Assembly (NCBI RefSeq): GCF_026413145.1
Contig: NZ_JAOVYZ010000018.1
Location: forward strand, 1 to 35,358
Direction: 5' to 3'
Source: Limosilactobacillus kribbianus
GTDB lineage: Bacteria > Bacillota > Bacilli > Lactobacillales > Lactobacillaceae
DNA: 35,358 nucleotides
Positions 1-35,358 of this stretch are shown piece by piece (position 1 is the first letter of the stretch; each line of letters opens with the position of its first letter). The notes below the pieces were generated by a model. The model made no database searches. It saw only the letters and a program-made list of their open reading frames with translations, and was not told where the DNA came from. The translations under genes and the position numbers were made by a program.

Positions 1-986
1 CAGTTCAGGGACAGAAAAACGGTAATGACAGTGTTGTACTAGTAATGACTGATCGCCTTTCACGAGTTAATATCACGAGTAAAATTGCTGGTAAAACTGC
101 GCATGCAGTAAATCAGTTCTTTACCAATTTTGCAAGACAACACATTATAGATTATTTCGGCAAAGACAAGATGATCCAAAAATTAACAAATGATGATTAT
201 CAACAATTTATAAACTCGTTGAACGATTTGAGCCATTCTTCGGTGCGTCTTATTAATCAGTGTTGCACACAAGCTTTAGAGTATAGTGTACAGCAAGGAT
301 ATATAAATCGAAATCCAGCGGCAATGGTTCACGCTGGAGGACAGAAAGCTCGTAATGTAGAATATCTTAATTTAAAGCAAATTAAAGCTGTTTTGAAGTA
401 TTGCCGGAACTACCATGCAAGAAAACGAGAGCACAAACCTGTTATGGTCGGAACCGCTTGCTTGATTGAGGCCGCCATCTTGTCAGGCGCCAGGTTAGGA
501 GAATTGGCTGGATTGACTTGGGACAATGTAGATGATAAGAACAATGTGCTACATATTACCCGTCAGATTGATACACGCAGTCGTAAAGATCCAACGCCAA
601 AATTTCGCTCAACAAAGAACGACAACTCAGTCCGTGATGTTCCTGTACCAAAATATTTAATCGACGATATGAAAAAACTTCGTTGTGATGGTGATGTTCT
701 TGTGTTTTACACACAACGAAATAAGCCGGTCAGCACATCAAGCGCTAGTCGTTATACCCATCGTATGCTTAAAAAGTTAGGTATTAACAACAAGAATTTC
801 CACTTTCACTCGTTCAGGCATAGTCACGTTGCCTTGTTATTGTCGAAGGGCGTTGATATATACGCGATTTCAAGACGTCTAGGACATAATAACATTAGGA
901 CAACTCTACAGATTTATTCTTATCTGCTAACAGAAAAGCAAGATGAAGAAAACAAGAAGATTATCAATGTGTTAAACAATCTATAG
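1..986 (+). CDS. int: Tyrosine recombinase (phage/element integrase), 5' end outside window
   Basis: Site-specific integrase that would join an element's attP to a chromosomal attB. The first ATG in the window is at 45, but the frame is open back to base 3, and the visible 313 residues start in the middle of the core-binding domain, so the gene begins left of the window. Numbered from the ATG at 45: the SAM-like core-binding region is about 20-100 and the catalytic domain about 110-300. Catalytic residues are all visible: R150 (GARLGEL), H255 and R258 (HSFRHS), H281 (LGHNN) and the nucleophile Y291 (QIYSYL). The gene is markedly AT-rich compared with the following genes, which marks acquired DNA. 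It reads toward the truncated end of dprA, so it lies at the chromosome-proximal edge of its element. I am sure of the family; whether the element is a prophage or an ICE cannot be told here. Confidence 0.93.
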   Translation, partial: VQGQKNGNDSVVLVMTDRLSRVNITSKIAGKTAHAVNQFFTNFARQHIIDYFGKDKMIQKLTNDDYQQFINSLNDLSHSSVRLINQCCTQALEYSVQQGYINRNPAAMVHAGGQKARNVEYLNLKQIKAVLKYCRNYHARKREHKPVMVGTACLIEAAILSGARLGELAGLTWDNVDDKNNVLHITRQIDTRSRKDPTPKFRSTKNDNSVRDVPVPKYLIDDMKKLRCDGDVLVFYTQRNKPVSTSSASRYTHRMLKKLGINNKNFHFHSFRHSHVALLLSKGVDIYAISRRLGHNNIRTTLQIYSYLLTEKQDEENKKIINVLNNL

Positions 987-987
987 T

Positions 988-1046
988 TGTGTCTCTGTGT
1001 CTCATTTGTGTCTCAGATTTCTGCTTTTCTCTGCTTTTATCTGCAT
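988..1046. repeat. Short direct repeats downstream of int (candidate integrase arm sites)
   Basis: Immediately after the integrase stop there are three copies of TGTGTCTC at 988-995, 996-1003 and 1007-1014. They are followed by CTGC-led repeats at 1021, 1031 and 1041 with a 10-base period (CTGCTTTT twice, then CTGCAT). Short direct repeats beside the core site are typical of arm-type binding sites of tyrosine integrases; that reading is inferred from position and spacing. Confidence 0.45.
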
Positions 1047-1159
1047 CACCTAATATTTATTCACAAAGTGTATACTGATTTTAATTCTACAAATGTTAGC
1101 TAAATGCTGTTATATCAACGTTTTCTATTATCACAAAATGATTATAATTCACAAATTTA

Positions 1160-1897
1160 TTATGCAGTATACAGTGCAATATTAGCAGTAATCAGGCTGC
1201 CGCTGCGCCGCTTGGCCTCAACCACTAACAGCGTCTGGGAGAGACCCGCAATGATCCGGTTCCTCTCTGGAAAATGGAAGGCCAGCGGGGGCTCGCCCAG
1301 GCCGTATTCGGTCAGCACCAGGCCTTCTTTAACCACCCGGGACTGGAGTACGCGATTTTCGGCCGGGTAGCACCGGTCGAGCCCGCAGCCGATCACCCCG
1401 ACCGTCATGCCGCCACATTCGAGCGTCACCTGATGGCTGAGCCCGTCGATCCCCCTGGCCAGGCCACTCACCACAACTAAGCGGTACTTGACGATTTCAG
1501 GCAAGAAGCCACGGAGCACACTGGCTCCATAGGACGAGGCATCGCGGGCCCCCACGACGCCCAGCATCGGGAACTGCAATAGCTTGAGATTGCCCGCATA
1601 GAAGAGCACCAGCGGCGGGCAATAGGTTTCCTTGAGCTGGCTCGGGTAGGCATCATCAACCAGGGTAATGAAAGGCTGGGTTTGATTGGCGGCCACCGCC
1701 TGATTGAGCTCCGGGCTGGCCCAATTGTTCTCCAGGGCCGTCCGAGCGCGGATGCTGAGTGATACTTCGTTGACCAAGTGGTCCATTGGGGTAAAAGACT
1801 GGTGCTGTTCTGCAGCCTGCCAGAGATGGTATTTGCTGACCCGTCCCAGACCGCGGCACAGACTCAGTCGTAATAAAAATTCGCGTTTTGATAACAT
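1160..1897 (-). CDS. dprA: DprA, C-terminally truncated by element insertion
   Basis: DprA binds incoming single-stranded DNA during natural transformation and loads RecA on it. This frame is 245 residues; the family is usually about 285-295. Present are the N-terminal helical region (about 1-70) and most of the Rossmann-like domain: GVVGARDASSYG, SGLARGIDGLSHQ, GVIGCGLD, FPERNRIIAGLS and KRRSGSLITANIAL. The last strand and helix of that domain (the FAVPG and LIxxGA part) and any C-terminal domain are missing, replaced by three foreign codons and a stop. The start at 1897 has an AGGAGG SD. It is the last gene of the ypmR-ypmS-yozE-rbgA-rnhB-dprA run; in lactobacilli topA normally follows, and here the integrase element follows instead. 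The product is probably non-functional, or functional only after excision of the element. Confidence 0.88.
   Translation of the reverse strand: MLSKREFLLRLSLCRGLGRVSKYHLWQAAEQHQSFTPMDHLVNEVSLSIRARTALENNWASPELNQAVAANQTQPFITLVDDAYPSQLKETYCPPLVLFYAGNLKLLQFPMLGVVGARDASSYGASVLRGFLPEIVKYRLVVVSGLARGIDGLSHQVTLECGGMTVGVIGCGLDRCYPAENRVLQSRVVKEGLVLTEYGLGEPPLAFHFPERNRIIAGLSQTLLVVEAKRRSGSLITANIALYTA
1163..1200. other. Probable attachment-site junction inside dprA
   Basis: On the minus strand the dprA frame matches the DprA family up to the motif GSLITANIAL, whose last codon is at 1172-1174. It then reads only Y-T-A and a stop at 1160-1162, where family members continue for roughly 45-50 residues. The change from family-like GC-rich coding DNA to AT-rich sequence occurs here, 170-180 bases beyond the integrase stop. 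The att core should therefore lie in or next to this stretch. Its exact limits need the other junction, which is outside the window. Confidence 0.6.
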
Positions 1898-1948
1898 AAA
1901 AAAGCCTCCTACTTATTAAGTACGGGACTTTTGGCAAATGATACTTTA

Positions 1949-2716
1949 TTAATTTAAATATTTTTTAACCGGGCTGAAGGAATGGCGGTGAATCGGCGTT
2001 ACCCCGTACTTGGCGAGGCCGGCCAGGTGCTCCTTGGTTCCGTAGCCCATGTTTTCTGCAAAACCGTAACCAGGGTAGACCCGGTCGTAATCGCGCATCA
2101 GGTGGTCCCGGTATTCCTTGGCGACGATGCTAGCCGCCGCGACGCTGATGCTCTTCTGGTCCCCCTTAATCAGGGTCGTCTGCGGGAGCGGGATTTTGAG
2201 CGGTACCGCGTCGACAATCAGGTACTGGGGCCGGTGATGGAGGTTGTTGACCGCCCGAATCATTGCGTCCTGGGTCGCCGCGTAGATGTTCAACCGGTCG
2301 ATCGCCTCCCGATCGTTGACCGCGATGCTGACCTCAACGGCCTCGTTGACGATCTGCAGGTAGAGCTGTTCCCGCTCGCGCTGGGTCAGCTGCTTGGAGT
2401 CGGTCACCCCGACCAGGTCAAAGGACGGCTTGAGAATGACGGCACAGGTAACCACCGGGCCGGCCAAGGGTCCTCTCCCGACCTCGTCCATCCCGGCAAC
2501 GTAGGTACAGCCCTGTTGCCAGAGGGCCTGCTCATACCTGAAGCGCTGGTGGAAGGCCGCTAGTGCCGCGGCTTGCCGTTCCAACCTGCGCCGAAACTGG
2601 GTCAGGGCCTGCTGAACCCCCTTGCGCGGATCGTCACGCAGGGCAGCAACGTAGGAGTCGGCCGGATCGGTGATGGCCGCCAGGCGGTCCTTGATTTGGC
2701 GAATCGTCTCACTCAT
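1949..2716 (-). CDS. rnhB: Ribonuclease HII
   Basis: Cleaves RNA in RNA-DNA hybrids, including single ribonucleotides left in DNA. About 255 residues, with an N-terminal extension of ~70 residues before the catalytic core, as in Firmicutes RNase HII. The metal-binding acidic residues are visible: D77-E78 in MDEVGRGPLAGP, an acidic residue in VTDSKQL, and D169 in LIVDAVPL. I use the ATG at 2716: it has a GAGG site 9 bases upstream, whereas the upstream in-frame ATG at 2731 has none. With this start the gene overlaps the end of rbgA by 8 bases, indicating translational coupling. A 51-base gap separates it from dprA. Confidence 0.95.
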   Translation of the reverse strand: MSETIRQIKDRLAAITDPADSYVAALRDDPRKGVQQALTQFRRRLERQAAALAAFHQRFRYEQALWQQGCTYVAGMDEVGRGPLAGPVVTCAVILKPSFDLVGVTDSKQLTQREREQLYLQIVNEAVEVSIAVNDREAIDRLNIYAATQDAMIRAVNNLHHRPQYLIVDAVPLKIPLPQTTLIKGDQKSISVAAASIVAKEYRDHLMRDYDRVYPGYGFAENMGYGTKEHLAGLAKYGVTPIHRHSFSPVKKYLN

Positions 2717-3581
2717 TGATCCCATCCTCATTCAGGTCGGCCGGAACCTCCATCGTGATCGGCCCAAGTTTGCCTTTCCGCAGGTCAAAGATCAGCCGTT
2801 CACTGGCCCGGTCATAATCATCGCGCATCCCCAGCTTCTGGGTGATCGTGAGCAGGAGGTCGGGATCAGTGACCGCCTCGTCCAGGTCGGCGTCCGTCAG
2901 CCGGTAGCGCTTCTTCAGCATCTCCGGCTGGTGGGCCCGCAAGTACTTGAGGGCAAAGAGGGCCACGTCATCCTTGGGGTAGAGGCTATCCTTGATCGCC
3001 CCGCTTAAAGCCAGCATTTGACCCTGCTTTTGGCTGGCAAACTTGTGCCAGAGGACCCCGGGCGTGTCGAGCAGTTCCAATTCTGCCGAGGAACGAAGCC
3101 ACTGCTGGCCGGTCGTTACCCCCGGCCGGTTGCCGGTGGCGGCGACGTTTTTCTTCACCAGGTGGTTCAAGAGGGTCGACTTACCAACGTTCGGCACCCC
3201 CACACACATCGCCCGGATCGGCCGCTTCTTCATTCCCTTGGCCGCCTCCTCAGCCAACTTGTCATGCAGAATTTCCTTACTCTTGGCGGTCACCAGCTTG
3301 GCCACGTTCTGCCGCCGGGAGTCCAGTGCCAGGACCGGTTGTCCCTTTTGCGCAAAATAATCTAACCACTCCTTGAGCCGGTCAGCATCGGCCAGGTCGG
3401 TCTTGGTCATGATCAAGAGGCATGGCTTGTCGCCAGCAGCAAGGGCCACCTCCGGATTTTGCGATGAGTAGGGCACCCGGGCGTCGACCAGTTCAAAGAC
3501 AATATCGACCAATGGCATCTGCTCACGGATCTGCCGCAGAGCCTTGGCCATGTGTCCGGGGAACCATTGAATTACTGCCAA
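2709..3581 (-). CDS. rbgA: Ribosome biogenesis GTPase RbgA (YlqF)
   Basis: Circularly permuted GTPase needed for late assembly of the 50S subunit (known for B. subtilis YlqF/RbgA). The motifs run in the permuted order: G4 TKTD at about 59-62, then G1 GVPNVGKST at about 128-136, a G2 threonine in PGVTTGQQW, then G3 DTPG at about 172-175. A basic C-terminal RNA-binding domain of ~100 residues follows. The open frame allows a GTG at 3590, but the SD AAAGGAG would then touch the start codon. The TTG at 3581 lies 8 bases after it and gives the family-like N-terminus AVIQWFPGHM, so I choose TTG. The gene sits 13 bases after yozE and overlaps rnhB. Confidence 0.95.
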   Translation of the reverse strand: MAVIQWFPGHMAKALRQIREQMPLVDIVFELVDARVPYSSQNPEVALAAGDKPCLLIMTKTDLADADRLKEWLDYFAQKGQPVLALDSRRQNVAKLVTAKSKEILHDKLAEEAAKGMKKRPIRAMCVGVPNVGKSTLLNHLVKKNVAATGNRPGVTTGQQWLRSSAELELLDTPGVLWHKFASQKQGQMLALSGAIKDSLYPKDDVALFALKYLRAHQPEMLKKRYRLTDADLDEAVTDPDLLLTITQKLGMRDDYDRASERLIFDLRKGKLGPITMEVPADLNEDGINE

Positions 3582-3594
3582 TTTCCTCACTCCT

Positions 3595-3816
3595 TTAATT
3601 CATTGCATCCAGGTAACGCTGCCAGGCCGTGTCGAAGATGGTCATCGACGGCAGGTAGTCAGCGTTCTCCTCCAGGTACTTAGAAAGTTCGTCAAAGTCT
3701 GTTGACTGCTTGGGAAAGGCGCTGTCCAAAAAGGCGTTGTTGGCAAATTGCTGCACCTCGTCGGCTCCGTTTGGATTGCGCTGGGTCATTAAGTAACGAT
3801 AAAAGCTTTCGCGCAT
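3595..3816 (-). CDS. yozE: YozE family (UPF0346) protein
   Basis: A 73-residue protein matching the YozE SAM-like fold family. Family signatures are visible: SFYRYLMTQRNP at the N-terminus, FANNAFLDSAFPKQSTDF in the middle and YLEENADYLPSM toward the end. B. subtilis YozE has the same length and pattern. The biochemical role is unknown; the compact helical fold resembles nucleic-acid-binding domains, but that is a structural hint only. An SD (GGGGGAATCAAG) precedes the ATG. It lies between ypmS and rbgA with gaps of 11 and 13 bases, so it is almost certainly cotranscribed with them. Confidence 0.9.
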   Translation of the reverse strand: MRESFYRYLMTQRNPNGADEVQQFANNAFLDSAFPKQSTDFDELSKYLEENADYLPSMTIFDTAWQRYLDAMN

Positions 3817-3827
3817 CTTGATTCCCC

Positions 3828-4427
3828 CTAGTTATTATTGGTTGGCACCGTGATCAGGAACTTGAAGCGCCCGGCCTCCATATTAATCTCCTGGGCCGAG
3901 TATTTCAGTGAATGGTGCTTGCTGTAACGGTTCAGGTCAAGCAGAATTGTCTTGTGCTTGGCGTCGATGGAAACCCAGTTGGGGATGTTGTAGTTCTTGG
4001 CGATGTAGCCCATCACAAACTTGATCGGAATGTTGAGCCGGCCGACTGCCAATCCCTTCGCCCGCAGGAGGACGTTGCCCGCGGCCGTCCGCTCCGGAAC
4101 AAAGTTGATGGCAAACCGAATCTTGACCCCCATGAACTTGGTATCGCCCACCAGGGTCGCGTATTGCTTGCCGACCAGGAAGTGATACTTGATCTTTTGG
4201 CCTTTCAAAAACTGGTTCAGATAGTTGGCGGAAAGGGCGTTGACCTGCTTACGGTTTAATTCGATCGTCACGGAAGTGTCCTTGGCAGCCACCTGCTGGG
4301 TCATCTCGGGGCGCGGACTGGGGGCCGCGGCCTTGGAGATGACGACCCCGCTGCCGATTAGGATTGCGGCCAGGAGGACGAAGAAGGCCCATTTCCAGTA
4401 GTTGATCGTCTTTTTCTGTTCTTTCAT
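3828..4427 (-). CDS. ypmS: YpmS family (DUF2140) membrane-anchored protein
   Basis: 199 residues. There is a short charged N-terminus (MKEQKKTINYWKW), one transmembrane segment at about 13-34, and an extracellular domain with the family's beta-rich pattern (VTIELNRKQVNALSANYL, IKYHFLVGKQYATL). It is predicted to be an anchored surface protein. The function is unknown in all species; it is regularly found beside the SGNH hydrolase gene ypmR, as here with a 7-base gap, so the two probably work together at the cell envelope. That partnership is inferred from context. Confidence 0.85.
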   Translation of the reverse strand: MKEQKKTINYWKWAFFVLLAAILIGSGVVISKAAAPSPRPEMTQQVAAKDTSVTIELNRKQVNALSANYLNQFLKGQKIKYHFLVGKQYATLVGDTKFMGVKIRFAINFVPERTAAGNVLLRAKGLAVGRLNIPIKFVMGYIAKNYNIPNWVSIDAKHKTILLDLNRYSKHHSLKYSAQEINMEAGRFKFLITVPTNNN

Positions 4428-4434
4428 TACTTGC

Positions 4435-5355
4435 TTACCTCTTTGTGTATTCCCAAGAATTATGTTCCTTCATCGCCGTAAACAGCTTTTTGGCGATCTG
4501 TTCGTAGCCGCGGTGGTTGGGGTGGAAATTATCGTCGGTTGAAATGTAGTCGTTGATGTTGTGATCCTTTTCATTCATCACGTCGGCAACCTTGCCCTGA
4601 CTGACCTTACCGCCATTGGCCTTCTTTTCCGCCGCCACCAGGTGCTGGCGGGAAGCGGCCGTCTTGTACTGACCGTACGACATCAAGTGGTTGATGTCAA
4701 CAAAGTACATCTGCTGATAATCCCCCATCACGCTGGTGGTCGTCTGGTTCCACTTGGCAACGGCATCGCTGATCGTCGTGACGTCCGGGAAGTAGGTGTA
4801 GAAGGGATTGTAGATGCTCATCACGAAGATCGGCGCGTCCGGATTCTGCTTGCGGACGGCACTAAAAAGCGCGTGCAGCTTCTTCCGGTAGCTGCTCTCG
4901 GCGCTGTCGACATCGGTTGAGATCTTCTTCGGTGACTCCAGAGCGTCGGCCTCCAGGTGCTGCATCAGATCGTTGCCGCCGACGGTCATCGTGATTACGT
5001 CGGCATCGGCCAAGTCTGAGCGAATCTGCTTTTGCGAATTGAGTCGGTCCAGAATCTGGTCGGAGCGGTCCCCACTGACCCCGTAGTTAACCGTTGTCAC
5101 CGTCGTCTGTTGGTAATGGTGCTCAATCTTTTTCTTGATGACGCCGACGTAACCACCATTGTTGGTTTCATCCCCCTGGCCGTGCGTGAGGGAATCACCC
5201 AGCGCCACCAGCTTGACGTGCTTTTTCTCCATGTATTGCAGCGTTTGAACCTGGTCCTCTTTGGCACGCGGCGTTGCCCGATTGAAATAGAACCAGCCAC
5301 CGCCAAGGGCCAGAACCACAATTAGGATCACCAACAGCCACCATTTCTTCTTCAT
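4435..5355 (-). CDS. SGNH/GDSL hydrolase, membrane-anchored (YpmR-like)
   Basis: An esterase/lipase-type hydrolase of the SGNH superfamily, 306 residues. An N-terminal signal-anchor (MKKKWWLLVILIVVLALGGG) places the catalytic domain outside the membrane. All four consensus blocks are present: GDSLTHG with nucleophile S55, the glycine in GVSGD (about 92-96), N128 in GGND, and D275-x-x-H278 in DNFHPNH. The natural substrate is unknown; acyl or acetyl groups on cell-wall polymers or lipids are plausible. It is the first gene of the run through ypmS, yozE, rbgA, rnhB and dprA. It starts shortly after the degV terminator, so the promoter must lie in or close to that terminator region, though no convincing -35/-10 pair was seen. 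Confidence 0.9.
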   Translation of the reverse strand: MKKKWWLLVILIVVLALGGGWFYFNRATPRAKEDQVQTLQYMEKKHVKLVALGDSLTHGQGDETNNGGYVGVIKKKIEHHYQQTTVTTVNYGVSGDRSDQILDRLNSQKQIRSDLADADVITMTVGGNDLMQHLEADALESPKKISTDVDSAESSYRKKLHALFSAVRKQNPDAPIFVMSIYNPFYTYFPDVTTISDAVAKWNQTTTSVMGDYQQMYFVDINHLMSYGQYKTAASRQHLVAAEKKANGGKVSQGKVADVMNEKDHNINDYISTDDNFHPNHRGYEQIAKKLFTAMKEHNSWEYTKR

Positions 5356-5377
5356 CCCTCTTTGAGCCCCCTAACAT

Positions 5378-5410
5378 AAAATGCGGCCGTGTTATTCGCT
5401 GACCGCATTT
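5378..5410 (-). terminator. Intrinsic terminator of degV
   Basis: Inverted repeat with arms 5378-5387 and 5401-5410 (AAATGCGGCC against GACCGCATTT, one mismatch), 15 bases after the degV stop. A short T-run (TTTTA) follows on the minus strand. It separates degV from ypmR. Confidence 0.7.
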
Positions 5411-5424
5411 CGTTTTGGATTATT

Positions 5425-6267
5425 TTATTCTGTGTAGTACAACAGGCAGCAAGCGCCCAAACCAGTATGGGTGGCAATGATCGGCACGGTTTCACGCACA
5501 ATGATCTTAGCATCCGGATAAATCTTGGCCAGGCCCTCCTTGAGCCGGTTGACCTCCTTGTCCGCCTGAACGTGAGAGATCCCGATTGCCTTGACTTTCG
5601 GCCCCTTGGCCATTTCGTCCAGGATCTGGTCCCATTCCTTGTGGATCGCCTTGGTACCCCGGCCCTTCATGATGACGTGAATCTCACCGTCGTAAACCTG
5701 GAGCATCACCTTGATGTTCAAAAGACTGGACAGCGCCCCGGCAAACTTGCTGATCCGACCGCCGGCAACCAGGTTTTTCAGGTTGTCAATGGCGAGGTAA
5801 AGCTTGCTCTTGGCCAGGACATCCTTCATCTTAGCGACGGCGTCTTCCACCGTCCCACCATTCTCCAATACCTGGGCCGCCTCGACGATTTGGAAGGCCA
5901 TCCCCTGGTCGGTTGTCTGTGAGTCGTAGACTGTTACCTTGGTCTTGGACAGTTCTGCCGCCTGCTCGGCCGCATGAACCGTCCCGGAAATGGAGGCCAT
6001 CATGGTCACGCACAGGACCTCGCTGCCGTCTTCACCGAGCTTGTCGAAGGCATCGACAAACTTGCCGATCGGCGGCTGCGACGTCTTCGGCAGGCTCTTG
6101 GCGTTCTTCATCATCTCCGGGAACTGATCGTTAGTGATCGTCTCCCGTTCCGTATAGACCGTCCCGTCAATCATCACGGTCAGGGGAATAATTGTAATGT
6201 TATATTTTTGAATGTCTTCCTCGGTCAAACCGGCGGAAGAATCACAAACAATTTTTACTTTTGCCAT
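5425..6267 (-). CDS. DegV family fatty-acid-binding protein
   Basis: DegV/FakB-type proteins bind a fatty acid and present it to the kinase FakA for phosphorylation and entry into phospholipid synthesis; this is the family role, not shown here. The 280-residue protein begins MAKVKIVCDSSAGLT with the conserved DSS motif. It continues with VMIDGTVY, a TSQPPIG segment, SGTVHAAEQAA and a C-terminal GLGACCLLY resembling family ends. I use the ATG at 6267; a GTG at 6279 touches its purine-rich site directly and adds four residues not expected in the family. The gene has its own upstream region with a strong palindrome and ends at a terminator, so it is likely monocistronic. Confidence 0.9.
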   Translation of the reverse strand: MAKVKIVCDSSAGLTEEDIQKYNITIIPLTVMIDGTVYTERETITNDQFPEMMKNAKSLPKTSQPPIGKFVDAFDKLGEDGSEVLCVTMMASISGTVHAAEQAAELSKTKVTVYDSQTTDQGMAFQIVEAAQVLENGGTVEDAVAKMKDVLAKSKLYLAIDNLKNLVAGGRISKFAGALSSLLNIKVMLQVYDGEIHVIMKGRGTKAIHKEWDQILDEMAKGPKVKAIGISHVQADKEVNRLKEGLAKIYPDAKIIVRETVPIIATHTGLGACCLLYYTE

Positions 6268-6311
6268 GGAAAAATCCACTCTCCCTGCATGTCAGTTTAT
6301 GTTATAATTAA

Positions 6312-6330
6312 TCTAGTTTTCAAAACTAGA
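6312..6330. promoter_or_regulatory. Palindrome upstream of degV (candidate operator)
   Basis: Arms TCTAGTTTT (6312-6320) and AAAACTAGA (6322-6330) are perfectly complementary around one base. On the minus strand it is followed by TATAAC, a possible -10 box for degV at 6303-6308, and preceded by TTGCAT. A palindrome between promoter elements is typical of a dimeric repressor site; the regulator is unknown. Confidence 0.45.
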
Positions 6331-6372
6331 TGCAAAGTTCATAAAACTATTATACACGTTTTTCTTAGAATC

Positions 6373-6400
6373 GGTTGATTAAATTTATTGCTAATCAACC
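6373..6400. promoter_or_regulatory. Second inverted repeat in the degV/hlyIII divergent region
   Basis: Perfect 9-base arms GGTTGATTA (6373-6381) and TAATCAACC (6392-6400) enclose a 10-base loop. It has no U-tract on either side, so it is not an ordinary terminator. It lies between the two divergent genes, about 60 bases before the hemolysin III start, and could be an operator or an RNA hairpin. Confidence 0.4.
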
Positions 6401-6461
6401 ATTAGTATAGCAAAAATCACCACAGAATTCACCGCTGATCGCACAGAAAGGGGTAATCAGA

Positions 6462-7112
6462 TTGGCAACACGTCCATCATATCGTCCGCAGAATCGGCAA
6501 GAAATCCTCATTGAGATTGGGAATGCCATCACCCACGGGGTCGGCTTCGGTCTCGCCGTCGCCGGCCTGGTCTTTTTAATCATCCGGGCCGCTCGCACCG
6601 GCAGTCCGATGCGGATCGTCACCTTCACGCTCTATGGCAGCATCCTCACTCTTTTTTATCTCTCGTCGACGCTCTTTCACGCCCTTTATTTCACCCGGGC
6701 CCGGCACCTTTTTCGGATCTTTGATCATTCAATGATCTACCTGCTGATCGCCGGGACCTACACCCCCTATTGCCTGGTCAGCATCCGGGGCTGGGCGGGC
6801 TGGACCCTCTTTGGAATCATCTGGGGACTGGCCGTCCTCGGGGTGATCTACAAGAGCATCTGGCTCAAACACAAGAGCAAGTGGTCGACTTTGATCTACG
6901 TCCTGATGGGCTGGCTGTGCCTCTTTGCCTTCGTACCGCTCTGGGAAGCCCTCGGTCCGGTTGGCTTCGGGCTCCTGCTCGCCGGCGGGATTACCTTCAC
7001 CCTGGGCGCTCTGCTCTACAGCCGGCCGACGCGTTACACCCACCTGATCTGGCACGTTTTCGTCCTGGTGGGAACCGGCTTCATGTACTTCTCAATCCTG
7101 TTTTTCGTCTAA
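6462..7112 (+). CDS. Hemolysin III family integral membrane protein
   Basis: A 216-residue PAQR/HlyIII family protein with seven predicted transmembrane segments and a short cytoplasmic N-terminus. The family's metal-site pattern is present: NAITHGVGF in TM1, SSTLFHALYF in TM3, the FDHSMIYLLIAGTYTP segment, and HLIWHVFVLVGT near the C-terminus. Despite the name, most bacterial members have no proven haemolytic role; a membrane-stress or lipid-hydrolase role is suggested by the PAQR relationship. The start is a TTG at 6462 with an AAAGGGG site 8 bases upstream. It is transcribed opposite to its neighbours. Its 3' end overlaps the end of folA by 21 bases with no terminator between them. Confidence 0.92.
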   Translation: MATRPSYRPQNRQEILIEIGNAITHGVGFGLAVAGLVFLIIRAARTGSPMRIVTFTLYGSILTLFYLSSTLFHALYFTRARHLFRIFDHSMIYLLIAGTYTPYCLVSIRGWAGWTLFGIIWGLAVLGVIYKSIWLKHKSKWSTLIYVLMGWLCLFAFVPLWEALGPVGFGLLLAGGITFTLGALLYSRPTRYTHLIWHVFVLVGTGFMYFSILFFV

Positions 7113-7589
7113 GACCCATTCTTCAAACCAGCAGACCGGTTGGTCATTTTCGACCACCGGGCGCCGACTCAAACGCTGCCACCGGGAGTAATCGACCGGT
7201 GGCATTTTTACGTCCCCGTGATAGTGGCCGTTGATAATCGTCCGGTGCAGGGTGTTCACCAGCGGCAGGGTGGCCGCAAAGACGCCGGCCCCGCCAATGA
7301 TGCAGACCTCCGTCGCCGCCTGCTGATCAATTAACGCCCGCAGCTGGGTGAGGTCATGGACCACGGTCAGGTCTGAAACATTCAAATCGTTGTGAGTCAG
7401 GACAATGTTGGGCCGGTGGGGCAGCGGCCGGCCGATCGACTCAAAGGTTGCCCGTCCCATCACAATCGGGTGGCCCATCGTGACCGTCTTGAAATGGCGC
7501 ATGTCAGCTGACAGGTGCCAGGGCAGGGCATTATTCTTGCCGATCCAGCCGTCCAAGTCCTCCGCCCAGACAAAACTTACTTTCGTCAT
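7092..7589 (-). CDS. folA: Dihydrofolate reductase
   Basis: Reduces dihydrofolate to tetrahydrofolate with NADPH, regenerating the cofactor oxidised by thymidylate synthase. 165 residues, normal for the family. Motifs: VWAEDLDGWIGKNNALPW at the N-terminus, the acidic active-site residue D29 in LSADMRHF, VMGRATFESIGRPLP (NADPH loop), and CIIGGAGVF. I chose the ATG at 7589 because it has a GAGGTG site 7 bases upstream and yields the family N-terminus; the longer frame runs back into thyA. It follows thyA after 10 bases (a conserved thyA-folA pair) and converges with the hemolysin III gene, overlapping it by 21 bases. Confidence 0.96.
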   Translation of the reverse strand: MTKVSFVWAEDLDGWIGKNNALPWHLSADMRHFKTVTMGHPIVMGRATFESIGRPLPHRPNIVLTHNDLNVSDLTVVHDLTQLRALIDQQAATEVCIIGGAGVFAATLPLVNTLHRTIINGHYHGDVKMPPVDYSRWQRLSRRPVVENDQPVCWFEEWVLDEKQD

Positions 7590-7599
7590 CGGCGCCACC

Positions 7600-8562
7600 T
7601 CAGACGGCAACTGGGGCCTTGATGGCCGGTTCGTGGGTGTAGCCCTCCAGCTTGATATCATCCATCTCGTACTGGTCAATTGGTTTCGGCTCGGCCGGCA
7701 GGATCAGCTGCGGTGCCGCATGGGGTGTCCGGGACAGCTGAGTCTTGACCTGGTCGAGGTGGTTGAGGTAGATGTGGGCATCCCCCAAGGTATGAACAAA
7801 GTCCCCAACCTGCAGGCCACACTGGTGGGCAATCATGTGGGTCAACAGGGCGTAGCTAGCGATGTTGAACGGCACGCCCAGAAAAATGTCCGCGCTGCGC
7901 TGGTAGAGCTGGCAGGAGAGCTTACCGTCGTTGACGTAGAATTGGAACATTGTGTGGCACGGTGGCAGGGCCATCGACGGTACGTCCTCGGGATTCCAGG
8001 CCGAAACGATCATCCGCCGTGAATCCGGCGTCGTCTTGATCTGGTGAATGACGTTGGCGATTTGGTCAATCGTCCCCCCCTGGCTGGTCTTCCAGTGCCG
8101 CCACTGGCTGCCGTACACCAGGCCGAGGTCGCCGTATTTCTTGGCGAATTCTTCATCATCCAAAACCCGTTGACAGAAGGCCTTCTTCTCGGCCAGGTAC
8201 TGCTTCTTAAATTCCGGATCCTTGAGCCAGCGATGGCCAAAGTCGGTCATGTCCGGTCCTTGATATTCAGGGCTTTCGACCCACTTCTTGAAGGCCCATT
8301 CGTCCCAAATGTGGTTGTGGTGCTGGAGGAGGAAGCGGATATTGGTGTCACCGCGCAGAAACCAGAGCAGTTCGCTCTTAATCAGGCCAAAGGGCACCTT
8401 CTTGGTCGTCAGGAGCGGGAAGCCCTTGCTAAGGTCAAAGCGCATCTGGTAGCCAAAGACCGACCGTGTTCCCGTCCCCGTCCGGTCGCTCTTTTCGTGC
8501 CCGTGTTCCAGGACGTAGCGCGCCAGATCGAGGTATTGCTGTTCGTTTGCATTTTCTGCCAT
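7600..8562 (-). CDS. thyA: Thymidylate synthase
   Basis: Converts dUMP to dTMP using methylene-tetrahydrofolate. 320 residues, including the ~50-residue insertion known from lactobacillus ThyA (around 85-150). The catalytic cysteine is C202 in [13 protein letters not shown]. The dUMP-phosphate arginines are in SDRTGTGT and [11 protein letters not shown], and the C-terminus ends in a hydrophobic residue (KAPVAV). The ATG at 8562 has an AGGAG site 9 bases upstream; the longer frame to 8610 lacks one. Cotranscribed with folA. Confidence 0.97.
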
Positions 8563-8622
8563 TACCAAAAACTCCTTTAATTTGTTTTCCGTTGATATCT
8601 TATCGCACAATGAGCCAAGAAA

Positions 8623-8663
8623 AAAGCATCGTCACTTGCTCTTGGGGTTAGTGATGGTGCTTT
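8623..8663 (-). terminator. Intrinsic terminator of the cca-ABC-F unit
   Basis: Arms 8623-8635 and 8651-8663 (AAAGCATCGTCAC against GTGATGGTGCTTT, the two differences being G-U tolerant) with a T-run on the minus strand. It begins 20 bases after the ABC-F stop and separates it from thyA. Confidence 0.75.
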
Positions 8664-8683
8664 AATTGCTGCTTTAATGCGTT

Positions 8684-10594
8684 TTAGTCGTCGACAAAAT
8701 TACTTAAGTACTCCCAGCGGGCGGTCTTCTCGTCCACCTGCTTTTTGACGGCGTCGAGCTGCTTTTGGAGGTCGGCTAGCTTGGTGTAGTCACTGGCCGC
8801 GGCCGCCATCTGTTGCTCAATCTCCTTTTGCTGGGTGTCGAGCTGGTCGAGATCCTCATCAATGTGATCCCATTCCAGCTTTTCGGCGTAAGTCAGTTTG
8901 GTCTTCTTCTTCGGTTTGTCCGCCTGGTTGGCCGGTTCCTTCTTAGCGGTCTTTTTAGTATTGGCCTTGGCTGTCTGACTGGCTGCCTGGGCCTGCTGAG
9001 CCTCCTCTTTGAGATAGTCGGTAAAGAAGCCGGTGTAGCGTTGGATGTCGCCCTTGCCGTGGAAGATCAGCAGGTTGTCGGCCACCTTGTCTAAGAAGTA
9101 GCGGTCGTGGGAAACCGTGATCACCGTGCCGGCAAAGTGGTCCAGGTAATCCTCGAGGACGGTCAGCGTACCGATGTCGAGGTCGTTGGTCGGTTCGTCT
9201 AGCAGCAGGACGTTTGGCTGCTGCATCAGGATCTTGAGCAGATAGAGTCGCCGCTTCTCACCCCCGGAGAGCTTGCGAATCAGGGTGCCGTGCATGAACC
9301 GCGGGAAGAGAAAACGCTCCAAAAGCTGGGTGACGCTGATCTTATTGCCGTCCTTGTCGGTGACGTTGTCAGCAATCTCGGTCAGAAACTCAACCATCCG
9401 CTTGTTGTCGTCGACCCCCTCGGTCTGCTGGGTGTAATAGCCAAGCTTGACGGTCTCGCCGATCTTTAACACCCCGCTGTTCAGGGGCACTCGCTGGGCA
9501 ATCACGTTCAGCAGGCTGGTCTTGCCGGCCCCGTTTTCCCCGGTGATCCCGATCCGGTCCCCGGCCGTCACCAGCCAGTTGAAGTCGTGCAGAATTTGGT
9601 GGTCGCCGAGGGTGAGGTTGGCGTCCTTAAATTCGATGACGTCCTTGCCCAGGCGCTGGGAGCCAAGGTTGATCGAAACGTCCTCGTCCGTCTTCAGCTT
9701 GCCGACCTTGCCTTCCAGCTCGTGGAAACGGTTGATCCGCCCCTTCTGCTTGGTGCTGCGGGCCTTGGCACCCGTCCGCATCCAAGCCAGCTCTTTTTTG
9801 TAGAGCTGCTGGTTCTTTTTCTCGGTTTCCTGGGCTAGTTCGACTCGTTCCGCCTTCTTGGCCACGAAATCTTGGTAGTTCCCCTCATAGTGGTAAAGAT
9901 GACCAAAGGAGAGCTCCCAAATGTGGTTGGTAACCTGGTCGAGAAAGTAACGGTCGTGGGTCACCAGAAGAACGGCGCCCTTGTATGACTTCAGGAAGTC
10001 CTGGAGCCAGACAACCGAGTCCAGGTCGAGGTGGTTGGTTGGTTCGTCTAGGAGCAAGAGATCGGGTTGCTCAATCAGTACCTGGGCCAGGCCGACCCGT
10101 TTTTGCTGGCCCCCGGAGAGGTTGGCAATTTGCTGGCTGGTGTCCTTGATCTTCAACTGGGTCAGGATCGTCTTCACCTGGCTATCGGCCTCCCAGGCGT
10201 CTTCCTGGTCCATCTTCGCCTGCATCTTAGTGTAGCGGTCGACGGCCTGCGGATCTTCCGGGTGGGCACTGAATTTTGCCAGAGCATCCTCGTAGGCGCG
10301 GATGGTCTTAAAGACCGGCTGCTGACCCTCAAAGATGGCTTCCATGATCGTCTTATTCTGATCTAGGTCCGGCTGCTGCTTGAGATAGCCGATCGTATAG
10401 TCGTTAGGCTTGGTGATCGTCCCCGCCTCTGGACTGGTCAGGTCGGCAATCACGTTTAGCAGACTGGTCTTCCCGCTCCCGTTGACCCCGATCAGGCCGA
10501 TCCGGTCGTTTTCGTTAATAATAAAATTGACATTTTCAAAGAGGGTCTTCTCCCCGTAGGTACTGGTGAGGCCCTCCGCACGCATTGTTTGCAT
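8684..10594 (-). CDS. ABC-F family ATPase, Uup-like
   Basis: A soluble tandem-ATPase ABC protein, 636 residues, without membrane segments. ABC-F proteins act on the ribosome; Uup-type members relieve stalled translation or ribosome-assembly problems. Domain 1: Walker A GVNGSGKTS at 36-44, signature LSGGQQKR at about 159-166, Walker B LLLLDEPTNHLD at about 179-190. The inter-domain linker with basic residues spans about 245-305. Domain 2: Walker A GENGAGKTS at 352-360, signature LSGGEKRR at about 442-449, Walker B VLLLDEPTNDLD at about 462-473. A lysine-rich segment and a C-terminal coiled coil (about 565-636, including KLTYAEKLEW) match Uup rather than Vga/Lsa-type resistance proteins. The SD GAGGAA lies in the 3' end of cca, 3 bases away. 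Confidence 0.93.
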   Translation of the reverse strand: MQTMRAEGLTSTYGEKTLFENVNFIINENDRIGLIGVNGSGKTSLLNVIADLTSPEAGTITKPNDYTIGYLKQQPDLDQNKTIMEAIFEGQQPVFKTIRAYEDALAKFSAHPEDPQAVDRYTKMQAKMDQEDAWEADSQVKTILTQLKIKDTSQQIANLSGGQQKRVGLAQVLIEQPDLLLLDEPTNHLDLDSVVWLQDFLKSYKGAVLLVTHDRYFLDQVTNHIWELSFGHLYHYEGNYQDFVAKKAERVELAQETEKKNQQLYKKELAWMRTGAKARSTKQKGRINRFHELEGKVGKLKTDEDVSINLGSQRLGKDVIEFKDANLTLGDHQILHDFNWLVTAGDRIGITGENGAGKTSLLNVIAQRVPLNSGVLKIGETVKLGYYTQQTEGVDDNKRMVEFLTEIADNVTDKDGNKISVTQLLERFLFPRFMHGTLIRKLSGGEKRRLYLLKILMQQPNVLLLDEPTNDLDIGTLTVLEDYLDHFAGTVITVSHDRYFLDKVADNLLIFHGKGDIQRYTGFFTDYLKEEAQQAQAASQTAKANTKKTAKKEPANQADKPKKKTKLTYAEKLEWDHIDEDLDQLDTQQKEIEQQMAAAASDYTKLADLQKQLDAVKKQVDEKTARWEYLSNFVDD

Positions 10595-10597
10595 TAA

Positions 10598-11809
10598 CTA
10601 TTCCTCTTTCTCACTGTACTTCTCTGCCAGTTGCAATAGGGCCGCGCGGTCATTGGTGGCCTGCCCCATCACGACGGCTTGAGTAATCTGCTGCAGAATT
10701 TCTCCCAGGCGCGGTCCCGGCTTGATGCCGGACTGAATTAACGTTCGCCCGTCGACGGCCAGTTCTTGATGATCCTTGATCGGCAACTGTTCATAGGCTG
10801 CTTTCAGCTCCGCACCCGGGATGGCCCAGCCATAGAGTTTAGCAACCTGGTTGGCATCGTGGACGCTGGCCCAGCCGGCCCGGTAAAGGACCAGGGGTGT
10901 CAGCTGGTGGTCACGCATTGCTACCACTACCGGCAGAATCTTCTTAACCTGGCGAATCAGGTCGTTGGAGTTCTTCCACTGCTTAAGAAAGGCCGCGATC
11001 GCCTTCCCGGATAGGCCGAGCTGCAGGCAGAGCAGACTCCAGGCCTGGGAAGGATTCTCCAGGCCCCAGCCCCGGAGTTTCAAGAGGCCAGCCAAGTCCT
11101 CCTCGGTGTTTTCAAGTCCCGGGCAGTACTTGTAGAGCCCCGTCGCCAGGAAGTCCGTCAGCCCGGCAACCGGGTTCTGTCCCAGGAGCAGCTTTTCAAA
11201 TTCGACCTGGATCCGTTCCACCGCGATCTTGCTGAGCAGGGATGCGTTTTGCTCGATCCCGGCAAGCGTCGGTTGGTCAATCCGAAAGTCAAGTTTGGCG
11301 GCGAACCGGACCGCCCGCATCATCCGCAGGGCATCCTCGTGGAAACGTTCGTTGGGGTCCCCCACCGCCCGGATCAGGTGGTTATCAAGATCCTGCAGGC
11401 CGTGGAAGAGGTCGATTACCTGGCCGTTTTCACGCAGGGCCAAGGCGTTAATCGTAAAGTCGCGGCGCTTCAGGTCCTCGGCCAGGGAACGAACAAAGGT
11501 CACCGAATCGGGCCGGCGGTAGTCCTGGTAGCCAGATTCGGTCCGAAAAGTGGTCGTCTCGTAGCCGTTTCCGTGGTCCAGAATCATCACGGTACCGTGC
11601 TCGATTCCGGTGTCGACGGTCCGCTTAAAGATCGCCTTGATCTCGCTTGGGTAGGCGCTGGTGGCAATGTCGATGTCGTGAATCGGATCGCCGAGAATCG
11701 TGTCCCGCACGCAGCCCCCGACAAAATAGGCTTCAAAGCCCGCCTCTTCAATCCGCTGCAGCACCGGTCGGGCCGGCGTGAAGATTGCGGGTAAGTGTTT
11801 TAGTATCAT
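10598..11809 (-). CDS. cca: CCA tRNA nucleotidyltransferase
   Basis: Adds or repairs the 3' CCA of tRNAs without a template. 403 residues, class II enzyme. The nucleotidyltransferase head has GGCVRD at 31-36 and the metal-binding pair D45/D47 in HDIDIATSA. It continues with RRDFTINALA, an ERFHEDALRMMRAVRFAAKL motif and a helical tail that binds the tRNA. The ATG at 11809 has an AAAGGA site. Upstream, a TATAAT box reads toward it. The gene is followed after 3 bases by the ABC-F gene. Nothing unusual in the protein. Confidence 0.96.
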   Translation of the reverse strand: MILKHLPAIFTPARPVLQRIEEAGFEAYFVGGCVRDTILGDPIHDIDIATSAYPSEIKAIFKRTVDTGIEHGTVMILDHGNGYETTTFRTESGYQDYRRPDSVTFVRSLAEDLKRRDFTINALALRENGQVIDLFHGLQDLDNHLIRAVGDPNERFHEDALRMMRAVRFAAKLDFRIDQPTLAGIEQNASLLSKIAVERIQVEFEKLLLGQNPVAGLTDFLATGLYKYCPGLENTEEDLAGLLKLRGWGLENPSQAWSLLCLQLGLSGKAIAAFLKQWKNSNDLIRQVKKILPVVVAMRDHQLTPLVLYRAGWASVHDANQVAKLYGWAIPGAELKAAYEQLPIKDHQELAVDGRTLIQSGIKPGPRLGEILQQITQAVVMGQATNDRAALLQLAEKYSEKEE

Positions 11810-11841
11810 TTGATCATGTCCTTTTAATTATCTCCTAATCG

Positions 11842-11865
11842 ATTATAGCAAATCTATAGCAAATC
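11842..11865 (-). promoter_or_regulatory. cca promoter region with 11-base tandem repeat
   Basis: On the minus strand a perfect TATAAT lies at 11847-11842, about 35 bases before the cca start. It overlaps a tandem duplication of an 11-base unit (plus-strand TATAGCAAATC at 11844-11854 and 11855-11865), so a second -10-like TATAGA sits one helical turn upstream. No good -35 was found at 17 bases. Confidence 0.5.
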
Positions 11866-11935
11866 GTCTTTGGCTCGGCAAATCTTCTTTTGTGATATAG
11901 TTATAGTAAATAAATGCTTGAAAGGTGTGAGCTAA

Positions 11936-12763
11936 ATGGACTATCCCTACCAAAAACAATTCCAGCACTTCCTGCGCGATTCGCAGCACCTGGCCCCGCT
12001 GACGATCAGCACCTATGACACCAGTCTGACCAATTTTTTTGCCTATCTGCGGGCCAATCGTCCGGCCTTCGCGCGGGACCCACGACTAGCCAACCTGACT
12101 GAAAGCGACGTGCGAGACTATTTCAATACGTTGCGCACCCAGCAAAAGATCACCCTCAGCACCTATAACAAGATCCTCTCCCACCTCAACCGCTACTTTC
12201 GCTACCTCTTTACCCACCAGCTGATTACGACTTACCCGACGCTGACCCTGCATGGTCGGGCGGTCGATCCCAACCAACGGGTCAATACCAAGTGGTTGGG
12301 CAAGCTCGACGACATCCTCGCCGACGATCAACTGACCTACTACACCCGGATGGTGCTGTTGGTCAGCAAGCACGGCTTTACCGTCGGCGAGTTCCTACGA
12401 CCGGGATTTGCCCGGGTCTTTAATCAGGTCGAATTGACCAGTCCGGCCGAGCGCTCCTTTTACCAGCGCTACCAGGAGTTCATCCACCCGCTCCAGGCCC
12501 GACAGAATTCCACTGACCTCTTCTTGAAGCAGCGCTATCAGCCGGATAATCCCCGCCTGACCAATGCTGGGCTTCACAAGTACCTTAAACAGGACGAGGC
12601 CTACCTGGGCTTTCACCTGGCGCCCAAGTACCTTCACCAGAGCTATATTCTCACCCAGCTGGCCGCCCACCAGGACTGGAGCGACCGCCAGTTGATGGAG
12701 GCCTTGAAGCTCGATCCATCCTCACTGCTCTACTACCAGCGCCTACTTCTTCAGCTCAAGTAA
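11936..12763 (+). CDS. Tyrosine-recombinase-fold protein with degenerate active site
   Basis: 275 residues with the layout of an XerC/D-type recombinase: an N-terminal SAM-like core-binding domain (about 5-100, LTISTYDTSLTNFFAYL, STYNKILSHLNRYFRYL) and a C-terminal catalytic-like domain (about 115-275). The catalytic set is mostly gone. The first arginine position reads T149 (KHGFTVGEF instead of TGxRxxEL). The HxxR box reads H234-Q-S-Y237. The LGH position reads KLDPSS. Only a tyrosine (Y266/Y267) remains where the nucleophile is expected. The frame is intact and has a good SD (AAAGGTG, 8 bases) and the same GC-rich composition as its neighbours, so it looks maintained, not decaying. It may bind DNA without cutting it. 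Transcribed opposite to cca, with a shared terminator at its 3' end. Function unknown. Confidence 0.8.
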   Translation: MDYPYQKQFQHFLRDSQHLAPLTISTYDTSLTNFFAYLRANRPAFARDPRLANLTESDVRDYFNTLRTQQKITLSTYNKILSHLNRYFRYLFTHQLITTYPTLTLHGRAVDPNQRVNTKWLGKLDDILADDQLTYYTRMVLLVSKHGFTVGEFLRPGFARVFNQVELTSPAERSFYQRYQEFIHPLQARQNSTDLFLKQRYQPDNPRLTNAGLHKYLKQDEAYLGFHLAPKYLHQSYILTQLAAHQDWSDRQLMEALKLDPSSLLYYQRLLLQLK

Positions 12764-12802
12764 AAAGGCTTTGATTGGTCAAATAGCCAATCAGAGCCTT
12801 TT
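12763..12802. terminator. Bidirectional terminator
   Basis: 16-base arms at 12763-12778 and 12787-12802 (AAAAGGCTTTGATTGG against its near-perfect complement, one G-U-tolerant difference) with an 8-base loop. A-tracts and T-tracts at both ends serve both converging genes. The arms include the stop codon region of each. Confidence 0.88.
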
Positions 12803-14063
12803 AATATTCCTCGTATTCGTCCAAAAGATCCTGCATCTCGGCGTCGGTCGGGACCAGCACCAGGTAGCGGTGCAATTCGGCCAGCATTTCACTTGTCTTC
12901 CCCATTTCACGGTCAAAACCGATCAGCTCCTTTAGGAAGGTGGGATTATCCTGATAGTTGTTGGCCGCGGCATGATAGTACTTGTCAGCCAGTTCCACTT
13001 GGTCGGTCCGCTGGTAGGAACGGGCCAGGTTCCAGTAAACCTGAGGATCAACCTCGTCTTCCTTAATCAGGGGCGCCAGGAGCTTAATGTTGGCGCTGTC
13101 GTTGTGCTGGTGAAGGAGGAAGTTGCTGTACTGCAAGATAATCGTCAGGTTATCCGGATCCAGCTCGTGAGCGCGTTTCAGGTACTTTTCCATCAATTGC
13201 TGATCGCCCAGGTGACTGACGATTTCCGCTGCTTGAGAGTAGAGGCGTTCGTTATACTGGTCGACCCCGAGTCCCTCCTGAATCGCGCGCAGGGCCTGTG
13301 GATAATTGCGCTGGGCGGAATAGGCCTCTGCCAGCGCCGGGTAGGCAGAGGCGTACTGGTCATCATCGTGGATCAGGTCCCGCAAGGTTGTGATGGCGTC
13401 CTCGACCTGGCCGAGGTGAAGCTGGGTCAGACCAGTCTGAAAACGGATATCACTGGTCCGATACTCCGGCTTAACCTGCTGGAGGTAACCCAGGGCCTGC
13501 TTAAACTGGCCGCTTTGAGCATAGCACATTCCCAGTCGACCTGCGATGTCAACCTTGGCAAAGGCGGTGTAGCCGTTGCGGATTAGCTGGAAGTAGTAAT
13601 CGATCGCTTCATCGAACCGGCCCACCAAGAAATAGAACTCGGCCAAGGCAAATTGAACGGCCGGTTCATCTGGAGCCAGCCCGGCGGCCTCCTTGAGTTT
13701 GGCTTCAGTAACCTCAAACTCACCCTCGGTCTGGTAGAGGTCGGCGGCTACTAACAGGGCCTCCAGGTAGGCCGGCGAGCCGGGCTTAACCTGGGCCAAG
13801 TAGGAAAGGGCCTCGTCGTTGTGGCCTTCGTCAATGGCAATCGTCGCCAGGTTTGTCCGCAGCTCGTTCTCATCCGGATAGCGCTCCAACAGTTTCAGGT
13901 AAACCCGCCGCGACTGACGCAAAAAGCCCAGGCCGTACAATTCTTCTCCCAGGCTAAAAAGCATCTCGTCGCTGTCGTGGTCAAGGGCTGCTCGGAAAGT
14001 GTGCCGGGCAGCATCCAGGTCGCCCTTTTGTAATTGATCAAGCATTTTTTCAGAATAGGTCAC
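12801..14063 (-). CDS. Tetratricopeptide repeat protein (YpiA-like)
   Basis: About 420 residues made almost entirely of TPR helices: for example LGEELYGLGFLRQSRRVYLKL, FALAEFYFLVGRFDEAIDYY, LGMCYAQSGQFKQALGYLQ and LAEAYSAQRNYPQALRAI. TPR arrays mediate protein-protein contacts; the partner is unknown. The neighbouring hup gene and the same order in B. subtilis (hbs region, ypiA) support a YpiA assignment. The frame is open far upstream to 14192, through the hup terminator, but the GTG at 14063 has a GGGG-rich SD about 10 bases before it and yields a family-like N-terminus (TYSEKMLDQLQKGD). It ends in an acidic DEYEEY tail. Confidence 0.85.
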   Translation of the reverse strand: MTYSEKMLDQLQKGDLDAARHTFRAALDHDSDEMLFSLGEELYGLGFLRQSRRVYLKLLERYPDENELRTNLATIAIDEGHNDEALSYLAQVKPGSPAYLEALLVAADLYQTEGEFEVTEAKLKEAAGLAPDEPAVQFALAEFYFLVGRFDEAIDYYFQLIRNGYTAFAKVDIAGRLGMCYAQSGQFKQALGYLQQVKPEYRTSDIRFQTGLTQLHLGQVEDAITTLRDLIHDDDQYASAYPALAEAYSAQRNYPQALRAIQEGLGVDQYNERLYSQAAEIVSHLGDQQLMEKYLKRAHELDPDNLTIILQYSNFLLHQHNDSANIKLLAPLIKEDEVDPQVYWNLARSYQRTDQVELADKYYHAAANNYQDNPTFLKELIGFDREMGKTSEMLAELHRYLVLVPTDAEMQDLLDEYEEY

Positions 14064-14124
14064 TAGTTTCGTCCCCCTGTGCGATGATATTTCGAATGTT
14101 AGGATAACAAAATTTGAGTCAAAA

Positions 14125-14160
14125 AGAAAACGAGAAGGATTAGTTCCCTTCTCGTTTTCT
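14125..14160 (-). terminator. Intrinsic terminator of hup
   Basis: Perfect 14-base arms AGAAAACGAGAAGG (14125-14138) and its complement (14147-14160), followed on the minus strand by a T-run. It lies 19 bases after the hup stop. A second, smaller inverted repeat (GCTGTTAA at 14169-14176 and TTAACAGC at 14183-14190) spans the hup stop codon. Confidence 0.9.
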
Positions 14161-14178
14161 ATCTTAAAGCTGTTAAAA

Positions 14179-14454
14179 TTACTTAACAGCATCCTTTAAA
14201 GCTTTACCAGGCTTGAATGCTGGTACCTTGCTTGCAGGAATTTGGATTTCTTTCCCAGTTTGTGGGTTACGGCCCTTCCGTGCAGCACGTTGACGTACTT
14301 CGAAGTTACCGAAGCCGATCAGTTGAACCTTTTCACCCTTAGCTAAGGAAGCTTGGATTGAACTGAAGACAGCGTCAACAGCAGCCGTAGCGTCCTTCTT
14401 AGTCAGACCAGTTGCAGCAGCAACGTTGCTTACTAATTCTGCTTTGTTTGCCAT
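14179..14454 (-). CDS. hup: DNA-binding protein HU
   Basis: Histone-like HU, a homodimer that bends and compacts DNA. 91 residues, exactly the family length. It starts [17 protein letters not shown] and has the signature [18 protein letters not shown] followed by the flexible arm [20 protein letters not shown] very strong SD (GGGAGGTG) lies 9 bases before the ATG, and base composition is adapted to high expression. It stands alone between its own leader and a strong terminator, and is probably monocistronic. Confidence 0.98.
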
Positions 14455-14501
14455 TTGATTTCACCTCCCACATCAGCACCGGTCGCCCGGCACTCCTGGA
14501 T

Positions 14502-14528
14502 GTTAATTTTGAGTGGTCCAAAATTAAC
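14502..14528. promoter_or_regulatory. Inverted repeat in the hup 5' region
   Basis: Perfect 10-base arms GTTAATTTTG (14502-14511) and CAAAATTAAC (14519-14528) around a 7-base loop, about 50 bases upstream of the hup start. Upstream of it on the minus strand is TTGAAA, 16 bases, TAATTA (14536-14563), a possible promoter; the repeat would then lie at the very start of the transcript, as an operator or a 5' stabilising hairpin. Confidence 0.45.
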
Positions 14529-14653
14529 GAAATAATTACGAGGAGTTCGTATCATTTCAATGTTAAGGTTAGCATAGTGAAACCCTACTGGCAAGCGCTT
14601 TTCGCAACTTTCACGGCAATTTTCATCATTTCTTAACAACAGGATTTCTTCCC

Positions 14654-15967
14654 CTATTGCCGGCGTCGTTTGATCAGGTGAATTGGTGTTCCAGAAAAGT
14701 CAAAGGCCGCCCGAATCTGATTCTCCAGGTAACGCTGGTAGGAGAAGTGCATCAATTCTGGATCATTAACAAAGATCACGAAGGTCGGCGGCTCGGTGGC
14801 TACCTGGGTACCATAATAAACCCGCAGTCGCTTGCCGTTCTGGGTTGGCGTTGGGTTGGCAGCGATCGCGTCCATCAAAACCGTGTTTAAGACTGAGGAT
14901 TGGATCCGCCGCTTGTGGTGCTCATCAACGGCCTTGACCATTCCAGGCAGCTTATTTAAGCGCTGCTTGGTCTTAGCAGAGACGAAGATAATCGGCGCGT
15001 AATTCAGGTACTGGAATTCGGCCCGGATCAGGTTGGTAAAGTCGGTCATCGTCCGTTGATCGCGATCCTTGAGGGTATCCCACTTGTTAACGACAATGAT
15101 GACCCCGCAGCCGGCCTCATGGGCATAACCGGCAATGTGCTTGTCGATCTCCCGAATGCCTTCCTCGGCGTTTAGGACCACACAGACTACATCACTGTCG
15201 TCAATGGCCCGCATCGCCCGCATCAGGGCATAGCGCTCGGTGTTCTCGTAGATCTTCCCCTTCTTGCGGATTCCGGCGGTGTCGACCATTGTGAACTCCT
15301 GGCCCGTCTCGTCCTTGAAGGTGGTGTTGATCGCGTCCCGAGTTGTCCCGGCAACGTTTGAAACAATCACCCGGTTCTGGCCCAAGATGGCGTTCACTAG
15401 TGATGATTTCCCGACGTTCGGTCGCCCAATGAAACTGAAGTGGATACTGGAATCATCGTCATTGGCCGCATTTTCTGGGAACTTCTTAATCACGGCATCG
15501 AGCAGATCCCCCATGCCAACCCCGTGGACACTGGAAACCGGATAGGGCTCGCCCAGTCCGAGGGAATAAAAGTCATAAATATCGGTGCGCCGTTCTGGAT
15601 TATCGACCTTATTGACGGCCAAGACAACCGGCTTGTCGGAACGGTAGAGGATCCGAGCGACCTGTTCATCGGCGTCCGTCACCCCGTTTTCGATGTCAAC
15701 GACCATGATGATGACGTCGGCCTCGTCGATCGCCACCTCCGCTTGCTGCCGAATCTGGGTCAAAAGTGGTTGGTCGGAAATTTCAATCCCCCCGGTATCG
15801 ATCAGGTTAAAGTGTTTGCCCAACCATTCACCGTGGGAGTAGATCCGGTCCCGGGTAACCCCCGGTGTGTCTTCCACGATTGCGATTCGTTCGCCGGCAA
15901 TGCGGTTAAACAGGGTCGACTTCCCAACGTTTGGCCGGCCCACTACTGCAACAACAGGATTTGCCAT
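14654..15967 (-). CDS. der: GTPase Der (EngA)
   Basis: Essential tandem GTPase for 50S ribosomal subunit assembly. 437 residues. First G domain: GRPNVGKST at 10-18, DTGG, NKVD. Second G domain: GRPNVGKSS at about 180, DTAG, NKWD. The C-terminal KH-like domain ends in a basic tail (HLIKRRRQ). SD GGGGTG precedes the ATG. The rpsA terminator stem ends only 28 bases upstream, leaving no room for an obvious separate promoter, so der is probably expressed by read-through of that terminator. Confidence 0.98.
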
Positions 15968-15994
15968 CCTTCTTCACCCCTTTTTACAAAATAA

Positions 15995-16027
15995 GAGGCT
16001 AGGAAGAAAACCATTCTTCCCAGCCTC
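15995..16027 (-). terminator. Terminator between rpsA and der
   Basis: Arms 15995-16007 (GAGGCTAGGAAGA) and 16015-16027 pair over 13 bases on the minus-strand RNA with one G-U. A moderately T-rich tail follows (TTATTTTG). It lies 25 bases after the rpsA stop and may be leaky, since der follows at once. Confidence 0.8.
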
Positions 16028-16051
16028 CCTAAGATTTAACTTAAACGGAAA

Positions 16052-17284
16052 TTAGTTCCGCAGGTTCTTCAATTGATCACCAATCAGATCACCCATTGAG
16101 AAACCACTTTCTTCTTCCGGTGCGTTGTTCATAACGTTCCGGTTGTTGTTCCGACGTGGACGACGACGGCCACCACGGTTGTCGTTGTCTTCACCCTTCG
16201 GACGTTCTTCCAGAGCCTTCATGGACAGGCCTAAGCGTTGCCGTTCTGGGTCAACGTTTAAGACCTTAACCTTGACTTCTTGACCTGGCTTCAGCACATC
16301 AGCTGGCGTAGCAATGTGCTTGTGGGAGATTTGGGAAATGTGAACCAAACCTTCAACACCAGGGAAAACTTCAACGAATGCACCGAAGCTCGTCAGGCGC
16401 TTAACAGTCCCAGTCAGAACTGAGCCAGCAGGAGCCTTTTCTTCGATGTCATCCCATGGTCCAGGCAGTGTCTGCTTGATGGACAGGGAAATCCGTTCAC
16501 GGTCTGGGTCAACGTTTAAGACCTTGACCTTGACAGTTTGACCGGTCTTCAGAACATCAGAAGGCTTGTCAACGTGGTCGTAGGAAATTTCAGAAACGTG
16601 AACTAAGCCGTCAACACCGCCGAGGTCGATGAAGGCACCGAAGTTCGTCATCCGGGCAACCTTACCTTCAACAACGTCACCTGGTTGTAATTCAGCAAAG
16701 ACCTTTTGAGCAGCTGCTTCGTGCTGAGCCTTAACGATTTCCTTGTGGGAAAGGATCAGACGGTTTTCGCTTAGTTCGATTTCGATGATCTTGAATTCAA
16801 GTTCTTGACCCTTGAATTGGTTCAGATCTTCAACGTAGTGATCAGTGATCATTGAAGCAGGGACGAAACCACGTACTCCGGCATCAACAACTAAACCACC
16901 CTTAACTGCCTGGGTAACCTTGGCAGTGATGGTTTCACCATCATCGAACTTCTTTTGAATGTCATCCCAGACCTTCCGGGCTTCAAGACGACGGTGAGAA
17001 AGTAAGTAACTACCATTTTCCTTATCGTTACCAATCTTAGAGATGACAACTAAGTCTAATTCGTCACCTACTTTAACTGCATCATTGATGTCTTCAACTG
17101 GCTTGGTTGATAATTCCTTAGCAGGGACGACACCTTCAACCCCTGCATCTTCAATACCAACGATAGCTTGGCGATCGTCATCGATTGCCAATACCTTACC
17201 CTTAACAACATCGCCCACCTTAACGGTCTTGATGCTGTCAAGCGCCTTTAACATATCGTTGTTCTTTTCATTGTTTTCAGCCAT
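16052..17284 (-). CDS. rpsA: S1 RNA-binding domain protein (30S ribosomal protein S1 homologue)
   Basis: About 410 residues with four S1 domains in order: about 12-80 (VKVGDVVKGKVLAIDDD), 100-165 (ITAKVTQAVKGGLVVDAG), 185-255 (GDVVEGKVARMTNFGAFIDLG) and 270-340 (LTGTVKRLTSFGAFVEVFPG). A glycine/arginine/asparagine-rich tail follows (GGRRRPRRNNNRN). Four domains is the Gram-positive S1-like form, shorter than the six-domain S1 of E. coli. I use the ATG at 17284 with AAGGAGGA 9 bases upstream. A promoter with TGGAAA, 17 bases, TAGAAT lies just upstream. The gene follows cmk in the usual order and ends at a terminator. Confidence 0.93.
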   Translation of the reverse strand: MAENNEKNNDMLKALDSIKTVKVGDVVKGKVLAIDDDRQAIVGIEDAGVEGVVPAKELSTKPVEDINDAVKVGDELDLVVISKIGNDKENGSYLLSHRRLEARKVWDDIQKKFDDGETITAKVTQAVKGGLVVDAGVRGFVPASMITDHYVEDLNQFKGQELEFKIIEIELSENRLILSHKEIVKAQHEAAAQKVFAELQPGDVVEGKVARMTNFGAFIDLGGVDGLVHVSEISYDHVDKPSDVLKTGQTVKVKVLNVDPDRERISLSIKQTLPGPWDDIEEKAPAGSVLTGTVKRLTSFGAFVEVFPGVEGLVHISQISHKHIATPADVLKPGQEVKVKVLNVDPERQRLGLSMKALEERPKGEDNDNRGGRRRPRRNNNRNVMNNAPEEESGFSMGDLIGDQLKNLRN

Positions 17285-17323
17285 TAAAAAAAATCCTCCT
17301 TGCAACAATCAACTCTAGAAACT

Positions 17324-17352
17324 ATTCTACTAGAAAACTTTTCGCATTTCCA
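17324..17352 (-). promoter_or_regulatory. Promoter of rpsA
   Basis: On the minus strand, TGGAAA (17352-17347) and TAGAAT (17329-17324) are separated by 17 bases, about 40 bases upstream of the rpsA start and just inside the 3' side of cmk. It would give S1 its own transcript beyond cmk read-through. Confidence 0.55.
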
Positions 17353-17359
17353 GTCTTTA

Positions 17360-18043
17360 CTACAATTGTTCCTGAGTTTTTTTAATTATTTCGCTAATTG
17401 CGTCCACAACCTCGTCGATTGAGAGTTTGGTCGTGTCCAGCCGGGTGGCGTCGGGTGCCTGGGTCAGCGGGGAGACCTTCCGGGTTGAATCCTTTTGATC
17501 CCGCAATTCAATCTCTTTTTGCAGGTCTTCCAGTGAAGCCGTGGCAATCCCCTTTTCCTTGTTTTCAACATAGCGGCGCCGGGCCCGCTCATGAGCCGTT
17601 GCCACCATGAAGATTTTGACGGGAGCGTTCGGCAGAACCGTTGTCCCGATGTCCCGGCCGTCCATTACAATCCCACCATTCGCAGCAATCTGCCGCTGCT
17701 GATTGGTCATCTCCGCGCGGACCGCTGGAATAGCCGCCACGGCAGAAACGTTATTGTCGATCTGGGCCGTCCGAATGTCTTGGGTCACCTCATCATCGTT
17801 TAGGAAAACCCGCTGTTCCGGTTCGCCCGGCTGAAAGCCGATCTTGATCTGCTTAGCCAGTTCGGCAATTTTGTCCGCCTGGTCCATCGTCAACCCGGCC
17901 CGCAAAGCTGCCAGGGTCACCACCCGGTACATTGCCCCGGTATCACAATAAACATAGTTGAATCGTTTAGCGACTAACTTCGCCACCGTACTCTTGCCGG
18001 CCGATGCGGGACCATCGATGGCTACTTGAATTCCCTTTGTCAT
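17360..18043 (-). CDS. cmk: Cytidylate kinase
   Basis: Phosphorylates CMP and dCMP to the diphosphates, recycling nucleotides from RNA and lipid turnover. 227 residues. The P-loop GPASAGKST is at 11-19, followed by YVYCDTGAMYRVVTLAAL (CMP-binding), GIVMDGRDIGTTVLPNA and a DSTRKVSPLTQAPDA segment near the C-terminus. SD AGGAGG precedes the ATG. It lies between the LysM protein gene and rpsA, 9 bases after the former; the cmk-rpsA pairing is conserved among many bacteria. Confidence 0.97.
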   Translation of the reverse strand: MTKGIQVAIDGPASAGKSTVAKLVAKRFNYVYCDTGAMYRVVTLAALRAGLTMDQADKIAELAKQIKIGFQPGEPEQRVFLNDDEVTQDIRTAQIDNNVSAVAAIPAVRAEMTNQQRQIAANGGIVMDGRDIGTTVLPNAPVKIFMVATAHERARRRYVENKEKGIATASLEDLQKEIELRDQKDSTRKVSPLTQAPDATRLDTTKLSIDEVVDAISEIIKKTQEQL

Positions 18044-18052
18044 TTTTTCCTC

Positions 18053-18652
18053 CTACTTCACTCGTAATTGCTGGCCAGGGTGAATTGTTGATCTGACCGT
18101 CATATTATTTAGTCGTGCTAGTTCCTGCGGCGTCAAGCCATTGCGTGCTGCCACCTTGTCAATACCCTCACCGCGTTGAACAGTTACGTAGCCGGAACGC
18201 GCACTGGTCGTCCGGGTGCTGCTCATGCTGGTCGAATACGTCCTGGCAGTGCTGCTGCTTGAAACGGTGGCCTGACTTTGACTGCTGGCAACGCTGGTCG
18301 AACTGCTTAGCGAACTGCTCGTTATAGTTGAACTGGCGTGTCGCTGCTTTTTAGCTGAGGTCTGGGAACGTTGTTTTTTTTTACTACTCACCGATTTGGA
18401 CGCTGCCCGTTGCTCCGTCCGGACGGGGTGATTAAACGATTGGCGATTGTTGACCCAATAGATGACCGGGGCAGCCGCCAGGATAATGATGAGGACAATC
18501 AGGACCGTCGTGATCATCGAGTTATGTGAGCGCTGGCGCCGGTGCTCCGTCCGCGACAAGTGCCCCTCGCTGTCGAGGTCTTCGTTGTCATCAAAGGTCT
18601 TATCCCAGAGCTCATCACGCTCACGCCGGGATTCTTCACGGTGTTCACTCAT
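18053..18652 (-). CDS. Membrane-anchored LysM domain protein (YpbE-like)
   Basis: 199 residues in three parts. A strongly charged cytoplasmic N-terminus (1-42) is rich in Glu/Arg/Asp. One transmembrane segment lies at about 46-67 (MITTVLIVLIIILAAAPVIY). Next comes a low-complexity serine/threonine-rich spacer (about 80-150), and then one LysM domain at about 154-199 (VTVQRGEGIDKVAARNGLTPQEL, ending PGQQLRVK). LysM binds peptidoglycan, so the protein probably links the membrane to the wall. Its position after recQ matches ypbE in B. subtilis. A strong SD (AAAGGAGGG) precedes it, and it has a promoter inside the end of recQ. Confidence 0.88.
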   Translation of the reverse strand: MSEHREESRRERDELWDKTFDDNEDLDSEGHLSRTEHRRQRSHNSMITTVLIVLIIILAAAPVIYWVNNRQSFNHPVRTEQRAASKSVSSKKKQRSQTSAKKQRHASSTITSSSLSSSTSVASSQSQATVSSSSTARTYSTSMSSTRTTSARSGYVTVQRGEGIDKVAARNGLTPQELARLNNMTVRSTIHPGQQLRVK

Positions 18653-18691
18653 TTAGCACAACCCTCCTTTACCTAAAAACTTATCTTTACG

Positions 18692-18721
18692 ATTGTAGCG
18701 CACGAATTTACCCTTTGTCTA
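18692..18721 (-). promoter_or_regulatory. Promoter of the LysM-cmk unit
   Basis: On the minus strand, TAGACA (18721-18716) and TACAAT (18697-18692) are separated by 18 bases, about 40 bases upstream of the LysM gene and overlapping the last codons of recQ. Confidence 0.55.
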
Positions 18722-20165
18722 GCCAGGATTTAACATTCAGCAGTTCCCTCAGGCGGGCTTGCCAGTCCAGGCCCGGTCCTTTTGCCGGTGCTGGCGACGC
18801 TGGCATTGGCAAGTGACGCTCCCAATCCGGCTGATCAAGATCACAGCACGCGTCTTGGCCGGGGGCCGCCTCTTCGCCAAAATAATTGAGCAAGTAACTG
18901 CGCCGGCACCGATCAAGGCCGACGTAATCCAGCATTTTCTGCAGGTTAAAGGCAAGCTGGTGCTGGCGATGGTGGAAGGCTCGCAAAATCTGACGGGGTG
19001 AGTAGCCCTGTTTCAAATAGAAGGCAAATAATTCTTTTTGTTCCCCCAGGACGGCCGGCTGTAGTTTCCCCTGCTGCACCTGAGTGAGGAGCGCCTCACT
19101 CGGCAAATCAATCGTCGTCAGTTGACTCTGCAGCCCCTCATCCCCCGGCGCATAAAGGAGAACGGCCACGCTCTGCTGACCATCCCGGCCGGCCCGGCCA
19201 ATCTCCTGCATATAGGAGGCGAGATTGGCCGGCAGGTGGTAGTGGATGATGTACCGCAGGTCGGTTTTATCGACCCCCATGCCAAAAGCACTAGTGGCGC
19301 AGATCAATTGCAGCTGATTAGCCATAAACTGTTGTTGAATGTTAAAACGCTCCAGGGCTGCCATCCCGGCATGGTAGGGAGCCACTGCCAGACCGGTTTC
19401 TTGGGCCAGCATGATTGCCTGCTGGGTCGCCAATTTACGGCTGGCAAAATAGATGATCCCCGGTCCGGGCAGGGTCTTTACCAGGTGCACCAATTCCGCC
19501 TGCTTGGCGTCAGCATCTTCAACCCGGTTAACCGCCAAGAAGATGTTGGGCCGATTGACCGACCGAATTACCTGCCGGACATGGTCAAAATCAAGGCCAA
19601 GCTTCTTGATAATATCCTGTCGCACCTGGGGAGTGGCGGTCGCCGTCAGCATCAAGGTGACCACCCCGCTTAACTGGACGCGAAGCTGTTTTAACAGTAG
19701 GTACTCCGGGCGAAAGTCAGGTCCCCACTGTGAGATACAGTGAGCTTCGTCAACCACCAACAGACTTGGCCGAACTCGCCGCAAGGCTTGAAGTACCTGC
19801 GAATTAGTCAGCATTTCCGGAGAGGCAAAGATAAAGCGGTACTGGTCCAATGAATTCAGTACCTCCCGGCGATCACGTCCCTGGAGCTGGCCAGTCAGCA
19901 TGATCACCCGCCGTTCCCCTTGCTGGCGCAAGCGGTCAACCTGATCCTGCATCAAAGAGATCAGGGGTGAGACGATCACCACCCCGCTCGGCAGCAAATA
20001 GGCCGGCAATTGATAAAGGAGGGATTTCCCCGCCCCAGTTGGTAAAATTGTCAGCGTATCGTGGCCGGATAAAAGAGCGGTGATCGTTTCCAACTGCCCA
20101 TCCCGAAAGTCCTGGTAGCCAAAACGCTGGTGCAGTACCTGGTAGATTTGGTCAGTTTTGATCAT
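18708..20165 (-). CDS. recQ: RecQ family ATP-dependent DNA helicase
   Basis: 3'-5' DNA helicase of the RecQ family in the short RecS/YpbC form, 485 residues. It has Walker A PTGAGKS at about 42-48 and DEAHCISQWGPDFRPEY from 139, then motif V/VI regions GMGVDKTDLR and QEIGRAGRDGQ. A RecQ-type zinc region follows (DRCRRSYLLNYFGE, then DACCDLD), with fewer cysteines than the classical four. The HRDC domain of longer RecQ proteins is absent. The ATG at 20165 has a GGGGGTGG site; the longer frame runs back into the upstream gene. It overlaps the end of the YpbB-like gene by 14 bases, so the two are translationally coupled. Confidence 0.93.
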   Translation of the reverse strand: MIKTDQIYQVLHQRFGYQDFRDGQLETITALLSGHDTLTILPTGAGKSLLYQLPAYLLPSGVVIVSPLISLMQDQVDRLRQQGERRVIMLTGQLQGRDRREVLNSLDQYRFIFASPEMLTNSQVLQALRRVRPSLLVVDEAHCISQWGPDFRPEYLLLKQLRVQLSGVVTLMLTATATPQVRQDIIKKLGLDFDHVRQVIRSVNRPNIFLAVNRVEDADAKQAELVHLVKTLPGPGIIYFASRKLATQQAIMLAQETGLAVAPYHAGMAALERFNIQQQFMANQLQLICATSAFGMGVDKTDLRYIIHYHLPANLASYMQEIGRAGRDGQQSVAVLLYAPGDEGLQSQLTTIDLPSEALLTQVQQGKLQPAVLGEQKELFAFYLKQGYSPRQILRAFHHRQHQLAFNLQKMLDYVGLDRCRRSYLLNYFGEEAAPGQDACCDLDQPDWERHLPMPASPAPAKGPGLDWQARLRELLNVKSWLDKG

Positions 20166-21195
20166 TGTTTTCCCACCCCCGTTTAATTTGAAACAAGCGA
20201 TACTCAAAAAAGGCCGCACCCTCGTCCTGGGCATCCGCTTGGAAGTGCCAATCGGCAACATTGTCTCCCGGATATTGCCGGGCTAGGGCCGCTTCCTTCT
20301 CTGCCGGCAACAATTGGTTCCAATTGAGCCGGTCCGGGCACAAAATCGCCACTTCCAGCAGATGTTCACGTATCGTGCTTAATTTTAGATGCCGCCGGCG
20401 GGCAATCAGCTCCAGGGGCTGACCGCTCTGGTAGTAGCGCAGGGTATTCTCTGCGCTCCGGGAAAGCGGCCCGGATGCCAGTAAAGGTTCCAAAAGGTCG
20501 TGCAGGGGTCCGTTCGTGTGGCTGCTATAAGCCGCAATTCCCAGGTGCAGATCGTGAATCAGAACCGGAGTATCCGCCGGCGCAAGTTTGAGCGTCGTCG
20601 TCAACTGGTCAGTCGTCAAAGCCGGCAGGTGATGTCCCACCATCGTTAGTGTCATAGCCGCCGCCAGTCGCGGGTCGGCACTAGCCAACCCAGTGCCGAG
20701 CTGTTTCAGATCGTCGTAAACAGCTTTGACCAAATTATCGCGGCGTGCATGCTCGTAACGGAACCACTGCTTGACGGCCATCAGGTGTCGGTAGGAGACG
20801 TTTACCGGGGCGTAGCGTGAATTGTGGTAGGCCAGTTCGGCTACCACCTGCATCCCCAGGGTAAACCGCTGGGTGAGCTGGTTGGTGTTGGCCAGCCAAT
20901 ACCAGTCCAGAAAGGTTGGCTGGTAAAGCAGTGCTTCCTGGGCGGCCACTCCGGCAGACGTCAGTTCGGCAGTCTGCTCGTCTAGTTTGATGAGTCCCGC
21001 GTCTGCTAAGGCGGTCAAGGCAGCATCATAGTCGGCCCGTGTCAGCCCCCGTGCGGCACCCAGCCAAGGCAAAAGGTGATATTGCTGTCCCCAGAAGAGA
21101 TTAGCCACGGTCCGCCGGCTGGTCAGTAGATTCTCGACCACCCGAATCCGCCGCGGTTGCTGGTAAGCAAAAAAACGTAAAAAATAATTATTCAT
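20152..21195 (-). CDS. YpbB-like helix-turn-helix protein, RecQ partner
   Basis: About 347 residues. The N-terminus is NNYFLRFFAYQQPRRIRVVENLL. The C-terminal part (about 275-325: RYYQSGQPLELIARRRHLKLSTIREHL) is a helix-turn-helix segment resembling the helicase-associated HTH seen in YpbB. The biochemical function is not known; the conserved pairing with recQ suggests a helper for the helicase. I start at the ATG at 21195 (GTGAGG site, 9 bases), since the longer frame runs through the ribU terminator. The spacing from ribU is 108 bases, with a terminator in between, so a separate promoter is expected; TATTAT at 21224-21229 is a weak candidate -10. Confidence 0.82.
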   Translation of the reverse strand: MNNYFLRFFAYQQPRRIRVVENLLTSRRTVANLFWGQQYHLLPWLGAARGLTRADYDAALTALADAGLIKLDEQTAELTSAGVAAQEALLYQPTFLDWYWLANTNQLTQRFTLGMQVVAELAYHNSRYAPVNVSYRHLMAVKQWFRYEHARRDNLVKAVYDDLKQLGTGLASADPRLAAAMTLTMVGHHLPALTTDQLTTTLKLAPADTPVLIHDLHLGIAAYSSHTNGPLHDLLEPLLASGPLSRSAENTLRYYQSGQPLELIARRRHLKLSTIREHLLEVAILCPDRLNWNQLLPAEKEAALARQYPGDNVADWHFQADAQDEGAAFFEYRLFQIKRGWENNDQN

Positions 21196-21256
21196 TGCCA
21201 AAACCTCACTAATGATTCTCTCACTATAATAAGACGGCAAAAATTCAATTTCGCAC

Positions 21257-21294
21257 GAAAAAAAAGATTGTTCGCCCCAATTTGGCAAACAATC
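21257..21294 (-). terminator. Intrinsic terminator of ribU
   Basis: Stem arms 21284-21294 and 21266-21276 (GATTGTTTGCC pairing with GGCGAACAATC on the minus-strand RNA, one G-U), loop of 7, then nine T residues (21257-21265). It starts 10 bases after the ribU stop. Confidence 0.9.
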
Positions 21295-21303
21295 CCGACT
21301 TGA

Positions 21304-21882
21304 TTATTCAAAACGGTGGGCCGCCAGCCAATTTTGCATCCGGGACGCGATGATGGCGAAAACAATCGTCACCAGCAACCCCTTAATGATGTTAAATGGC
21401 AAGACGCCGACTGCCACCAGTTGGGAAACCGGCAGCGTCGATTTCCAGTTCCAAACGGCCATGTACAGTGGCGTCAGTACCCAGAGATTGAGCAGCGACA
21501 TGACAACGGTCAAGACCAGGGTCGCGCTCACGATTCCGACTGCCAGCTGCTTTTTGGTTGACCACTGGGTCTTTTTCCAAATCAGACTGAAGGGTAACAG
21601 GAGGGCCAGCGAGGAGATAAAATCGCTCAAAATCCCAATTAATTCGCCGACCGAAAAACCATTGACCATCCCGTGAATCAAACATTTCAAAAGGGCAATC
21701 AGCACCCCGCCCAGCGGACCATACATGTAGCCGCCCAGCAGGACTGGAACATCGGAAAAGTCAATCTTGAGATAGGACGCCACCGGAATCACCGGAAATT
21801 CAAAAAGCATCAGGATAAAAGCCAGGGCGCTCAGGCAAGCGATCCCGACCAGGCGCTGAATTCTTAAGTGCGATGCAGTCAT
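21304..21882 (-). CDS. ribU: Riboflavin ECF transporter S component RibU
   Basis: Substrate-binding membrane subunit that works with the shared ECF energising module (EcfA-A'-T, not in this window) to import riboflavin. 192 residues with about six membrane segments. The RibU/YpaA family pattern is visible: VGIACLSALAFILMLFEFPVIP, YLKIDFSDVPVLLGGYMYGP (the conserved DFSDVP), KCLIHGMVNGFSVGELIG and PFNIIKGLLVT near the end. The FMN riboswitch upstream independently confirms the substrate class. GGAGG lies 10 bases before the ATG. It is monocistronic between its own promoter and terminator. Confidence 0.96.
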   Translation of the reverse strand: MTASHLRIQRLVGIACLSALAFILMLFEFPVIPVASYLKIDFSDVPVLLGGYMYGPLGGVLIALLKCLIHGMVNGFSVGELIGILSDFISSLALLLPFSLIWKKTQWSTKKQLAVGIVSATLVLTVVMSLLNLWVLTPLYMAVWNWKSTLPVSQLVAVGVLPFNIIKGLLVTIVFAIIASRMQNWLAAHRFE

Positions 21883-21931
21883 GATTTAACAACCTCCATT
21901 GAGATTGCCTTCACTGGCCCCAACTAATAAA

Positions 21932-21958
21932 GCGCTACCAACACAATGTCAGTAGCGC
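21932..21958 (-). terminator. Expression-platform hairpin of the FMN riboswitch
   Basis: Perfect 7-base arms GCGCTAC (21932-21938) and GTAGCGC (21952-21958) lie between the FMN aptamer and ribU. On the minus-strand RNA they are followed by a short T-rich run (TTTATTA). It fits a terminator formed when FMN is bound. The U-run is weak, so the exact mechanism is inferred. Confidence 0.6.
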
Positions 21959-21988
21959 CTAAACGATTAGGGTTAATGTACGTAGAAA

Positions 21989-22100
21989 ATCTTCTATATA
22001 CCAGACTATACTGTCGGCTCCAGAATTCAACTGGATCAACCACCACGGTGGGTTGCGGGCTTGTACCGCCGGTCGGGAATTGCACCCCGCCTTGAAGACA
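21989..22100 (-). ncRNA. FMN riboswitch (RFN element)
   Basis: Read on the minus strand, the conserved RFN blocks appear in order. The closing stem is TCTTC/GAAGA. Then come GGCGGGGTGCAATTCCCGAC (22092-22073 region), CGGCGGTACAAGCCCGC, a variable arm, GATCCAGTTGAATTCTGGAG, and CCGACAGTATAGTCTGG. This is the standard aptamer that senses FMN and shuts down riboflavin genes. It precedes ribU, so uptake is repressed when FMN is plentiful. Confidence 0.96.
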
Positions 22101-22125
22101 ATTTTTCTAAAAATTTTACAATTTT

Positions 22126-22154
22126 AGTATACTAAGGCCGCCTGACCCTGTCAA
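22126..22154 (-). promoter_or_regulatory. Promoter of the riboswitch-ribU transcript
   Basis: Perfect -35 TTGACA (22154-22149), 17-base spacer and -10 TATACT (22131-22126) on the minus strand. Transcription would start near 22119, about 20 bases before the aptamer. The -35 box lies just beside the rluB stop. Confidence 0.85.
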
Positions 22155-22157
22155 ACA

Positions 22158-22886
22158 TTAGCCTTGGGTCTGCCGCTTCAGCTTGGTAACCTCTTCCGGC
22201 CGCAGCTCCCGGAATTCACCGGATTGCAGGCCTTGGAGGTTGAGAAAGCCATAGGTCTCCCGATGCAACTTGATCACCGGGTGCCCCACTGCCTCTAGCA
22301 TCCGCTTCACCTGGTGATAGCGGCCCTCGTGGATTGTGAGCTGCACCAGGCTGGTCTGCTTGTGACGATCAGTTTCCTTCAGACGAGTTTTGGCCGGCTT
22401 GGTCTTGTGTCCGTCGATCCTCACGCCCAGTCGCAGGCGCTTCAAGTCATCGTTGGTGACAATTCCCTTTACCTTAGCAACGTAGGTCTTGGCCACCTCA
22501 AACTTCGGGTGCATCAGCCGGTTGGCCAGGTCTCCGTCGTTGGTCAACAAAAGGATCCCAGTCGTGTCATAATCCAGACGGCCAACCGGGTAGATCCGCT
22601 CGGTAACCTCCTCATCTTCATGGAGCAGGTCGACAACCGTCTTCCGTCCCTTCTCGTCGTGGGCGCTGGAGATGACCCCCCGCGGCTTATTGAGCAGGTA
22701 GTAAACGTGCTGCTCCCGGTGAATCGGCACCCCATCCACCTGAACGTCATCGCGGCGACCAACCTTGGTCCCCAGAGTCGTAACCGTCTGGCCGTTGACC
22801 TGGACATGGCCGGTTTGAATCAGCTTCTCCGAGGCCCGCCGGGAGGCAACACCGGCCTCAGCCATTACCTTTTGTAGTCTTTCCAT
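22158..22886 (-). CDS. rluB: 23S rRNA pseudouridine synthase RluB-type
   Basis: Converts a uridine in helix 89 of 23S rRNA to pseudouridine (family role of RluB). 242 residues. An N-terminal S4 RNA-binding domain ([20 protein letters not shown], 1-60) is followed by the RsuA-family catalytic domain with GRLDYDTTGILLLTNDGDLA, where D105 is the catalytic aspartate. The C-terminal GRYHQVKRMLEAVGHPV motif is also present. Its ATG overlaps the scpB TGA by one base, showing coupling in the scpA-scpB-rluB cluster that is conserved in Firmicutes. Confidence 0.95.
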   Translation of the reverse strand: MERLQKVMAEAGVASRRASEKLIQTGHVQVNGQTVTTLGTKVGRRDDVQVDGVPIHREQHVYYLLNKPRGVISSAHDEKGRKTVVDLLHEDEEVTERIYPVGRLDYDTTGILLLTNDGDLANRLMHPKFEVAKTYVAKVKGIVTNDDLKRLRLGVRIDGHKTKPAKTRLKETDRHKQTSLVQLTIHEGRYHQVKRMLEAVGHPVIKLHRETYGFLNLQGLQSGEFRELRPEEVTKLKRQTQG

Positions 22887-23485
22887 CAGTTATTATCCCT
22901 CTTCCGTGATTGAAATGCGTTTAAGAACAGATCACCATTCAAATCGGCCGCGTCCAGGTCCGCCTCATCCGGCAGCGGTGGCAGGTCGGCCAGGCTGGTC
23001 AGGCCAAAATAGTCCAAAAAAGCCTCAGTGGTGACGTAACGAAACGGTCGGCCCGGGGCGTCCAGGCGACCATGGGTGTCCACTAGCCCCCGTGCCATCA
23101 GTTTTTGGAGTGAACCCGAGCTCTGAACTCCCCGGATGTCGTCGATTTCCAGGCGGGTAATCGGCTGGCGGTAGGCGATGATCGCCAGCACCTCCAGCAG
23201 TGCCCGGGTCAGCGGGGTGGTCAGCGGAACTTCAAAGTAGTGCTTAATCACCGGCGCCAGCACCTGCTTGGTGGCCAGGCGGTAGGTTTGGCCGCTGTGC
23301 AGGAGGACGAGGGCGCTCTCCGGGTCAGTTTCGTAGCGTTTGGCTAGCTGCTCCAGCATGGCAGTAACCGCCGGCTTCATAAACCCGGTAATTCGCGCCA
23401 GATCCCCGACAGTAATACCCTCATCCCCGCTGACAAACAGCAGGCCCTCAATCTGGGCGATGCTCGTTGGTTCGGTACTCTTCAC
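22886..23485 (-). CDS. scpB: Segregation and condensation protein B
   Basis: Winged-helix partner of the SMC-ScpA complex that loads at origins and separates chromosomes. 199 residues with the two winged-helix halves: [22 protein letters not shown] at the N-terminus and [29 protein letters not shown] in the centre, then [15 protein letters not shown]. The start is a GTG at 23485 with GGAGGG 8 bases upstream. It overlaps the end of scpA by 38 bases, a longer overlap than usual. Confidence 0.96.
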
Positions 23486-24242
23486 TCTTGATTCCCTCCG
23501 TTAAAATAATTGGGGCAAACAGGCCGGCTTGATCAATGTGGATGGCCTGGTGCTTGGCTAGTTCCAGGATCGCCAGAAAGGTCGTGACCAGCTGGTCCTT
23601 AGTCGGAGCGCTGTCCAGGAGATCCACAAACCTGGTCGGAGCAGCCTGAACCTTCTTCAAGACGGCCGTCATTTCTTCAGCCACGCTGACTTTTTCGGCC
23701 GCGACGGTTTCAACAACCGGCCGATTATAACGGTGGCGCCGCAAGACCTGATTGAAAGCCGCCTGCAACTGGTCCAAGGTCACACCGGGGGCCACCTTAT
23801 TCGTCACCATCCCCGCGGGTACCCGCATGGCCGGGCGGGTATATTCCTGTTGGCGAATTCCCTCCTTGTCCTTCAGATGGTCGGCCGCTTTTTGATAACG
23901 CTGGTACTCCAGGAGTTGGTCGACCAACTCCTGCCGTGGGTCGGCCGGTGGTTCTTCGTGCTCCTCTTCTAATGCCGGTGCCTGGGGAAGCAGCAGCTGG
24001 CTCTTGATCCGCATCAAGGTCGCTGCCATCACGAAGTACTCCCCGGCAATTTCCAGTCGGTTGGCCTTCATCTGGTGGAGGTAGTCCATGTACTGACTGG
24101 TGATCGTCGCAATCTTAATATCGTAAATATCCATCTTGGCTTCGCGGATCAGGTGAAGGAGCAGGTCGAGTGGGCCCTCAAACGAACCCAATTTTAGCGT
24201 TGGCTGGACGGCCCGCTTCAATGCCGGTTCTTCATTATTCAT
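23448..24242 (-). CDS. scpA: Segregation and condensation protein A
   Basis: Kleisin subunit bridging the two SMC heads in bacterial condensin. 264 residues. The N-terminal signature [22 protein letters not shown] is followed by [15 protein letters not shown] and [19 protein letters not shown]. An acidic linker ([11 protein letters not shown]) and the C-terminal winged-helix region follow. It overlaps ribT by 8 bases upstream and scpB by 38 downstream. Confidence 0.97.
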
Positions 24243-24591
24243 TAGCCTTCCCCCAAGCGGTAATTAGTGGTTGCGTCGCCATGGTTCCCATCAAGCGGTG
24301 ACCCGGGTATTCGTCTCGAATAGCGGTCAAAAGAGCGTAGACATTGCGCCCGGAACGTTCACTCGGCGTAAAGGAGAGCCAGCGTATTAGAACATAATCG
24401 TCCCCAACGTCCAGAATTGCCACGGCGATAAAGTGGTTATCCTCCTGATCCTTCCAGAGATAGACGACCCGCCCCTCTTGCAGGGCCCAGTCCAATTCAT
24501 CCCGAAAGCGGTGGTTATCCCGCAACTCGGGAATCAGTGAGAGCAGCCCCAGGGCAATTTTTTGATAATCTTTTCGATAGCGTACTAACAT
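24235..24591 (-). CDS. ribT: RibT-like GNAT-type protein
   Basis: 118 residues. The N-terminus MLVRYRKDYQKIALGLLSLIP closely follows B. subtilis RibT, a small GNAT-fold protein normally encoded at the end of the riboflavin operon, and the middle (VYLWKDQEDNHFIAVAILDV, LIRWLSFTPSERSGRNV) follows the acetyltransferase fold. The substrate of RibT is not established. No riboflavin synthesis genes accompany it; it sits between xerD and scpA, an order found elsewhere in lactobacilli. SD GGAGG lies 8 bases before the ATG. Confidence 0.85.
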   Translation of the reverse strand: MLVRYRKDYQKIALGLLSLIPELRDNHRFRDELDWALQEGRVVYLWKDQEDNHFIAVAILDVGDDYVLIRWLSFTPSERSGRNVYALLTAIRDEYPGHRLMGTMATQPLITAWGKANE

Positions 24592-24603
24592 TGCTGCATC
24601 CTC

Positions 24604-25497
24604 CTATGCACGGGGGTGGTACTTGTCGTAGGTCGCCGCCAGCTGCTGTGGGGTCACCTTCAGGTAGGGCCGCAGCATTCGCAATTCGGTATAGCCCAGC
24701 ATCTCCTGGACAACCTGCCCGCTGGCGCCCTGCGACAGAAGCTGAACGGCCAGCGAATAGCGAAAGGTCTGCGGGGTGACGTTCTTGCTAATTCCAGCAT
24801 TGCGGACCCATTCTTTGAAGTTCTTCCAAACGCCCTGCCGAGTCAAGGGCCGCCCGTGGGCGTTTAAAAAGACAACCGTGGGCGCTGGCTCGCGAACCAA
24901 ATACGGCCGGACCTCATCCAGGTAACGGCGCAGCCAGGCAACGGCGGGCCGGCTCAATGGCACCATCCGCTCGTGCTGGTCATTGCCCTGCAGCTGGACA
25001 AAGCGGACATCCAGGTGGAGGGCCGTCATTGGCAGGGTCACCAATTCGTTGACCCGCATCCCGGTGGCGTCCAGCACCTCCAAGATGGCCCGGTCGCGGA
25101 TCCCCAGTGCCGTCGTCGTGTCCGGCACGGCCAGGAGTTGCTCGACCTCTTCTTCAGTCAGAAGAACCGGTGGTGTACTGCTCGGGTGAGCGGGCTGGTG
25201 ATCAATGGTCTCCATCGGGTTGACCTGCAACCGGCCTTGGCGAATCAAGAACTTAAACAGTTGCCGCAAGCTCGAGATCAGCCGATTGATCGTCGCCGTC
25301 GACCGGCCCTGATCGCGTTCAGTCGCCAGCAGATTCAAGACGGCGTACCGGTCCACAGCTGTCCATTCTCTAATCCCCTGCTCTTCAAAATAGCGGGCTG
25401 CCTTACCTAGATCACGCTGGTAAGAGGCCAATGTATTTTGTGACAGACCGCGTGAATCCCGTAGGTAGTTCACCAGAGCCCCAATTTCGTCCTGCAT
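24604..25497 (-). CDS. xerD: XerD-type tyrosine recombinase with altered catalytic residues
   Basis: XerD normally acts with XerC at dif to resolve chromosome dimers. 297 residues; the N-terminal core-binding domain (LVNYLRDSRGLSQNTLASY) and the typical C-terminus ATYDKYHPRA are clear. Of the six catalytic positions, R148 (TGMRVNEL), R246 and Y278 are kept. Three are changed: the lysine in the beta-hairpin reads Q170 (LQGNDQHER), the first histidine of HxxR reads Q243 (TPQTFRYS), and the LGH histidine reads Y269 (LGYTE). The frame is intact and coupled to cvfB (TAATG, one-base overlap), so it is under selection. It may be a slow enzyme, a partner activated by another recombinase, or structural only. 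Confidence 0.88.
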   Translation of the reverse strand: MQDEIGALVNYLRDSRGLSQNTLASYQRDLGKAARYFEEQGIREWTAVDRYAVLNLLATERDQGRSTATINRLISSLRQLFKFLIRQGRLQVNPMETIDHQPAHPSSTPPVLLTEEEVEQLLAVPDTTTALGIRDRAILEVLDATGMRVNELVTLPMTALHLDVRFVQLQGNDQHERMVPLSRPAVAWLRRYLDEVRPYLVREPAPTVVFLNAHGRPLTRQGVWKNFKEWVRNAGISKNVTPQTFRYSLAVQLLSQGASGQVVQEMLGYTELRMLRPYLKVTPQQLAATYDKYHPRA

Positions 25498-26378
25498 TAT
25501 TGCGCGTCCTGCTTGAGGAGAATCAGCTGGCCATCCTCTTCCTTGACCAGGCCGGCCTTGAGCAGGTGGCCAACCGCCCGCTTGAATTGGCCCTTGCTGA
25601 TGCCAAAGGCGGCCCGGATTGCCGCCGGTGACGACTTGTCCGTGTAAGGCAGGCGGTGGTTGCGATCATGTTCAAGCATTGCCATCAGCATCTGGGCATC
25701 CTCGCCGATCGCCTGGTAGGCCCGCGGCTTGAGGGAGAGATTCAGACTATTGTGTGACGAGATACCAATCACCCGGGCACGGACCCGCTGGCCTAAGCGC
25801 GGTTCCTGATCCCGTTCGCTAGGGTGGATAAAACCGAGGTGGTAGTCCGCCGTCAGCACGTGGGTCCCGTTCAACTTCAGGCGGTAGACGATCGCTTCCG
25901 TATCATGATTTTGCAAGCGTGGTGACGGTGCCAAGGCGATCGCATTGAAGATTGCGTCATCGGCCAGTTGACCCCAGATCCGGTCCTTGTCGTCAACCTT
26001 GAGGGCAATCATTAATTTGTCGCCGGGTTGCGGCCAAAGATGCTTTAATTCCGGCAGATCATCTAAAGAAACCACGATGTCCTTGTTGGGAAGTCCGATG
26101 TCGACGAAGACGCCGAGGTCCCGCCGAACGGCCACCACCGTCCCAAAACCATAGTGATCCACCTGGACCGTTGGAATGTGCTGGCAGGTCATCTGCAGCT
26201 GATGATCCTCATTTTCGTAGACAAAGCCCCGGACCTGGCCCCCAATGTGAAGAATCTGGGGACTTTCATCCTTGGGCAGGCGGTATGTCTGTCCGTTGCG
26301 GTCGGGCTGAACGAAGTAGTAGTCCTCATTTTCATCCACCATGACCGCTGATACAACTTTTCCTAATGCAGAGTTCAT
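25497..26378 (-). CDS. cvfB: CvfB family S1 RNA-binding protein
   Basis: 293 residues. Three S1-type segments run through the first two thirds (LGKVVSAVMVDENEDYYFVQ, YGFGTVVAVRRDLGVFVDIGLPNKDI, HVLTADYHLGFIHPSERDQEPRLGQRVRARV), and a C-terminal winged helix (AAIRAAFGISKGQFKRAVGHLL) completes the CvfB/YitL layout. In staphylococci CvfB affects virulence-gene expression through RNA binding; here it is simply an RNA-binding regulator of unknown targets. It is the first gene of the cluster that runs to rluB. A weak promoter (TGGTCA, 17 bases, TAAAAT) is possible just upstream. Confidence 0.93.
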   Translation of the reverse strand: MNSALGKVVSAVMVDENEDYYFVQPDRNGQTYRLPKDESPQILHIGGQVRGFVYENEDHQLQMTCQHIPTVQVDHYGFGTVVAVRRDLGVFVDIGLPNKDIVVSLDDLPELKHLWPQPGDKLMIALKVDDKDRIWGQLADDAIFNAIALAPSPRLQNHDTEAIVYRLKLNGTHVLTADYHLGFIHPSERDQEPRLGQRVRARVIGISSHNSLNLSLKPRAYQAIGEDAQMLMAMLEHDRNHRLPYTDKSSPAAIRAAFGISKGQFKRAVGHLLKAGLVKEEDGQLILLKQDAQ

Positions 26379-26467
26379 ATTTTCAACCCCATTTATTTGC
26401 TAGTGATATTCTAGAACCATTTTACACGGCTCGCCCGACTTTGACCAGCGCCCCGCGCGCTACAAAA

Positions 26468-26495
26468 AAAGAGCGCGGCAACTGTCGCACTCTTT
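26468..26495 (-). terminator. Intrinsic terminator of pyk
   Basis: Arms 26484-26495 and 26468-26479 (AAAGAGTGCGAC pairing with GCCGCGCTCTTT on the minus-strand RNA with two G-U pairs) followed by seven T residues. It starts 21 bases after the pyk stop. Confidence 0.88.
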
Positions 26496-26516
26496 TCAAT
26501 TTAGTTGGATTAACGA

Positions 26517-27938
26517 TTAAGCAATCGTCATAACCCGCATCAGGTTGGTCGTTCCTGGTACACCAACTGGAACACCGGCCAGAACGATGATCTTGTCACC
26601 CTTCTTAGCAAAGCCCAATTCAACTGCCTTTTCAGCAGCCAGGTCGAACATCTTATCGGTGTCGGTAGCTTCGTTAACAACGTAAGGTTGAACACCCCAG
26701 TTGATCATCAGGCCCCGTTCTACCCGCTCGTTTGGAGTCAGGGCAACGATGTCGGCGTTTGGACGGTACTTAGAAATCATCTTAGCAGTGTAGCCTGAAG
26801 CAGTGTAGGCAACAATAGTGTGGATGTCTAAGTCCTTAGCAGCAGTGGCAACGGCAGAACCGATCGTTTCGGTAACGTCGGACTTGTCCCAATCAAAGGT
26901 TTCAGTACCGAATTCCCAGAGGTGCTTTTCAGCCTTGATGTCGATGGCGTTCATCATGGCAACGGATTCTACTGGGTAGTCACCGTTGGCACTTTCACCA
27001 GACAGCATGGTTGCGTCAGTACCGTCAAAGACGGCGTTGGCAACGTCAGAAACTTCGGCACGGGTTGGCCGTGGGTTTTCTTGCATGGAGTCCAGCATCT
27101 GAGTAGCAGTGATAACTGGCTTGCCAAGTTCGTTGCACCGCTTGATCATGTGCTTCTGAACGATTGGCACATTTTCAGCAGGAATTTCAACACCCATGTC
27201 ACCACGAGGAACCATCAGACCATCGGCAACGTCGATGATTTCTTCAAAGTTGTCGATCCCTTCTTGAGATTCGATCTTTGGGAAGATTTGAACGTCTTCC
27301 ATGTTCTTTTCCTTGAGCAGTTCACGAATGTCAAGCACATCCTGGGCCTTCCGAACGAAGGAAGCGGAGATGTAGTTGATCTTGTTGTCCAGACCGAAGC
27401 GAATGTCGGAGCTGTCCTTTTCAGTGATCCCAGGCAGGTTGATGGAAACGCCAGGAGCGTTAACACCCTTCCGGGAACCAAGAATACCGTGGTTCAGCAC
27501 GTGGCAAACCAGTTCATGGTGTTCTTCATCCTTTTCGTCGATCAGCATGTCGATCAGACCATCGTCAAACAGAACGTGGCCACCAACATGAGTATCGTCG
27601 TACAGGCCTGGGTAGGTAACAGCGATCTTGTCATGGGTACCTTCTAATGAAGCATCCATGGAAATGCGAACCTTGTCGCCAATGTTGAATTCGATCTTGC
27701 CTTCCTTTTCAACAGTCGTCCGAATTTCGGCACCCTTGGTATCAAGCATGAGACCAACGTGCTTGCCGGTGATTTCTTCGGCCTTCTTAACGTTTTGCAT
27801 CCGGCCCAGGTGTTCTGGGTGGTCACCGTGTGAGAAGTTGAAACGGAAAATGTTTGCTCCTGCTTGGATCAACTTAACGATCGTGTCAACATCAGTACTT
27901 GCAGGACCAAGAGTACTTACAATCTTGGTTTTCTTCAT
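26517..27938 (-). CDS. pyk: Pyruvate kinase
   Basis: Last ATP-forming step of glycolysis, phosphoenolpyruvate to pyruvate. 473 residues, the short form without the extra C-terminal PEP-utiliser-like domain of Bacillus Pyk. Motifs: KTKIVSTLGPAS at the N-terminus, FRFNFSHGDHPEH, the catalytic lysine region IFPKIESQEG, VPRGDMGVEIP, and TRAEVSDVANAVFDGTDATMLSGES. Codon choice and the SD suggest high expression. In homofermentative lactobacilli pyk follows pfkA; here it follows dnaE directly, fitting a phosphoketolase pathway. It has its own promoter region and terminator. Confidence 0.98.
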   Translation of the reverse strand: MKKTKIVSTLGPASTDVDTIVKLIQAGANIFRFNFSHGDHPEHLGRMQNVKKAEEITGKHVGLMLDTKGAEIRTTVEKEGKIEFNIGDKVRISMDASLEGTHDKIAVTYPGLYDDTHVGGHVLFDDGLIDMLIDEKDEEHHELVCHVLNHGILGSRKGVNAPGVSINLPGITEKDSSDIRFGLDNKINYISASFVRKAQDVLDIRELLKEKNMEDVQIFPKIESQEGIDNFEEIIDVADGLMVPRGDMGVEIPAENVPIVQKHMIKRCNELGKPVITATQMLDSMQENPRPTRAEVSDVANAVFDGTDATMLSGESANGDYPVESVAMMNAIDIKAEKHLWEFGTETFDWDKSDVTETIGSAVATAAKDLDIHTIVAYTASGYTAKMISKYRPNADIVALTPNERVERGLMINWGVQPYVVNEATDTDKMFDLAAEKAVELGFAKKGDKIIVLAGVPVGVPGTTNLMRVMTIA

Positions 27939-28024
27939 AAATGAATCTCTCCTTTACATTTATGCATCAACTGCGGTCTGCCAATTGCATCCCTCATTTG
28001 CACACTTGTATAATAGCACTTTTC

Positions 28025-28045
28025 AAAATGGGTGTCGCCCATTTT
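28025..28045 (-). terminator. Hairpin between dnaE and pyk
   Basis: Perfect 8-base arms AAAATGGG (28025-28032) and CCCATTTT (28038-28045), loop of five, about 60 bases after the dnaE stop. On the minus strand it is followed by TTTTGAAAA. It overlaps the probable -35 region of pyk (GCGACA, 17 bases, TATTAT), so it could be a terminator, part of the pyk promoter region, or both. Confidence 0.5.
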
Positions 28046-28061
28046 TGTTCATAAATTCTCA

Positions 28062-28076
28062 AGAAAACGCTGCCAA
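28062..28076. promoter_or_regulatory. Candidate CcpA site (cre) upstream of pyk
   Basis: On the minus strand TTGGCAGCGTTTTCT matches the relaxed cre pattern WTGNAANCGNWNNCW at all but one position. It lies upstream of the presumed pyk promoter, the position from which CcpA activates the glycolytic las operon of Lactococcus. One mismatch in a degenerate motif is weak evidence. Confidence 0.35.
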
Positions 28077-28106
28077 CTTGAATTTGTTATTTTTTCTTAG
28101 AATCCT

Positions 28107-31100
28107 CTAATTTTTCAGCGGTTGCAGGACGACATTTTCCGCCCCGAAGAGCTCCTCGAGTGCTGCCTTAGTCGCCGCTTGATTGTCCAGCCACTTGCGA
28201 CGGTGCTGGAGATGGCGGGCCTTGGTCTGTGGATAGTAAAGAAGAACCGGGGTGTTCCCGTGGTGGACGGCCATCAGCTCATTTAACTGGGTCATCGTCT
28301 CCCGGGTGGCTTTTTCTGGATAGACGCGGATCACCCAACGCTGGTTTGGCAGGAGTTCCTGCTGGAGCTTGGCGGCGGACTGGAGCCGTGAAGCAATCAG
28401 CTGGGTTCCCCGCCCTTCCCGAACCTCAACTCGGCCGGCGATTGCCAGCACCTGGTTATCTTCTAAAAGGTTGGCAAAGCGCTGGTACTGTTTGGGAAAG
28501 ACGGTCACGTCTAAAGTCCCGGTCTGATCTGAGCCGGACAAGAAGGCCATTGGCCGGTGATCCCGCTTGGTATGGACGGTCTTGACGTGGTTGATAAAAA
28601 GCAGGAGGTTGACATTTTGCCCCGGTTGAAGCTGGCTAACCGTCCGAGCACCGATCCGCTGGCCCAGGCGCTGAAACTGGCTAACCGGGTGACCGGAGAG
28701 GTAGACGCCCAGGTACTCGTTTTCCTTGAGCAGCCGGGTGGTCAGCGGGTACTCTTGGCACCGTTCAATCGACGACTGCAGGCTAGGATCATCCTGGAAG
28801 CTGCTCAGCAACTGGTCAATTCCCGAGAGCAGGTCCGGCAAGGCGTTGATCATCTCGGCCCGGTTGTAGCCCAACTGGTCTAAGGCTCCTGAATAAATCA
28901 GCGGCTCAATTAGTTCCGCCTTGCGCCAACGCTGCGGCAAGCGGTTGACGAAGTCGCGAAAGTCTGTGAAGGGTCCGTGGGTCGCCTGTTCCGCTTTCAA
29001 GTCGTCAATAAAGTCGCGCCGGACCCCTTTGATGTCGGCCAGGCCAAAGTAAACTTGTCCCTGGTCCAGGGTAAAATCGGCCCCGCTGATGTTGATTCGC
29101 GGCCCGTTGATCTTGACCCCGAGCTTGCGTGCATTTTCAACGTGCTGACGGAGTTTGGTCAGGTTACTTTCGGCGCTCATCAGGGCGGTATAAAAGGCGG
29201 TCGGGTAATGGCACTTCAGATAGGCGAGCTGAAAGGCCAGCATCGAATAGGCGACCGCGTGGGACCGGTTGAAACCGTAATTGGCAAACTGGTCGATATA
29301 GTTGAAGACCTGGGCGGCCCGTTCTTCGGTAAAGCCGTTGGCGACGGCGCCCTGCATGAACTTGGCCCGCATATTTTCCATCACGGTCCCGATCTTCTTG
29401 CTCATTGCCCGCCGCAACAGGTCGGCCTCGCCCAAGGTGAAGCCGGCCATGGCAACGGCCACCTGCATGACCTGTTCCTGGTAAACCAAGACACCATAGG
29501 TCGGACCCAGGATCCCCTGCAGGGCGGCATCTGGGATCTGGTACTGCTCCTGCCCGTGCTTGCGGGCGATGAAGTGGCTGATGTTTTCCAGCGGGCCCGG
29601 CCGGTAGAGGGCGTTGACAGCAATGATGTCCTCAAAGCGATCCGGGTGAAGACTGACGAGGACGTTGCGGATCCCGCTCGATTCAAACTGGAAAACGCCG
29701 TCTGTCATCCCCCGCTGGAAAAGCTGGAGGGTGGCCGGGTCCTCATAGGAAATCTGGCGAAGGTCAAAGTCTGGGTGCTCTTGGTGAACCAGCTCGAGGG
29801 TGTGGGCCAGAATCGATAGGTTCTTCAGCCCCAGGAAGTCCATCTTCAACAGCCCGAGCGCCTCGACGGTTCCCTTGGTAAACTGGGTCATCAAAAGTCC
29901 TTCCCCACCGTCCTGAAGGGGCACAATCTCGTGCAGCGGCTGCTCGGACAGGACAACTCCGGCCGCGTGGGTCGAGTAGTGACGCGGCAGGCCCTCCAGC
30001 TGCCGGGCCACCGTCATCAACAGCTGGGCCTGCTGATGGTCATCCAAGAAGTTGCGGAGGCGCTGGGAATCCTGGAGGGCGCTGGCCAGCGTCAGATTAT
30101 GGCTGTTGGGTAAAGTCCCCATCAGCGTGTTGACGTCGTACTTGGGCCAGTTAAAGACCCGGCTGACGTCCCGCAGCACCTGCTTGGCCCCCAAGGTCCC
30201 AAAGGTGATGATCTGGGCGACGTGCTGGTGGCCATATTTCTGGTGGACATATTCGAGAACCTCATCCCGGCGGTTGTCGGGAATGTCCAGGTCGATGTCG
30301 GGCATCTGGGCCCGCTCCGGGTTTAAGAATCGTTCAAAGAGCAGGTGGTACTCCAGCGGGTCTACCTCGGTGATCGCCAGGGCGTAGGCGACCAGCGAAC
30401 CAGCCGCCGATCCCCGACCCGGATCGGTGGCGATATGGGAGCGGTGAGCAAAGTTCATGACGTCCCAGACGATCAGGAAATAATCGTCGAAACCCATCTG
30501 GTGAATCACGGCCAGCTCGTGGTCCAGGCGCTTGTGATAGTCTGCGGTCGTAAAGCCCGCCGCCAGCGGACGCTTGGCCAGCCCCGCTTCACAAAGCTGG
30601 CGCAGGTAAGCGGCCGAATCCGTCTGGGCGGGGGTCGCAAAGTGCGGCAGCACCGGCGCCTTGAAGGTCAGTTCCACCCGACATTCGGCAGCCACCCGGT
30701 CGGCCTGGGCCACGGCGTCCACTAGCCCCACCGCCCGGTATTCCTGCTGGGCCTGTTGGGCCGTCCGCAAATAGTGGCGTCCCTCGGTATGCGCAAGCGC
30801 CGTCACGTTGTCCAGACTGGTGCCGGCCCCGATCGCCTGGAGAACGCTGCCGGCAAACTGGTCGCCGGGGTCAAGATACTCGACCGGTCGACTGGCAACC
30901 AGGGGCAGGCCGGCCCGCTGGCTAAAGGCGGTTAGGGTCTGCCGGGTCACGGCATCAAGCTCCGGGTTGATCCCCACCAGCAGGCTGGCCGGGTCAACGG
31001 CCCCTTGCAAGGTCGCAATCACTGGATCATTTTGGGCAATTACGGAGAGCAGACTGGTTTCGGGCAGGGCAATTACGAAGAGACCGCCGAGTAAGTCGGC

Positions 31101-31442
31101 AACCGCGTCTACTGTCAGCGGGAGTTCCTTGGCGGCGGTGGTCTGGTGGCGGGTCGATAGGTCCATCAGGTGCTGGTAGCCACGTTGGTTCTTGGCAATC
31201 AGGTTTAAAGCCAAGGTGTTACCATCGGCCGCATTGAGGGCTAAATGCATTTTCATCCCCAAGAGCGGTTTGAGTTTGGCCTTGCGGGCGGCGTTATAAA
31301 AATCAACGGCCCCGTAAAGGACGTTTTCATCGGTCAGTGCCAGCGACTGGTAACCCCGTTGCTTGGCCGCGGCAACCAGGTCCGCAATTCGCGTGGGACT
31401 TTTCAAAAGACTAAAACAAGTTTGCACATCAAGTGGCGTCAC
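28107..31442 (-). CDS. dnaE: DNA polymerase III subunit alpha DnaE
   Basis: Replicative polymerase that extends RNA primers in Firmicutes alongside PolC. 1111 residues. Order: PHP domain (1-~270), palm and fingers, tandem HhH, and a C-terminal OB-fold (about 985-1060: GQNVNLLLFINHVKTVHTKR). Catalytic aspartates are in PDIDLDIPD at about 381-389, after GRGSAAGSLVAYAL. The start is a GTG at 31442 with GGGAGG 8 bases upstream, and an extended -10 promoter lies just before. The PHP metal-ligand motif, HxH in active enzymes, reads DVQT here, so its PHP site is probably inactive, a state common in lactobacilli. Confidence 0.97.
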   Translation of the reverse strand: MTPLDVQTCFSLLKSPTRIADLVAAAKQRGYQSLALTDENVLYGAVDFYNAARKAKLKPLLGMKMHLALNAADGNTLALNLIAKNQRGYQHLMDLSTRHQTTAAKELPLTVDAVADLLGGLFVIALPETSLLSVIAQNDPVIATLQGAVDPASLLVGINPELDAVTRQTLTAFSQRAGLPLVASRPVEYLDPGDQFAGSVLQAIGAGTSLDNVTALAHTEGRHYLRTAQQAQQEYRAVGLVDAVAQADRVAAECRVELTFKAPVLPHFATPAQTDSAAYLRQLCEAGLAKRPLAAGFTTADYHKRLDHELAVIHQMGFDDYFLIVWDVMNFAHRSHIATDPGRGSAAGSLVAYALAITEVDPLEYHLLFERFLNPERAQMPDIDLDIPDNRRDEVLEYVHQKYGHQHVAQIITFGTLGAKQVLRDVSRVFNWPKYDVNTLMGTLPNSHNLTLASALQDSQRLRNFLDDHQQAQLLMTVARQLEGLPRHYSTHAAGVVLSEQPLHEIVPLQDGGEGLLMTQFTKGTVEALGLLKMDFLGLKNLSILAHTLELVHQEHPDFDLRQISYEDPATLQLFQRGMTDGVFQFESSGIRNVLVSLHPDRFEDIIAVNALYRPGPLENISHFIARKHGQEQYQIPDAALQGILGPTYGVLVYQEQVMQVAVAMAGFTLGEADLLRRAMSKKIGTVMENMRAKFMQGAVANGFTEERAAQVFNYIDQFANYGFNRSHAVAYSMLAFQLAYLKCHYPTAFYTALMSAESNLTKLRQHVENARKLGVKINGPRINISGADFTLDQGQVYFGLADIKGVRRDFIDDLKAEQATHGPFTDFRDFVNRLPQRWRKAELIEPLIYSGALDQLGYNRAEMINALPDLLSGIDQLLSSFQDDPSLQSSIERCQEYPLTTRLLKENEYLGVYLSGHPVSQFQRLGQRIGARTVSQLQPGQNVNLLLFINHVKTVHTKRDHRPMAFLSGSDQTGTLDVTVFPKQYQRFANLLEDNQVLAIAGRVEVREGRGTQLIASRLQSAAKLQQELLPNQRWVIRVYPEKATRETMTQLNELMAVHHGNTPVLLYYPQTKARHLQHRRKWLDNQAATKAALEELFGAENVVLQPLKN

Positions 31443-31470
31443 AATCGCGTCCTCCCTTCATTTCCATTCG

Positions 31471-31479
31471 ATTATACCA
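31471..31479 (-). promoter_or_regulatory. Extended -10 promoter of dnaE
   Basis: Minus-strand TGGTATAAT (31479-31471), a perfect extended -10 element, about 30 bases before the GTG start. No good -35 is present at 17 bases. Confidence 0.65.
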
Positions 31480-31546
31480 AATTTCGCTGCCTCACTGCCC
31501 TGAAACACTCATCTGACTTTGCCCCTTCCCCATCGCGGATTAATTG

Positions 31547-31555
31547 TGCTAAAAT
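31547..31555 (+). promoter_or_regulatory. Extended -10 promoter of the DUF2929 gene
   Basis: TGCTAAAAT on the plus strand, an extended -10 element 28 bases before the start at 31584, divergent from the dnaE promoter about 70 bases away. Confidence 0.5.
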
Positions 31556-31583
31556 AAGGTAGTTAAAGAGGGGATGACTTAAC

Positions 31584-31796
31584 ATGAACTTTTTATCACG
31601 GAACATCGTGGCCGCTTTTTGGGCTCTGATTCTCGGTGAAGTGTTAGCTTACATCACCAGTCAGCTCGAAGGCATGACGCCCGACTACACGATGGTCGGG
31701 ATCCTCGCCGTTGTCTTCTGCCTGATCTCCGTTAACGCGATCAATGCAATCACTGGCAGCGCTGACCCAGCAAAGGACAAGGCTGAAGAAAAGTAA
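31584..31796 (+). CDS. DUF2929 family small membrane protein
   Basis: 70 residues with two predicted transmembrane helices (about 5-27, IVAAFWALILGEVLAYITSQL, and 37-57, MVGILAVVFCLISVNAINAI) and a charged C-terminal tail (DPAKDKAEEK). Length and the aromatic first helix match the YjzD/DUF2929 group. Function is unknown. An AGGGG site lies 10 bases before the ATG, and the gene is transcribed divergently from dnaE. A perfect terminator follows. No neighbouring gene suggests a role. Confidence 0.8.
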   Translation: MNFLSRNIVAAFWALILGEVLAYITSQLEGMTPDYTMVGILAVVFCLISVNAINAITGSADPAKDKAEEK

Positions 31797-31812
31797 GCAA
31801 TTCAACTTAAAC

Positions 31813-31856
31813 AAATAAAAAACGTGCATCGAACTTTCGGTGCACGTTTTTTATTT
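31813..31856. terminator. Bidirectional terminator, DUF2929 gene and pepT
   Basis: Perfect 16-base arms at 31813-31828 and 31841-31856 with AACGTGCA at the core and A/T tracts on both outer sides, so it works on both strands. It overlaps the pepT stop codon. Confidence 0.93.
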
Positions 31857-33105
31857 ACTTGTTTTCCTCAACGTTGAGCCGGTTAATCTCCAGCAAGGTG
31901 TCGAGGGCCTTCTCCATCGTCTGCAGGGAAACATACTCGAAGCGGCTGTGCATGTTCTCCCCACCGGCGAAGAGATTTGGTGTCGGCAGGCCCATGTAGG
32001 AAATGGTTGAGCCATCCGTACCACCCCGGACCGGGTAGATATCCGGCTTGATCCCCAGGTTTTCCATGGCGTGCTTGGCGATCTCTACGACGTCCATGTG
32101 ATCCTTCAAGGCGTCCTTTAAGTTGTAGTACTGGTCGTAGAGCTTCATCTGGATCCGGTCGCTGCCGAGCTCATCGTTCAATCCGGCGACGATTCGTTCA
32201 AGCAGGTGCTTGCGTTCTTCGAAGATCTGCTTGTCGTGGTCCCGGATCAGGTAAACCATCGAGGCGTGGTCAACGGTCCCGTTGAACTTGTAGAGGTGGT
32301 AGAAGCCCTGTCGACCGTCAGTCCGTTCCGCCCGGTCGTGAGTTGGCAGACTATCGTGGAGGTCGATGGCGACCTGGATGGCATTGACCATTGTTCCCTT
32401 GGCCACCCCGGTATGGACGTCGTTCCCTGCAATCTCGATTTCGGCTTGGGCGGCGTTGAAGGTCTCGTACTCAAGCTCACCCAGCGGACCACCGTCGACG
32501 GTGTAGGCAAAATCGGCGCCAAAGTCCTGGACGTCAAAGTGGTCGGCACCGGTCCCGATTTCCTCGTCGGGGCCCAGACCGATCTGGATCTGGCCGTGCT
32601 TGATCTCAGGGTGCTTCATCAAATAATCGGCCATCGTTACGATCTCGGCCACCCCGGACTTGTCATCGGCACCCAGCAGCGTGGAGCCGTCGGTCGTGAT
32701 CAGGGTATTGCCGGCGTACTTTTGAAGGGACGGAAAGGCATCCACGGTCAGCTTATATTGACCATTCTGATCCAGTTGGATGTCTGAATGACCGTCGTAG
32801 TTCTCAACAATCTGCGGGTTGACGTTGTGGGCGTTGAAGTCCGCCGTGTCAATGTGGGCAATCAGGCCCAGTACCGGGACTGCATAGTCCAGGTTGGACG
32901 GAATCGTCGCCATCAAATAGGAGCTCTGCTGGTTAATGTGGACATTTTCCAGGCCAATCTGCTTCAATTCGTCCGCCAAGTCATTTAAGAAGGCCGTTTC
33001 CTTGGGATCGGACGGAATCGTCGTCGATGCCGGGTTGGAACGCGTCTCCACTTTCACGTACTTCAAAAAGCGTGGCAGTAAACCCTCATATTTTTCTGTT
33101 GTCAT
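31855..33105 (-). CDS. pepT: Peptidase T (tripeptidase)
   Basis: Cytosolic zinc aminopeptidase of family M20 that releases the N-terminal residue of tripeptides; part of peptide use in lactic acid bacteria. 416 residues. Likely metal ligands: H84 in [10 protein letters not shown]147 in LLGADDKSG, the catalytic and ligand pair E181-E182 in GPDEEIG, D in VDGGPLGE and H in ENMHSRFE. The ATG at 33105 has GGAGGAAA 7 bases upstream; the longer frame back to 33156 has no SD and overlaps the upstream gene. It follows trmK and the Nif3-like gene. Confidence 0.97.
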
Positions 33106-33136
33106 TTTAAATTTCCTCCTCTTCAGCTTTATAAAA

Positions 33137-33967
33137 TCAATCCTGCGCGGTGACAAAGGTGAACGGGTCGGTATTGATGCGATTCTCGATCAGGTCGAAG
33201 TCCCAACCGTATTCGTTCTGCCAGCCCCGGATCAGTTCCGCCAGGCCGTGTTCACTTACCGCCTCGATGTGGTGGCCGGGATCCACGACGGTCAGGTGGT
33301 TAGCGATCATATCATGGGCAAAGTGGTAGCTGACGTCGCCGGTAACGTAGGCGTCGGCGCCCAGTTTTACCGCCCGGTCGTAAAAGTCCTGCCCGGCGCC
33401 GCCCAGGACGGCCACCCGGTGAATCTGCCGCTCGCCGTCGGTAGGATTCGTGATCAGGCGCAGCCCGGGTACTTTAAAGATCCGCATGCAGTAGCGAGCA
33501 AAGGCGGCCGCATTCATTGAACCGGCAAAGTCACCAATCCGGCCCATTCCGACCGGTTCACCCGAAACCGGGTCCGTGCCAGCTGGTACCAGGGGCTGGC
33601 AATTAGTCAGTCCCAATTGCTTGGCCAGCCAGTCGTTCATCCCGCCGTTGGCCGTATCAAGGTTGGTATGGGCTGCGTAAACCGTGATCTGGTGAGCCAG
33701 CAGCTGAGCGTACATCGCGTTCTGCGGGTTGCGGGTGTCCAGGTCGCGGGCTGGGTGAAACATGACCGGGTGATGGGCAAAGATGAAGTCCACCTGGTTG
33801 TCAATCGCCTCCTGCACGATCTCCGGGCGCACGTCTAAAGTCGTCATCAGGCGCTTGATCTGTCGGTCCGGATTGCCGACCTGGAGGCCAACGTGGTCCC
33901 AGCTTTCGGCCAGGGCCGGGCTGGCAAACTTTTCAAAACGTTCAATTAGTTCATTCCCCGTGGTCAT
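33137..33967 (-). CDS. Nif3-like dinuclear metal centre protein (YqfO-like)
   Basis: 276 residues, the short form of the Nif3/DUF34 family without the PII-like insert present in B. subtilis YqfO. Metal ligands are likely in FAHHPVMF (H65, H66), [10 protein letters not shown] and the C-terminal [11 protein letters not shown]. Proteins of this family form toroidal hexamers with two metal ions per subunit; the reaction is unsettled. The gene overlaps trmK by 17 bases, an association conserved across Firmicutes (trmK-yqfO), suggesting a link to tRNA or nucleotide metabolism. SD GGAGG lies 9 bases before the ATG. Confidence 0.93.
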
Positions 33968-34661
33968 TATCCAGGGCCTCCTTTACCATTGCCAATTCTG
34001 CTTTTAATTCATTGATCCGCGCGACGGGCACTTTCTTGGCCCCCGCCATCTGGTGCAGCACCGCGGTCTGGCGTTGACAATATTCCTGCCACTTGGCCGC
34101 AAAGACCGGCCCCTTCTTCTCCAAGAGGAGCGGGCCAAAGGTCAACTCGTAGTCACTGTACCGGAAGGGCACGACGGATGGCTCGGCCACGATAATCTCG
34201 TAGATATGGTCGTCCTCTGCGACAATCCGCTCGGCCATGATCTGGTAATGGTGATCCATCAGCCAGCACCGCAGTCGGTACTCACCGACGTTAGGCTGGA
34301 GGATGAGGCGGATCACACCGGCAAGCTTGGTCACGCCCTCATCCAAGATCTTGGCAATCAGGGCCCCCCCCATGCCGGCCACGACCACCGTGTCAATTTT
34401 GTCGGCGGGCGCAATCGCCGCCAGGCCGTCCGCCAGCCGAGGCTTGATCACCGCATCCAGGCCGTGATTCTTGATCTCGTGGACCGCGTTTTCGTACGGT
34501 CCCCGAACTACCTCGCCGGCCACGGCATAGCTGATTTTCTTCTCCAGGGCCAGGGCCGCCGGTAGGTAGGCGTGGTCGGAGCCGATGTCCGCCATTCGCG
34601 CGCCGTCCGGAACGAAGCTCGCCACGGTGGCGAGGCGTCGCGATAAGTGTTTCTCGTCCAA
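33951..34661 (-). CDS. trmK: tRNA (adenine(22)-N(1))-methyltransferase
   Basis: Methylates N1 of A22 in tRNAs using S-adenosylmethionine (family role). 236 residues. A class I methyltransferase fold carries motif I ADIGSDHAYLP at 24-34, then VVAGMGGALI and ILQPNVGEYRLR; a C-terminal coiled coil ends the protein. The start is a TTG at 34661 with GAGGG 8 bases upstream; the nearby ATG is out of frame. In related genomes rpoD lies upstream. Here the upstream side is occupied by an IS, and the gene has its own extended -10 promoter. Confidence 0.95.
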   Translation of the reverse strand: MDEKHLSRRLATVASFVPDGARMADIGSDHAYLPAALALEKKISYAVAGEVVRGPYENAVHEIKNHGLDAVIKPRLADGLAAIAPADKIDTVVVAGMGGALIAKILDEGVTKLAGVIRLILQPNVGEYRLRCWLMDHHYQIMAERIVAEDDHIYEIIVAEPSVVPFRYSDYELTFGPLLLEKKGPVFAAKWQEYCQRQTAVLHQMAGAKKVPVARINELKAELAMVKEALDNDHGE

Positions 34662-34694
34662 ATTAACATCCCTCTTTATTGCTTAATTAACTTA

Positions 34695-34703
34695 AGTATA
34701 CCA
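34695..34703 (-). promoter_or_regulatory. Extended -10 promoter of trmK
   Basis: Minus-strand TGGTATACT (34703-34695), about 35 bases before the TTG start, placed directly after a T-tract that looks like a terminator tail. No good -35 is seen at 17 bases (TTAATT). Confidence 0.55.
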
Positions 34704-34717
34704 AAAAAGAGGCTGGG
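34703..34717 (-). terminator. 3' half of a terminator, partner arm missing
   Basis: On the minus strand CCCAGCCTCTTTTTT has the form of the descending arm and U-tract of an intrinsic terminator; the rpsA terminator in this window has the same CCCAGCCTC/GAGGCTxGG arm type. The ascending arm is not found in the next bases. The sequence passes instead into the AT-rich insertion sequence. Confidence 0.5.
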
Positions 34718-34765
34718 AATTAACCTCAATATCATTAAGTTAAGCTATTGACATTTGGGATACCA

Positions 34766-34816
34766 AAAGAGTGAGCCTTTATTTACACAATTTGTGTGAA
34801 TGAAGGCTCACTCTTT
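34766..34816 (+). terminator. Long hairpin upstream of the transposase
   Basis: Arms 34766-34790 and 34792-34816 pair over 25 positions with only two non-Watson-Crick pairs. Both are G-U on the plus-strand RNA but would be A-C on the minus strand. Hairpins at IS ends that block or mask incoming transcripts are known for other insertion sequences, so a shield against outside transcription is likely; there is no strong U-tract. Confidence 0.6.
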
Positions 34817-34931
34817 GCTTTAAACAGCGTTGCTTTTTAAAATTAAATAGGAGAAAGTGTTTAGCTCTCTCCTACCACACATATCAAGGATTTAGCTGTA
34901 ACAGTCCCATAACAGTAAGGAGTGTGTCACA

Positions 34932-35358
34932 ATGTTAAACCCTACTAATATCTTAAATGTTTTGGATCAAATTATCAATGAAACAGTTAGTCATATTCAT
35001 GATTACACTAATTCTTCGCGAGCTTTCATTCGAAAAAGAAAATTAACAGCCAGTACAACGATCAAAACAATCCTTAATATGCGTGGTAATAGTCTTAGCG
35101 CTGAGTTATTCGATGCTTTCCCTGATATTGATAATCAGGTTTCAGTTTCTGCTTTTGAGCAACAAAAAGATAAACTGAAACCGGATTGTTTTAAGCATAT
35201 CTTCCATCAACTCAACCAACGAATCAACAATGAATATTTATTAGATCAACACTATCATCTATTAGCAATTGACGGCTCTGATTTTAACCTTCCGTGGAAT
35301 CCTGCTTCAAAATATGTTTGTGACTTTTCCAAGAACAAGCCCTACTGTCAAATGCATG
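34932..35358 (+). CDS. IS4-family-like DDE transposase, N-terminal part
   Basis: 142 residues visible, open to the window edge. It begins MLNPTNILNVLDQIINETVSHI and has the IS4-type N-terminal DNA-binding region (RKLTASTTIKTILNMRGNSL, about 37-54). The start of the RNase-H-like catalytic core follows, LLAIDGSDFNLP at 110-121, where D114 is the likely first catalytic aspartate. AAGGAG (34917-34922) lies 9 bases before the ATG. A smaller inverted repeat (TAGGAGA at 34848-34854 and TCTCCTA at 34868-34874) precedes it. Whether the copy is intact cannot be seen. Confidence 0.82.
   Translation, partial: MLNPTNILNVLDQIINETVSHIHDYTNSSRAFIRKRKLTASTTIKTILNMRGNSLSAELFDAFPDIDNQVSVSAFEQQKDKLKPDCFKHIFHQLNQRINNEYLLDQHYHLLAIDGSDFNLPWNPASKYVCDFSKNKPYCQMH

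Follow-up and report, generated by a model that had tools for sequence, protein, structure and literature searches.

An integrase-bearing element splits the transformation gene dprA of Limosilactobacillus kribbianus, and dprA is a recurrent integration target in Lactobacillaceae

Recombination of DNA that a cell takes up from outside requires dprA, whose product loads RecA onto the entering single strands. At one end of the window (the whole 35,358-nucleotide stretch of L. kribbianus DNA analyzed here, which is the entire contig C16 of a draft assembly of 105 contigs), the dprA frame stops early beside a tyrosine integrase gene. This raises the question of whether an integrated element has split the gene and, if so, what the split would mean for the host and for the element.

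The frame lies on the minus strand from 1897 to 1163, with the stop codon at 1160-1162, and encodes 245 amino acids recognized by the Pfam model DNA_processg_A (E 1.7e-63). It follows its family to GSLITANIAL and then reads YTA and a stop, in keeping with the original prediction of an end within four codons, so that the product consists of 242 native-like residues and three foreign ones. In the nearest relative (G025), DprA is intact and 285 residues long, and 242 of these align to the window frame at 95% identity. The C-terminal loss that had been predicted is thus real, although it amounts to 43 residues, close to the 45 to 50 first estimated. DNA similarity to G025 stops at position 1172, and the AT-rich DNA expected at the junction is also present, the leftmost kilobase having a GC content of 0.386 against 0.451-0.638 in the 1-kb windows that start at position 1001 or beyond. 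A tRNA search of the window found none. Judging from the open reading frame lists, the rest of the window resembles ordinary chromosome, with genes that we take to be rnhB, ylqF, thyA, der, and dnaE.

Features of the dprA junction in the window and of the dprA site in G394
Feature	Position	Strand	Remarks
IS30-type transposase fragment	1..123	plus	Contig start; reads in frame into the integrase; differs from L021 at one of 123 bases
Tyrosine integrase	124..986	plus	Catalytic domain complete, N-terminal part absent; reads toward the dprA junction; Phage_integrase E 7.8e-27, phrog_1 E 2.1e-60, alignment
20-bp tandem motif	996..1015		TGAGACACAAATGAGACACA on the minus strand; exact 20-bp match at the other element end, similar motif at the G007 element end; putative arm-type integrase sites
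Element-derived end of dprA frame	1160..1184	minus	Synonymous codons for NIAL, followed by YTA and a stop
8-bp core common to both junctions	1185..1192		ATTACTGC on the minus strand; codons 236-238 (ITA); exact repeat in the window arm and the C84 arm
dprA, host-derived 5' part	1193..1897	minus	Codons 1-235; 95% identity to G025 DprA over 242 residues, including element-encoded ones; Pfam
dprA-site pieces in G394 (L033-L035)	C1:77671-77883 and 122394-123209		

The gene directly behind the 285-residue dprA of G025 is presumably topA, and this region served as the query for the missing half. It matched a single place in the L. kribbianus genome, C84:3432-4952, at 92% identity. On contig C84, about 3.4 kb of element sequence leads into the missing dprA 3' end and then topA. 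The distal part of the gene is thus found past the element's far end and next to topA, where the original prediction had placed it. The window-arm and C84-arm junctions read ...GGCAGCCTG ATTACTGC TAATATTGCACTG... and ...GGTAGTATT ATTACTGC CAACATCGCTTTG..., respectively, with the core occurring once in each arm examined. Joined at this core, the arms give an open frame of 285 residues that is 95.8% identical to the G025 protein over 284 residues, with no gaps. A DprA search of the same genome matched only these two pieces. The halves sit on separate contigs of a draft assembly, which is the source of both junctions and did not yield the central part of the element that would link C16 to C84.

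A short DprA is not a trait of element-free relatives, since 28 of 32 same-genus genomes have frames of at least 289 amino acids measured from stop to stop. In the other four, the gene is split by an element (G006 and G013), reduced to a 3' remnant beside a related element (G007), or broken in frame (G029). The two junctions and the full-length DprA of the relatives rule out chance truncation and a natively short protein.

The element ends bear the marks of site-specific integration. The tandem motif near both junctions is a putative integrase arm site, and the joined ends read GSIITANIAL in the dprA frame. The resulting att sequence differs from G025 dprA at 10 bases, 9 of them at third codon positions (binomial P 0.00036), and from the strain's own inferred site at 9, of which 7 are at third positions (P 0.008). 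We read this as pointing to an att site derived from, or molded on, dprA; with its differences falling mostly at third codon positions, it looks like the dprA of a host richer in A and T and may tolerate synonymous drift between host species.

A related element occupies the same place in G007, a second species of the genus. Contig C203 of that genome carries an element end with 75% DNA identity to C84 over 1803-2963 and 3202-3433, which runs up to a remnant of the dprA 3' end at the corresponding position; a 2-base gap at the core leaves the exact crossover point uncertain, and a search of G007 for the 5' half of dprA found none. Among 50 genus genomes, own genome included and with at most six candidates scored in each, two were seen to hold this element end. 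Taken together, the dprA 3' end and topA at the far end, the shared core, the 20-bp motif, and the G007 element at the same place support the insertion, and the rejoined gene bears out the original proposal that an integrated element splits dprA.

Two neighboring open reading frames have been conserved between the right ends of these two GSLITA-site elements, at L023 2075-2979 on C84 (164 and 128 amino acids) and at L038 2325-3227 on C203 (169 and 125 amino acids). The L023 pair had no Pfam match at E 0.1, and the 164-residue product had no match in plasmid or phage records. In the G007 element end, at L038 628-1116, lie frames that resemble a group II intron reverse transcriptase. Also encoded at the right end on C84 is an MmeI-type restriction-modification enzyme, present as its C-terminal part (MmeI_TRD, E 7.3e-62) and cut near the contig start; the three right-end proteins scanned comprised this enzyme and two unknowns, with no phage structural gene on the few kilobases seen, and the element could be a phage, a conjugative element, or an island. 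A further MmeI piece is on C89 (L061), a contig that could not be placed relative to C16 or C84. C89 joins this fragment to what we take to be an argH-like gene, broken-looking argG-like frames, and a bile-salt-hydrolase-like gene, together with an IS30-type transposase start. The contig ends of this draft look mosaic.

Full-length DprA was searched in 397 family genomes, own genome included, of which 393 matched. Genomes picked by eye (at least two matches or an unusually weak one) were re-examined in two sets, one of 26, namely 24 from the survey plus G013 and G029, and one of 12, own genome included. Element insertions in dprA are present in at least 6 of the 397 genomes (L. kribbianus, G006, G007, G116, G384, and G394), and one more was found in G013, which belongs to the same-genus set outside that count. 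The gene is thus a recurrent integration target in Lactobacillaceae. In G006, G013, G116, G384, and G394, the break lies at a second site, the FPERN motif at about residue 210. Exact repeats flank the break in G006 (7 bp) and in G013, G116, and G384 (8 bp), and the rejoined dprA frames of these four genomes are open. The halves are on one contig in G006 (about 47.8 kb apart) and G116 (35.7 kb) and on separate contigs in G013 and G384. Each of these elements has, by eye, tandem motifs flanking its two ends: G006 and G013 an AAAGGGG-type, G116 a TTACCACA-type, G384 a GGCACACA-type, and G394 a looser ACACA-type. Their appearance suggests arm sites for the integrases.

A choice of open reading frames of at least 230 amino acids was scanned (seven of G006, four of G116, five of G394, and one of G384), and terminase, head or portal, and tail genes were found in the elements of G006, G116, and G394, which are prophages. 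The integrase frames of G006, G013, G116, and G384 are 380-386 amino acids long. Identity between integrases is 72% for G006 and G013 and 48% for G384 and G394; the other pairs, with the window integrase included, share 22-32% over aligned parts of at least 75 residues, apart from one 40-residue stretch at 45%. An integrase tree placed the six dprA-linked integrases on one side of a branch with 40/83 support; as 11 of its 17 rows were chosen for nearness to the window integrase, it cannot settle the number of origins. The two sites and the strong divergence of the integrases nonetheless suggest that targeting of dprA arose more than once. Neither the integrase nor the DprA of G006 had a relative in viral contigs. 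The DprA 3' end was found in 24 phage records, several of which look like bacterial DNA.

One of these prophages spares its target. In G394, dprA is full length (282 amino acids). Its last 242 bp, with the stop codon, are repeated exactly at a distance of about 44.5 kb, next to a 707-amino-acid frame that we take to be topA. With the 3' end supplied by the prophage, the host keeps a full-length DprA, and breaking dprA is accordingly not needed by every element that uses the gene. The G394 integrase frame is only 249 amino acids long from its first ATG, and this gene may itself be cut.

Separately from the insertions, dprA is broken by frameshifts or stops, with no element seen between the pieces, in G029, G245, G341, G355, G383, and G419; the gene is thus also lost by plain mutation in Lactobacillaceae. 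Many of the examined genomes of genera g21 and g39 have a second, distant DprA-like frame (about 25-34% identity to the query).

What the L. kribbianus insertion would do to its host can be gauged from the part of DprA that is gone. In an alignment it corresponds to residues 239-280 or so of pneumococcal DprA (3uqz), where the dimer contacts of that protein probably lie. Excerpts of one study state that dimerization of DprA is needed for DNA binding and RecA loading (PMC12386762). The truncated protein, with 242 of 285 residues, is likely nonfunctional, and the 43 missing residues suggest that the host would lose transformation. Neither half of the gene shows decay in a codon comparison with G025: in the displaced 3' part 18 of 47 codons differ, 17 synonymously and 1 nonsynonymously, and in the 5' part 51 of 235 differ, 39 synonymously. 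Because the two halves still make an undamaged gene, the insertion looks recent relative to the split from G025; the data would fit equally a gene that is still used at times.

The explanation we favor, and hold with good confidence, is that a tyrosine-recombinase element integrated by crossover within the 8-bp ATTACTGC in the conserved dprA codons for GSLITANIAL, cutting DprA after residue 242 of 285 and most likely abolishing RecA loading and hence transformation. The element would benefit in that an untransformable host could not delete it by homologous replacement. The insertion would be recent and may now be locked, the integrase being cut at an IS30 sequence (see below).

A different reading keeps the insertion and drops the benefit: conserved dprA codons would simply be an attachment site available in many hosts, with loss of DprA a side effect. 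We consider this a real, if tentative, possibility, since both sites lie in conserved motifs (FPERN and GSLITA), the G394 prophage spares DprA, and the frames broken with no element in sight indicate that dprA can be lost; yet competence genes are repeatedly targeted in other groups, as excerpts of two studies attest (PMC4774983 and PMC12637031). According to the first, integrase-borne elements are known in comYC, comFA, comM, comK, and radC, and for those in comYC, comFA, comM, and comK the proposed benefit is the blocking of their own removal by transformation (PMC4774983). Those elements are, like ours, integrase-borne and inserted in competence genes, but dprA is not among the disrupted genes in the excerpted text; here the target is dprA, at two sites, with one preserving prophage beside disruptive ones. 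In the second study, as excerpted, pneumococcal prophages occupy ssbB, comYC, csRNA3 (attBOXC; a competence-suppressing small RNA), yjbK, scr, and whiA (PMC12637031). As is likely here, transformation is inhibited there via the insertion site, and the whiA and scr prophages duplicate the gene end and spare its function; in contrast to our case, a prophage alters dprA expression there, and dprA is not an integration site in the portions available (PMC12637031). PMC6985150 describes one E. coli strain whose DprA gene is interrupted by a copy of IS1203. Among the open-literature matches listed, a coverage that leaves subscription journals outside, we recognized no report of an integrase-borne element in dprA. 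The conflict is of a known kind; what is new is dprA as the target, which also has a preserving variant.

Could the element still leave? The original prediction described an intact tyrosine integrase reading toward the junction. The integrase and its orientation are as described, and the known catalytic residues of the family are present, but the gene is not intact, as alignment with relatives indicates that roughly 75-100 N-terminal residues are absent. In their place stands sequence of an IS30-type transposase, as found on a contig of Limosilactobacillus alvi (L021), with which the agreement then ends; the join lies at the very contig start, inside the transposase gene and not at an end of the insertion sequence. 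Two accounts fit: the integrase was cut by a rearranged copy of IS30, or the contig end is in error. A search of the L. kribbianus genome for the missing part with the arm-binding model PF14657 matched only an integrase on C62, and no second copy of window positions 1-400 was found in that genome. In a control, four of seven related integrases, including both near relatives of the window integrase (L043 and L045), passed the PF14657 cutoff and those of G006, G013, and G394 failed it; had it been assembled, the missing part would probably, if not certainly, have turned up. Across the 50 genus genomes, the window itself apart, near-full-length matches have at most 39% identity, with short remnants such as one at 58% over 64 residues in G025. 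No relative was found in viral contigs, and identity stayed below 60% in all 1855 matching GenBank phage records (searched with the fused 327-amino-acid frame) and all 55 plasmid records. With an integrase that lacks its N-terminal part and has IS30 sequence in its place, self-excision of the window copy is doubtful; as assembled, this copy would be unable to excise with its own integrase, unless the join is a contig-end error.

These data bear on the idea of a switch. The comK prophage of Listeria monocytogenes reportedly practices active lysogeny; its insertion is also mentioned in excerpts of PMC4774983. By analogy, the dprA element would excise precisely, restore the gene, and reinsert, turning recombination of incoming DNA on and off. 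Both cases involve an insertion inside a competence gene that precise excision could in principle restore, but in ours the integrase of the window copy is incomplete and the restored gene is an in silico join. The joined halves are undamaged in L. kribbianus (G000), G006, G013, G116, and G384, no decay is evident in the displaced 3' part of the G000 gene, and the last four genomes have integrase frames of 380-386 amino acids; undamaged halves are, however, equally expected of a recent insertion, and the missing integrase part was found nowhere else in the L. kribbianus genome with PF14657. We therefore judge the switch decidedly unlikely as a general account and doubtful for the window copy, while for G006, G013, G116, and G384 it is conceivable in principle. 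A broader picture, in which dprA is a recurrent Lactobacillaceae target at two codon motifs for elements with diverged integrases and dprA-mimicking att sites, some destroying and one preserving the gene, and in which those with full-length integrases act as reversible switches, seems to us unlikely as a whole.

That the contig start is chimeric and dprA truly intact is scarcely credible: other contig ends of this draft look mosaic, with IS30 sequence fused into the integrase and an MmeI piece beside argH-like sequence on C89, but the two contigs share the 8-bp core and can be joined there into an open frame, the integrase faces the junction, the 20-bp motif is at both ends, and the separately assembled G007 has the same arrangement. 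A chimeric contig is thus ruled out for the dprA junction, though not for the start of the integrase.

Preferring, then, an insertion that disables DprA to the benefit of the element, we see three implications. The notion that transformation purges parasitic DNA, and that the parasites resist, gains support from elements that disrupt competence genes. As a gene entered at two sites, destroyed in some genomes and preserved in one, dprA offers a natural comparison by which to ask whether breaking dprA aids the persistence of an element. Finally, a strain may be untransformable owing to an element that it carries and not to its species.
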